The translations under genes and the position numbers were made by a program. The notes under the pieces are model-generated. The model did no database searches. It saw only the letters and a list, made by a program, of their open reading frames with translations, and was not told the origin of the DNA. A DNA stretch of 46,075 bases from a virus, in IMG/VR virus record IMGVR_UViG_3300018026_000018, positions 1 through 46,075 of that record; one strand, written 5' to 3'. This document shows, piece after piece, positions 1 through 46,075 of the stretch (position 1 is its first letter; every line of letters starts with the position of its first letter).

Positions 1-51
1 CCTTCGAACTCAAGAAAACTCAATAGAAACTCTTATATTTATAGATATAAT

Positions 52-75
52 TAGAGTAGTACTGCTACTACTCTA
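52..75 (-). terminator. Rho-independent-type terminator of the leftward gene
   Basis: A perfect 10-bp stem TAGAGTAGTA / TACTACTCTA encloses a CTGC tetraloop. It lies 5 bp past the stop of the only leftward gene (stop at 81). The flanking sequence is AT-rich on both sides, so it could also stop rightward transcription. It belongs to the same hairpin style as those at 4642, 15662 and 24182 (a TAGTA/TACTA core at the loop end). Confidence 0.75.
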
Positions 76-80
76 TTATA

Positions 81-524
81 TTATTCCACTACCATTGCTT
101 GTAATGCAAGCTTTGCAAATTGTGCTTCACGTGTTCTTTGATTAAGAACTGCATCACCTCCTTTATAAAGCAAATCACTATAAGTCGGTACACTTATATA
201 ACTTGTTTTATAAGTTCCATTATTGCCTTCACCATCGTCCCAAGTTGCACCGGTTTCTCTAATGCTTACGTTAGTTATGTTATAATCACCTGGTTTAAAC
301 TCAGCAAAGAACCTATCTACATTCTTAATGTAGTCTTCATTACTAATACCTGCATTAAGTTTACATACAAACTCTTCGTATGTATTAGCACGTGTTAATA
401 TTGCAGCTACAAATGTATACCAAGTTCCTTTTGGACCTGTTGACCTTGTAAAACCTTCAATACGAGCCGTAATATTATCATTTGATAAATTACAATCTTT
501 AAAACGTTCTGATAATGTTTTCAT
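81..524 (-). CDS. Hypothetical protein, 147 aa, sole leftward gene
   Basis: This ORF runs from ATG at 524 to a stop at 81 and is the only convincing minus-strand gene in the window. The protein is soluble-looking, mixed alpha/beta, with no signal peptide or membrane segment. It has an acidic, glycine-rich stretch near residues 93-103 (around WDDGEGNNG) and a helical C-terminus. I do not recognise its family. Its codons are visibly less AT-biased than those of most rightward genes (many GCA/GCT, ACA/ACC, GGT), which can mean high expression or a different history. An A-rich leader without Shine-Dalgarno precedes the start, and a strong hairpin follows the stop. Divergent placement against the packaging/structural block suggests it belongs to another expression class, perhaps early; that is inference. 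Confidence 0.8.
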   Translation of the reverse strand: MKTLSERFKDCNLSNDNITARIEGFTRSTGPKGTWYTFVAAILTRANTYEEFVCKLNAGISNEDYIKNVDRFFAEFKPGDYNITNVSIRETGATWDDGEGNNGTYKTSYISVPTYSDLLYKGGDAVLNQRTREAQFAKLALQAMVVE

Positions 525-706
525 TCTAATTGTATTTTAATTGTTATTTGAATATTTTGAAATTCCTTTTCAATTTCAATATTGATACGGGGTATTTCAA
601 TTACCAAAGACAAGTAGGGGGTTGAATCAGACGTACTCCTCGTATAATATAATATCTACTATTTTACCTTTACTACAAATCATATCTTTAAATTTATTTA
701 TTTTAT

Positions 707-764
707 TATTAAAACCTATTGATATATCTACTATTGTATGTGACGCTATATTAAAACCTATTGA
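707..764. repeat. 16-bp direct repeat TATTAAAACCTATTGA, two exact copies
   Basis: Exact copies lie at 707-722 and 749-764, 42 bp apart start to start. A third, partial copy sharing TTAAAACCTAT lies at 864-874. An iteron-like or regulator-binding role is possible. Confidence 0.6.
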
Positions 765-882
765 AGAACTTGTTAAAATTTATGCTAATACATCTATATC
801 TTCTCGTAGGGTAGACATACTTGCAACATACTCGCAACATATTTAAAACATATTAATCTTATTTTAAAACCTATAGTATTAT

Positions 883-978
883 ATATTTTAAAATCACTCT
901 TTAAAAATTAAAAAAATCTATATTTTTACATATAGATTTTTCATTATTTAGACATATTTTAAAATCACTCTTTAAAAA
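883..978. repeat. 25-bp perfect direct repeat flanking a hairpin
   Basis: The 25-bp unit (core TTTTAAAATCACTCTTTAAA) is present without mismatch at 883-907 and 954-978, 71 bp apart. A hairpin at 912-941 sits between the copies. The internal TTTTAAAA palindrome and the CACTC core make it a plausible protein-binding site. An exact repeat of this length in non-coding DNA is unlikely to be chance even at this AT content. Confidence 0.75.
912..941 (-). terminator. AT-rich hairpin, probable leftward terminator
   Basis: The stem AAAAATCTATA (912-922) pairs with TATAGATTTTT (931-941) around an 8-nt loop. Read leftward, the stem runs into a tract of six T residues (positions 916-911). Together with the leftward promoter at 1060-1029 it would define a transcript of about 110 nt. 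Confidence 0.5.
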
Positions 979-1028
979 CTAAAATTTTTTTATTTTTATT
1001 TTTTACATATGTTTTGGAAGGCAGCCAT

Positions 1029-1060
1029 CAAAGGTAACTAAAAAATTTGACATATACAAG
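1029..1060 (-). promoter_or_regulatory. Leftward Bacteroidota-type promoter match
   Basis: On the minus strand, TACCTTTG (1036-1029) matches the Bacteroidota -7 consensus TAnnTTTG. CTTG (1060-1057) supplies a -33 TTG, 20 nt away, which is the usual spacing. Transcription would start near 1022 and run towards the hairpin at 941-911, and perhaps on to the gene ending at 81. This is a consensus match only. Confidence 0.4.
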
Positions 1061-1125
1061 AAAAATTAATAAATTATTTAAGTATCTATACAAGAGTTTA
1101 ATATCTTTTATTCTTTATTAATATT

Positions 1126-1169
1126 ACAGTATATAAAGCAAAAATTAATAAATAACTAATGTAAATATT
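1126..1169 (+). promoter_or_regulatory. Promoter-like block shared with 9573-9613
   Basis: The block ACAGTATATA ... AGCAAAAATTAA ... TAACT ... TGTA ... TATT occurs here and again, with a 2-bp insertion, at 9573-9613. The 12-mer AGCAAAAATTAA (1137-1148) is identical in both. Both blocks lie at similar distances upstream of rightward genes (75 nt and 90 nt from the 12-mer to the ATG). It does not match the host TAnnTTTG consensus, so it may be a phage-specific promoter, perhaps for a virus-encoded RNA polymerase. Confidence 0.5.
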
Positions 1170-1222
1170 AAAATTTTATATATATCTTTACTTTATAATT
1201 ATAAACTTAATAAAGTAATATT

Positions 1223-1606
1223 ATGAAAGATAGAGAACCTAAAACAATTGTAAATAGAATACCAATAGGTGATAGTATAATTTTAAAAAGAACAACTAGA
1301 CATTCTGGAATAGCAATAATAGGAACTAAAACAGAAGAACAATTATTTGGTAAAGATCCTGAATTAGTATCACTAGAAGTAGTTGCTTATGGTAATCTTA
1401 CATATACCATTGAAATAGGAGATAAAGTAGATATTGATTTTACTTCTTCATTACAAGAAGTTAAAATATATACAAAACGTAATTATGATATAATTAAAAA
1501 ACAATTACTTAATCCTGATGTTAAACTTACTAATGCTGATACATTTGAAATTGATAAATATTATAGAGTATCAATGTATTCTATATATGCAATTATAAAA
1601 CAATAA
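1223..1606 (+). CDS. GroES-like co-chaperonin-type protein, 127 aa
   Basis: The line-up of motifs resembles the GroES/Cpn10 fold: a first strand around D17-SIILK-22 (compare DRVIVK), a loop in place of the mobile loop near residues 24-45, EVVAYG at 52-57 (compare VLAVG), IEIGDKVDI at 64-72 (compare VKVGDIV), and a final VSMYSIYAII strand (compare ESDILAIV). Cpn10 is usually ~97 aa; this protein carries extra residues around 75-115. If the call is right, it would cap the host GroEL, as T4 gp31 does, to fold capsid or other phage proteins. It is the first gene after the divergent control region and lies 3 nt upstream of the next ATG, so it leads an operon. Resemblance was judged by eye and is moderate. 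Confidence 0.5.
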   Translation: MKDREPKTIVNRIPIGDSIILKRTTRHSGIAIIGTKTEEQLFGKDPELVSLEVVAYGNLTYTIEIGDKVDIDFTSSLQEVKIYTKRNYDIIKKQLLNPDVKLTNADTFEIDKYYRVSMYSIYAIIKQ

Positions 1607-1609
1607 TTG

Positions 1610-1927
1610 ATGAAGCATCAAGAACAAATAATAGAAACTATAATTAAAGATATTAGATTAAATAAAGAAGATTGGTATGGTAAATTTAATGAACTTGATA
1701 TATTAGAACGTACTAGAATATTAAAAGATTTAATAACTAATTATTATACTTCTATTATTAATTTTACTAATGAACTTGATCCTAGTATTCATATACAATG
1801 TATTGGAACACTTATAATTAAACCTTCTCGTAAACAATATCTTGATTTAAAAAAAGAAGGTATAGATGGAGTTGAAGCTGCTAAAATAGTTAAAGAAGAT
1901 TATAGAAAAACAAATGGAAAAGCGTAA
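1610..1927 (+). CDS. Hypothetical protein, 105 aa
   Basis: I place the start at ATG 1610, 3 nt after the upstream stop, rather than the in-frame TTG at 1607. The protein is largely helical and charged at the N-terminus (residues 1-50). A short strand-rich part (IHIQCIGTLIIKPSR, about residues 60-75) is followed by a lysine-rich helix. I do not recognise the family. The 'IGTLIIKPSR' stretch loosely recalls small phage DNA-binding proteins but is not enough for a call. Its 3' end overlaps the nuclease gene by 14 nt, which implies translational coupling. Confidence 0.7.
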   Translation: MKHQEQIIETIIKDIRLNKEDWYGKFNELDILERTRILKDLITNYYTSIINFTNELDPSIHIQCIGTLIIKPSRKQYLDLKKEGIDGVEAAKIVKEDYRKTNGKA

Positions 1928-2867
1928 TATATTTTTTAATGAATCTATTCATAAGTATACTGATAATATGGGTAATCCATATATTAGTACAACTACGCTT
2001 ATATCTAATTATTATGAAAAGTTTAAAGCAGAAGAAATAGCTAAAGCATGTGAAGCAATAGGACGTAATCCTAAGCATCCTAAATATCTTAAATATAAAA
2101 ATAAATCTAAAAAACAATTACTTTATGAATGGGAACAAACTAAAACTATAGCTTGTGAAAAAGGTACAAATAAACATAATTATCTTGAACAAGCAGTTCG
2201 TAGTTCTACAGGATATAAATTAATAGATAGTCAATTTATCAATGATAGAATATATACATTAGATGATGTAATAGGTGATAGAAAAATAGGACTATTGAAT
2301 TTAGAATATTTTGAATCAATTGGTCTTAAAGAAAAATATCCTATTATATTTAATACAATATATAAACTTACTCAACTAGGATATTTAATATATGCTGAAA
2401 TAGGAGTATATGATTCAGTTAATTTAGTATCAGGTCTTGTAGATATAATACTTATTAAAAATAATGATTTTATTATATTAGATTGGAAAACTAATTCTGC
2501 TCCTATAATGTTTGAATCAGGATATTTTAATAAAGATAACAATGGAAATTTAACTTCTGATTTTATATATAAACAAGAATATTTTAGTAATCCTATTTCA
2601 TATCTTTCTGCAAGCACTGGTCATAAATATTCACTTCAACTTTCAGGATATGCTAATATGGCAGAATTATTTGGATTTAAATATAAAGGTTCAATACTAT
2701 GTCATATTAGAACTTTAAAACAAGGTATAATAAATAGTATTAATAATGTTGAAAATGAAGAAGTTAAATTAATAGAAGTATTAGATTTAAGAAATGATTT
2801 TCAAAAAATAAAAGAACATAATTTTAATTTACATCATTTTGAAGAACCAAGTTATACATTATTTTAA
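1914..2867 (+). CDS. PD-(D/E)XK superfamily nuclease, RecB/Cas4-like, 317 aa
   Basis: The core motif of the superfamily is readable: E162 in YAEIGVYD, GLVD with D177, ILDWKT with D190 and K192, and a following helix with Q242 (QLSGYA), equivalent to the QxxxY helix of RecB-type exonucleases. D177 and the D190-x-K192 pair would bind metal. Such nucleases in phages resect or process DNA ends during recombination, replication or host DNA breakdown. The N-terminal ~120 residues (ESIHKYTD, then ISTTTLISNYY and a basic region) match the usual layout of phage PDDEXK_1 proteins, which begin with a short strand-rich segment. It overlaps the preceding gene by 14 nt. The exact polarity and substrate cannot be read from sequence. 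Confidence 0.8.
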   Translation: MEKRNIFFNESIHKYTDNMGNPYISTTTLISNYYEKFKAEEIAKACEAIGRNPKHPKYLKYKNKSKKQLLYEWEQTKTIACEKGTNKHNYLEQAVRSSTGYKLIDSQFINDRIYTLDDVIGDRKIGLLNLEYFESIGLKEKYPIIFNTIYKLTQLGYLIYAEIGVYDSVNLVSGLVDIILIKNNDFIILDWKTNSAPIMFESGYFNKDNNGNLTSDFIYKQEYFSNPISYLSASTGHKYSLQLSGYANMAELFGFKYKGSILCHIRTLKQGIINSINNVENEEVKLIEVLDLRNDFQKIKEHNFNLHHFEEPSYTLF

Positions 2868-2879
2868 ATATTTAAATAA

Positions 2880-3129
2880 ATGGCAAAATATAGAAAAAAC
2901 CAGTAATTATTGAAGCAGTACAATGGAATGGTACTAATTATTTAATAACTGAAACTTTTATGAAAGGTTCAGGAGCAATAATTGATTATTTAGAAAGACA
3001 ATTAGGTATCATTAAAATACCTATATTAGAAGGGCAAATGTTGGATGTTATATTATTAAAGGAATAAAAGGAGAATTTTATCCTTGTAAAGAAGATATAT
3101 TTAAATTAACATATGAAGAAGTAATATAA
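2880..3129 (+). pseudogene. Frameshifted PGDYG-type small phage protein
   Basis: ATG 2880 opens MAKYRKN and stops at TAA 2904. Shifting frame at the A-run 2894-2899 (one A short) restores MAKYRKK-PVIIEAVQWNG, the well-known start of PGDYG-type phage proteins. A second break near 3046-3049 is needed to reach the typical C-terminus ([13 protein letters not shown], then an EDIF-LTYEEV tail), which ends in TAA 3127-3129 and overlaps the next ATG. The protein would be about 83 aa once repaired. The strong conservation across three frames argues either for a very recent double mutation or for homopolymer/indel errors in the assembly. The intact family is small and of unknown function. Confidence 0.75.
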
Positions 3130-3440
3130 TGATAATAGATAAAAAAACAATAATTATACTTATACTTAGTTTAGTAATAGTAATATTATCTTATATTAGT
3201 ATGTCTAAACATATACAAGTTAAATATAATTCTAAATTAATTGATAGTTTAAATTCAGTAATTAAAACACAACATAAAATAGATACTACATTTATACATG
3301 ATACAATATATTATGATAAAGTTGAAACAGTAATAAATACGGAATATGAAACAATATATAAAGAATTTTCTAATCGTAATATTATTTCAGATGATAGTAT
3401 TATGCACTTCATCTCAAACAAGATACATAATAAAAAATGA
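3129..3440 (+). CDS. Inner-membrane spanin-like (Rz-type) protein, 103 aa
   Basis: An N-terminal transmembrane helix (about residues 8-25: TIIILILSLVIVILSYIS) is preceded by basic residues and followed by a periplasmic, coiled-coil-prone segment (IDSLNSVIKTQHKID). The end of the protein (SDDSIMHFISNKI) resembles the conserved 'xDSxxxFFSxxF' tail of spanin-like proteins of Bacteroidota phages. The next gene starts inside this one (95-nt overlap, different frame) and encodes an exported protein, the classic nested layout of Rz/Rz1-type pairs. The role would be fusion of inner and outer membranes in the last step of lysis. Membrane topology is read directly; function is inferred from architecture. 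It starts at the TAATG overlap with the broken upstream gene. Confidence 0.6.
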   Translation: MIIDKKTIIILILSLVIVILSYISMSKHIQVKYNSKLIDSLNSVIKTQHKIDTTFIHDTIYYDKVETVINTEYETIYKEFSNRNIISDDSIMHFISNKIHNKK

Positions 3441-3738
3441 TAGTCTTGTTTGTTATTCATATCAAGAAAATAGAGATATTGCATTATTATTAATTAAAGG
3501 TGAAAAAGATTCTTGTTTATTAAATAATTGCAATGTTTTTACTGATAAATTAAAAAACGATTTTGTTAAATTAAATAAAGATTTAACTAGATGTGATAGT
3601 ATAACAAGTTCATGTATTGAAGATAATAGAAAATTATTTAATGCTAATCAAAAATACAAAAGTAAATTTAAAACATATACTATAATAGGATTAGCAAGTA
3701 TTGGATTAAATATTATATTATTAATAAGTTTATTATGA
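3346..3738 (+). CDS. Exported spanin-partner-like protein, 130 aa
   Basis: The N-terminus is a signal-like hydrophobic segment (residues 5-23, NFLIVILFQMIVLCTSSQ). It contains Cys20 in an imperfect lipobox (V-L-C, with Leu rather than Gly/Ala/Ser at -1). A Cys- and Lys-rich helical middle (about 55-105) follows, then a C-terminal transmembrane helix (TIIGLASIGLNIILLISLL). A lipidated or exported N-terminus with a C-terminal TM helix is the u-spanin plan, while its nesting within the upstream i-spanin-like gene is the Rz/Rz1 plan. Either way, it probably acts in envelope disruption. It overlaps the next gene by 4 nt (ATGA). The outer-membrane anchor is uncertain because the lipobox is poor. 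Confidence 0.55.
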   Translation: MKQYIKNFLIVILFQMIVLCTSSQTRYIIKNDSLVCYSYQENRDIALLLIKGEKDSCLLNNCNVFTDKLKNDFVKLNKDLTRCDSITSSCIEDNRKLFNANQKYKSKFKTYTIIGLASIGLNIILLISLL

Positions 3739-4340
3739 TTAGTATTACACCATTTAGATTTGAAAAAAATAATATAATAATAGAACCAGAACTATTAGTA
3801 TATAGTGATTTTAAAGCAGTATATGATTTAGATAAAAATACTAATAAAGAACTTGCATTAAAATATTTTATTTATATATATCATAGTGCAGATCAAAAAG
3901 CTGTTCCGGTTATAAAAGGATATTCAATAAAAGAACTTCATAACTATGCTTGTAGAGAAGCAGGACTTCCAATTACATTCAAACCTGATTCAACTATATC
4001 AAGAGCAATAATATTTTATAAAGAAAATTTTATATCACCAGTTAAAGAACTTCAACTCAATCTTCTTAATACTCTACAAAAGAATATTAAAATACTTTCT
4101 AAAGTAGATGATATGGTTGATAAGAAACTTAATATAGATGAACTTACACCAGAACAATTAACAATGTTAATGGAAGTTCAAAGTAAAGTTTCTAAAATGG
4201 CTAAAGAACTTACAGGTGATATTAAAACAATGAAAGATTTAGATATATTAATTAATAATTCTAAAGATACTGTTCAACACCGTAGAGGTGGAGATGAAAT
4301 AGAAAATTCTATGATAAGAAATGATGATATTGAAAATTAA
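3735..4340 (+). CDS. Hypothetical protein, 201 aa; possible small terminase (TerS) candidate
   Basis: The ATG overlaps the upstream stop (ATGA). The protein has an N-terminal domain (about 1-100) with a run of aromatic residues (ALKYFIYIYHSADQ), typical of a conserved protein found just upstream of terminase in Bacteroidota phages. A long helical, coiled-coil-prone region (about 100-165) and a charged, disordered tail follow. Small terminases are oligomeric helical proteins of this size encoded just before TerL, and no other gene here fits better, but I see no clear helix-turn-helix. The TerS assignment therefore rests on position and helical content only. Confidence 0.55.
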   Translation: MISITPFRFEKNNIIIEPELLVYSDFKAVYDLDKNTNKELALKYFIYIYHSADQKAVPVIKGYSIKELHNYACREAGLPITFKPDSTISRAIIFYKENFISPVKELQLNLLNTLQKNIKILSKVDDMVDKKLNIDELTPEQLTMLMEVQSKVSKMAKELTGDIKTMKDLDILINNSKDTVQHRRGGDEIENSMIRNDDIEN

Positions 4341-4345
4341 ATAAT

Positions 4346-4537
4346 ATGGAAATAGGAGAAGCAATTAAATTACTTAAAGAAGGTAAATTAGTTCATAGAA
4401 CTAATATGAGTTCTAGTAAATATCTTAAAATGATAGATGGTACTATTATAATGTTTGTAATTAAACATGGTACTGTATGGAATCCTAAACAAGAAGATTT
4501 ATTAGCACATGATTATAAATTGTATAATGTAATTTAA
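4346..4537 (+). CDS. DUF2829 / Tad2-like small protein, 63 aa
   Basis: The sequence follows the DUF2829 pattern: an N-terminal G4-EAIKLLKEGKLVHR-18 helix and strand (family: F..AL..lk.GkkV.R), a short beta hairpin (YLKMIDGTIIM), W45-N-P47 and then DLLA-x-D at 51-56, matching the family's W.P...DLLA.DW ending, with Tyr57 instead of Trp. DUF2829 includes Tad2, the phage protein that sequesters the cyclic ADP-ribose-type signals of Thoeris and related defences. At 63 aa it is shorter than usual because the middle loop is reduced. It lies between the TerS candidate and a small basic peptide. Binding of a nucleotide signal is inference from the family; some DUF2829 members have no known role. Confidence 0.6.
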   Translation: MEIGEAIKLLKEGKLVHRTNMSSSKYLKMIDGTIIMFVIKHGTVWNPKQEDLLAHDYKLYNVI

Positions 4538-4572
4538 ACATAGTTCTATTTATTAATTTAAACTTTAAACAA

Positions 4573-4635
4573 ATGGCAAAAGCAAGCACTGAAAAGAAGG
4601 TAGACAAAATGACTAAACCTTCAAAGAAGAAGTAG
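4573..4635 (+). CDS. 20-residue lysine-rich microprotein
   Basis: ATG 4573 opens a 20-codon frame (MAKASTEKK, then VDKMTKPSKKK) that ends with TAG 4633. Its leader (AACTTTAAACAA before ATG) is a typical A-rich Bacteroidota-phage start, as good as those of the large genes. A strong terminator hairpin begins 6 nt after the stop. Eight of 20 residues are Lys. Its codons are less AT-biased than its neighbours (AAG runs, GCA, AGC). The peptide could bind nucleic acid or be a packaged condensing peptide; function is unknown. It would be missed by length-filtered gene calling. Confidence 0.5.
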   Translation: MAKASTEKKVDKMTKPSKKK

Positions 4636-4641
4636 TAATAT

Positions 4642-4664
4642 AAGGTCTAGTAATACTAGACCTT
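4642..4664 (+). terminator. Terminator hairpin after the microprotein
   Basis: AAGGTCTAG (4642-4650) pairs with CTAGACCTT (4656-4664) around a TAATA loop; the stem can extend to 11 bp by closing TA/TA. ATTAATTT follows. It is the same TAGTA/TACTA core family as the hairpins at 52, 15662 and 24182. Confidence 0.7.
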
Positions 4665-4684
4665 ATTAATTTAAATTAAATATT

Positions 4685-4960
4685 ATGGTAAAGAAACAAC
4701 TAATAAAATATAATATTATGAATTGTGTACCTTATCAAGTATGTCCAGTTTGTAAAGGTGAAGGATTTACAATTAAATATGTAATGGATTTATCAAATTC
4801 TACTGTAGTAAATTACTGTTCACAAGTGTCGTGTATTATATGTAATGGAAAAAAAATAATACCAATGTATATTGTATCAGATGAAATTAAAGATTATTAT
4901 TATAATCTTAATGCAGTTTATATTAGTGATGGAAAAGGTGGTTTTATACCTGCACAATAA
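4685..4960 (+). CDS. Small zinc-ribbon (DnaJ-type CxxCxGxG) protein, 91 aa
   Basis: Two paired-cysteine knuckles are visible: C20-P-V-C23-K-G-E-G27 and C50-I-I-C53-N-G-K. The spacing and the glycines match one zinc-binding half-unit of the DnaJ cysteine-rich domain. C14 and C45 are additional cysteines. There is no J domain, so it is not a DnaJ protein; such stand-alone CxxCxGxG proteins are common in phages and have no agreed role. A second possible start is ATG 4718 (M12). It sits immediately before the terminase leader and after a terminator, so it may share transcription with the packaging genes. Confidence 0.7.
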   Translation: MVKKQLIKYNIMNCVPYQVCPVCKGEGFTIKYVMDLSNSTVVNYCSQVSCIICNGKKIIPMYIVSDEIKDYYYNLNAVYISDGKGGFIPAQ

Positions 4961-4961
4961 C

Positions 4962-4999
4962 ATAGCTTTATCTTTTTCGTGGGGTGTAATACTTATAAT
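4962..4999 (+). repeat. Terminase leader containing a TCGTGGGGTGT block shared with the holin-like gene
   Basis: TCGTGGGGTGT (4977-4987) recurs at 26602-26612 inside the holin-like gene. The match extends as TTTyTCGTGGGGTGTnnnACTTnnAAT. Translated in the frame of the holin-like gene, this leader reads FSWGV followed shortly by TGA, against FSWGVALA in the gene. It therefore looks like a decayed fragment of a related coding sequence, or a shared site retained before TerL. Confidence 0.45.
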
Positions 5000-7285
5000 A
5001 TGATAGAATCTATACATGATATAATAGGTCATATTAAATCTGATGATCCAATAACATTACCTTTTATTAATTATTATTTAGAAGATAAAGATTATATTAA
5101 AGCATCTACTAAATATATTGATAAAGATGATGATTTTCTTATTGGTGAATCAGATGGTATTCTTATGAATATAAATTTTATATTCATAAATACTAATGTA
5201 TTTAGTGAAGTTGCAAATCATTATGATAATTTTGGAAGGTATTGTGATTATAAAAAAGAAACTAGAGAATATAAAGAATTTTGGCGTAGAGAAACACAAC
5301 GTCGTAGAAGTGGAATGATAGCTAATTGTAAGTTATTAATTAAAGATATTCCATTGTATTTTAACATTAATACAAATGAAATAATAAAAGATCAACTTTT
5401 AAAACCATTACGAATAACAGGAACTCATTATGCTTATCTTAATTATGCTAGAATAGATAGAACCCGTAATGAAAAAGAACGACAAAAAGCAATTGAAAGA
5501 GAAATTAATCCTAACAATACCATTGAAGGATTTTCTCGTTTTTGGGACGGTGATTATTGGAAACATAAAGTAGATGAATTTGTAATTAAGAATGGATTTA
5601 ATAACTGCGATACAAAAGCACGTCGCAAAGGATTTACTGTAAAAGAAGCAAATGATACAGCTAATGAAGTTAATTTAAACCCTAATACATATATAATTCA
5701 TGCTGCATCAGACGCAAAAAAATATCTTCTTCGTAAAAATGCTTTAACTTATTTTACTAAACGTAATCTTGATTGGTATGAAAATCATACATATTGGCGT
5801 AGAGGTTTTATAAAAGAAGATTTAGAAAATATACAAACAGGTTTTAAAATAAGTACAGAAGGTAATAAATTATTTGGTGATCAATCTTCTGTAGTATCAG
5901 TTAGTTTACAAAGTAATACGAGTGCTGCTGCTGGACAAACTGCAGCACGTATTAAGTTTGAAGAATCAGGTGTTAATCCAGTTCTTCAAGAAGCATTAGA
6001 TATTACAATGTCTACTGTAGAAGTAGGAGCAAATAAAGTTGGTAATATTAGAATCTTTGGTACTGGTGGTACTAAAGATGCTAACTGGACTGATTTTATG
6101 AATATATATTATAATCCTAATGGTTATAATATGCTACCTATGGAAAACATTTGGGATATAGATGTTAGAAATAAATCTTGTGGTTTTTTCTTCCCTCAAA
6201 TATGGTGCTATGAACCATATATAGATGAACATGGTAATAGTAAAATAATTGATGCTTATTATATAGATAAATTAGATAAAGAGAATGCAGCTAAAAATAA
6301 AAAAGGAGAAGATTATTTAATATATATAGGTCAACGTGCTAATAAACCAGAAGAAGCATTTCTTACTACAACTGAAAATATGTTTACTTCTATTGAACTT
6401 AATGAACAAGTTAAATTTGTTAAATATTCAGATGATGTTAAATTTTATACAGATGGTTTAGTTATTAATGATGGTAAAAGATATGTATTTAAAACAAATG
6501 ATGAACTTAGAGCAACTGGACATAAAACACATCCATTTATATTAGATGTTCCATTTAAACCTAAAAATGATAATGTTAGTTGTCTTAGATTATTTAATAG
6601 ACCATTTAGAACATTTGAAGGAGATGTACCAGATGATATTTATTTTGCAGTATATGATACTGTTAAAGTAGACAAAAAGAAAGATGAAATAACAAGTAAA
6701 CATTCTCTTAATTCAATTCAAATATGGGAAAAACCAAATTCTTATAATAATACAAATAGATATAAACTTGTAGGTTCATATTGTGGTAGATATGAATTAA
6801 TGGAAGATAATGATAAATTAGCTTTAGCTATATGTGAATACTTTAATTGTAAAATATTATTTGAATTTGGTTCAGGAGATACATATCATAACTTTAAACG
6901 TTGGGGTAAACTTGATAGATTGATGAAAGATCCAAGTAATAAACTTGATAATAAAGAAACAAGAAGTAATGCAGGTTATGGTATTATAATAGGAGATGGT
7001 GAAAAGAAACTTAATGGCTTAACTTATTGGAGAGAGTTTTTATATACTCCTATATCTACTACTAAAGATGGAGATATTAAATTAAATTTACATTATATAT
7101 ATGATCTTCCTTTGTTATTGGAACTTCAAAATTTTGATTTAAAACATAACTTTGATAGGATTAGTACATCTATTATTGCTATTTATTATATTAAATGCCA
7201 AGTGATTAAAAAACAAGCTGAAATTAATAATGCTTCTAATAATAGAGAATCATTAGCTACAATACTTAATTCATTTTCATTATGA
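5000..7285 (+). CDS. terL: Terminase large subunit (DNA-packaging ATPase/nuclease), 761 aa
   Basis: The ATPase domain shows a degenerate Walker A R208-RKGFT-213 (crAss-like TerL type), a Walker B strand ending in E321-E322 (RIKFEESG), and the coupling motif GTGG at 354-357. The C-terminal RNase H-like nuclease shows D553 in VYDTVKVD, an acidic second position in ILFEFGSGD, and a third acidic site in IIIGDGEKK. It pumps DNA into the prohead through the portal and cuts the concatemer. I chose ATG 5000 over the GTG at 4979 because the upstream codons fall in a fragment resembling the holin-like gene and because ATG is used throughout. The TGA stop overlaps the portal ATG by 4 nt. About 760 aa is typical for crAss-like terminases and longer than the usual 450-600 aa of other phages. 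Confidence 0.9.
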   Translation: MIESIHDIIGHIKSDDPITLPFINYYLEDKDYIKASTKYIDKDDDFLIGESDGILMNINFIFINTNVFSEVANHYDNFGRYCDYKKETREYKEFWRRETQRRRSGMIANCKLLIKDIPLYFNINTNEIIKDQLLKPLRITGTHYAYLNYARIDRTRNEKERQKAIEREINPNNTIEGFSRFWDGDYWKHKVDEFVIKNGFNNCDTKARRKGFTVKEANDTANEVNLNPNTYIIHAASDAKKYLLRKNALTYFTKRNLDWYENHTYWRRGFIKEDLENIQTGFKISTEGNKLFGDQSSVVSVSLQSNTSAAAGQTAARIKFEESGVNPVLQEALDITMSTVEVGANKVGNIRIFGTGGTKDANWTDFMNIYYNPNGYNMLPMENIWDIDVRNKSCGFFFPQIWCYEPYIDEHGNSKIIDAYYIDKLDKENAAKNKKGEDYLIYIGQRANKPEEAFLTTTENMFTSIELNEQVKFVKYSDDVKFYTDGLVINDGKRYVFKTNDELRATGHKTHPFILDVPFKPKNDNVSCLRLFNRPFRTFEGDVPDDIYFAVYDTVKVDKKKDEITSKHSLNSIQIWEKPNSYNNTNRYKLVGSYCGRYELMEDNDKLALAICEYFNCKILFEFGSGDTYHNFKRWGKLDRLMKDPSNKLDNKETRSNAGYGIIIGDGEKKLNGLTYWREFLYTPISTTKDGDIKLNLHYIYDLPLLLELQNFDLKHNFDRISTSIIAIYYIKCQVIKKQAEINNASNNRESLATILNSFSL

Positions 7286-9573
7286 ACTCAACAACTATAT
7301 TACCAGATCAAAGAGTATCAGATGCAGAACGTAGTAAAGCAGAATGGTATATTCCTACTTGTGATTATATTATTAATAAAGCATTAGGTTTAAATTATGA
7401 TTCTAAACTTGAAGCTGCTGAAAATATTGCAGCAGCAGAAGGTATCATAACAGATAATACATACAAATATGTTACTAAAGCGTTCGGTATTAATGATAAA
7501 GACGATTTAAATTTGCCAAATAAAGTTAGAGATGTAAGTTTAATATTACCTATTAAACGTAGATATATAGGTGAATATATAAGACAATATAAAAACTTTC
7601 AAGTATATCATAAAGATATAGATGCAATAAAAGAACGTAATAAACAACTTTCTATTGAACTTGAACAATTAATCGCACAAGATTTAGTTAATATTCTTAA
7701 TGAAGCAAATCTTCCTAGTGGTGGTAAATCAAAACAAATTCCAAATATAGAACAACATATTAAAGATTTTCAAGATAATTGGATAGATACTAAAGTAATT
7801 GAATCACAACAAATATTAAATTTATTTGAAGATATTACTAATGCTGATACAGAATATATTAAAGCATTTTATTATTATTGGGCTACAGAAGAAGTATATT
7901 CTTATCGTAGAGTAGTAGGTGAAAATGTGGTTAAAGAAATAGTAAGTCCATTAGAATATTTTCGTATACCTTCTGGTAATCAATTTGTAGAAGATGATGA
8001 TATGGGTGTACGACAATATATGTTATCGTTTAATCAAATTAATGAACAACTTGTAGATAAACTTAGTAATAGTGATCTTATGTATTTAAGATCAATGGAA
8101 AATTATAATAAAACTTCTAACTATAAATCTACTATACTTGATAGTAGATATACAGAAGATTTTAGAAATACATTTAGTAAACGTGATGAATATAATTATA
8201 TATCACAACTTCCAGATTATTCTGGTATTAATTTTTCTAATTATGATTTAGCTAGATTTAATTGGATATATCATGTTGTATATAAATCTGAATGTAAAGT
8301 TGGAATACTTAAATATATTGATCCTTTTGGTGTAGTTCAAGAAAAAATTGTAAACGAAAAATATAAAATAACTGAAGAAGCAGGAGATATAGAAATTGAA
8401 TGGCAATGGGTAAGTAGATTTTATCAACAATGGCGTATAGGAGATCAATATACAGGTATATATACTAAACCTGAATTAATTGAACCTCAACGTCAAGATG
8501 TTAATATATTATCTAAATGTAAAAGTCCTTATAATGGTATTACAGGTACATTTGATCCTAATATTAGAAATAGTATATGTAGAATATTAAAACAATATGA
8601 AGCATTATATCGTATATATCATTATCAACAAGAACGTGCAATAGCTAAATTTAGATCAACTTTAACTATAATTCCAGAATCATTATTATTAGATAGTAAA
8701 GAACTTACTCGTTTACAGAAAATGAAATTTGCTAAACGTGATGATATATTGTATATTAATGATAGTGTTATTGATGCTAATTCATTTCAAGCACTTAAAA
8801 CTCTTAATCTTTCTGGTTCAGCAGAATATATTAAAGTATTAAGTGAACTTATTCAAGCTATTAAAAATGAAGCATGGGAAGTTGCTGATATGAATAGTCA
8901 ACGGTTTGGTGATATAGATACAAGTCAAGGTAAAGGAACAATGCAAATGGCAATATCTAAAGCACAAGCTGGTTCTATATTATTATTTACATTATTTAAT
9001 AAATTTGTAGAACTTGATAAAGAAGCAGATATAGATTATTGTAAAGTTGCATGGTTAGGTGGAAAAAAAGGTTCTTATTTAGATAAGAAAACAAATAAAA
9101 TAGTTTATGTTGAAGTAGATGGTGAAGATTTTTTTAATAGAAATATTGGAGTATTTTGTTCTAATTCTTCTATTAATGATGAAAAGATACAACAATTTAG
9201 ACAACTTGCGTTTGCTGCTGGACAGAGTGGAGATTTTGATATTGCTGCTGATAGTATTGAACTTGAAAATTCAACTGAAATACATAAACTTATTAAAGAA
9301 ACAGTAGAAAAGAAAAAGGCATTTGAAGAAGAAATGAATGAAAGAAATGCACAAGCAACTGAAAATGCAGCTAAAACTAAAGCACAAAGTGAACAAGCAC
9401 AACGTGAATTTGATAAATATAAAGTTGATACTGAATCATCAACAGCAATTCAAGTAGCTAAAATACGTGCAAATACAGATATAACTACTTCTAATATTAA
9501 AGCAAATAGTGATATTGATAAACAAGTTAAAACTAAACAAAAAGAAGAAGATAAATTAATTAACCAAAAATAA
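7282..9573 (+). CDS. Portal protein, 763 aa
   Basis: It follows terminase directly with an ATGA overlap and has the length of crAss-like portals. The N-terminal half is alpha/beta with many Tyr and charged residues. The central part (about 430-560, rich in helices such as EALYRIYHYQQERAIAKF) matches the stem/crown region of portals. The C-terminal ~100 residues (about 665-763) are an uninterrupted Ala/Gln/Lys-rich coiled coil, the barrel typical of this family. It forms the dodecameric ring at one capsid vertex, docks terminase during packaging and the neck ring proteins afterwards. Assignment rests on position, size and fold-type resemblance. Confidence 0.85.
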   Translation: MNSTTILPDQRVSDAERSKAEWYIPTCDYIINKALGLNYDSKLEAAENIAAAEGIITDNTYKYVTKAFGINDKDDLNLPNKVRDVSLILPIKRRYIGEYIRQYKNFQVYHKDIDAIKERNKQLSIELEQLIAQDLVNILNEANLPSGGKSKQIPNIEQHIKDFQDNWIDTKVIESQQILNLFEDITNADTEYIKAFYYYWATEEVYSYRRVVGENVVKEIVSPLEYFRIPSGNQFVEDDDMGVRQYMLSFNQINEQLVDKLSNSDLMYLRSMENYNKTSNYKSTILDSRYTEDFRNTFSKRDEYNYISQLPDYSGINFSNYDLARFNWIYHVVYKSECKVGILKYIDPFGVVQEKIVNEKYKITEEAGDIEIEWQWVSRFYQQWRIGDQYTGIYTKPELIEPQRQDVNILSKCKSPYNGITGTFDPNIRNSICRILKQYEALYRIYHYQQERAIAKFRSTLTIIPESLLLDSKELTRLQKMKFAKRDDILYINDSVIDANSFQALKTLNLSGSAEYIKVLSELIQAIKNEAWEVADMNSQRFGDIDTSQGKGTMQMAISKAQAGSILLFTLFNKFVELDKEADIDYCKVAWLGGKKGSYLDKKTNKIVYVEVDGEDFFNRNIGVFCSNSSINDEKIQQFRQLAFAAGQSGDFDIAADSIELENSTEIHKLIKETVEKKKAFEEEMNERNAQATENAAKTKAQSEQAQREFDKYKVDTESSTAIQVAKIRANTDITTSNIKANSDIDKQVKTKQKEEDKLINQK

Positions 9574-9613
9574 CAGTATATATATAGCAAAAATTAACAT
9601 AACTGTATGTATT
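9573..9613 (+). promoter_or_regulatory. Promoter-like block shared with 1126-1169
   Basis: ACAGTATATATATAGCAAAAATTAA and downstream TAACT..TGTA..TATT repeat the block upstream of the GroES-like gene, including the identical 12-mer AGCAAAAATTAA (9586-9597). It lies in the 113-bp gap between portal and scaffold-type gene, one of the few sizeable gaps in the late region. It may start a separate transcript for the capsid genes. Confidence 0.5.
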
Positions 9614-9686
9614 GATAAAATTATATCTATTATATATGTAAATTTGAGTTCGATTAAAGTAAATATAAACTAAAATCAATTTAATT

Positions 9687-10958
9687 ATGGCAGACAAAGT
9701 AACAATAATTAGTCCTATTGATGGTGCTAAAATAGATGATAAATCTATATTAGATGATAAAACTATAGATACTACTAAAATTGTAGATACTACTAAAACT
9801 GATACTACATCTACTGACACGGATACTACATCTACTGACACGGATAATAAAACTGTAGATACTACTAAAACTGATACTACATCTAATATAAATAATATAT
9901 CTAATACAAGTATTGAAGAAGCAGAAATAGATGGTATTACATATAAAATGGATGATAAAGGTAATGCTCTTAATGCTGATGGTTCTATTTTTATGACTAA
10001 AGAAAAAATGGAATCATTTTCTAATACTTTAAATGACAATGATTTAATAACAGAAGTTGAAAAAATTAATAATATTATTATTATAGGTGAAGATAATAAG
10101 CCTATTAAATATGAAGCTACACCACAAGGTATTGCTAAACGTGAATTAGATATTATTAGTAATGTTAAAGTACAAGCACAACAAGAAGGTATTAATACAT
10201 TTCTTAAATCTAATCCTGATCTTAAATCTATTTATGATTATAAACAACGTCATGGTAGTATTGAAGGATATGATAAAGTAGTTGATTATACAACTATTAA
10301 TATTGATAAGAACAATAAAGATCAACTTAAACAATTTATAATTGATGAGCAAATATCAAAAGGCAATACTATTGCAGTTGCTAAATCATTTGCTGAATTT
10401 GCTGAAAAAAATAATCAACTTGAAGAACTTGGAATAGCAGCACATACTAATTTAAAAGCTAATCAAGTTGCTAAAATTCAAGAACAACAAACTAAAATAA
10501 AAGAATCAAATAATAAATATTATGGTATTGATATAGATCAAAATGGTAACATTAAAGATTTAAATATACCTGGTTCACTTTATGATATTATAGTTAAAAA
10601 AGGTGAATTTAATGGTATGAAAATACCTAAAGATGGAGTTATTGTAAAAAATAATGATGGTAGTACATCTAAATTAAATACAAGTCAATTATTTGAACTT
10701 GCTGCTTATGCTGATAATAATGGTCTTAGTAGACTTGATAATATAATTTCTAATTATATATCTAAAGCTGAAAATAAAGTAGCAGTAGGTCTTTATATTT
10801 TAAAAGGTGGTGATCTTTCAGAACTTGTTAATAATGCAGTTAATAAACAACAAGTTACTAAATTCAAAATTAATACAAGTAATAATAAATCTAATACTAA
10901 ACAAATTAATAATAATTCTAGTGTTAGTAAACAAGATGTAGTAACACCAGTTAAATAG
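9687..10958 (+). CDS. Head-assembly/scaffold-type protein, 423 aa
   Basis: It lies between portal and major capsid protein, the usual place of scaffold/head-assembly proteins. Residues 25-75 are a low-complexity Asp/Thr repeat (DTTKTDTTST-type units), an acidic and probably disordered arm. Residues 85-420 are charged, helical and Asn/Lys-rich, with GSLYDIIVKKGEF (about 300-315) as a more ordered part, and the C-terminus is Asn/Ser/Lys-rich. High charge, helicity and low complexity fit an assembly protein that need not stay in the mature virion. There is no visible protease motif. It has its own promoter-like block 90 nt upstream. The exact role is inferred from position. Confidence 0.6.
   Translation: MADKVTIISPIDGAKIDDKSILDDKTIDTTKIVDTTKTDTTSTDTDTTSTDTDNKTVDTTKTDTTSNINNISNTSIEEAEIDGITYKMDDKGNALNADGSIFMTKEKMESFSNTLNDNDLITEVEKINNIIIIGEDNKPIKYEATPQGIAKRELDIISNVKVQAQQEGINTFLKSNPDLKSIYDYKQRHGSIEGYDKVVDYTTINIDKNNKDQLKQFIIDEQISKGNTIAVAKSFAEFAEKNNQLEELGIAAHTNLKANQVAKIQEQQTKIKESNNKYYGIDIDQNGNIKDLNIPGSLYDIIVKKGEFNGMKIPKDGVIVKNNDGSTSKLNTSQLFELAAYADNNGLSRLDNIISNYISKAENKVAVGLYILKGGDLSELVNNAVNKQQVTKFKINTSNNKSNTKQINNNSSVSKQDVVTPVK
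9783..9884 (+). repeat. Tandem and spaced repeats coding the Asp/Thr arm
   Basis: A 21-bp unit is tandemly duplicated without mismatch (9801-9821, 9822-9842). A 30-bp unit (starting GTAGATACTACTAAAACT) is exact at 9783-9812 and 9855-9884. Units are multiples of 3, so copy-number changes keep the reading frame of the scaffold-type gene. Confidence 0.85.
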
Positions 10959-10966
10959 AAATTTAA

Positions 10967-10983
10967 TAAATTTTAATATATGA
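10967..10983 (+). promoter_or_regulatory. Translation-start leader shared by the capsid gene and the 14576 gene
   Basis: The 17 nt TAAATTTTAATATATGA including the start codon are identical here and at 14563-14579. There is no Shine-Dalgarno sequence, and AT-rich unstructured leaders favour initiation in Bacteroidota. Sharing with the major capsid gene suggests the second gene is also strongly translated. Confidence 0.45.
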
Positions 10984-12452
10984 GAGAATTAACGACAGTA
11001 CAGTACAGTACACAACAGTTTTCTGATGAAAATCTGTTATTAAACTTTAAACTATTAGACCCTGTACAATTAAGTAAGAATTTAACATGGCTTTGGGGTA
11101 AAGATAGCGATGAATTTCCACTTACATTTTTAACTGAAGGTAATGGTGCAGTTAAATCACTTAAACCTATTGTGTTAAATGATACTCAATATAAATGGAA
11201 AATAATGGGTAGAATGCGTTCTACTTCTAAATGTCTTGGGTTAGCTAATACAGGTATTACTAAACCTGGTCTTAATGGTACTCCATTTGAAATTGATTTT
11301 GAAGATGATTTTTTTAAACGTATGTATACTGCTTATTCACCTAATGGTAAACAACGTATTCGTTTTCAAACAGATGGTTTAAAAATTGGTTTAAAGCGAG
11401 TTAGATATACTGTAATATTACTTACAGGCGGTAATTCATCTTATCTTACAAGTGATCAAATTGTAGCAGGTTTATATTGGGTAGAAGGTGCTCCTATTGC
11501 TGCTGCATCTAAATCAGATGGAACATCAAGTAATCATAGTGCTCCTGGTGAAATGACAAATCAATTTGGTTTTCATAGATATGGTTATGAATTAGCAGGT
11601 AATGTTAGTAATAAAGTTACTAATATACAATTTGATCTTGCTGGTGGTGGTACTACTGATAAATGGATTCCTTTTGACTTTAAAAATTGGGAATTAAAAC
11701 GTAAAAAACTTAATGAAGAAGACCTTTGGTATTCTGAATATAACCGTGATGTTAATGGTGTTATTTTAGCACATGAAATAGATGGTGAACCTATTCCAAT
11801 TGGTGCAGGTATTCGTCATATTCTTACTACTGGTGGACAATATGATACTTATTCAACTTTAACATTGAATAAACTTAAATCAATTGTTCGTAGTACATAC
11901 AGTAACCGTGTTGATAGTACACCTATGGAACTTGTAATGTATACAGGTCGTGGTGGTATGGAACAATTTCATAATGCTATTATGGTTGATGCAGTTGCTA
12001 ATCAATATTTTACTCCACTTGGTGCTACTCAAATAATGAATGGTAAAGAAGGTTTCTTACAATATGGTACATATTTTAATCAATTTAAAACAATTGATGG
12101 GTATATACTAACTCTTAAATATCATAAAATGTTTGACTTTGGTAGTATTGCAATGGCTCAACGTCAAAATGGTAATATGAGAGATGGTTATCCTCTTAAT
12201 AGTTTTACAATGGTTGTATTAGATCAAAGTAAAACAAATGATGGTGGACGTAACTTAACTATGGTTTGTGAAGCAGGTCGTGAACTTGTTACTGGTATAT
12301 ATAAAGGTATGTCAGCAATTCCTGAAGTTTGGGGTGCATTTCAAGGTAATCAAATATCTACTCGTAAAGATATTTCAACTTTTGATTTAATAGATTCACA
12401 AGGTATTCATTTTGCAAATTATACAACAAGTTTCTGGTTAGAACGTGTATAA
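10980..12452 (+). CDS. Major capsid protein, 490 aa
   Basis: Size, place after portal and scaffold-type gene, and sequence style fit the crAss-like HK97-fold capsid protein. It starts directly with an N-terminal arm (RELTTVQYSTQQFSDENLL), has Gly- and Trp-containing conserved stretches (SKNLTWLWGKDSDEF near 33-47) and the EEDLWYSEYNRDVNG stretch (about 243-257) recalled from this family, and ends in a strand-rich C-terminus. Codons are less AT-biased than in neighbouring genes (GGT, CGT, CTT), as expected for the most abundant protein. It forms the icosahedral shell around the packaged DNA. No separate prohead protease is visible in the window. Confidence 0.85.
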   Translation: MRELTTVQYSTQQFSDENLLLNFKLLDPVQLSKNLTWLWGKDSDEFPLTFLTEGNGAVKSLKPIVLNDTQYKWKIMGRMRSTSKCLGLANTGITKPGLNGTPFEIDFEDDFFKRMYTAYSPNGKQRIRFQTDGLKIGLKRVRYTVILLTGGNSSYLTSDQIVAGLYWVEGAPIAAASKSDGTSSNHSAPGEMTNQFGFHRYGYELAGNVSNKVTNIQFDLAGGGTTDKWIPFDFKNWELKRKKLNEEDLWYSEYNRDVNGVILAHEIDGEPIPIGAGIRHILTTGGQYDTYSTLTLNKLKSIVRSTYSNRVDSTPMELVMYTGRGGMEQFHNAIMVDAVANQYFTPLGATQIMNGKEGFLQYGTYFNQFKTIDGYILTLKYHKMFDFGSIAMAQRQNGNMRDGYPLNSFTMVVLDQSKTNDGGRNLTMVCEAGRELVTGIYKGMSAIPEVWGAFQGNQISTRKDISTFDLIDSQGIHFANYTTSFWLERV

Positions 12453-12499
12453 TTAATAATTAAGTAAATAAGCTAAATAACATAATAAAAATAAATGAT

Positions 12500-13486
12500 A
12501 TGGCTTTTATTAAAAATAGAAAGATAAGCATACAATGGAAATTAAATCCAGATGTATTTTCAATAATAAATAAATCTGTAATATTTGATATTACAAGAAG
12601 AATAGGTTCTTCTGAAAAAGCAGTAAATATGATCTTAATGCAAGAAAAATTGTTAGAATCAACAATGCCAATAATAGTAGCTATGAATCCAGATGATAAA
12701 AATTGGAAAAAAGCTATTACTAATTATTGGAATGGTCTTGCAGTTGATATTCATGAAAATGGTAAAGAGTTAGAACTAGGTTTTATATTTGATATAGCAG
12801 ATACAAATAAATATAGAATTGATTTTATTAAAGAATTAGTTGCTAAATATAAAATTAAATCTAATGAAGATTTAGCAAATATTGTAATGGCTAATATACC
12901 AGAAGATGAAAAATATCGTTATGGTACTCCTATTGTAGCAGAAGATTATTTGCTTTGGAGATATTGCCAAAATTATAGAGATGTAGCAAATACTCCAGAA
13001 GATATAGAAAAATCATCATATATTAGATTTTATATACATGATGAAGCAATTGCAAAAGAAGAAAAGAAAGCATTAGTTAATCTTTCAATTAAAGCTCAAG
13101 AAAAGTTTGTTGAGCTTGTAAAAGGTAATGAAAGTATGACTAAAATATATAATATATTGTGTGTTCTTAATAAAGATGTGATTGATGATATAGATAAAAT
13201 GGATGCAGATGAAAAACGAAATAAAATATTTGATCATGTTTCAACTAATCCAAAAGAATTTATAGCTTTATGTGAAGATAAAAATATTCATACTAAAGCA
13301 TTAATTGAAAGATTATTATCAAAACATATTTTAAGAAAAATGCCTAATACAGATATTATAGTTGATGTTGAAGATGCTAGTATAGTATTAGGGAATACAA
13401 CTTCTGAAACCGTTACATGGTTTAATTTAGAAGCAAATAATAATAAAATTAGTGAATACAAAACAAGATTAAATGTAATTAAGTAA
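12500..13486 (+). CDS. Hypothetical virion/head-region protein, 328 aa
   Basis: It lies between the capsid gene and a neck-type gene, and its stop codon overlaps the next ATG by 1 nt (TAATG). The N-terminus is strand-containing (KNRKISIQWKLNPDVFSIINKS). The middle is helical and charged with AIAKEEKKALVNLSIKAQEKF (about 178-198), and the C-terminus returns to beta (ADASIVLGNTT-like and VTWFNLEAN). The start ATG 12500 gives MAFIKN; an ATG at 12495 is out of frame. I do not recognise a family with certainty. Position suggests a capsid-associated or head-completion protein. No enzyme motif is visible. Confidence 0.65.
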   Translation: MAFIKNRKISIQWKLNPDVFSIINKSVIFDITRRIGSSEKAVNMILMQEKLLESTMPIIVAMNPDDKNWKKAITNYWNGLAVDIHENGKELELGFIFDIADTNKYRIDFIKELVAKYKIKSNEDLANIVMANIPEDEKYRYGTPIVAEDYLLWRYCQNYRDVANTPEDIEKSSYIRFYIHDEAIAKEEKKALVNLSIKAQEKFVELVKGNESMTKIYNILCVLNKDVIDDIDKMDADEKRNKIFDHVSTNPKEFIALCEDKNIHTKALIERLLSKHILRKMPNTDIIVDVEDASIVLGNTTSETVTWFNLEANNNKISEYKTRLNVIK

Positions 13487-14553
13487 TGTTTAGTACAGTA
13501 AAAGAAGTTCATATTGCAATAGATACTTATTTACAACAGTTAAATAGTAATAGGAAACAATCGTTTCGTCCAGAACAATATGATCTTCTTGTTAATACTG
13601 AATTAAGACAATACATTGAAGATAAAACTGATCCTAAAGGTAATCCTAAAAAAGAAGGATTTGAAAATAATCAACGTAGAGTTGATGAAATGAAAGATTT
13701 AAAAAAATCAACAACTCTACGTTTATATAATGATAATTATGAAAGAAAATATTGTTTTATACCTTCTGATTATTATAAATTAATAACAGGTGGTTGTACA
13801 ATAACAGTTCATTATAATAAACAATTATTAAGTTTAATTAGTAATAATGAAACAAAAAATATTTATATTATATCTTTTCCAGATGATAATCCTGTATCAC
13901 AAGGAACACAAGTATATCAAAATATAACATTAGCTTCAACATCATCATTTACTGAAACATTTAGTAAACCTGAATATTCAAAAGATGCAAAATTTGAAAT
14001 TATAAATTATTTTATTGATTATCTTAGAAAAGATAAAGGATATGAAGTATATTGGGAATATTATTGTGGTATTTATTATTCAAGTCAATTTATAATAATA
14101 ACACCAACAGCATTAGTAAATCCAATTACTTTAGTTTTTACATCAGGATTTAATAATAATGTAATTACAAACACAAGTACGTTAACACAACCTACATTAA
14201 TTTATAATACTACAAATGGTAATATTATATATTCTGCTATTGATTTAATATCATCGCGTGATAAAAGAGAGATAATAAGAAATTATTATATATCTAAAAA
14301 TAGGCAAAATCAACCGATATGCCATATAGATGATAATAAATTTTATACATATTATAATAATACATTTTCTCCTATATCTATAGATTTTAATTATATTATT
14401 AAACCTAGATTAATGAATTATTATTTTAATATAATGCCAGAAATAGAAATTAATAATGAAATCATAGAAAGAGTAGTAAATAAACTAAAAATATTTATAA
14501 AAGATGAACAAGCATACAATCAATTTAATAATCAATTACAACAACTTCAATAG
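13486..14553 (+). CDS. Neck/ring-type head-tail connector protein, 355 aa
   Basis: The first ~90 residues match a motif widely seen in Bacteroidota phages: a TVKEVHIAIDTYLQQLNSNR helix, FRPEQYDLLVNTELRQYI, then KKEGFENNQRRVDEM. In crAss-like phages, proteins with this N-terminus are ring/neck components encoded soon after the capsid gene. A beta-rich C-terminal part (about 95-300) follows, and the end is helical and Gln/Asn-rich. It would extend the portal channel or close the head after packaging. It overlaps the upstream stop (TAATG). Confidence 0.6.
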   Translation: MFSTVKEVHIAIDTYLQQLNSNRKQSFRPEQYDLLVNTELRQYIEDKTDPKGNPKKEGFENNQRRVDEMKDLKKSTTLRLYNDNYERKYCFIPSDYYKLITGGCTITVHYNKQLLSLISNNETKNIYIISFPDDNPVSQGTQVYQNITLASTSSFTETFSKPEYSKDAKFEIINYFIDYLRKDKGYEVYWEYYCGIYYSSQFIIITPTALVNPITLVFTSGFNNNVITNTSTLTQPTLIYNTTNGNIIYSAIDLISSRDKREIIRNYYISKNRQNQPICHIDDNKFYTYYNNTFSPISIDFNYIIKPRLMNYYFNIMPEIEINNEIIERVVNKLKIFIKDEQAYNQFNNQLQQLQ

Positions 14554-14575
14554 TAATAAATTTAAATTTTAATAT

Positions 14576-15655
14576 ATGAAAAATCTTTTAATTGGATTAA
14601 GCACACAAAATAGATCAGGTAAGTATCTATATTATGGTGCGTATACTACTGATAACATTCAAGGGTTATTGAGTGGAGAAATAGGTTTATTTTGGGCATC
14701 TAAGAGTGCTGGTCCTGATGCACATACAGGTGTATACGCTGGAGGTGGTGGTAATGATGATACAGCTTCATCTAGTGGAACTGATATGACTATTGGTAGT
14801 ACATCTAATATGGTGGATAACATTGATACATTTTATTTTGCACAAGGAACAGGTAATGGATCTAAAGCAATTCTAAGTGATTTAATCAGTCCTAGAAATA
14901 TGAAGTTTAAAGTGCTAGAATATGTTGCTCCTCAACAATTGATTCAAACTGTTACTTTAGCTAATGCTACATTAGTTGCAGGTAAATATATTAGTTTTAG
15001 TGCTTATGCTGCTAATGCTCAAGTAGGTGCAGTTGGTACAGCTAAAGAAATGTTAGTTGAATATTTAATTCAAACTAATGATACTTCTACAACTATTGCA
15101 GCAGCTTTGGAATTAATAATTGCAAATCATGCTTTTTCTAATGTTAATATTCCACAAGATACTAATAGTAATAACAACAATAGAACTACAGCACTTCCGT
15201 TTTTAGCAGCTACTACTGATACTCATGCGAGTGATATAGTATTAACATTTACATGGAATCCTGGTCAATTAGGTAGTATTGTTAGTAATGGTTGGTCTAC
15301 TGTAACTACTACAATTGCAACTACTCAAGCATTTATAACTGGTCAAGGTGTTGGTGCTGATGTAGCAGCTTTTGAATTAGAAACAGCAGTTGAAAAAGGT
15401 TATAACCCTTCTCCAAATGCAGGTTATTTTTGGAATGAACCTTTTTATGCAAGTTCAAGTAAAAATTATCATATGATAGTTATTACACATCAAACTACAT
15501 TAGATACTGATTCTATTGGAAGTACAGGTACTCCTACATTACAATATCAGTATATTGCTGTTGATACAACAGATACAAATGATAATCTTTTAAACAATAT
15601 TGTATCTGTTCTTACAGATATGGTAAGTAAAAAAGCATTAAATCCAGCAGCTTAA
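14576..15655 (+). CDS. Abundant virion structural protein candidate, 359 aa
   Basis: The protein is Ala/Thr/Gly-rich and beta-rich, with little Lys, unlike most neighbours. It has a Gly-rich stretch (AGGGGNDD, about 57-64) and a strand-rich core (residues 120-185) including LIQTNDTSTTIAAALELII, a pattern seen in phage tube and sheath domains that form extended lattices. Codons are relatively GC-rich, its 17-nt translation leader is identical to that of the capsid gene, and a strong terminator follows. These features point to high expression. It could be an auxiliary capsid (decoration) protein, a head fibre base or a tail tube component; I cannot decide which. Confidence 0.65.
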   Translation: MKNLLIGLSTQNRSGKYLYYGAYTTDNIQGLLSGEIGLFWASKSAGPDAHTGVYAGGGGNDDTASSSGTDMTIGSTSNMVDNIDTFYFAQGTGNGSKAILSDLISPRNMKFKVLEYVAPQQLIQTVTLANATLVAGKYISFSAYAANAQVGAVGTAKEMLVEYLIQTNDTSTTIAAALELIIANHAFSNVNIPQDTNSNNNNRTTALPFLAATTDTHASDIVLTFTWNPGQLGSIVSNGWSTVTTTIATTQAFITGQGVGADVAAFELETAVEKGYNPSPNAGYFWNEPFYASSSKNYHMIVITHQTTLDTDSIGSTGTPTLQYQYIAVDTTDTNDNLLNNIVSVLTDMVSKKALNPAA

Positions 15656-15661
15656 TTAATT

Positions 15662-15685
15662 AGGGTTAGTAGAAATACTAACCCT
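15662..15685 (+). terminator. Terminator hairpin with GAAA tetraloop
   Basis: AGGGTTAGTA (15662-15671) pairs with TACTAACCCT (15676-15685) around a GAAA tetraloop and is followed by TAATTTT. It sits 6 nt after the stop of the 359-aa structural gene and before the next start at 15699. Confidence 0.8.
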
Positions 15686-15698
15686 TAATTTTAAAAAT

Positions 15699-16172
15699 AT
15701 GGCAACAATAAGTATAGTAGATAATATAATAAGAGTAACACCTGGTAGTGGTGAAACTGGTATAATAGTTACTATTATACAAAAAATATTAGATATATTT
15801 GGAAATATACAAGATAATTCTATATCAGTTAGCGATGCCATTTCTACAATTTATGATAGTAATGAATTACAAGATGGTGTTTATTTAGTAACATTATCTA
15901 ATTATACTCCTTTAAATACAATAGTATTTATAACATCACAAATAGATGAGCAAAAATCATTATATCAAATTGATTGTATAAAAACAAAAGATTTTGTAGG
16001 TCAAAAAGATTATAGGGTATATTATGATTTAATTGCATTTTGTATTAGATATGATGAATTATTTTCAGCTATTGCATCATATCAAGTAATTAACACTATT
16101 CCTTTTAATAGTCCTGAAATTATAACTTATTTTAATTCAATGCTTAATTATTTTAAACATGATATTATCTAG
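15699..16172 (+). CDS. Hypothetical virion-region protein, 157 aa
   Basis: The N-terminal ~40 residues are beta-rich (ATISIVDNIIRVTPGSGETGIIVT), and an alpha/beta region with several Tyr follows. No catalytic motif, signal or membrane segment is seen. The gene restarts translation after a terminator and overlaps the next gene by 14 nt. Position between structural genes and the adhesin suggests a small tail or fibre-attachment protein. I do not recognise it. Confidence 0.65.
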   Translation: MATISIVDNIIRVTPGSGETGIIVTIIQKILDIFGNIQDNSISVSDAISTIYDSNELQDGVYLVTLSNYTPLNTIVFITSQIDEQKSLYQIDCIKTKDFVGQKDYRVYYDLIAFCIRYDELFSAIASYQVINTIPFNSPEIITYFNSMLNYFKHDII

Positions 16173-16929
16173 TTATGATGTTAGTAATAATGTAGCTTTA
16201 TATAATAATTTTAAAAGTTATATAGATAAATATTTACAAACTGCTCAAAATGAGGAATATATAAGAAATTATAGTTATACTCATATAGCAGTTTTAAAAC
16301 TTTATTGTGCTTTTGATTTAATTAGAAAAATATATAAATTATCTTTATTAACAAATGATGATACTTCTTTAAAATATACAATTCAGTATCTAATAAATAA
16401 ATATCAAATTTTTAATATAGGTGCTGAATTACAAAAAATTAATATAAATATTAGTGATATTTGGTTTATATTTTTTGGAACAACTTTAAATAATGATTTA
16501 ATAGTATTTAAAAATAAACATCAATCTATTAGTAGATTACCTAAACTAAATATAAATACTAATGCTATGGAAGAAATTACATTACCTATTAATATATATA
16601 ATGGTACTACTCGTAATCTAAGTGTATTTGCAGGATATGAAAATGAACCTGCTCCAGTTATAAATAATGAATGGACAATGTTTACATTATCTATTCGTCA
16701 AAATGGAATTAATATAGTTAACTATTGGTGGAATAATACAAATACTCCTGTTAGTGGACAATATGCTGCAACTATAAGTAATACTCCTGGTGAAATTATA
16801 TTTACGTTAACTCCTACAATTGAAGATTTATTATCTATAGGAATATATGATATAAGATTATTTTTTACAGATGTAAATGGACAATCTGACATATTTGAAC
16901 AAGATCAAGTATTAAATATATTAGCATAA
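16159..16929 (+). CDS. Hypothetical virion-region protein with C-terminal Ig-like domain, 256 aa
   Basis: ATG 16159 lies inside the upstream gene (14-nt overlap), and the stop overlaps the adhesin ATG (TAATG). Residues 1-125 are helical and Tyr-rich (YIDKYLQTAQNEEYIRNYSYTH). Residues 135-256 form a beta-rich module with alternating hydrophobics (EWTMFTLSIRQNG, GEIIFTLTPTIEDLLSIGIYDIRLFFTDVNG) that looks like an immunoglobulin-like or BppU-type N-terminal fibre domain. Tight coupling to the adhesin gene suggests it connects the fibre to the particle or assists its folding. Confidence 0.6.
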   Translation: MILSSYDVSNNVALYNNFKSYIDKYLQTAQNEEYIRNYSYTHIAVLKLYCAFDLIRKIYKLSLLTNDDTSLKYTIQYLINKYQIFNIGAELQKININISDIWFIFFGTTLNNDLIVFKNKHQSISRLPKLNINTNAMEEITLPINIYNGTTRNLSVFAGYENEPAPVINNEWTMFTLSIRQNGINIVNYWWNNTNTPVSGQYAATISNTPGEIIFTLTPTIEDLLSIGIYDIRLFFTDVNGQSDIFEQDQVLNILA

Positions 16930-19900
16930 TGGGATTATCATTACAAGGAAATAATAGTAGTTTAAGATTATCTAGTAATAGACCTATATTAGTTAGTACT
17001 GGTATATCTACTATGACAATATTAGTAAATGATTATAGTTTTTTACCAACAGGTACTCAATATATAAAATCTACAGCAATAGTATTTAATACATATGATA
17101 GTCATTTAGCTGGTATATATTATACATTAGATGGAATTAACTGGGAACTTTATTCAGAAATATTTAACGAAAGTGATGTAGATACTTATATAAACAATCA
17201 AATAGCAATAGTATTAAATAGTAATGCTCAATTATTACAAACACTTCAAGATTTAGGATCACAATTAAATAATGATGGTAGTGCAGTTAATGCTATTAAT
17301 GCTAGTCTTGCTAATAAAGTAGATAAAGTATCGGGATACGGATTATCTTCTAATGATTATACAACATTAGAAAAAACTAAATTAGCAGGATTAAGTAATT
17401 ATAATGATACTGCTATATATACAGCATTAAATAATGGATTATCTACTAAAGTAGATAAAGTTACGGGATATGGATTATCTAGTAATGATTTTACAAGTAC
17501 ATACAAAAATATATTAAATAATTTAGGATTTCTATCTACATTAAATACGTTAGATTATAACTCTATATATTTAATAAATAAACCTACTATACCTGTAAAT
17601 TTATATGATTTAAGTAGTGATTCTAGTCATAGAGTAGTAACAGATGTAGAAATTGCATCATGGAATGCAAAAAGTAATTTTAGTGGTTCATATAACGATC
17701 TTACAAATAAACCAACTATAATTAATGTTGATATTAGTGGAAAAGCAGATAAAATTATAGGTGGTATAAGTGGAAATTTTGTAGCACTAGATAATACAGG
17801 AAACATAATAGATAGTGGTTACAATTTTAATAATTTTGACATTGCTGGAACTGCGACAATAGCAGCAACTAATGCTCAGAATAATGCTTATACTTATACT
17901 GACAATTCTATTGTTTCTATTTTAGATGGTGTTAATACAAGTGGAAATACATTACAAAAATTATATAATTTAATAACTAGTGGATTTGCTCAAGTAAATG
18001 TTGTAAATATTGATGCAAGAAATTCTTATAATGTTCCATCGTTACCATTTCAAATATTTGTACAAGATACAGGTAGTGGATATTGGGGATTATACAATGC
18101 TAATCAAACTGGAGTAAGTACAAATTATACATTAATATCAGATTATACTACATTTAATTCAGTAATGAGTGCATCTGCTATTAAAACAGCATATGAAAGT
18201 AATAGTAATACTAATGCTTTTACAAATGATGATGTTACTAAATTAAATTCTCTTTCTAATTATACATTACCTACTGCTTCAACTTCAATATTAGGAGGAG
18301 TTAAAATTGATGGAACAACTATAACTATAAATGGTAGTGGAGTTATATCATCTATACTTAATATGACTTATCCTAGTGTTGGTATTCCTAATTCAACAGG
18401 ATCATCTTGGGGAACAAGTTATACTGTAGGAATATCAGCTAATAATATATTACAATTAGATAGTAATAGTAAAATACCAGCAGTTGATGGAAGTCAATTA
18501 ACTAATTTATCTAATTCTCAAGTAGGATTATCTAATGTTACTAATAATGCACAAATATATTCTTTAAATGGATTAACTTCACAGATTCAAACATTTACTA
18601 CTAATAATAATGGTACTAGCCCTAATTTTAGTTCTAGTGATTCAGTCCATACATTAAATATACCATTAGCATCTATATCAAGTGTTACAGCAGGACTTAT
18701 AAGTAAATCAGATTATGATTCTTTTAATGCTAAAACAATGATTAATGGAATTGGATTTGTTAAAGCAAGTGGAACTACAATTAGTTACGATAATAATACA
18801 TATTTAACTTCATATACTGAAACTGACCCAATAGTTAGAGCAATAAATGGAATAGTTTATAGTAACGGTAGTATTATAAGTGCTGCAATTGCTAGTAATT
18901 TTCCAACACTTAATCAAAATACTACTGGTACTGCTGCTGGATTATCAAGTCAATATATTAATTGGAATGCTACTAGTGGTGGAACAAGTATAGCAAATAA
19001 ACCAACTTTAGCTAATGTTGCAACAAGTGGTGCATATAGTGATTTAAGTGGACTTCCTAGTATTCAATCACCGATAACTTTAACAACTACTGGTACTTCT
19101 GGTGCAGCTACATTTATTTCTAATACTTTAAATATACCTCAATATGCTGGAATAGTTCCAACTGATAATATACTTCATTGGGATAATACTAATAAATATT
19201 ATACTCCTTATGTATCAGGAACAACAACATCAGGAGTATTTAGTTCATGGACACATAGTGGTTCTAATGCTGCTGATAATATGTTAAGTTATAATGGAGG
19301 TATTAATGTTGTTAGTAATAATAATACAGCGTTATTCGGCTTTTCATTAGGTAGTTATGGTGGCTATTTTAAAACTAATACTGGTACTAAAATAGTTGGT
19401 TTTGATTATAATGGTACTGAACAAAGTTATATAACTAGAGATGGTACATTTGTTGTTGGTTTAATTGGTGCATCTAGTACTGGTTTCTATGCAACAAATT
19501 CTAGTAATGGACAAGGAGTTTATATAAATAATACAAGTAATGGATATGGTACTAATATTGTAAATGGAAGTAATGGTACTGGACATAGTATTAATAATTC
19601 TAATATAGGTACTGGAATAGATATATTAAATGCAAGTACAGGTATAGCTATTAATATATCAAATGCAAGTACCGGAATTGCATTTAATATATATGATGGA
19701 TCAATAAATAGATTTATTGTTAATCCTAATGTTGTTAATGGATCAACTGCAATAGCATATTTATTTGATACTAAAAATTCTTTATCAACTTCTGGTGCTA
19801 AACTTGTAAGTTTTAAAAACAGTGGAGTTGAAAAATGCTATATAGATTATCAAGGTAATATTTATGCAAATGGAGTTCTTTTAGGTGTTGGTGGAACTAT

Positions 19901-22496
19901 GGTTTATCCTGGAAGTGGAGTACCAAATAGTACAGGTTCTGCATGGGGTACTTCATATACTGTTGGTGTTGCTGCTAATAATCTTGTTCAACTTAATTCA
20001 AGTGCACAACTTCCAGCAATAGACGGTAGTTTACTTACAGGTATATCACCAACTATAACTACAAGTACAGTAACTACAGGAACAGGATTTTTAAAAGGAA
20101 ATGGAAGTAATATAAGTTTTGATAATTCTGCTATTTTAAATACCATAGGTACAACTAAAGGTGATTTGATTACATTTAGTGCAGCAAGTACACCAGTTAG
20201 ATTTGCAGCAGGTGCTAGTGCAGGTAATCTTAGAACAGATGGAAGTGGTAATTGGAGTATAGATACAACAACATATTTGAGTTCATTATCTGGAATAGCA
20301 CTAAATACTTCTAAATATATACTTCAAGGAACAACAGATTCTAATTTATCTAATGCTCAATTTCTTGGAGCATTAGGAACAGGTATTCTTAAAAATACTA
20401 CATCAACTGGTGTATTAAGTATAGCAGTTGCAGGAACTGATTATCAAGCACCCTTAACTAATCCAGTTACAGGAACTGGCACAAGTGGGCAAGTTGCATA
20501 TATGAATGGTACATCTACAATACAATCTAATACTAATTTAACTTTTGACGGGACAACCGAAACACTTACTGGCAATAAAATTATAAACCCTACATTTGGT
20601 TCGGAAATGTTTTCAAGTTTTAATGTGAGTAACTGGACATTAACAAGTGGATGGCAAGCCACAAATGATGGCAATACAGATTTAAACCATAATGCAAACG
20701 GCACAACAACTGCAACATTAATAGGATCAGCACCTACTGCATATAATTATTATAAAATAACCATTGTAGTAAGTTCATGGTCAGCAGATAATATTACTAT
20801 TACGTATGGCGGTGTTGCAGTATTTACTATAAATGCAACGGGAACTTATCAAACTACTATTTTAGCAACTTCCTCAGCTCCATTAATATTTACGCCTAAC
20901 AATACCAGCAGGGTGGTTATTTCTTCTATTTCTATAATTCCCGTAACAAATGGTGAAATAGATATTAATGGGAACAATGCAGATCAAACAACAGGTATTA
21001 AACTAATGAATACTATCCCATCTACTGCTACAAATCAAGTAAATTCACCAAAAACAATTATATTTTCTGGAACAACTTGGAATGGATCATCAAGTGATAA
21101 TATATATTTTAGGTTGCGTTATCAAGGAACACCCGTTGGGACAACTTTTACTGAAAACGGGTTATATTTTGACATGAGTGCAGATGGTATCACTTGGAAC
21201 AATCAGGGAGGTTTTACTGCAAAACAATCAGGTGCGTCTTATGAAACCTTTACTGCAGTTAATATAGTTGCTAGATCTAATTTAAGTGGTGGAACTATAT
21301 CTTCCATCAGTTCTATTGTTTCTTATAACACTTCATATATTGCAACAACTCTTGGGTTAACAACTATGATTGGTGGTTGTAATAATACTGATCCAAACTC
21401 ATTAAATCCGAAAGCTTATTCAGCATATGTTGGTAACGGTGCGGGTGTATGGGATGGTGCACAAAATAGAAAAGTATATGTAGGTATGCAGTTGCGTACT
21501 AAGAATAATGGATCATCAGCATATGGTGCTGATATGGTGTGGAATTATACGGCTCCTAATAATACATTCGATAATTTCTTAACCTTTAGTCAGAATAGTA
21601 CAAATGGAGTTTATATTGGAATAAATAATTCAACACCACAATGGAATTTAGATGTAGGAGGTTCAGCAAGATTAACAGGTACTCAATATTTTGGTGGTTC
21701 AACAACAAGTTCAAGCGATTATTCTCATACTATTGCTAACAGTAGCGGTAATTTAATTTACCAACCTAGAGTTGATGCAACACATGCTTTTACATTTAAT
21801 AATGCTGCTGGATCAAGTAATATTATGACACTTGATTCTACTAATATTCGTAGTTTATTTGGTGGAGATATAGTTTTACCAAAAACTTCTGGTAATGGTA
21901 TTAGAGTAGATACATCAACACCTACATATCCGTGGAGAGATTTAATAGGTCAAATAATACCTTCAACAGGTGGTGGTAGTAATCCTGCATTATCAACATT
22001 TATAGGTGGTCAAGTATCTGCGTATTCATTTACAGCAGGTAAGAAAATAGATCAAATACCATTTCATATTCCACACGACTATCTTCCTGGTAGTGATATA
22101 TTTATTCATGTCCATTGGGCGCATAATGGTACAGCAATAAGCGGTAGTTTTATAGTTGATTTTTATACAACATATGCTCAAGGATTTAATCAAGGTACTT
22201 CATTTCAAAGTGAAATAGATAGTACATTAACTATATCAACACCAAATATAACAACTATCCCGCAATATGCTCACAATATTAGTGAATTACAATTAAGTAA
22301 TACTGGTGGAGATTCTACACATTTAAATAGTGCAAATTTACAAGTAGATGGTTTAATTCTAGTTTCACTTGTAACTACATCAATTCCAACAATAACTGGT
22401 GGTAGTCCAAATGCACCATTTATATTTATGTGTGATATTCATTATCAATCAACAAGTATAGGAACAAAAGAAAAAGCACCTAATTTTTATGTATAA
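16929..22496 (+). CDS. Giant mosaic tail-fibre/adhesin protein, 1855 aa
   Basis: The Ser/Thr/Asn/Gly-rich sequence carries many phage-fibre signature units: NKVDKVSGYGLSSNDYT and TKVDKVTGYGLSSNDFT (about 133 and 174), YNDLTNKPTI and YSDLSGLPSI-type turns, GGTTIAN-type loops, and a ~45-residue block near residue 479 (YPSVGIPNSTGSSWGTSYTVG) repeated with divergence near residue 991. Residues ~1200-1570 read like a receptor-binding insert: a jelly-roll-like module (NPTFGSEMFSSFNVSNWTLTS) and a long beta region, with codons richer in G+C than the flanks. The C-terminus (about 1690-1855; FHIPHDYLPGSDIFIHVHW) is a separate beta domain with His-rich strands. It should bind the host surface. The N-terminus would attach to the virion. 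Confidence 0.8.
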   Translation: MGLSLQGNNSSLRLSSNRPILVSTGISTMTILVNDYSFLPTGTQYIKSTAIVFNTYDSHLAGIYYTLDGINWELYSEIFNESDVDTYINNQIAIVLNSNAQLLQTLQDLGSQLNNDGSAVNAINASLANKVDKVSGYGLSSNDYTTLEKTKLAGLSNYNDTAIYTALNNGLSTKVDKVTGYGLSSNDFTSTYKNILNNLGFLSTLNTLDYNSIYLINKPTIPVNLYDLSSDSSHRVVTDVEIASWNAKSNFSGSYNDLTNKPTIINVDISGKADKIIGGISGNFVALDNTGNIIDSGYNFNNFDIAGTATIAATNAQNNAYTYTDNSIVSILDGVNTSGNTLQKLYNLITSGFAQVNVVNIDARNSYNVPSLPFQIFVQDTGSGYWGLYNANQTGVSTNYTLISDYTTFNSVMSASAIKTAYESNSNTNAFTNDDVTKLNSLSNYTLPTASTSILGGVKIDGTTITINGSGVISSILNMTYPSVGIPNSTGSSWGTSYTVGISANNILQLDSNSKIPAVDGSQLTNLSNSQVGLSNVTNNAQIYSLNGLTSQIQTFTTNNNGTSPNFSSSDSVHTLNIPLASISSVTAGLISKSDYDSFNAKTMINGIGFVKASGTTISYDNNTYLTSYTETDPIVRAINGIVYSNGSIISAAIASNFPTLNQNTTGTAAGLSSQYINWNATSGGTSIANKPTLANVATSGAYSDLSGLPSIQSPITLTTTGTSGAATFISNTLNIPQYAGIVPTDNILHWDNTNKYYTPYVSGTTTSGVFSSWTHSGSNAADNMLSYNGGINVVSNNNTALFGFSLGSYGGYFKTNTGTKIVGFDYNGTEQSYITRDGTFVVGLIGASSTGFYATNSSNGQGVYINNTSNGYGTNIVNGSNGTGHSINNSNIGTGIDILNASTGIAINISNASTGIAFNIYDGSINRFIVNPNVVNGSTAIAYLFDTKNSLSTSGAKLVSFKNSGVEKCYIDYQGNIYANGVLLGVGGTMVYPGSGVPNSTGSAWGTSYTVGVAANNLVQLNSSAQLPAIDGSLLTGISPTITTSTVTTGTGFLKGNGSNISFDNSAILNTIGTTKGDLITFSAASTPVRFAAGASAGNLRTDGSGNWSIDTTTYLSSLSGIALNTSKYILQGTTDSNLSNAQFLGALGTGILKNTTSTGVLSIAVAGTDYQAPLTNPVTGTGTSGQVAYMNGTSTIQSNTNLTFDGTTETLTGNKIINPTFGSEMFSSFNVSNWTLTSGWQATNDGNTDLNHNANGTTTATLIGSAPTAYNYYKITIVVSSWSADNITITYGGVAVFTINATGTYQTTILATSSAPLIFTPNNTSRVVISSISIIPVTNGEIDINGNNADQTTGIKLMNTIPSTATNQVNSPKTIIFSGTTWNGSSSDNIYFRLRYQGTPVGTTFTENGLYFDMSADGITWNNQGGFTAKQSGASYETFTAVNIVARSNLSGGTISSISSIVSYNTSYIATTLGLTTMIGGCNNTDPNSLNPKAYSAYVGNGAGVWDGAQNRKVYVGMQLRTKNNGSSAYGADMVWNYTAPNNTFDNFLTFSQNSTNGVYIGINNSTPQWNLDVGGSARLTGTQYFGGSTTSSSDYSHTIANSSGNLIYQPRVDATHAFTFNNAAGSSNIMTLDSTNIRSLFGGDIVLPKTSGNGIRVDTSTPTYPWRDLIGQIIPSTGGGSNPALSTFIGGQVSAYSFTAGKKIDQIPFHIPHDYLPGSDIFIHVHWAHNGTAISGSFIVDFYTTYAQGFNQGTSFQSEIDSTLTISTPNITTIPQYAHNISELQLSNTGGDSTHLNSANLQVDGLILVSLVTTSIPTITGGSPNAPFIFMCDIHYQSTSIGTKEKAPNFYV

Positions 22497-22507
22497 TATT
22501 ATAAATT

Positions 22508-23212
22508 ATGGCAATAATTAAAGCAATACAATATCTTGGTTTTACTCCATACTGGTGGATTATTAAGGAAGCCCGTGAAGATAGGTTAAATAATATTACA
22601 ACAGCAGTTCTATGCTTATTTGCAGACCCTTCGGTTCAAGCTAATAACCCAAATGGATATATACCTGGATTATTCCCAAGTTGTACAGTTTCCGGTACAG
22701 GTTTAACAAATGACCAACTTATTACTGCTTTTTTAACACAAAATAGTAATAATCCAGATTGGACAGCATCAACAGATACAGACGGTTCATATAATCTAGT
22801 ACAACAAACAAGTCAGGTTGTTGAACAAATAAGTAATGACCCTATTAGTGGTGCATTTAGATTTGCTACATTAGTTGATTATAGACATTTTTGTGAGAAT
22901 AATATTATAGTAATGAACTTACGTATTACATTTGATACTATTACAACAACAACTACTACAAATCCAGATGGAAGTATAACTATAACACAAAATCCTATTA
23001 ATACAGATATTACAAAATTTGTAGCAGACCCAACAAAAACAAAAATTATTCCGTGGGTTGTTGATGATTTTAACAAAATACCTAATGTAACACCAGTTAT
23101 AGGTGAAGCAAGTTATTTTTTATCTGAATGTCCTACTGCATTTTGGAATATATTTAAAAGTGGTATTACTTACGGAGACCAAATGGGATATATCAACAAT
23201 AAATTGATTTAA
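22508..23212 (+). CDS. Hypothetical tail/fibre-associated protein, 234 aa
   Basis: The start is ATG 22508, 11 nt after the adhesin stop. An N-terminal amphipathic/aromatic region (IQYLGFTPYWWIIKEARED) precedes a beta-rich body with Thr/Asn-rich stretches, including a run of Thr (DTITTTTTTNPDGS, about 141-154). Cysteines occur at about 36, 58, 129 and 216. No enzyme motif is recognisable. Its position between adhesin and peptidase suggests a fibre cap, chaperone or baseplate component. Codons are somewhat less AT-biased than those of the neck genes. Confidence 0.65.
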   Translation: MAIIKAIQYLGFTPYWWIIKEAREDRLNNITTAVLCLFADPSVQANNPNGYIPGLFPSCTVSGTGLTNDQLITAFLTQNSNNPDWTASTDTDGSYNLVQQTSQVVEQISNDPISGAFRFATLVDYRHFCENNIIVMNLRITFDTITTTTTTNPDGSITITQNPINTDITKFVADPTKTKIIPWVVDDFNKIPNVTPVIGEASYFLSECPTAFWNIFKSGITYGDQMGYINNKLI

Positions 23213-23213
23213 T

Positions 23214-23729
23214 ATGAAACAGTTTGAAGAAATTACAATTGATCAATTACAATTAGGTGATAATCTTTTACTTGACAATAAAGATTTATTGGGCGAACTT
23301 ATACAACTATTTGAAAGAAGCCGTGTTAATCATGCAAGTATGTATTCTGGACATGGTACAGTTTATGAAGCTATACTTCCTAAATATATAGAAACACCAA
23401 TTTTAAAGAGTTTGGATAAAACACGTAATGTTTATGTGCAACGTCCTTTATATAAATTTGATCCTGAAATTGTAACTAAGACAGCACAAAGTCTTATTGG
23501 TATTAATTATGATATAAAAGAAATAATATTTCAATTAGATAAAGAGATTGAAGGTGGTTGGAAAGGTGATAAAGACCCTCATAAATTAATTTGTAGTAAA
23601 GCTAATCAATGGATAAATAAATGTAGTTGTTTGGATTCAAGTATTATTTGGGACACTTGGTATAAAGATAGTCCAGCAAACATTTTCGAAAATCGTATTT
23701 ATTTTCAATGTTTTAAATTAAAATTTTAA
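23214..23729 (+). CDS. Permuted papain-fold hydrolase, YiiX/NlpC-P60-like, 171 aa
   Basis: The motif order is that of circularly permuted papain-like enzymes: LQLGDNLLL (residues 12-20) and then H40 in the NHASMYSG block, E52 in VYEAI, and later C127 in LICSKANQWI at the start of a helix. In the family, Cys and His form the catalytic pair on amide bonds. The NHASxYxGxxxVYEA block is characteristic of YiiX-type proteins, which act on cell-wall peptides or related amides. There is no signal peptide or membrane segment. Its place beside the adhesin suggests a virion-associated wall hydrolase or the endolysin; no other lysin is seen. The gene begins 1 nt after the previous stop. Confidence 0.7.
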   Translation: MKQFEEITIDQLQLGDNLLLDNKDLLGELIQLFERSRVNHASMYSGHGTVYEAILPKYIETPILKSLDKTRNVYVQRPLYKFDPEIVTKTAQSLIGINYDIKEIIFQLDKEIEGGWKGDKDPHKLICSKANQWINKCSCLDSSIIWDTWYKDSPANIFENRIYFQCFKLKF

Positions 23730-23737
23730 TATATTTG
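23730..23737 (+). promoter_or_regulatory. Candidate -7 element TATATTTG upstream of the 23766 gene
   Basis: TATATTTG fits the Bacteroidota TAnnTTTG consensus and begins right after the peptidase stop, ~29 nt before the next ATG. No clear -33 TTTG is present at the proper spacing, so support is weak. Confidence 0.3.
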
Positions 23738-23765
23738 TATATTGTATAAACTAAAATTTAAAGTT

Positions 23766-24176
23766 ATGGCAAAATTTAATTTCAATGATCTTCTTATAGG
23801 TTTTGATGGTAAACCTTTATCTAATGGTGTAGATGGTAATCTTACATTTAAAAATGTATGTCAAGCTACACTATGGAATACATCTGATAGAACTGGTGAA
23901 GAAAAATATAAATCATATAAATTATCACGTTTAATTGATTCAGATAAAGAAGTTGAACTTACAGTTGAACAAGTATCTGAAATTAAAAAACAAGTAGGTA
24001 GTATGAAATATAGTGCTTTGGTTATAGGATTAGTATTTGATAAATTAGAAGGAATAGATAATACAAAACAAACATTAGATAATACTGTACTAGACCCAAT
24101 ACAAACATCAGACCCAATACAAGCATCCCCAATACAAACATCAGACCCAATACAAACATCAGAACAAGCAAATTAA
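23766..24176 (+). CDS. Conserved small phage protein with Pro-rich repeat tail, 136 aa
   Basis: I start at ATG 23766 (MAKFNFND), preceded by an A-rich leader, not the upstream ATG 23742. Residues 1-100 resemble a widely distributed small phage protein (FNFNDLLIGFDGKPL, a KLSRLIDSDKEVELTVEQVSEIKKQV middle and a final helix), possibly a tail-assembly chaperone-type protein; its role is not established. The C-terminal ~30 residues are a six-residue repeat (DPIQTS / DPIQAS / PIQTS / DPIQTS). A strong terminator follows the stop. Confidence 0.7.
   Translation: MAKFNFNDLLIGFDGKPLSNGVDGNLTFKNVCQATLWNTSDRTGEEKYKSYKLSRLIDSDKEVELTVEQVSEIKKQVGSMKYSALVIGLVFDKLEGIDNTKQTLDNTVLDPIQTSDPIQASPIQTSDPIQTSEQAN
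24093..24161 (+). repeat. 18-bp tandem repeat in the tail of the 23766 gene
   Basis: Units of 18 bp (GACCCAATACAAACATCA and variants) occur at 24093-24110, 24111-24128, 24129-24143 (3 bp shorter) and 24144-24161. All changes keep the reading frame. The unit is unusually rich in C for this genome. Confidence 0.85.
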
Positions 24177-24181
24177 CAAAT

Positions 24182-24207
24182 AAGTGCTAGTAGAAATACT
24201 AGCACTT
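24182..24207 (+). terminator. Terminator hairpin with GAAA tetraloop
   Basis: AAGTGCTAGTA (24182-24192) pairs perfectly with TACTAGCACTT (24197-24207) around GAAA and is followed by CTTAT. It has the same core and loop as the 15662 hairpin and separates the 23766 gene from the glycosyltransferase fusion. Confidence 0.8.
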
Positions 24208-24221
24208 CTTATATCATAAAT

Positions 24222-26177
24222 ATGATAATAATAACTTCAATATCTCCTACTCATAAAAATTTTAAAATTCAGCAGGATGCAGTTGATAGTTATATTAAAT
24301 TAGGTTTAAAAGTATATTCATTTAATACAAAAGATGAATTAAAATTATTAAAATCTAAATTTCTAAACGTAATATTTAAAGAAGTAGATAATATTAATAC
24401 AGGGTTAGAATTATTTAATAAACCTTATATTAATATTAATTATTTAATAGAAAAAGGTTTTGAATTAGACGATAATATATTTATTTTAAATTCTGATATT
24501 ATACTTGATTATAATATTAAAATATTAAATAAAATAAAAGAATATACTAATAACGGATTAGTTATAGGAATTAGATATAATATTGGAGAAAATATAGAAT
24601 TAGAAAAATATGGTATAGATGGATTTGCATTAAATATAAAATTTAAAGATATATTTAAAGATTCAATATATTGTATGGGTCAATCTTGGTGGGATTATGA
24701 TTTACCTTATACATTTATAGATAATAATATAATAGTTTATAGAATTGATTCTTATTTCTTAATACATAATGAACATAAACAACAATGGAAAACTAAAGAT
24801 TGGATTACATTAAGTAATTATTTTAAACTAACACATAATATATTAACTAAAGATCCTGCTATAATAGCAATGGATATTAGAAATGAGATAAACAATAAAT
24901 CTATAAAATTTGATTATAATATGAATATATATGAAAGATTAAATATTTTAATAGGTAATAATAAAAATAATACTATTATTGAAATAGGAGCTAATATAGG
25001 TCAAGATACAAAACAACTATTAAAATATCGTTCTATTGTTCATGCTTTTGAACCTGATCCAAGAAATGAAATAAATATTCAATCTAATAATTTAATTGTA
25101 AATAAACTTGCAATATCAAATAAAATTGGTCAAGAACAATTTTATTTATCTAATAGAAAACAATCACGATGGACAGAAAGTTCATCTATTAAAACACCAA
25201 TAAATCATTTAATTAAATATCCTTATATAGATTTTGACAAAGTTATTGAAGTAGATTCTATAACACTAGATAAATATACAAATCAAAAAGATATTAAACA
25301 TATTGATTTTATATGGTGTGATATTCAAGGTGCAGAAAAAGAAATGATATTAGGTGCAAAAACTTCTTTATCATTTACCAAATATTTATATATAGAATAT
25401 TCTAATGAAGAACTTTATGAAGATCAACCTAACTTAACTACATTAATATCTTTACTTCCTGGTAAATGGAATATTATAGAAGATTATGGTACAGATATAT
25501 TATTAGAAAATATAACATATAATCCTATAATATCTAAAATAATAAAACAACCAAAAACACTTAATAATCTTATAACAATATTAACAGTTTGTTCAAGACC
25601 TGAAAATTTAGATAATATATATAATTCTATAATATCTCAAAACTATGATAATTTTAAATGGATTGTATCATTTGACAGTGATGAAATTCCTAACTGCCCC
25701 AAAGAAGATAAAAGGATATTATATGTAAAATATAAGAATGGTTCTAGTGATGTTACTAACTATGCTGCATTAAATAATATATTTGATAATTATATAGATG
25801 AAGAAATATATTTTCATATAATTGATGATGATAATATATTATTTCCAAATTATTTTAATTCAATTAATAATATTATTAATTCACGAGATAATATTAAATT
25901 TATAGTATATAATCAAGAATTTAAAGATAATAAATTACGTTTTATAGCTAAAACTAATAATATAAGACAAGGTTTTATTGATATTGCACAAGTTTGTTTT
26001 CATTCAGATTTAATAGAAAATACTAGATTTATTCAAAATTATACTGCCGATGGTATATTTTATCAACAATTATTTAATAAAATTAAATCAGAAAAAAGTA
26101 AGTGGGAATGGGTTAATAAAACATTTTGTTATTATAATTATTTAAATAATTCTGAAAATAAAATTAAAACTATATAA
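24222..26177 (+). CDS. Glycosyltransferase - FkbM methyltransferase - GT-A glycosyltransferase fusion, 651 aa
   Basis: Three modules are readable. Residues 1-~205 form a GT-A-like domain (start MIIITSISPTHKNF; IFILNSDIILDYN with D-x-D-like acidic residues; FLIHNEHKQQW). Residues ~235-440 form an FkbM-family SAM-dependent methyltransferase: E254-IGANIGQ-261 is the SAM motif I, FEPDPRNE the motif II acidic site, and KHIDFIWCDIQGAEKEMILGA the family's conserved DxxG.E block. Residues ~448-651 form a GT2-type domain (LITILTVCSRPENL, FKWIVSFDSD, HIIDDDN with the DxD metal site at 535-537). It should transfer and O-methylate sugars. Target candidates are virion fibre proteins or host surface glycans. 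It lies inside the tail module, downstream of a terminator. This reading of domains is firm; the substrate is unknown. Confidence 0.8.
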   Translation: MIIITSISPTHKNFKIQQDAVDSYIKLGLKVYSFNTKDELKLLKSKFLNVIFKEVDNINTGLELFNKPYININYLIEKGFELDDNIFILNSDIILDYNIKILNKIKEYTNNGLVIGIRYNIGENIELEKYGIDGFALNIKFKDIFKDSIYCMGQSWWDYDLPYTFIDNNIIVYRIDSYFLIHNEHKQQWKTKDWITLSNYFKLTHNILTKDPAIIAMDIRNEINNKSIKFDYNMNIYERLNILIGNNKNNTIIEIGANIGQDTKQLLKYRSIVHAFEPDPRNEINIQSNNLIVNKLAISNKIGQEQFYLSNRKQSRWTESSSIKTPINHLIKYPYIDFDKVIEVDSITLDKYTNQKDIKHIDFIWCDIQGAEKEMILGAKTSLSFTKYLYIEYSNEELYEDQPNLTTLISLLPGKWNIIEDYGTDILLENITYNPIISKIIKQPKTLNNLITILTVCSRPENLDNIYNSIISQNYDNFKWIVSFDSDEIPNCPKEDKRILYVKYKNGSSDVTNYAALNNIFDNYIDEEIYFHIIDDDNILFPNYFNSINNIINSRDNIKFIVYNQEFKDNKLRFIAKTNNIRQGFIDIAQVCFHSDLIENTRFIQNYTADGIFYQQLFNKIKSEKSKWEWVNKTFCYYNYLNNSENKIKTI

Positions 26178-26178
26178 T

Positions 26179-26469
26179 ATGACAGATGAAAATGTAGATA
26201 AAAAAAGACTTGATTTTTTACAATATTTAAATACAGTTATATTAACTGCAATAGGTATTGTATTAGTATTTCTTTGTGATGCAGTGATAGAAGTAAAAAA
26301 AGGACAAGAAACAACATCTGTAGAATTAGGTATTATTAAAACCAAACAAGATGCTAATACTGTTAACATTAATACTTTAGATGTTAGAGTAAAATCATTA
26401 GAAGTAATTAATACTTCTGAAATTAAAACATGGGTAGATAATAATTATATTCGTAAACCACAAAAATAA
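26179..26469 (+). CDS. Small membrane protein with TM helix and coiled coil, 96 aa
   Basis: A short cytoplasmic-type basic N-terminus (DKKRLDFLQYLN) is followed by one transmembrane helix (about 18-36, TVILTAIGIVLVFLCDAVI) and a C-terminal segment with heptad-like hydrophobics (VELGIIKTKQDANTVNINTLDVRVKSLEV). This is the build of a lysis accessory protein or of membrane-tethered phage proteins such as i-spanins. It starts 1 nt after the fusion stop and lies 6 nt before a holin-like gene, which supports a lysis-related role. The function is inferred. Confidence 0.6.
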   Translation: MTDENVDKKRLDFLQYLNTVILTAIGIVLVFLCDAVIEVKKGQETTSVELGIIKTKQDANTVNINTLDVRVKSLEVINTSEIKTWVDNNYIRKPQK

Positions 26470-26475
26470 TATATT

Positions 26476-26772
26476 ATGGAAATTAATGTAATAAATTTTT
26501 TAGATTTAAAATATATAATTAGTTTAGTACTTGGTTCATATGGTATACTAAGTTTTGTTATTAAAACTCCAAGTTCCACACAAAAACATATCTTTACTTT
26601 CTCGTGGGGTGTCGCACTTGCAATTGTTTGGTATTATGCTTTACACATAACATTAGATACTTTAATTGTATCTTTTATTATTAGTGTAGTAGGTTATGAT
26701 AAATTACTTGCTCCAATATTAAAACAATTGAATATAAGTTATGACGATCATAATGGTAAAGGAATAATTTAA
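26476..26772 (+). CDS. Holin-like membrane protein, 98 aa
   Basis: Three hydrophobic segments can be read in 98 residues: about 10-30 (LKYIISLVLGSYGILSFVI), 41-58 (FTFSWGVALAIVWYYAL) and 61-78 (TLDTLIVSFIISVVGY). A charged, His-rich tail follows. Small size and three membrane helices are the features of class I-like holins, which form the lesions that release or activate lysins. It lies in a cassette with the single-TM protein and 2.7 kb from the papain-fold hydrolase. Part of its coding sequence (26595-26620) resembles the leader of terminase. The stop overlaps the next ATG (TAATG). Confidence 0.6.
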   Translation: MEINVINFLDLKYIISLVLGSYGILSFVIKTPSSTQKHIFTFSWGVALAIVWYYALHITLDTLIVSFIISVVGYDKLLAPILKQLNISYDDHNGKGII

Positions 26773-27446
26773 TGATTACATATAATCAATTAGGTGCTAA
26801 GGTTGCTTTATTATTAAATCAACCTTTTAATCATGAATTAAGTGAACGTATTAAAGATTCATTTAAATTTATACTTGCTACACGTATTAGACAATCAGTG
26901 CAGCAATATGGAATAGATGAATCTTTAAAACTTACTTATGCTTTACCTTTAATTCAATATAATCCTATTGTTGATATTACAACAAATGTATTATCAATAT
27001 CAATAAATATTAATGATAGAAAATATAGACTTAGAACTATAGATAAAGTATTACGTTCAGTTAGGTTTTTAAATGAAGCTCCATTTACTAAAATATCTAC
27101 AATAGAAGGAAATATAATATCTTATATAAATCAAACAGAAGATTTATATACACCTTCTACTAGATTTTCTATGGCACTTAGATATTATTTAGATAATGGA
27201 TATATAATAGTTTTATCTAATCAACGATTAACAAAATTAAAATTAATTAATATTACAAGTATATTTGAAGATATGGATCAAGTGATTACATATTATAATG
27301 GTATACTTGCAGATGAAGATGCTTTAATACCAATTCCTATGGATATGATAAATTCTATATGTAGTGAGTTATTAAAAACAGAATTTGGTATAATAAAAAA
27401 TGAACCAGTATCTATAGAAATAGCAGATGATATAGCACATAAATAA
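26772..27446 (+). CDS. Neck/ring-type virion protein, crAss-like, 224 aa
   Basis: The pattern matches a conserved crAss-like neck protein: an N-terminal helix pair (YNQLGAKVALLLNQPF, IKDSFKFILATRIRQSVQQYG), a beta body with the DKVLRSVRF and APFTKIST pieces, then YYLDNGYIIVLSNQRLTKLKLINITSIFEDM. In this family the last part typically reads 'Y.NG.I.I....K.I.I.GIFE.P'. An acidic loop and a C-terminal helix (DALIPIPMDMINSICSELLKTE) end it. It would be one of the stacked rings between portal and tail. It overlaps the holin-like stop. Confidence 0.65.
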   Translation: MITYNQLGAKVALLLNQPFNHELSERIKDSFKFILATRIRQSVQQYGIDESLKLTYALPLIQYNPIVDITTNVLSISININDRKYRLRTIDKVLRSVRFLNEAPFTKISTIEGNIISYINQTEDLYTPSTRFSMALRYYLDNGYIIVLSNQRLTKLKLINITSIFEDMDQVITYYNGILADEDALIPIPMDMINSICSELLKTEFGIIKNEPVSIEIADDIAHK

Positions 27447-28226
27447 ATGAAAACAAAAGATTCATATAATGTATTTTTAAAAAATATTAATTCAAAAATT
27501 AGTTATTATTCTAATGAATTGCATTTTTGTATAGGTTTATGTAGTACATTTAATAATGCTATTTTAAATTCAAATAAAAAAGAATTAATAGAATATTTTA
27601 ATACTTTTGATTTTATGTATAAGTTTAGTAAAACTTATATTGATAATTTTAATTTAGAACCTTCATTACAAGCTATAATTAATACTTATTATAATTATGT
27701 AAATTCAAAAATACCTTATTTAAATGCAATGCTGAATAATTATACATTTTTAAGTTCAATTCCTTATGATGTATATTATGATTTAATTATTAAATATAAT
27801 ACTGAAATATCTAAATTAGTATTAGAAGGTGAAAGAGTTACATTATCAAAATTGGGTAATTTAAGTTTAGTATGTAAAAATAAAATAGTTAAAAAAACAA
27901 TACTAGATTATAAAAAAACAAAAGAAAATAAAAAATATTTTGAAGATAATAACATTAAATGTGATTATAGAGTATATAATAATAACGATCAATTTATATT
28001 TTTTCATTTTTATAAATTTCAAACTATTAAATCTTTAGAATATTATAAATTTGAACCTACAAATTATAATAATATGCAAGATAGAAAAATAGAAAATTAT
28101 TATAAACAAAGTAAAACAGATAATGATATTATAATTAATACTAAAATAGGAAATGTTCAAAAAATGAATGCTTTAATTAAAAATAATGTTAAATATAAAC
28201 TAAGATATATACAAAATGCGAGTTAA
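27447..28226 (+). CDS. Protein with HU/IHF-like segment, 259 aa
   Basis: The first ~120 residues are helical and Tyr/Asn-rich. Around residues 125-150, ISKLVLEGERVTLSKLGNLSLV matches the centre of the HU/IHF fold (family: ...l..Ge.V.l.gfGtf.v), and KKTILDYKKTKENKKYF follows in place of the DNA-binding arm region. crAss-like genomes encode IHF-like proteins in this exact interval between ring proteins. It may help shape DNA in the head-neck or act as a structural adaptor. There is no spacing to the upstream gene, and the 3' end overlaps the next gene by 11 nt. The resemblance is short. Confidence 0.5.
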   Translation: MKTKDSYNVFLKNINSKISYYSNELHFCIGLCSTFNNAILNSNKKELIEYFNTFDFMYKFSKTYIDNFNLEPSLQAIINTYYNYVNSKIPYLNAMLNNYTFLSSIPYDVYYDLIIKYNTEISKLVLEGERVTLSKLGNLSLVCKNKIVKKTILDYKKTKENKKYFEDNNIKCDYRVYNNNDQFIFFHFYKFQTIKSLEYYKFEPTNYNNMQDRKIENYYKQSKTDNDIIINTKIGNVQKMNALIKNNVKYKLRYIQNAS

Positions 28227-29058
28227 TTTTATATCTGGAAATACTATAATAGGTAGAGTTTATGATGAATTTAATTTAACTTCTGATGATTGGGTTAATA
28301 GAGTTCCTCAATGGATATATCAAGCTCTTAGATTATTAAATAATAATAAAGTATTTGTTAATATTTATATTAAAGGTAAGTTTCAAGAATATAAAATAGA
28401 ACTTCCTGAATATGATGGTATAATTAAATTATTATCTATAAATAATAATATAATTATTAATCCTGACCATATTCATTTTGATAGATATAATTATAATATT
28501 TTAAATGATCCAAATAATACTGCAATTTTAGATTCTTTACCAATTATATCAGATGATAATACATTTAATATAAATAATTCTCTTAGTAGAGATGAAGCAG
28601 TAATTCCAAATAATATTAATACTGATACATTTTGGAAACATCATAAGCAACCATATTTTATTGAAAGAAATATAGTTTATAATAAATACAATTTTGGATA
28701 TTACAAACTATGGTATAAAACTATTCCTACAGAATTTAATGATAAACTTCAAACATATATTCCTAGTATACCAGATATTGAAGAAGTAATAGATAATATT
28801 AAATGGTATGTATTTAAGAATATGTTAAGTCGTGGATATAAACATCCGATTTATAATTTAGGAAATAGAGATATAGAATATGATCCTAATAAAAAACATC
28901 AAATTACAATTAAAGGTGCTAGATTAGCATTAAGTGAAATGGATATTAATGATAGAAATGAACTTGCTAATAACAGTATGTCTTTTTTTAATCTACAAAG
29001 TTATAAAACAGGTCAAGTAGAAAATCTTTTTGAATTATTTAAATACGATGCAATTTAA
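28216..29058 (+). CDS. Neck/ring-type virion protein adjacent to the tail, 280 aa
   Basis: Residues 8-45 (NTIIGRVYDEFNLTSDDWVNRVPQWIYQALRLL) form the hallmark N-terminus of a conserved crAss-like neck protein: 'I..vy..f.......W...v.eWi.eaL..l'. It is followed by a beta sandwich-like part with KIELPEYDGIIKLLSI, where the family has strand-turn 'lPcd...i..v', a long variable loop (about 95-150) and a C-terminal helical part ending in LSEMDINDRNELANNS. It probably sits at the head-tail junction below the portal. The stop lies 11 nt inside the next gene. Confidence 0.65.
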   Translation: MRVNFISGNTIIGRVYDEFNLTSDDWVNRVPQWIYQALRLLNNNKVFVNIYIKGKFQEYKIELPEYDGIIKLLSINNNIIINPDHIHFDRYNYNILNDPNNTAILDSLPIISDDNTFNINNSLSRDEAVIPNNINTDTFWKHHKQPYFIERNIVYNKYNFGYYKLWYKTIPTEFNDKLQTYIPSIPDIEEVIDNIKWYVFKNMLSRGYKHPIYNLGNRDIEYDPNKKHQITIKGARLALSEMDINDRNELANNSMSFFNLQSYKTGQVENLFELFKYDAI

Positions 29059-32000
29059 TATAGGATTAGACTTAAATAGAAGTCATACTGAAATGAAAAA
29101 CAATGCTTTTCCAAAAGCAAAAAATGTATTACTTAATGATTTTGGAAATGCTATGTTAAGTGAAGATGGTATGATTAATATTATGAGTTCTACTTATACA
29201 TTTTCTAAAGGTGCTATATATAATCAATTAAATTCTAGTATCGAATATACTAATCCAACTCCTATAGATGTAAGTAGTGGATGGTCATTAGGATTAAATT
29301 GGACACTATCAAGAAGTATGTTTACACATACTTCTGGTGTTGATAGTAATTTTGCACAACCTATAACATTATCATTAAGTTCAACAAATTCTAATTATTT
29401 TTTAGTAACATTTATTATAAGTGGATTAAGAAGAGGTAGTATATCATATACTATAGGAAATGTTACAACATCAGGAATAACAGCAAGTATTAATAATGTA
29501 ACAATTAATGCAATAGGAAATAGTAATTTTATAATAACTCCAACTTGTGATTTTGAGGGTAGTATATCTAGTATAGTTATAACTGAATATACTCATACTG
29601 GATTAGTACCATTTAATACAACTAATTGTAATATATGTGGATACATTAATATTAAATCAAAATTATTATTATTTATTTATGACAATGTTCAAAATATAGC
29701 ATTTATATTAAGACTTGATCCTACAAATAATAATTACGATATTATAGTTCAACATAGTAATTCATATAATAGTTTTTCTTTTAATGCAAATTCTATTATA
29801 AAGGGTACATATTTTTATAATTATTTAGGACAATTAATAATATCATATATTGATGTAAGTAATAAAACTATTACTAATAATACTAATATTAATAAATTTA
29901 TTCCTAATTTTTGGGTATGTAATTGTGATGAAATATATATTAATGAAAATAATAAAATAAAAATAAATAGTATTAATTCATCAAATGATAAAGGACAATT
30001 ATATAATGTAAATTATTCACAATTTGGAAATTTATTGGCAGGTACATATTTTATAGCATATACTACAATAGATAGTAATTATAATGAAAGTGAATTATCT
30101 CCATTTATTCAAATACCTGTAATACCATTAAATAGAGATATACAATTAGTATATAGTGGAGTTACTTTAACTAAAGGTTCATCAAGATATGATGATTTAA
30201 ATAGTGGTGCAAGTATAAATTGTATTATAAATACTACATTACAATATAGACTTATAATAGGATATAAAGGTGTAGATGATAATTCGATATTATATTATAA
30301 CACAGATATTACTACAGGTATATATAATTTATATGATTTATCACTACTTCAAACTACTTCTATTTCTGCTTATTTCTCTAATACTTTAGTACAAAATGCT
30401 AAAGCAATAGAACAATATAATAATCAATTATTATTGGGTAATGTAAATATATTAGATGAAACATTTAATTATTTAGATGGAACTACAAATAAAACAATAA
30501 ATATAGAATTACAAAAAGTAGCAAATAATATATATATAATAAATAATCCTATTGAGATTCCTTCAAATCCTACTGAAAATCAAAATACATCAAATATATT
30601 TACACCTGATGAAGTATATGCTTTTTATATAGAATTTATTAGTAATTTTGGAACATCTTTAGGTTGTTATCATATACCAGGTAGACCTTCAACAAGTAAT
30701 GAATTAACATCAGCAAGTTCAATATCAGGAATATATTGTAAAGGTAATATTATTCCAGATACTGTACATGATTCATTATCAAATTCTATAATTGGAGTAT
30801 TTATAAATAATAATGAATATTATCCTTCTAATTTTCCAAATAGTAGTTTAGGAATTACTGGAACTATATTAAATACAAGTAGTACAACAGTTTTAGCTGG
30901 TACAAGAGTAAGACATCATAAAATGACTGGATTTGGAGCGTTTATAAATAATATAATAATACCTTCAACATTAAAACAAATAATATCTACTTATAAAATA
31001 TATTATGCTAAAAGAAATAATAATAATAATTTAATAATAAATACTGGAATTATAGATACAAATGCTGTATCTGGATCTACATATAGTATATTTAATTATT
31101 ATATATCATTTGAAGCAATATATAACAAATCAACAATTGATTGTATAGGAATAAGAAATATAGGTTCTTTATCACTTAATTCAGTAACTACTGTAAATAC
31201 TATTCAATATAATTCTTCATTTTTTTCAAGTAATATAATCCCACTATCTAAATTATCTTATAGAAGAGCAAATGTACAATATGCTTCTTCTCCTTTATGT
31301 AAACAATCTTATTTTTATAGCAATGATTTAGATAATATAGATGGAACATTAGCTATAACAGCAGGTGTATACAATTGTTATTCTAATAATTTAATAGGTA
31401 ATTGTTATGTTAATTATATAAATCAAAAATTAATATTAAGTTCTTATACAAATAATATAAATAATACAGGTTTATTATTAAATGGAGATTCTTTTATAAG
31501 TAATGAATCTTATGGTATAAATTCATCTGACCAAAGTAATTCAAAACATTCATTATCTAAATTATATTATGTTAATATATTTAGTAAATATTCAGCAAAT
31601 AATAGATATGCATTAAGAATATTATCACAAGAAACATCAAGTTATGTTTCTACTACATTAGTTTATGGTGGATCAGAATATACAACTGGTACAAATATTC
31701 CAGTTATAAGTAGTATAAATGGTACTGGAATGACCATTAATATTTTATCTATTGCTTCTCCTGGAGTAATTACTTCATATGAAATAAATACTTATGGCTC
31801 TGGTTATATACCTAATGAATTGTTAACTATAGCACAAGATTCAATATATGGAGTTAGATCAACTGGAATTATATCAGTAGGTGATTATATAGTAGGACAA
31901 GCGATATATCCTTATAAATCTACAAGTGTAGTAAATGATAATTTAAGATTATTTGATAATCCAATAAATACAGATACATATCAATTTTATAAAACTTGTT

Positions 32001-33229
32001 TTAATGCTAGTAATGATCTTTGGCAACCAATAGTATTTGATTTTACCAAAAATTTTATTAGTAGTTTTCAAAATAGAATAGTCAGAAGTCAAGTAATGTC
32101 AACTGAATCAACAGTAATAGGTTGGAGAAATATAACAGGATTAGATTATTATGAATTACCTAAAATAAAAGGTGATATTATATCATTATTAAATTCTGAT
32201 TCTAAAACTTTATTTGTACAATGCCGATATGCCTTAATGTTAATTTCTGTTAATGATACATTAGCAGTATCTACTAATTCAGGAAATACACTTTCAGTAC
32301 AAACAAATGATATATTTGCATATCCTTTAATGGAAGTAAATCCTAATAATTCTATTAGATCATCTAATCCATTTAGTTTAATTAGTACCCCAATAGGAGT
32401 AATGGCAATTTCAGATGATACAAAAATATATATCATTGATAATATAGTTAATAGTTCTGACATATCATTGTTTGGTGTTCAAAATTATTTACTTCCAAAA
32501 TATAATATTGATACTGATTTTAATTTTGTTCATATTACAGTAGATATACAGAATAAAAGAATATTATTTAATTCACCAAATACAAATCAAACATTATCTT
32601 TTCATTATTTAGCTAAAGTATTTATTGCAGAACATGATTATAATTCTAAATTTGGAATACAATTAAATAATGTAACATATTTTATTAAAGATAATTCTGG
32701 AACATTAAATGGATTATATACATTTAGTAATACTTCTAATACATATTTAGGTTCTTCTACAATAAGAACTTGTAAACTTGATATTGTTTTTAATACATAT
32801 CAAAATATTACTAAACTACTTCAATCTATTAATTGGATAACTAGAGCAATTAGAATAGATGGTAGCGAAGATGAAAATGATACATTTAATCAATTAATGG
32901 TGTATAATAATACTCAATGTAGTAATTATATAGACTTACGAACAATTACAAATCAAACAAGTTCACCTTTTGATTGGTTTGACACATCAAGGTCTTTAAA
33001 AATATATGATGGGTTTTATTTTAACAATATATTAGATATGGTAAATTATAATAATTTACCATTTTTGGATTCAAATAAAGAACCAATTTCAAATCAATTT
33101 TTTACAAAAAATTGGTATAATTTGAGTAATTTTATCAGTAATTATTTTATAATCAGATTTACTTACAACGGTTCAAATAAACTTATAATTACAGATATAA
33201 TACCTGAACTTATTAAAACAGCAAGATAA
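29048..33229 (+). CDS. Tail 'muzzle'/stabilisation-type protein, 1393 aa
   Basis: I choose ATG 29048 (MQFNIGLDLNRSH); the upstream in-frame ATG at 29030 lies deeper in the preceding gene. The N-terminus FNIGLDLNRSHTEMKNNAF, then AKNVLLNDFGNAMLSEDGM is the signature of the crAss-like tail/muzzle protein ('F.kGl..D........y..A.N.....g....egg'). The rest is Ser/Asn/Ile/Tyr-rich beta structure, suggestive of propeller and barrel modules, with no enzymatic motif. It should form the end of the short tail and gate release of ejected proteins and DNA. Very low G+C and poly-Asn/Ile codon bias match the neck genes. Confidence 0.7.
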   Translation: MQFNIGLDLNRSHTEMKNNAFPKAKNVLLNDFGNAMLSEDGMINIMSSTYTFSKGAIYNQLNSSIEYTNPTPIDVSSGWSLGLNWTLSRSMFTHTSGVDSNFAQPITLSLSSTNSNYFLVTFIISGLRRGSISYTIGNVTTSGITASINNVTINAIGNSNFIITPTCDFEGSISSIVITEYTHTGLVPFNTTNCNICGYINIKSKLLLFIYDNVQNIAFILRLDPTNNNYDIIVQHSNSYNSFSFNANSIIKGTYFYNYLGQLIISYIDVSNKTITNNTNINKFIPNFWVCNCDEIYINENNKIKINSINSSNDKGQLYNVNYSQFGNLLAGTYFIAYTTIDSNYNESELSPFIQIPVIPLNRDIQLVYSGVTLTKGSSRYDDLNSGASINCIINTTLQYRLIIGYKGVDDNSILYYNTDITTGIYNLYDLSLLQTTSISAYFSNTLVQNAKAIEQYNNQLLLGNVNILDETFNYLDGTTNKTINIELQKVANNIYIINNPIEIPSNPTENQNTSNIFTPDEVYAFYIEFISNFGTSLGCYHIPGRPSTSNELTSASSISGIYCKGNIIPDTVHDSLSNSIIGVFINNNEYYPSNFPNSSLGITGTILNTSSTTVLAGTRVRHHKMTGFGAFINNIIIPSTLKQIISTYKIYYAKRNNNNNLIINTGIIDTNAVSGSTYSIFNYYISFEAIYNKSTIDCIGIRNIGSLSLNSVTTVNTIQYNSSFFSSNIIPLSKLSYRRANVQYASSPLCKQSYFYSNDLDNIDGTLAITAGVYNCYSNNLIGNCYVNYINQKLILSSYTNNINNTGLLLNGDSFISNESYGINSSDQSNSKHSLSKLYYVNIFSKYSANNRYALRILSQETSSYVSTTLVYGGSEYTTGTNIPVISSINGTGMTINILSIASPGVITSYEINTYGSGYIPNELLTIAQDSIYGVRSTGIISVGDYIVGQAIYPYKSTSVVNDNLRLFDNPINTDTYQFYKTCFNASNDLWQPIVFDFTKNFISSFQNRIVRSQVMSTESTVIGWRNITGLDYYELPKIKGDIISLLNSDSKTLFVQCRYALMLISVNDTLAVSTNSGNTLSVQTNDIFAYPLMEVNPNNSIRSSNPFSLISTPIGVMAISDDTKIYIIDNIVNSSDISLFGVQNYLLPKYNIDTDFNFVHITVDIQNKRILFNSPNTNQTLSFHYLAKVFIAEHDYNSKFGIQLNNVTYFIKDNSGTLNGLYTFSNTSNTYLGSSTIRTCKLDIVFNTYQNITKLLQSINWITRAIRIDGSEDENDTFNQLMVYNNTQCSNYIDLRTITNQTSSPFDWFDTSRSLKIYDGFYFNNILDMVNYNNLPFLDSNKEPISNQFFTKNWYNLSNFISNYFIIRFTYNGSNKLIITDIIPELIKTAR

Positions 33230-35139
33230 TGGCAACAACTAATCAAGTACCTGGTGGTAAACTTAAAAAATTAGCTTCTAATAGTTATGTAGCAGAAGGT
33301 AATACTCATGCACAAGGTGGTATTAAAATAGCTAATAATGCTGAAGTTGAAAATAATGAAATTATTACAAATAATAAGGATAATACAACATCAATATTTA
33401 GTAATAACTTAGGATATGCTAAAATAGCAAAACAATTAGCTAAGAAAAAAGGAGAATTAGAACAAGGAGTAGTAGAACATGATGCTAAAATTAATAAACT
33501 CAGAGATAATACTTCTACTGATCCTATAACTAAAAATACATTAGCAAGACAAATACAAGTTAGATCATTAGCTATTGGTAATAATCTTAATCAAATTAAT
33601 AAAATAGATGATGGATTAAATAAACTTGTTCAAATACAAGAAACTGAAAAAGAATTAAAAGGTTTAGCTATTACAGATCAGAAATATGGTTTTGGTGATT
33701 GGTTATTAGGTGGAGTTGAAACAGTAGGTGGAGCAGCATTAATAGCATCAGGAGTTGGTGCTCCATTAGGATTAGGACTTATGGCATCAGGAGTTGGTAC
33801 AATTGCTTCTGGTATTGCTAGTGATGATGCTAATAATGCAGCACAAAATGAACTTAATCAAAATTTAGCATTAGCACAGCAAGAACAACAAGCACAATTA
33901 GCAAATACTAATGCTTATAGAGCTGCAAGTGATAAAGTTTTTGCAAATTATAAACCTATTGCACCAGTATATACAAGTTATGCTACTTCAGCAAAAGCTA
34001 AAAATGGTGGAGTTTATAAATTTGATATTGGTGCTGTTATAACTCAAAATTACCAAGATATTACAAGTTTAACTACTCCAACAGCAGCACCAGCTAATAC
34101 TAATACAACTACTGCTACTGCAAGTAATGCACCTATTTCAACGGTAAATGCTGATGATGTAGCTAAATTAACTGCACCAGGTAACATAAATGCTAATTTA
34201 GCAACAGCAAGTACATATAATGCTACAAACGCTAATTTTACTAATCTTAATGCTAATTTAAATCAAGTAGGATATGATGTTACAGGAGAACAAGCAGCCA
34301 TAAGATCAGGAGCAGCAGCAAATAATGCAATGATAATGGGAAATACAAGTAGTTCTTCTACTGCTAGAACATTAGCAATGCAAAATAATCAAAATGCTTC
34401 ATTAAATGAAGCACAAGTATTACAAAATCAAACAAATCAAGAAAATGCACAACGTGCTAGTAATGTTGGTATATTAAATCAAACTGCACAAATAAATCAA
34501 CAGGGTGAAAATCAATTTGCATTAACAAATGCACAAGTACAAAATCAAGCAAGTCAATTTAATGCTTCTAATAAAACAAATGTTAGTTTAGCAAATGCTC
34601 AATCTTTAAATCAAACTGCTCAGTTTAATGAAGAATCACAAATGAAAACTCAAGAATATAATGATAATGCTGCAAATCAAAATTTATATTTTAATGCTCA
34701 AGCACAAAATCAAGGAGGTCAATTTAACGCTAGTGCAAATAATCAAACATCAATGTTTAATTCTAGTCAATTAAATAGTTGGAATCAAAATATGTATAAT
34801 CAATCTGTAAATCAAAATACTTTACAGGAAGAACTTCAATTACAAAATTTAAATACAATATATGGTAAATATGGTGGTAAATATTCTAAATTAGCTAAAT
34901 TAGGATATGGTGGTATTATAGATCAATATTACAGTAATGTTATTGGAGCAACTGATAAATATGATGATTTTATGATACAAAAATATCAAAAACAAGCTGA
35001 TACTGACCAAAAAATGGCTAATAGTATGTTAACAAGTGCTATTACAATGGGAATGTCAGGTCAAAAATTACCTGGAGTAAATAATCAACAATCATTAGTT
35101 TCACAACTTTATAATAATTATCAAATAGGTGGTAAATAA
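33229..35139 (+). CDS. Putative ejected virion protein with N/Q-rich repeats, 636 aa
   Basis: The N-terminal part (GGKLKKLASNSYVAEGNTHAQGG, then IKIANNAEVENNEII) is a motif of Bacteroidota-phage structural proteins ('H..GGI.l...aEVE..E.I'). A coiled-coil region (about 60-140) is followed by a Gly/Ala-rich hydrophobic segment (about 155-190, LLGGVETVGGAALIASGVG) that could insert in a membrane. Residues ~385-545 are a degenerate Asn/Gln/Ala repeat (LANAQ-LNQTAQFN-type units). The C-terminus holds GKYGGKYSKLAKLGYGG. Its place after the muzzle matches the 'cargo' proteins stored in crAss-like tails and heads. Stop overlaps upstream gene style: it starts with a TAATG overlap. Confidence 0.65.
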   Translation: MATTNQVPGGKLKKLASNSYVAEGNTHAQGGIKIANNAEVENNEIITNNKDNTTSIFSNNLGYAKIAKQLAKKKGELEQGVVEHDAKINKLRDNTSTDPITKNTLARQIQVRSLAIGNNLNQINKIDDGLNKLVQIQETEKELKGLAITDQKYGFGDWLLGGVETVGGAALIASGVGAPLGLGLMASGVGTIASGIASDDANNAAQNELNQNLALAQQEQQAQLANTNAYRAASDKVFANYKPIAPVYTSYATSAKAKNGGVYKFDIGAVITQNYQDITSLTTPTAAPANTNTTTATASNAPISTVNADDVAKLTAPGNINANLATASTYNATNANFTNLNANLNQVGYDVTGEQAAIRSGAAANNAMIMGNTSSSSTARTLAMQNNQNASLNEAQVLQNQTNQENAQRASNVGILNQTAQINQQGENQFALTNAQVQNQASQFNASNKTNVSLANAQSLNQTAQFNEESQMKTQEYNDNAANQNLYFNAQAQNQGGQFNASANNQTSMFNSSQLNSWNQNMYNQSVNQNTLQEELQLQNLNTIYGKYGGKYSKLAKLGYGGIIDQYYSNVIGATDKYDDFMIQKYQKQADTDQKMANSMLTSAITMGMSGQKLPGVNNQQSLVSQLYNNYQIGGK

Positions 35140-35140
35140 T

Positions 35141-35254
35141 TTGAGTCAACAACAATTATTTGGTAATACAGATACTCAATTTGATATACAAAATGATATT
35201 TCTACTATGAAATATGGTGGTAAATATAAACGCAAATTAGCATTAACAAATTAA
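35141..35254 (+). CDS. 37-codon ORF or frameshifted tail of the 33229 gene
   Basis: Directly after the 33229 stop (TAA 35137-35139), a frame opening with TTG 35141 (or GTG 35129) reads SQQQLFGNTDTQFDI, then MKYGGKYKRKLALTN and ends at TAA 35252-35254. Its Gln/Asn-rich style and the YGGKYK motif are those of the preceding protein, so it looks like a C-terminal extension separated by a +1 shift rather than an independent gene. Alternatively it is a remnant of a duplicated C-terminus. Confidence 0.4.
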   Translation: MSQQQLFGNTDTQFDIQNDISTMKYGGKYKRKLALTN

Positions 35255-35257
35255 AAT

Positions 35258-38053
35258 ATGCCAACACTTGCACAAATACCTCAACATAATTTTAATTTTG
35301 AATCTATTGACCCTGATTTTTCAGGTATTGTAAATTCATACCATGATTATGTTAATGATGTTATAAGAAAAGATGAAATAAATAAAACATTATTTGAAAA
35401 TCTTCAAAGTACAATAGAAAATGTTCCTATTGGTGATGATAGTAAAGAAGCTAAAGATTTATTTACTAATATATCAAAAAAATATGGACAAAGAATACAT
35501 CAATTAGCTAGTGAAGCAAATGGAGTAAATGGATATGCTGATTTAACTAAACAGCTTGATTCACTTAAACATGATGTATTAAATGATAGTGGATTTGCTG
35601 CATTAAGAGAATCTTCTCAATATATGCAACAAATGTATACTAAAGTATTAGGAGATGATGAAACAGTTGGAGTTAATGAAAAAGGAGAAAAGGTAACTAA
35701 AAAGAATCCTTATGCTGATTGGTCTATACAAGATAGACAAAAAGCATTAGCTAAAATGAAAAATGAAGGACAATATGTTACTACTACTGATCCATTTGGT
35801 AAATCTAAAGTTACATTTAAACCCGGTGGATTTGAATTACCTCAAGCAATTCCTAATTTAGATAAATATATTAGAGATAATGTTGGTGAAGTACAAAAAT
35901 ATGAAGAAACTTCTAAAGGACAATTAGTTGGATTAGGACAAGGATTAGAAACATTACAACGTCAAGTAGTTAAAGGATATGATGTAAATGGATTAAATAA
36001 TGCAATTCAAAGATTTTTATCAAATGATGAAAAATATCAAAATTATATAATTGCAAAAACTGATTTAAAATATTATAATCCTGACAAAATAAATGAAAAT
36101 GGTAAAAAAGGAGATTATAATTATTCATTAAAAGAACAAATAAATAAATCTAAAGATAATGCAATAATAGAATTAAAAGAAAGATTTAAAGAGCCAGGAA
36201 GTATATCTAAAGCATATGAACAATTAGATGAATCAAATACTTTATATGATAAAGATGGTAATATAGTTAATAATGACTTCAAAGGTAGTAAATATACCAG
36301 AATGGGATTATTTAACTATACTCATAATATGCCAACTAAAGATATTAATGGAATATTAAGACCTGATGTTGATAATAATGATGATAAAACATTATCTAAT
36401 ATTGGAAAAGCATTAAATGATAAAAATACCCAATTATATTTCGATATGATTGGTAATTATAATATAGAAAAAGATCGTAAAATTAATCAACCTTTAGATA
36501 ATAATGAAGATAAAGAATTAGGTAGAAGATATGCTATTGCACAAGAAACACAAAAATCAATTAGTATACCTTTATTGAATAACTTAGATATATATAAAAA
36601 TCATATTAGTTATTTAGATGGATCTATTATAGATGAAGAAGAAAGAAAAATAAAAAAATTAAATGAACAAAAAGCAAATGCAAAATTTAATATTCAATTT
36701 CAATATGGTAATAATGTTCCAATAAGTAATATAAATAATGATGTTAATGATTATGATACTCAAAGAATACAAGCCGATAATATAAAAAATAAATTAGCTA
36801 CATTAGTAAAAAATAGTAATGTAGGATATAATGGTACTGATGATATTCATGTATGGTTAAAACAACATCCTAATATTACTTCTAATAATGAATCTATTAA
36901 TAATAGATTTATAGAATCTGTAACTGCTTCAAGTAAAATACATAGCATTGATGATAATATTAATGAAGTAAAAGAAACTTGTAAACAAGTTGATCTATCT
37001 AAATTTAATGGTGGTATTCAATTAGCACTAAATCATAGTAGAGATGAATTTGCAGAATTATATATTAACGCAGCAAAAGAAAATAGAGAACTAGCAATTA
37101 AAAATAATGCAATGGCTGGTGGAAATTTAACAATTCCAGATTTAGCTACAAAAAATGATGCTTATAAAGAATATAATAACAGAATTATTGCAGCTTCGAA
37201 AATAGCACAACAAAATGGAATAAATACAGTTAAAGTAAGAGGAGAATTAATTGTTGAAATACATGATCCAGAAGCAAATAAAATAATTCAAGAAGGTTCA
37301 TTTAGAGCATTAAGTGGTCTAGCTGCTGCCATTGTAGTTCCACAAGATGGTTCAGAACCAACTACAACTAATGATAAAAATATTAAATCTATATTTGATA
37401 AAATACCGAAAACTAAAAATGGAGGATATAATTTAAATGCTGTTACATTTGTACCTGTTGTAAATATGGATGGTCGTACATTAGTTAATGCAATAATACC
37501 TGGTGAAAACCCAATTAAATTAGATTTATCTGCTAGTGATTATGATGGTAGTTTACATAATGTTATACTGAAAGCAATTGCTAAAGATGTTCATTATAAC
37601 AAAGAATCTATGACACCAAAAGAATTAGAAACAAAATCAAGAGTGTTTTATAGTTCCATTGCTCCAGATTTAACAGGAAATTTAGTAGTTAAAGATAATG
37701 AAAATAAAGATGTAACTGTTGAAACTCCAAGTAGATATTCTGATTTAAATGATGATGTTGATCATTTAAAAGTAGGTCAAGAACCAATACAATTTAAATC
37801 CGAAGTAGGACGTACATATTATATATCAAGAATAAATGGGAATGGTATAGATGGAACTGCTATTCAAGTTCAAGTAAAAAATACAAAAGGTGGATTTGAT
37901 AATATATCAAAAGATAAAGATTATAAATCATTCACAGGAACATATAATGATATTTCTATTGATGCAGGAAGATATGGAATTGAACATAAAACATTAAATT
38001 CAAGTAATAATTTTGGTTCTAATTATATATACTCAAAACAAGATATACAATAA
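35258..38053 (+). CDS. Putative ejected virion (cargo) protein, 931 aa
   Basis: The protein is charged, Lys/Asp/Asn-rich and mostly helical, with long coiled-coil-prone parts in residues ~20-130 and ~230-480 and a more beta-rich C-terminal third (after ~620; AIVVPQDGSEP, FVPVVNMDGRTLVNAIIPG, VGRTYYISRINGNGIDG). No signal peptide, membrane segment or catalytic motif is visible. It is flanked by two other very large putative cargo proteins and overlaps the next ATG (TAATG). In crAss-like virions, proteins in this position fill the tail and capsid and are released into the cell. The assignment rests on position and composition. Confidence 0.55.
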   Translation: MPTLAQIPQHNFNFESIDPDFSGIVNSYHDYVNDVIRKDEINKTLFENLQSTIENVPIGDDSKEAKDLFTNISKKYGQRIHQLASEANGVNGYADLTKQLDSLKHDVLNDSGFAALRESSQYMQQMYTKVLGDDETVGVNEKGEKVTKKNPYADWSIQDRQKALAKMKNEGQYVTTTDPFGKSKVTFKPGGFELPQAIPNLDKYIRDNVGEVQKYEETSKGQLVGLGQGLETLQRQVVKGYDVNGLNNAIQRFLSNDEKYQNYIIAKTDLKYYNPDKINENGKKGDYNYSLKEQINKSKDNAIIELKERFKEPGSISKAYEQLDESNTLYDKDGNIVNNDFKGSKYTRMGLFNYTHNMPTKDINGILRPDVDNNDDKTLSNIGKALNDKNTQLYFDMIGNYNIEKDRKINQPLDNNEDKELGRRYAIAQETQKSISIPLLNNLDIYKNHISYLDGSIIDEEERKIKKLNEQKANAKFNIQFQYGNNVPISNINNDVNDYDTQRIQADNIKNKLATLVKNSNVGYNGTDDIHVWLKQHPNITSNNESINNRFIESVTASSKIHSIDDNINEVKETCKQVDLSKFNGGIQLALNHSRDEFAELYINAAKENRELAIKNNAMAGGNLTIPDLATKNDAYKEYNNRIIAASKIAQQNGINTVKVRGELIVEIHDPEANKIIQEGSFRALSGLAAAIVVPQDGSEPTTTNDKNIKSIFDKIPKTKNGGYNLNAVTFVPVVNMDGRTLVNAIIPGENPIKLDLSASDYDGSLHNVILKAIAKDVHYNKESMTPKELETKSRVFYSSIAPDLTGNLVVKDNENKDVTVETPSRYSDLNDDVDHLKVGQEPIQFKSEVGRTYYISRINGNGIDGTAIQVQVKNTKGGFDNISKDKDYKSFTGTYNDISIDAGRYGIEHKTLNSSNNFGSNYIYSKQDIQ

Positions 38054-41000
38054 TGGCAATACCTGAATATACTAATTTAAGTAATGTAGATTCACCTGTA
38101 GATAAACAGGATATAAAAGAACATGAACCTTTTATTGAAAATAATAGTTTTGGAGAAGCGTATTCTGCTAATAATTTAGATATATCTAAATATAATAATA
38201 TATCAAAAGGTGGTATAGTTCCATATTCTCCTGATAGTAATTATAAATCAGCTTTAGATGAAACTCGTGCAAGAAATCAATCAATTTCAGGATTAGTTGT
38301 AAATGCAGCAGTACAAACACTTACAAATGCACTTGGTTCATTAGTATCTTCAGCAGGTGCATTAGGACATCCTGCTGCAATTATGTCTAAAGAATATCAA
38401 GACAATGCTTTAGATAGAATTGGTAAAGCTATTACATCATGGGGAGAAAATGTTGCACCTATTTATCAAACTAAAAAAGCTCAAGAAGGTTTTGCACCAT
38501 TTGATGCTACATGGCTTGCAAGTGGTACTCCTGGCGTTATAGGTTCACTTGCAATGATGCTTCCTGGAACAGGTATTGTTAAAGGTGTTGGATTATTAGG
38601 TAAAGGACTTGCAGCAGTAGAAAATGTAAATAAAATAACAAATGCAATAAAAACAACAGGAACATTTTTAGAAGCAAATATGGCTACTGCAAGTTTTGGT
38701 GCTGCTTTAACAGGTGGTATTATTAATAATCATATTAATTCTTATATTACAGCTTCACAACAATATAACGAACTTTTTAGTCAAGCTAAAGATTTAGGAA
38801 TGAATCAAGAAGAAGCTGAAGAATATGCTGGAGATGGTGCAAGACGTACATATGATATAAATTTAGCTAATATTGGATTTGATGTTGCTGAACTTTCACT
38901 ATTAATGAAAGGAACAAGCTATTTAAATAGAGGTCTTAGTAATTTAAAAAATGCTGAAAAAGAAGCAGCGTTTGATTTTACTAAAAAAGAAACAAATAAT
39001 CTTATTGATAAATCAATTTCAGATGCAGTAGATCAAACTATTGCTAAACCTGCAAATTGGAAAAATACAATTGGAGAATATGCTAAAGTAGCAGGAGTTG
39101 GTTCTGCATTTCAACTTATAATGAATGTTGCAAATAATGAAGGTAAATACTATGTTGAAACTAAATATGGTATTAATACAGATAATAGTTCAGTAGGTGA
39201 CAGAATCGCTGATGATTTAACAAGTAAAGCTGCATTACAAGGTGTATTCTGGGGTATAGTTGGTGGAGTAATAATGAAATTAGGTTCTAATAAAATGAAT
39301 GATTTTTTATTTAAAGATCATTATGATAATGAAGAAAATAGAATAACAAATGCGATTAATAAAGCGACAGAACTTAAAACAAAACTAAAAATAATACAAG
39401 ATTTTCAAGCTGATGATAATAATTATGAAGCTGAACAAGTACATCAATCATTAATAAATAATATAGTTGCTGATGGTGTTAAAAATGGTGTAATGGATTT
39501 ACATTTAAAAACATTAGAAAATCTTAGTAGAGTTAATTTTAATGGTTTAGATGAAGAACAAAAAAGAGTATTATTAGATCAAGGATTTAATGAAAATTCA
39601 CCTAAAATAGCACAAGATATATATACTTCTGCAAAAGATGCTAAAAATATATTTGATAAACATTTTAAAAAGAATTATTTAAATGATGTTATCTTAAAAG
39701 ATAATATATTTAATAATGAAGAAATGAAAAATTATCTTTCTTCTGTTGCTGGTTCAATAGATGCTAATATTGCAACTAGAGATAAAATTATAAATAAAGC
39801 ATTTAAAGAACAAGAAGAAATTAAAAAAGGTATTACTAAAAATACTAATGGTAGAGATAATCCTAGTGTTCCTGCATACGTAGAATCATTAACTACACAA
39901 AAATCTACTGAAATTAATATTAATAATACTACAGAAGAAATTAACGAACATAATAAGCAAATTGATTTAGCACGAGGAATATTAATAAATTTACAAAATA
40001 AAGCTAAAATTAATTCTGATAGATTAGGTAAACCAATTGCAGTTGATAAAGATACAGAATTAATGTTAAATAGTGTTATTGATGGACATAACATATCATT
40101 AAATGAACTTAATAAAAGATTATTAGAATATAAAGAAATTAAAAAAACAGCAGATGAAGATGTAAAACAACATGAAACAAATCTTCAAAACTTCAAAGAT
40201 AATGTAACAAATATAAATACTGAAAATTATACTAAAAAATCAACTACATATTCTCAAAATACAGTTGATGAATTAGAAAAAACATTAAAAGATAAAGATT
40301 ATATATCTAATGCTGCTAAACTTTCTTCAATAGAAAAACAAATACAATCATTAAATAGAGCACAAGAAGCAGATAAAAAATATTTAGATGATTTTATTAA
40401 AAATCCTAAAAAACGTCAAGAAATTGCAAATAATGCAATTGATAATCATAAAAATCAAATAAATATAAAAAAAGATACTTTTGCTAAAGCATACGATCAA
40501 ATTAATAAAAATGGTGATACAGATAGTGTAATAACACAAACTAAAGATTTTATTGATAAATCTAAAAAAGAACCATATTCAGCAGAAATAGTTAAAAAAG
40601 CACAAGATGATTTAAAAGGTCTTAATAAACGTAAAGAAGATGAAATTAAGACCAAAAAAATACAACAAGATAAAGAACAAAAAGAAAATAATTTTAAGAA
40701 AAATGTTGTTGCAAATGAAGTGATTAAATCAAACACCCCACGAGAAAATAAAGATATAATTGCAAAAGATAATAACAGTCTTACAATACCTATTAATAAA
40801 CCTATCAATAATATTAAATTAGATTCTGAACTTAAACCTGAACATACTACTAATATACCTCCTAAAGGTAATATAGAATCATATAGTCCAGTTAATTATA
40901 AAATTCTAAAAAATGATAAAATTAATCCTTCTGAATTAGAATTACATAATAATGTAATAAACTTTTTTAAAGAACTTCATACTAATTTTGCAGTTACTAA

Positions 41001-44000
41001 AGATAATGTAACAGCTAGAACTAAAAAAACAAAAGAAGATTTAATAAATTCTATTAATAATTTAAATGAATTAAAAGGTAAAATTATAGATAATATAAAT
41101 ACTAAATCTAAAGATTTACCTTTAAATACAGAAAATGATAAACCTTTATATGATACTTTATTAAATAATATAAATAGAGTTATAGATAAAGTAAATTCTT
41201 TTGTGGATAATGTAAATATAACTTTAAAAGAACCAGAAAAATTAACATTTGATTTAAGTCCTAAAAAAGCTAGAGAAACAGCAGAAACAATTGCAAATAT
41301 AATTAAATTTAATAATCCTGATGTTTCACAAAGAGTAATTCAAAGAAATGATATTTTAAATTCTATAAATCAAATATTTAAAGAAACTGAACCAGATAAA
41401 ATAAAACAAGCACAAGAAGTCGCAAAAACTAAAGTTGAAACATTATTAAAAGATTCTAATATAGAACATAATATTAAATTTTCTAAATTATTTGAAGAAG
41501 AACCTGGAGTAGATATTAATACAACAGCATTAAAAATACATGATCTTATTGATGCTACTAATTTTGAAGATGCTTTAGGAATGTTTTTTAATAAAATTGC
41601 TCGTAGTGGTGTATTACAAGATGGACATTTTATTAACTATAAAGATTTAATGACAGCAGTTTATAGAACTGATTTTGATTTAATTCCTATAATGTATGAA
41701 AGTGTTAATTCATTTCTTGCTGGTAAATCTACATTATTAAAAACAAGAAATATAAATCTTAATGGTCAAGAAATACCTTTGAGTAAAATATTAGATTCAA
41801 ATCCAGCTAAATTATTTGTTGATCCAATTAAAATTAAAAATTCTAATTATCTTTCTACATTAACATCTAATTTAGAGTCTATAATTAAAAATACACAATA
41901 TTATGAACCACATAAAGGAGTTTATGGTCAAAATATAGAACGTAAAGAACTTACACCAATTACAGAACTTCAATTAAATATACCAGAAGATAGAGAATTT
42001 GAAAATTATACTAGAATAATATCAACTTCTAAAAAAGGTGATAAAGTAATTTTAGAAGGTGATGATTTTAAATTAAATGGAGTTACAATAGCAAAACTTT
42101 CAACACCAGATTTTACATATAATGGAGTTGAATATGCTAAAAAAGTAGGCGATACATATGAATTTAGAAATCCATTTGAACATTTAGATAATAAAGATTT
42201 TGATAATATAGAAGCATTACAAGATATACTTCGTGATGCTTGGCTAGGTAAGATTGGAAAAAATGAATTAACAAGACTTGAAGATGGTACTTATATTAAA
42301 GAAGATAGAGAAGGTCAAAAAAACCTATATAAAACATATCTTTATCTCCTCGGAGGGCAGACAAAAGAAACTAAATTAAATCCTTCTAATTTTAAACAAT
42401 TGGTAAGTCCTTTATTTATAGGTAATGCTAAAGAACAAGGTTTTAAATTATCTAAACTAGAGATAATAACAAGATTAGAAAATCATGTTAATAGATTTAA
42501 AGAAGATTTTACTAAAATGATGGATATACGAAAGAATCCAACTGGATTTGAATATAGTATAGAAAATATTAGTACACCAGATATATTACATGATACTAGA
42601 TACAATGAACAATCTAAAAGTACAGTAGGAGTTAATCATTTATTAAGTGAAACAATAAATCCTAATAGTAAGATATTAGTTAGAGATTTAGATAACAAAT
42701 CAAGTAGAGTTTTATATGATCCTATTACTGGTAATAAATCAGGAAATGAAGTAAAAGAAAAAAATATTAATAATGAAGATTCTGATGTATTATATATTGG
42801 ATTAAAACATACATATGATGTTATAATACCACATAGACTTTATGTATCTAATTTAGTAGATGGAAGTATTCAAGATACTACAGGAAAATATAAAGATTAT
42901 ACTACTAAAGCAAAAGAATTTATTAAAAATGAATTAGTTAATTTTATTACTAATAAAGTTCCAAAAGATGATATTACAAGTAGAATTACAAATCTTAAAA
43001 AACTTATTATTACAGATAATGGTAATTTAACATTTTTTCCTGATAGTCCTGATAATATAACATTTAATATAACATTACCATTTGATAAAAATTCTACGGA
43101 AAATAGAAATAAAAAGATTAAAATAGAAAGAAATAAAGATGGTAAATTTAATATTTATATTGCAGATAGATCAAATCTCAAAGATTCAGATAAAGCAATA
43201 ATAGATAGAAGTGCAGCAGCAAAATTTAATGATTATTCTTCTGCTGTTAAAAATAGAGAAGGAAATATTAATTTTAATGAACGTGATTTAAGAGAACAAT
43301 TAGATTTATATGTTCCTCATATGTTAAGAAATTTTCATTATGACGGAACTAAATTAGATTTAACAGGACTTAATGATACTGGTGATATTAAATATAACAA
43401 TACATTATTTGATCCTATAGATAGATATAATGAAGATGGTTCGTTGAAGTCATTAAACATACGTAAAAAATATGATACTAGTCAATATGGTCATCCCTAT
43501 TTAGATTATGTGATTGAAACTGGAGCAGTTAAAAGTAATATAGGAGCAGTTAAAGATGGAAATTATGTAATATCTAATTTTAATCTAGGTTCTAATAGTG
43601 AGCATAATTTAGCAATACATATTAAAGCAGATAGAATTGAACAAGAAGAACATCCAATTAATAGTAAAACTGTAAAAAATACAGAAGATTTAAAAAGTAT
43701 TCCAGAATTTAAAGATTTTAATATATTATTACATGAATTAAATCCTATTGAACCATTAGCTATAAAATTTGATGGTTATAGTCCAGATGGTAAAAGTGCT
43801 GGATATATATCTGGTACTACAATTCATATGTATGAAAAAACAATTAAAGATAAAGGTTTTGATTTAACAAGAGAATTAGCACATGAAGTAATACATGGTT
43901 TAGTAAAACAAGAATCTAAAAAATTAGAACTTCCAGAACGTAAGGATTTAGTTAAAGAATCATATAAACTTAGAGATAATATAAAAGAAATAATAAAATC

Positions 44001-44625
44001 TGGAACAGTTGGAGATAGAAAAGAAGATCAATTACAAGAAGAATTAACTGATGAAGATAAAACTCTATTAAATCAATTTATTAATTCTACAAATAAAACT
44101 ATTCAAGAATTATATACATATCCTTTTACTAGACCTAATATAGCAAAAGCATTATCTAAAATTAAATATCAAGGTGATGAAACTGGACTAGATGGTAAAA
44201 AAATAGTTACAGTATGGGATAAACTTCGTGATATGATGTATAAATTATTAGGTATTACTAAACCTACAATTATAGATAATATAAACGAAATTTTAAACTT
44301 TTCATTAACTTCTCCAGAATTGAATATTTCTGAACGTACTGTACAATCGGACATAAAAATTAAACCAGAATCGGTTAAAACCAAAAAAATTAATAAAGAT
44401 GCTCCAATTAATAGTAATAGTAATGAAAATAGACCTACAAGTGATAAGCGTTCTAACTTTTCAAAACAAAATAAACCTTCATCCAAAATTAATAAAAATT
44501 CTTTAATTTTGGATAACAAAAATGATTATAAAATCGTAAATTCACTTAAATTTATAGAATTTAATAATAATAATTTAGATCATTCACTTAAAGATAATAT
44601 TGAATATTTTAAGAAATGTCATTAA
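38053..44625 (+). CDS. Giant virion protein with C-terminal zincin motif, 2190 aa
   Basis: Residues ~75-240 contain Gly/Ala-rich hydrophobic segments (VQTLTNALGSLVSSAGALGH; GVIGSLAMMLPGTGIVKGVGLLG) that could cross or perforate a membrane, and a third one lies near 390-410. Long Lys/Glu/Asn-rich coiled-coil stretches occupy ~430-1000. After a mixed region, residues 1944-1948 read HEVIH (context: LTRELAHEVIHGLVKQES), the HExxH zinc-protease signature, preceded by a strand (SAGYISGTTIHMYE) as in zincins. The tail (2080-2190) is basic and disordered. The architecture resembles large 'polyvalent' ejected phage proteins that join membrane-active and enzymatic modules. Likely injected with DNA; the protease target is unknown. 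Confidence 0.65.
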   Translation: MAIPEYTNLSNVDSPVDKQDIKEHEPFIENNSFGEAYSANNLDISKYNNISKGGIVPYSPDSNYKSALDETRARNQSISGLVVNAAVQTLTNALGSLVSSAGALGHPAAIMSKEYQDNALDRIGKAITSWGENVAPIYQTKKAQEGFAPFDATWLASGTPGVIGSLAMMLPGTGIVKGVGLLGKGLAAVENVNKITNAIKTTGTFLEANMATASFGAALTGGIINNHINSYITASQQYNELFSQAKDLGMNQEEAEEYAGDGARRTYDINLANIGFDVAELSLLMKGTSYLNRGLSNLKNAEKEAAFDFTKKETNNLIDKSISDAVDQTIAKPANWKNTIGEYAKVAGVGSAFQLIMNVANNEGKYYVETKYGINTDNSSVGDRIADDLTSKAALQGVFWGIVGGVIMKLGSNKMNDFLFKDHYDNEENRITNAINKATELKTKLKIIQDFQADDNNYEAEQVHQSLINNIVADGVKNGVMDLHLKTLENLSRVNFNGLDEEQKRVLLDQGFNENSPKIAQDIYTSAKDAKNIFDKHFKKNYLNDVILKDNIFNNEEMKNYLSSVAGSIDANIATRDKIINKAFKEQEEIKKGITKNTNGRDNPSVPAYVESLTTQKSTEININNTTEEINEHNKQIDLARGILINLQNKAKINSDRLGKPIAVDKDTELMLNSVIDGHNISLNELNKRLLEYKEIKKTADEDVKQHETNLQNFKDNVTNINTENYTKKSTTYSQNTVDELEKTLKDKDYISNAAKLSSIEKQIQSLNRAQEADKKYLDDFIKNPKKRQEIANNAIDNHKNQINIKKDTFAKAYDQINKNGDTDSVITQTKDFIDKSKKEPYSAEIVKKAQDDLKGLNKRKEDEIKTKKIQQDKEQKENNFKKNVVANEVIKSNTPRENKDIIAKDNNSLTIPINKPINNIKLDSELKPEHTTNIPPKGNIESYSPVNYKILKNDKINPSELELHNNVINFFKELHTNFAVTKDNVTARTKKTKEDLINSINNLNELKGKIIDNINTKSKDLPLNTENDKPLYDTLLNNINRVIDKVNSFVDNVNITLKEPEKLTFDLSPKKARETAETIANIIKFNNPDVSQRVIQRNDILNSINQIFKETEPDKIKQAQEVAKTKVETLLKDSNIEHNIKFSKLFEEEPGVDINTTALKIHDLIDATNFEDALGMFFNKIARSGVLQDGHFINYKDLMTAVYRTDFDLIPIMYESVNSFLAGKSTLLKTRNINLNGQEIPLSKILDSNPAKLFVDPIKIKNSNYLSTLTSNLESIIKNTQYYEPHKGVYGQNIERKELTPITELQLNIPEDREFENYTRIISTSKKGDKVILEGDDFKLNGVTIAKLSTPDFTYNGVEYAKKVGDTYEFRNPFEHLDNKDFDNIEALQDILRDAWLGKIGKNELTRLEDGTYIKEDREGQKNLYKTYLYLLGGQTKETKLNPSNFKQLVSPLFIGNAKEQGFKLSKLEIITRLENHVNRFKEDFTKMMDIRKNPTGFEYSIENISTPDILHDTRYNEQSKSTVGVNHLLSETINPNSKILVRDLDNKSSRVLYDPITGNKSGNEVKEKNINNEDSDVLYIGLKHTYDVIIPHRLYVSNLVDGSIQDTTGKYKDYTTKAKEFIKNELVNFITNKVPKDDITSRITNLKKLIITDNGNLTFFPDSPDNITFNITLPFDKNSTENRNKKIKIERNKDGKFNIYIADRSNLKDSDKAIIDRSAAAKFNDYSSAVKNREGNINFNERDLREQLDLYVPHMLRNFHYDGTKLDLTGLNDTGDIKYNNTLFDPIDRYNEDGSLKSLNIRKKYDTSQYGHPYLDYVIETGAVKSNIGAVKDGNYVISNFNLGSNSEHNLAIHIKADRIEQEEHPINSKTVKNTEDLKSIPEFKDFNILLHELNPIEPLAIKFDGYSPDGKSAGYISGTTIHMYEKTIKDKGFDLTRELAHEVIHGLVKQESKKLELPERKDLVKESYKLRDNIKEIIKSGTVGDRKEDQLQEELTDEDKTLLNQFINSTNKTIQELYTYPFTRPNIAKALSKIKYQGDETGLDGKKIVTVWDKLRDMMYKLLGITKPTIIDNINEILNFSLTSPELNISERTVQSDIKIKPESVKTKKINKDAPINSNSNENRPTSDKRSNFSKQNKPSSKINKNSLILDNKNDYKIVNSLKFIEFNNNNLDHSLKDNIEYFKKCH

Positions 44626-44637
44626 TAATATAATACT

Positions 44638-45594
44638 ATGCCAGTTAAAGTATCAACAATAATAGATAAAAAGGTAATTAAAGATGGTGAAGAAAAAACT
44701 CCTTCACAACTTAAAATACCAAGTTATATGATGAATTTTCCATTTAGTATGTCTACTGATAATCCTAATAATATCTTTATGCAAAGGGATAAAATGTCAC
44801 CTTTAGATAAAGATAAGGCATATGGACAATTTATGAAAGTATATAATTTTATGGCTTCTCAAGGTCTTGTATATATTCTTCCAACAGCAGAAGAATTTCA
44901 AGATTTACCATATATCGCAAATATAGGAATGTATCTTCCTAGTGATGAAAAACAAATATTTGTATTAAGTAATTTTACAAGTCCTCCAAGACAAGGTGAA
45001 GAAAATATTGCAGATGCAATGTTTAGATTAATGCGATATAGAACTGTACGTTGCCCATTTAAATGGGAAGGTGAAGCTGATTTAAAATGGCTTCATAATG
45101 ATGTTTATATCGGTGGTTATGGTATGCGTACTCAAATAGAAGCATTACAATGGTTTGAACAAGAATTTGGAGTTAATATAATTAAAGTTCATATTACAAG
45201 TGAAGAACAATATCATTTAGATTGTTCTATATTTCCATTAAATAGTAAAAAAACATTTGTATTTGTTGATAATTATAAACCAGAAGAAATAAAACAAATT
45301 GAAAAATATACAGAAATAATACCTGTACCAAAAGATATTTATAAATCTGATCCTACAAATTGTGTGTTATTTTATAATATGTTATTATGTAGTAATGGGT
45401 TAAATGAACTTAAACGTACTGATCCTACTTATCAATTAGAACTTCGTAAAATACATTTTCTTGAAGAACAAACATCTAAAAATGGACTTGAATTAGTAAC
45501 ATTTAATGTTAGTGAATTTGCTAAATCAGGTGCAGCATTATCATGTCAAGTTCTTAATCTTAATTTTGAATCATATAAAATACCTTTAGCATAA
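44638..45594 (+). CDS. Pentein-superfamily enzyme, DDAH/amidinotransferase-like, 318 aa
   Basis: The landmarks of dimethylarginine dimethylaminohydrolase/amidinotransferase-type penteins appear in order: an N-terminal MNFPFSMSTDNPNNIFM segment, FQDLPYIANIGMYLP (about 83-97), R in TSPPRQGEEN, EGEAD with E144 and D148, GGYGMRT with R164, YHLD with H193 and D195, and the C-terminal NVSEFAKSGAALSCQV with the nucleophile C303. The acidic-His-Cys set is complete, so an active enzyme is expected. Penteins cleave or transfer guanidino groups: arginine deiminase, DDAH (citrulline from methylarginine) or amidinotransferase; this reading cannot choose the substrate. It follows the giant virion gene by 12 nt and overlaps the next pentein gene. 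Confidence 0.75.
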   Translation: MPVKVSTIIDKKVIKDGEEKTPSQLKIPSYMMNFPFSMSTDNPNNIFMQRDKMSPLDKDKAYGQFMKVYNFMASQGLVYILPTAEEFQDLPYIANIGMYLPSDEKQIFVLSNFTSPPRQGEENIADAMFRLMRYRTVRCPFKWEGEADLKWLHNDVYIGGYGMRTQIEALQWFEQEFGVNIIKVHITSEEQYHLDCSIFPLNSKKTFVFVDNYKPEEIKQIEKYTEIIPVPKDIYKSDPTNCVLFYNMLLCSNGLNELKRTDPTYQLELRKIHFLEEQTSKNGLELVTFNVSEFAKSGAALSCQVLNLNFESYKIPLA

Positions 45595-46075
45595 TGAATA
45601 TGAATGCAGATTTTAAAGCAAATAAAGTTTATGTAGCAAGTTGTTTATTTGATAAACATCCTATATTTGCAAAAGAATTAGTTAATATATTTGCTATTAA
45701 TGATGTTAAATGGGATATAATACCAGGAACTAAAGAAATTTGGTGTAGAGATTATATGCCTATTCAAATTGATAAAAATAAATTTGTAAAATTTAGGTAT
45801 AATTTAAATTTAACAGATGGATTAGATAGTAGACTTGATGGTGATGAAACTATTTATGATGTTTGCGATAAATTAAGATTAAATTATTGTAAAACAGATA
45901 TTTATCTTGATGGTGGTAATTGTATGATTAGTGAAGATTCTGTAATAATTACTGATAAAGTATTTCAACAGAATCCTAAATATAATACTCAAGAATTATT
46001 AATAAAACTTAAAGTAATATTTAATAGAAGAATTTGTATTATACCACAAGAACCTTATGATAAATTAGGACATGC
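45594..46075 (+). CDS. Agmatine deiminase / PAD_porph-like pentein, partial (window edge)
   Basis: The gene starts in the TAATG overlap with the DDAH-like gene; a second ATG lies at 45600. The visible 160 codons carry the family's markers: W50-CRDYMPIQ (agmatine deiminase/peptidylarginine deiminase: W.RD.gP), D106-GGN-109 (family: [E/D]GGN), and LGH160 at the very end, the start of the GHxD catalytic block. The Cys nucleophile would lie beyond the window. The normal family length is 330-370 aa, so about half is present. Members hydrolyse agmatine to N-carbamoylputrescine or citrullinate C-terminal peptidyl arginine. Tandem coupling with another pentein suggests consecutive or parallel steps on guanidino compounds. 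Confidence 0.75.
   Translation, partial: MNMNADFKANKVYVASCLFDKHPIFAKELVNIFAINDVKWDIIPGTKEIWCRDYMPIQIDKNKFVKFRYNLNLTDGLDSRLDGDETIYDVCDKLRLNYCKTDIYLDGGNCMISEDSVIITDKVFQQNPKYNTQELLIKLKVIFNRRICIIPQEPYDKLGH

Follow-up and report, generated by a model that had tools for sequence, protein, structure and literature searches.

The window, meaning the whole 46,075-nucleotide stretch that was analysed, encodes a single chain in which an FkbM methyltransferase (MT) domain lies between two glycosyltransferase (GT) domains. We propose that this protein would be a soluble trifunctional enzyme building a short methylated oligosaccharide, with a virion protein of the crAss-like phage that carries it as acceptor, a reading for which and against which we see about equal chances.

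Integrity and distribution of the fusion gene

The open reading frame is uninterrupted on the plus strand, starts with ATG and comprises 651 codons, and its product consists of three intact, full-length domains in which the conserved motifs are kept. The features of the gene are as follows.

24222-26177, plus strand: GT-FkbM-GT fusion protein, 651 aa; single open reading frame, three domains recovered by leave-one-out profiles
24222-24914, plus strand: N-terminal GT-A glycosyltransferase domain of a rare family, residues 1-231; AF2 model, Foldseek, VIA-align, relatives L314-L318 and L284
24489-24497, plus strand: NSD motif, residues 90-92, DXD-like; family alignments
24687-24698, plus strand: WWDY motif, residues 156-159; family alignments
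24765-24776, plus strand: His182 to His185, both His invariant in the family alignment
24981-25457, plus strand: FkbM SAM-dependent methyltransferase domain, residues 254-412; PF05050, TIGR01444, motifs
25572-26144, plus strand: C-terminal GT2-like GT-A domain, residues 451-641; family, PDB profile matches, PF00535 in relatives
25824-25835, plus strand: DDDN motif, residues 535-538, invariant in the family alignment

Profiles from which the window sequence was excluded recover the fusion protein in each of its parts (N 3.2e-45, FkbM 1.1e-51, C 7.3e-39), and none of 2000 shuffled versions of the protein scored against the three domain profiles. The three parts of the gene have a GC3 of 0.070, 0.039 and 0.060, which is similar to the rest of the phage and hence gives no sign of recent compositional patchwork. 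The protein has no hydrophobic stretch or membrane segment. The three-domain GT-MT-GT chain of 651 residues that had been read from the letters in a first-pass annotation is borne out by the frame, the FkbM families, a GT-A model of the N domain and the profile of the C family.

Viral and genome contigs searched for the pattern of the whole fusion protein returned zero relatives, other FkbM-C fusions were absent among 195 FkbM and 121 C-type frames, and, as far as the queries tried go, 50,697 records of named phages contained no match to the N- and C-type relatives. The fusion is carried by no other phage examined. Furthermore, a phage FkbM-GT fusion is unreported in the literature searched, most subscription journals lying outside its coverage. 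The kinds of domains are already known; the GT-MT-GT order and the phage setting appear to be new within the searchable material.

A single-sequence AlphaFold run of the whole protein reached a pLDDT of 32.5 and was discarded as useless. Since MAFFT misplaced GT fragments when fragments of all domains were stacked on the full protein, structure prediction was limited to the N domain.

The FkbM domain belongs to a clade that includes NoeI

The central domain (residues 251-412) is matched by PF05050 over residues 254-412 (E 9.9e-20, 71.8 bits versus a cut-off of 22.7) and by TIGR01444 of NCBIfam (5.2e-18, 65.9 bits versus a cut-off of 37.7). The EIGANIGQ motif, the QGAE block and the DDD site noticed at first pass are all present, namely as the SAM-binding glycine motif EIGANIGQ at 254-261, as DIQGAE at 367-372 and, in the C-terminal domain, as DDDN at 535-538; an acidic FEPDP is found at 276-280.

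The nearest named relatives lie on plasmids and are annotated NoeI, with 34.9% identity over 89% (7e-31) in NGR234. In rhizobia, noeI is the gene for methylating the fucose of Nod factors (PMC6275314). On a maximum-likelihood tree, the window FkbM domain falls in a 26-row clade (99/91) together with NoeI, with phage rows nearest, and its top identity is 43%, to the FkbM protein of L315, a phage contig. A specific sister grouping with NoeI is absent from this tree, the window domain being closer to the phage rows, and in these terms NoeI is a clade-mate of the window domain rather than a demonstrated ortholog. Among 80 bacterial loci, 12 have the FkbM gene near both GDP-mannose dehydratase-like and GDP-fucose synthase-like genes and 2 further ones near a GDP-fucose synthase-like gene only, these neighbours having been named by eye from locus L189. 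Given the NoeI relatives, the GDP-fucose-type neighbour genes and the placement on the tree, our reasoned guess is that the domain most likely methylates O-2 of a 6-deoxyhexose such as fucose or rhamnose.

The viral contigs L185 (2947-4188) and L155 (2968-4287) also carry FkbM frames, of 413 and 439 aa respectively, and a second FkbM-like stretch is visible by eye further along the L185 chain.

The two glycosyltransferase domains

The N domain gave no convincing match in Pfam, PHROG, PDB or phage sequences. One clear relative was found in a Bacteroidota genome (L284), where it stands at the beginning of a large protein and is followed by a GT2 domain. When used together as query, the window and L284 sequences retrieved relatives in five viral contigs (L314-L318), which are stand-alone full-length genes of 237-242 aa that start at most two residues from the start of the window protein. 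AlphaFold with these five relatives and the window sequence as input yielded a model with a pLDDT of 88.9 and a pTM of 0.88. Foldseek matched this model to WrtF, chondroitin polymerase, SpsA and TarP, and by both Foldseek and VIA-align it falls among GT-A enzymes, including GalNAc-T2 and heparosan synthase, with VIA-align Z scores of 13.7 for WrtF, 13.6 for GalNAc-T2 and 13.1 for chondroitin polymerase. As far as the model goes, the N domain is a GT-A fold, a structure match of this type speaking to the fold and not to specificity; it was on such a fold within the N-terminal 200 residues that the first reading had been made to depend.

Residues N90, D92, D158, Y159, H182 and H185 are invariant in the N family. 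The DXD-type position reads N-S-D, with the Asn first, and the spacing of these residues resembles, we assume, that of the DxH, W..E and His positions of polypeptide GalNAc-transferases. His182 or His185 is a possible metal ligand. The first domain of the fusion may belong to a glycosyltransferase family absent from Pfam. A scan of 827 genomes from three phyla with the N profile, performed without a positive control, gave no match. Apparent matches in L112/L113, L185 and L149 proved to be composition artefacts, and weaker ones in Bacteroidota genomes besides L284 were set aside, the one that was opened (L285) being an unrelated frame.

For the C domain, the direct Pfam match stays below the cut-off (best Glyco_tranf_2_3, E 0.25, 11.8 bits versus 27). 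Five of 10 members of its family match PF00535 (best 3e-7), and the family profile finds TarP (7.8e-6), SpsA (1.3e-3) and a GT43 enzyme in the PDB. The family comprises 121 phage or bacterial members, mostly on viral contigs. The DDDN motif is invariant in all ten aligned sequences, as are Q, R, D, DG and YYN positions, and the domain in the window extends slightly, by a few residues, beyond the C-terminal end (CYYNYL) of the stand-alone relatives. In L366 (3004-4863) and L391 (2920-4923) the C-type GT is joined to a second GT2 domain, and the L391 fusion adjoins a gene of phrog_29329.

The gene lies in a variable block of a crAss-like phage

The window is the whole of its record, a fragment of 46 kb from a crAss phage (Crassvirales) that is Crevaviridae-like. 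Its terminase, portal and major head protein match crAss families and its conserved genes are ordered as in crAss phages. Among named genomes, cr127_1 (Crevaviridae) is the closest, with 45% identity for the terminase, 43% for the head protein and an identical order of conserved genes. The block between the head and ring genes varies among relatives, and the fusion gene sits in that block, of which ring protein 2 is the conserved downstream border. Two features flank the gene.

24182-24207, plus strand: 11-bp perfect hairpin with a GAAA loop, 14 nt 5' of the start codon; fold -15.3 kcal/mol, z -5.84
26772-27446, plus strand: crAss tail ring protein 2; PF25702 2.1e-15, relatives in the same order

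Directly downstream of the fusion gene are two small proteins with hydrophobic segments, the first gene being on the same strand and starting at 26179, and then tail ring protein 2. Upstream, a 171-aa product resembles NlpC/P60 proteins by eye, with no such family match. The locus had been described as lying between tail/hydrolase and neck genes: the hydrolase is that resemblance by eye, and given ring protein 2 downstream, "tail ring" fits better than "neck". The small membrane protein at 26476-26772, 3' of the fusion gene, has relatives in G021 and G019 that occupy a similar position, and is perhaps a holin. An 18-bp tandem repeat (24092-24163, 4.2 copies) encodes DPIQTS-type units at the C-terminus of the 144-aa product preceding the fusion gene.

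The core of the upstream hairpin, CTAGTA/TACTAG, recurs in the window only at 4647. Perfect 11-bp hairpins with at least three G/C per arm number two in the window (4640-4666 and 24182-24207), against 0.05 expected, and both are intergenic, the former shortly 5' of the terminase and the latter directly 5' of the fusion gene. They could be terminators or RNA processing sites. Hairpins with the shared core are absent from the close relatives L002, L006 and L007, and an Rfam search gave no matches.

As for the distribution of the gene within the group, 37 related records contained zero FkbM domains and zero relatives of the fusion protein, an absence that is only partly informative since many of these records are fragments. 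Moreover, 1671 frames from related loci showed no match to any of the three domain profiles, and a query with the ring protein found no relative. The idea that relatives carry the same fusion at the same locus thus found no instance among the related records examined.

The partners occur as separate neighbouring genes in other phages

On L315, which carries a terminase, an FkbM gene (about 3372-3998) runs into the beginning of an N-type gene (3995), a few genes past the terminase. On L317 the order is N-type gene, one more gene, FkbM gene and then portal, and on L314 N-type and FkbM genes share one cluster with a gene that is GDP-fucose synthase-like by eye. On L322 and L343, C-type GT genes come after two FkbM genes, close upstream of the terminase, the one of L343 being assigned by similarity to that of L322. 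Different phages thus repeatedly have an N-type or a C-type gene as neighbour of an FkbM gene, and in the window all three are joined in frame. On the FkbM tree, the genes of L314, L317, L322 and L343 belong to other branches, which suggests that GT and FkbM genes were paired on more than one occasion.

Among the C-type loci (L319-L398) with at least 2.5 kb downstream, a terminase lies about 1.3-2.7 kb away in 41 of 60, a count of sequences and not of independent events. Loci that were read individually contain further GT and methyltransferase genes, and together the C-type loci look like a recurrent glycan cassette beside the terminase; the one query tried for this cassette had no match in named phages. 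In the uncultured phages L316, L317 and L318, tail-like genes are immediately followed by a cassette with GT8-like, N-type, DUF6492-like and methyltransferase genes, which in L317 lies ahead of portal.

Proposed function and alternatives

Chemically, the product that best fits the fusion is a short methylated glycan. The N-terminal GT-A and the C-terminal GT2-like domains would each transfer one sugar and the middle FkbM domain would O-methylate one of the two, so that the product would most likely be a methylated disaccharide. By domain order alone, with the methyltransferase between the GTs, the methyl could be terminal and cap the chain or could be internal. The acceptor would be a capsid or tail fibre protein glycosylated in the cytoplasm before lysis. 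We infer here the activity of all three domains, the order of the steps, the identity of the sugars and the virion acceptor. The lack of membrane segments points to a cytoplasmic acceptor and, with the place of the gene in the virion module, fits an enzyme that works in the cytoplasm ahead of lysis. We favour a virion protein since the gene lies inside the virion module here and its partners lie near terminase or portal in other phages, a proximity that may itself reflect a hotspot for cargo genes. The 1855-aa product, with 25% Ser+Thr the highest among the frames counted, is a candidate target of the glycan. The upstream hairpin may separate transcription of the fusion gene from that of the preceding genes, which would weaken its co-production with virion genes. 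No sugar-nucleotide genes were seen in the 46-kb fragment, so the donors would come from the host or from the missing half of the genome. That a tailed phage methylates its own virion glycan via a single-chain synthase, a phage counterpart of A064R fused from genes that elsewhere are separate neighbours, is a suggestion we make tentatively, the odds being somewhat against it.

The main rival is that the enzyme alters a host surface glycan (capsule or LPS) whose methylated end blocks the receptor for superinfecting phages. It is well known that phage GTs alter host surfaces. TarP, the best PDB match of the C-type profile (7.8e-6), acts on teichoic acid, NoeI-like FkbM enzymes work on an exported oligosaccharide and the hairpin 5' of the gene could provide its own timing. 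However, the protein is without a membrane segment and the scanned frames of the fragment record include no flippase or lipid-linked GT partner of the gtr type. Moreover, the gene is placed among the virion genes, in a phage group described as incapable of lysogeny (PMC8375218), and in other phages the partner genes are likewise beside terminase or portal. We consider this rival improbable on balance, if a serious one.

The fusion could also be cargo from a bacterial surface-glycan locus, with at least one domain inactive and without a defined role in the phage. Its absence from all 37 related records and the position of the N-domain relative within a Bacteroidota multidomain GT would agree with such an origin. 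Against this, the three domains are full-length, their invariant motifs are kept and the AT-rich codon use is that of the phage; intact domains and phage-like codon use suggest long residence under selection, and we judge cargo unlikely. Glycosylation and methylation of the phage DNA, as a hypermodification against restriction, is very improbable: phage GTs can hypermodify DNA, according to work cited in PMC12619734, but the FkbM domain clusters with sugar methyltransferases of the NoeI type and no base-modification gene was noticed in the scanned frames of a fragment that is mainly the structural half.

If the virion-glycan reading is true, some crAss-like phages could coat their virions with a methylated sugar, and receptor binding, stability and immune recognition may change. 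The crAss-like phages are a very common group on Bacteroidota. Furthermore, the separate-gene versions beside terminase or portal in unrelated phages suggest wider, little-described glycan cassettes within virion modules, and the fusion indicates which of the cassette enzymes act together.

Comparison with known systems

NoeI is a stand-alone enzyme, whereas the window FkbM domain sits fused between two GTs. The TarP/SpsA-type GT2 enzymes, matched by the profile of the window C family, are single GTs without an FkbM domain. The WrtF fucosyltransferase, chondroitin polymerase and GalNAc-T2 have the GT-A fold in common with the window N domain, at an identity of about 10-14%. In a viral structure library, proteins of giant viruses (Catovirus, Pithovirus) are named as GT and methyltransferase.

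Glycosylation of phage virions exists in mycobacteriophages (PMC11256854, PMC12619734), where Che8 and Rita encode glycosyltransferases of their own and carry glycans on their major capsid protein (PMC11256854); there, the GT genes are separate and the hosts actinobacterial, in contrast to the single fused chain described here.

By domain layout, the closest known design to the fusion is A064R of the chlorovirus PBCV-1 (PMC9614988). This protein of 638 aa has three domains of ~200 aa, of which two are rhamnosyltransferases and one is a 2-O-methyltransferase, and it makes the terminal part of the capsid glycan and methylates it. The simplest model for the window protein follows A064R, with two sugars added one after the other and one of them methylated. 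Both are one viral chain of ~640 aa with two GTs, the N-terminal one of GT-A type, and one SAM methyltransferase (PMC9614988). The order of the domains differs, GT-GT-MT in A064R versus GT-MT-GT in the window protein, and A064R, with its known target and known sugars, belongs to a giant eukaryotic algal virus, the window protein to a phage.

Follow-up and report, generated by a model that had tools for sequence, protein, structure and literature searches.

The DNA analyzed here (hereafter, the window) is the entire virus record IMGVR_UViG_3300018026_000018, which is 46,075 bases long and classed as linear. By the similarity of its large terminase, 45% identical to that of the uncultured phage cr127_1 (Crassvirales, Crevaviridae, Kahucivirus), the window genome is crAss-like. 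At its end, two genes encoding large, virion-type proteins (931 and 2190 aa) are followed by p1 and p2 (Table 1). The initial annotation had described p1 and p2 as adjacent genes with a TAATG overlap, following the genes of ejected proteins. This arrangement and the coordinates of both genes were verified, and all the motifs listed for them are present: EGEAD, GMRT, YHLD, and Cys303 in p1, with GMRT at residues 162 to 165, and WCRDYMP, DGGN, and GH in p2.

Table 1. Features of the p1/p2 locus, in window coordinates.
Feature	Position	Strand	Basis or remark
p1, ArgZ/AgrE-like pentein (arginine dihydrolase-type), 318 aa	44638..45594	+	NCBIfam, phrog_12759, PDB sequence and fold matches
p1 Asn95 (aligns with ArgZ/AgrE Asn71)	44920..44922	+	Alignments to ArgZ/AgrE and relatives
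p1 EGEAD, guanidine-binding acids, residues 144–148	45067..45081	+	Motif, conserved in relatives
p1 YHLD with catalytic His193, residues 192–195	45211..45222	+	Motif, conserved in relatives
p1 predicted nucleophile Cys303 (ArgZ Cys264)	45544..45546	+	Invariant in relatives
TAATG stop/start overlap of p1 and p2	45592..45596	+	Final A of the p1 TAA doubles as first base of the p2 ATG
p2, PF04371 pentein (agmatine deiminase/Porphyromonas-type PAD family), first 160 aa	45594..46075	+	Open at the contig end
p2 WCRDYMP, residues 50–56	45741..45761	+	Kept in bacterial and phage relatives
p2 DGGN, residues 106–109	45909..45920	+	Kept in relatives
p2 GH (residues 159–160), start of GHxD block	46068..46073	+	Remainder beyond the contig; GH[AST]D in relatives

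Since the GC content, GC3, and codon usage of p1 and p2 match those of the remaining window (codon scores of 0.57 and 0.63 for the two genes versus 0.48 to 0.60 elsewhere), both genes look resident, and the check for chimerism suggested by the initial annotation revealed no sign of it. When the final 32 bases of the window were matched exactly against viral contigs, no overlapping sequence emerged from which p2 might be completed. Three close kin recognized by the capsid gene (L040 to L042) are short fragments that do not extend to the p1/p2 region. The initial annotation had also proposed a survey of related crAss-like genomes for the gene pair. Two relatives with capsids 44 to 45% identical to that of the window (L044 and L045) contain no match to p1 or PF04371, and, among the matches listed, p1 occurs in no Crassvirales record of a phage collection comprising 50,697 records; the matches listed are from Campylobacter phages and Bacteroides DAC/SJC phages.

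p1 resembles cyanobacterial arginine dihydrolases

No Pfam family matched p1 above its cut-off. In NCBIfam, the arginine dihydrolase profile (Arg_dihydro) matched at 1.4e-17, with 63.9 bits versus the NF052232 equivalog cut-off of 450; p1 is therefore referred to as ArgZ-like and is not filed as an equivalog member. The dimethylargininase (DDAH) profile, whose use had been recommended earlier, did match p1, but less well than Arg_dihydro (1.6e-16) and, at 60.4 bits, below the NF045659 cut-off of 300. The phage family phrog_12759 matched at 2e-46. A phmmer search of the Protein Data Bank (PDB) with p1 retrieved ArgZ and AgrE chains only, and a profile built from diverse phage p1 proteins likewise matched only these chains at E < 0.01 (2e-25 to 3e-22).

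The AlphaFold model of p1 (pLDDT of 79) has the five-bladed α/β propeller fold of penteins. Its best Foldseek match was to ArgZ/AgrE (2e-18), and superposition yielded a Z score of 28 and an rmsd of 2.2 to 2.6 Å over 246 to 257 residues at ~20% identity. The next-best folds, SxtG, AstB, and DDAH, scored at Z of about 23 (at most 23.4); arginine deiminase, AGAT, and agmatine deiminase ranked further down. Among BFVD viral models, the only matches at E below 0.001 were one unnamed protein and two phage proteins annotated as amidinotransferases.

Among p1 relatives, Cys303, His193, and Glu144 are invariant, and Asp148 is present in all but one. The asparagine of ArgZ at position 71, which we take to be required for the second hydrolysis, is replaced by aspartate in DDAH. 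When 35 phage and 20 bacterial relatives were aligned, every one of them had Asn at the position of p1 Asn95. The PDB title of entry 6juz describes ArgZ N71S covalently bound to a reaction intermediate.

By sequence and predicted fold, p1 is thus closest to the cyanobacterial arginine dihydrolases ArgZ (Sll1336) and AgrE (Alr4995), with which it has in common the pentein fold and the catalytic residues, including the equivalents of Asn71 and Cys264. The earlier assignment of p1 to penteins is upheld, while the simple label "DDAH/amidinotransferase" is not. Unlike ArgZ and AgrE, which carry an ornithine cyclodeaminase half, phage p1 proteins are single-domain, and their genes are partnered with one from a pyruvoyl decarboxylase family (see below).

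A homolog of p1 has long been annotated as "amidinotransferase" in records of Campylobacter Fletchervirus, so p1 alone is already known in phages. The Fletchervirus protein (phrog_12759) and its homolog from DAC19-type Bacteroides phages are 36% identical to p1 over 90% of its length; in contrast to the window, neither has an adjoining p2. In the p1 tree, the phage proteins cluster together, separated from every bacterial relative except one, and p1 of the window clusters with the proteins of DAC19 and of phages with three-gene modules (82/80 support). A phage-type p1 was also observed in a Bacteroidota genome (L311:1492-2394; E of 1e-100), with a different neighbor gene and the decarboxylase absent from the 3.9 kb covered.

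The p2 family is nearer agmatine deiminases than PPAD

The p2 fragment matched PF04371, which the initial annotation had named as the profile to try, at 27.7 bits (Pfam gathering cut-off of 25), and full-length relatives scored 71 to 90 bits. No NCBIfam family matched the window fragment, which is half a protein. A scan with the single p2 sequence found no relatives, and an alignment-based search was needed to reveal them: it yielded 422 confirmed candidates in genome contigs, mostly from Bacteroidota. WxRDYMP, DGGN, and GHxD are found in nearly all of them. The GHxD block and the Cys block are both present in full-length relatives, while p2 of the window ends at GH.

A profile of the p2 family built from phage and bacterial members matched the agmatine deiminases 6b10, 3hvm, and 2jer at 8e-16 to 6e-21, whereas Porphyromonas PPAD was matched only at 4e-5. 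As judged from these profile matches, the p2 family is nearer agmatine deiminases than the protein-citrullinating PPAD. Agmatine deiminases (AguA/AIH; 6b10 is from C. jejuni and 3hvm from H. pylori) and full-length p2 relatives have in common PF04371 and the WxRD..P, DGGN, and GHxD/Cys motifs. However, phage p2 relatives are shorter (287 to 300 aa), and full-length relatives score just 31 to 45 bits against the AguA profile TIGR03380, whose equivalog cut-off is 381.8.

In the p2 tree, the window sequence has a long branch and is placed closer to bacterial sequences than to the clade of p2 from three-gene modules, but its grouping with that clade was not rejected (AU p of 0.139, 160 columns). 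No constant partner was found among the neighbors of bacterial p2-like genes. The sole p2 match in the phage collection was MT836602 (L039), in which a 514-aa open reading frame ends in a complete PF04371 domain. Although the record (MT836602.1) is named "Bacteriophage sp.," it looks more like a conjugative element than a phage, as its open reading frames include a TraG-like one, transposon-type ones, and one for a reverse transcriptase of a group II intron. A lone p2 was observed between terminase-like and portal-like genes in L057:2527-3429; there, DGGG replaces DGGN.

A decarboxylase-family gene accompanies p1 in viral genomes

When all viral loci were taken together, 115 distinct viral p1 genes had enough flanking sequence for analysis. 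A gene of the phosphatidylserine decarboxylase (PSD) family, PF02666, lies directly downstream of p1 in 113 of them, and in 92 of the 115, the two are joined by a one-base TAATG-type overlap. In one exception (L170), the PF02666 reading frame begins ~1 kb downstream of p1 and is cut by the contig end. The other is the complete genome of Fletchervirus NCTC12673, where both genes are present but far apart. A Hef-type homing endonuclease gene overlaps the PSD-like gene of Fletchervirus (L056:3203-5387; GU296433.1 75202-77386) and is annotated so in many listed Fletchervirus genomes; this overlap might explain the separation of the PSD-like gene from p1.

In the phage collection, p1 was found in 46 records and the decarboxylase in 45, and the two co-occur in 40 of 40 p1 records among the matches listed. 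Since these p1 records come from only two lineages, Campylobacter Fletchervirus and DAC19-type Bacteroides phages (167 to 179 kb), the numbers are counts of genomes and not of independent events. Most p1 homologs from IMG/VR belong to T4-like phages with the gene order gp21 protease–gp23 capsid–p1–PF02666–PhoH. Two metabolic genes thus sit within a block of head genes, the p1-PF02666 pair lying between gp23 and phoH (L002 to L036; for example, L012:4257-7661). At most, the location of p1 directly behind gp23 fits late expression.

Phage PF02666 proteins are ~240 aa long and score 60 to 115 bits versus a cut-off of 22. With small variations, they retain PADG, the DVH..R.P block, and the Gly-Ser self-cleavage site. 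Only ~22 residues precede the conserved domain, versus ~59 in E. coli PSD, so they lack the greater part of the segment N-terminal to the catalytic domain in the E. coli enzyme. The best fold match of the phage decarboxylase model was E. coli PSD (7e-6), followed by PsiD, an L-tryptophan decarboxylase (5e-3). Since PsiD belongs to the same family and acts on a free amino acid, it provides a precedent for a phage PF02666 enzyme with such a substrate. In PHROGs, p1 (phrog_12759) and the decarboxylase (phrog_12670) are each listed as being of unknown function.

The three genes occur together in eight IMG/VR contigs, six of them distinct, which were revealed by the alignment-based p2 search and subsequent p1 and decarboxylase scans. 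The order is p1-decarboxylase-p2 in L062, L145, L146/L147 (identical p1), and L302/L303 (identical p1) and p1-p2-decarboxylase in L228 and L061, the latter with an extra gene between p1 and p2. The extra gene, located between a p1 remnant and p2 (L061:227-1066), is homing endonuclease–like, with a GIY-YIG look by eye. The recurrence of the three genes means that the p1/p2 pair of the window is not a one-off. The two coupled penteins proposed by the initial annotation therefore stand; as a two-gene cassette, however, the set was incomplete, since relatives usually have the PF02666 gene as the third member.

The T4-like p1-PF02666 pairs and the modules of L062, L145, L147, L302, and L228 have in common with the window the gene families and an operon-like spacing, often with TAATG. 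The window differs in being crAss-like, in ending inside p2, and in that its decarboxylase is only predicted. No PF02666 match was found within its 46,075 bases, and its sequence breaks off within p2, just where a following gene would be expected to start. Given the p1-PF02666 linkage and the three-gene contigs, a decarboxylase gene is predicted just past position 46075.

Discussion

Our results suggest that the p1/p2 pair most likely serves metabolism and belongs to a larger module that recurs in phages and includes a decarboxylase. The gene set probably represents an undescribed phage metabolic pathway leading from arginine to polyamine precursors. The initial annotation had listed changes in arginine or agmatine pools and polyamine supply among several possible roles; this role fits best, as the p2 profile prefers agmatine deiminases and the partner of p1 belongs to a decarboxylase family. 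That the end of the window is part of an arginine-to-polyamine module with a predicted decarboxylase is the reading we favor, at slightly under even confidence, the substrates being deduced.

Of this module, the window would hold all of the first gene, p1, and about half of the second, p2, with a predicted PF02666 pyruvoyl enzyme, acting on a free amino acid, encoded beyond the contig. By the most likely route, p1 would remove the guanidino carbon of arginine to give ornithine, CO2, and ammonia, and the pyruvoyl enzyme would decarboxylate ornithine to putrescine. In the other possible route, arginine would first be converted to agmatine by the pyruvoyl enzyme, and p1, p2, or both would process agmatine toward putrescine; p2 would convert agmatine to N-carbamoylputrescine. 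On both routes, phage genes would raise the diamine pool and ammonia would be released, probably late in infection. Gene content, catalytic residues, the predicted fold of p1, and the decarboxylase linkage in relatives are observations; the decarboxylase of the window, every substrate, the order of steps, the timing, and the benefit are inferred.

Searches of 19 phage records, in which controls worked, found no PLP-dependent ornithine or arginine decarboxylase of the PF02784 fold, which leaves the PSD-like enzyme as the sole decarboxylase candidate found. SpeD, SpeE, and N-carbamoylputrescine hydrolase (CN_hydrolase) were likewise not found in these records; the product of p2 would thus need host enzymes, and steps past putrescine would be the host's. 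Several points count against the proposed pathway. In most characterized cases, the substrate of PSD-family enzymes is a lipid, the window itself shows no decarboxylase gene, its p2 does not cluster clearly with the p2 proteins of the modules, and the scores of p1 and of p2 relatives are far from the NCBIfam equivalog cut-offs for arginine dihydrolase and AguA, respectively.

The alternative that survives best, although we consider it unlikely, is that the PSD-like gene encodes a genuine phosphatidylserine decarboxylase acting to remodel the membrane of the host, with p1 and p2 sharing its transcript but serving a different end, for instance nitrogen release. PF02666 membership and the closeness of the fold to E. 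coli PSD agree with such a function, and a published survey (PMC11360552) discusses PSD and PssA among the lipid genes of marine viruses. However, it would be unusual for a lipid enzyme to be paired almost constantly with a guanidine-modifying enzyme across several groups of phages, and the shortened N terminus of the phage proteins also argues against it.

Next, and also improbable in our view, only p1 may derive from an old phage module, with p2 captured separately from a Bacteroidota host for unrelated work. The long branch of the window p2 near bacterial sequences speaks for such a capture; yet the tree does not reject its grouping with module p2, and L228 has the order p1-p2-decarboxylase, as does L061 apart from its insert.

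We give little credence to arginine catabolism as such, with no polyamine aim, whereby the phage would drain arginine, produce ammonia and CO2, affect pH or nitrogen supply, or deny arginine to host defense. ArgZ-type chemistry frees two ammonia per arginine, which counts in favor of catabolism, and p2 adds another deiminase, but the constant decarboxylase partner is left unexplained.

It is quite doubtful that p1 is an amidinotransferase or amidine hydrolase in a pathway that makes modified metabolites or DNA bases. Amidinotransferases do belong to the pentein fold, and dADG-modified DNA has been reported for Campylobacter phages (PMC6884629), with Fletchervirus having p1. The predicted structure of p1 is nevertheless nearer dihydrolases than amidinotransferases, and QueC (PF06508) turned up in just 2 of 15 records with p1 or p2 and is absent from the complete DAC19 genome. 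Since QueC is also absent from NCTC12673, this marker alone is not decisive.

The weakest reading, citrullination of host or virion proteins by p1 and p2, had been raised by the initial annotation and is very unlikely: while PF04371 takes its name from a peptidyl-arginine deiminase, the p2 profile favors agmatine deiminases over PPAD, and the genes are linked to a pyruvoyl decarboxylase family, the constant partner of p1, and not to protein-processing genes.

The arginine-to-polyamine reading can be compared with what has been reported for viruses. The idea that viruses raise putrescine or agmatine is common to our proposal and to the account of virus-encoded polyamine enzymes (PMC9992855), in which pyruvoyl ODC/ADC are known; these are AdoMetDC-derived, unlike the PSD-family candidate. 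That survey found no AIH outside chloroviruses and no arginase in phages, and dihydrolases and PSD-family enzymes are absent from its account. A putative glycine amidinotransferase was described in CP220/CPt10 in 2010 (PMC2853527), and a survey of marine auxiliary metabolic genes (PMC11360552) treats psd as a lipid gene and, separately, creatine genes as such. No paper linking a phage pentein with a PSD-family decarboxylase was found in the full-text literature covered, a scope that leaves out most subscription journals. In the literature covered, the linked set thus appears undescribed, whereas p1 alone was already known.

More tentatively, we propose that distinct phage groups share a so far undescribed arginine-to-diamine pathway composed of an ArgZ-like dihydrolase and a PSD-family enzyme that has been converted into a pyruvoyl ornithine or arginine decarboxylase, to which some phages, including that of the window, have added an agmatine deiminase–type pentein. 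The proposal gives phrog_12759 and phrog_12670, two phage families of unknown function, a joint and directly testable assignment. If true, it would extend ornithine/arginine decarboxylation to a new enzyme fold, place agmatine deiminase–type enzymes in phages, for which a targeted survey had reported none, and point to one metabolic demand common to Campylobacter, Bacteroides, T4-like, and crAss-like phages.
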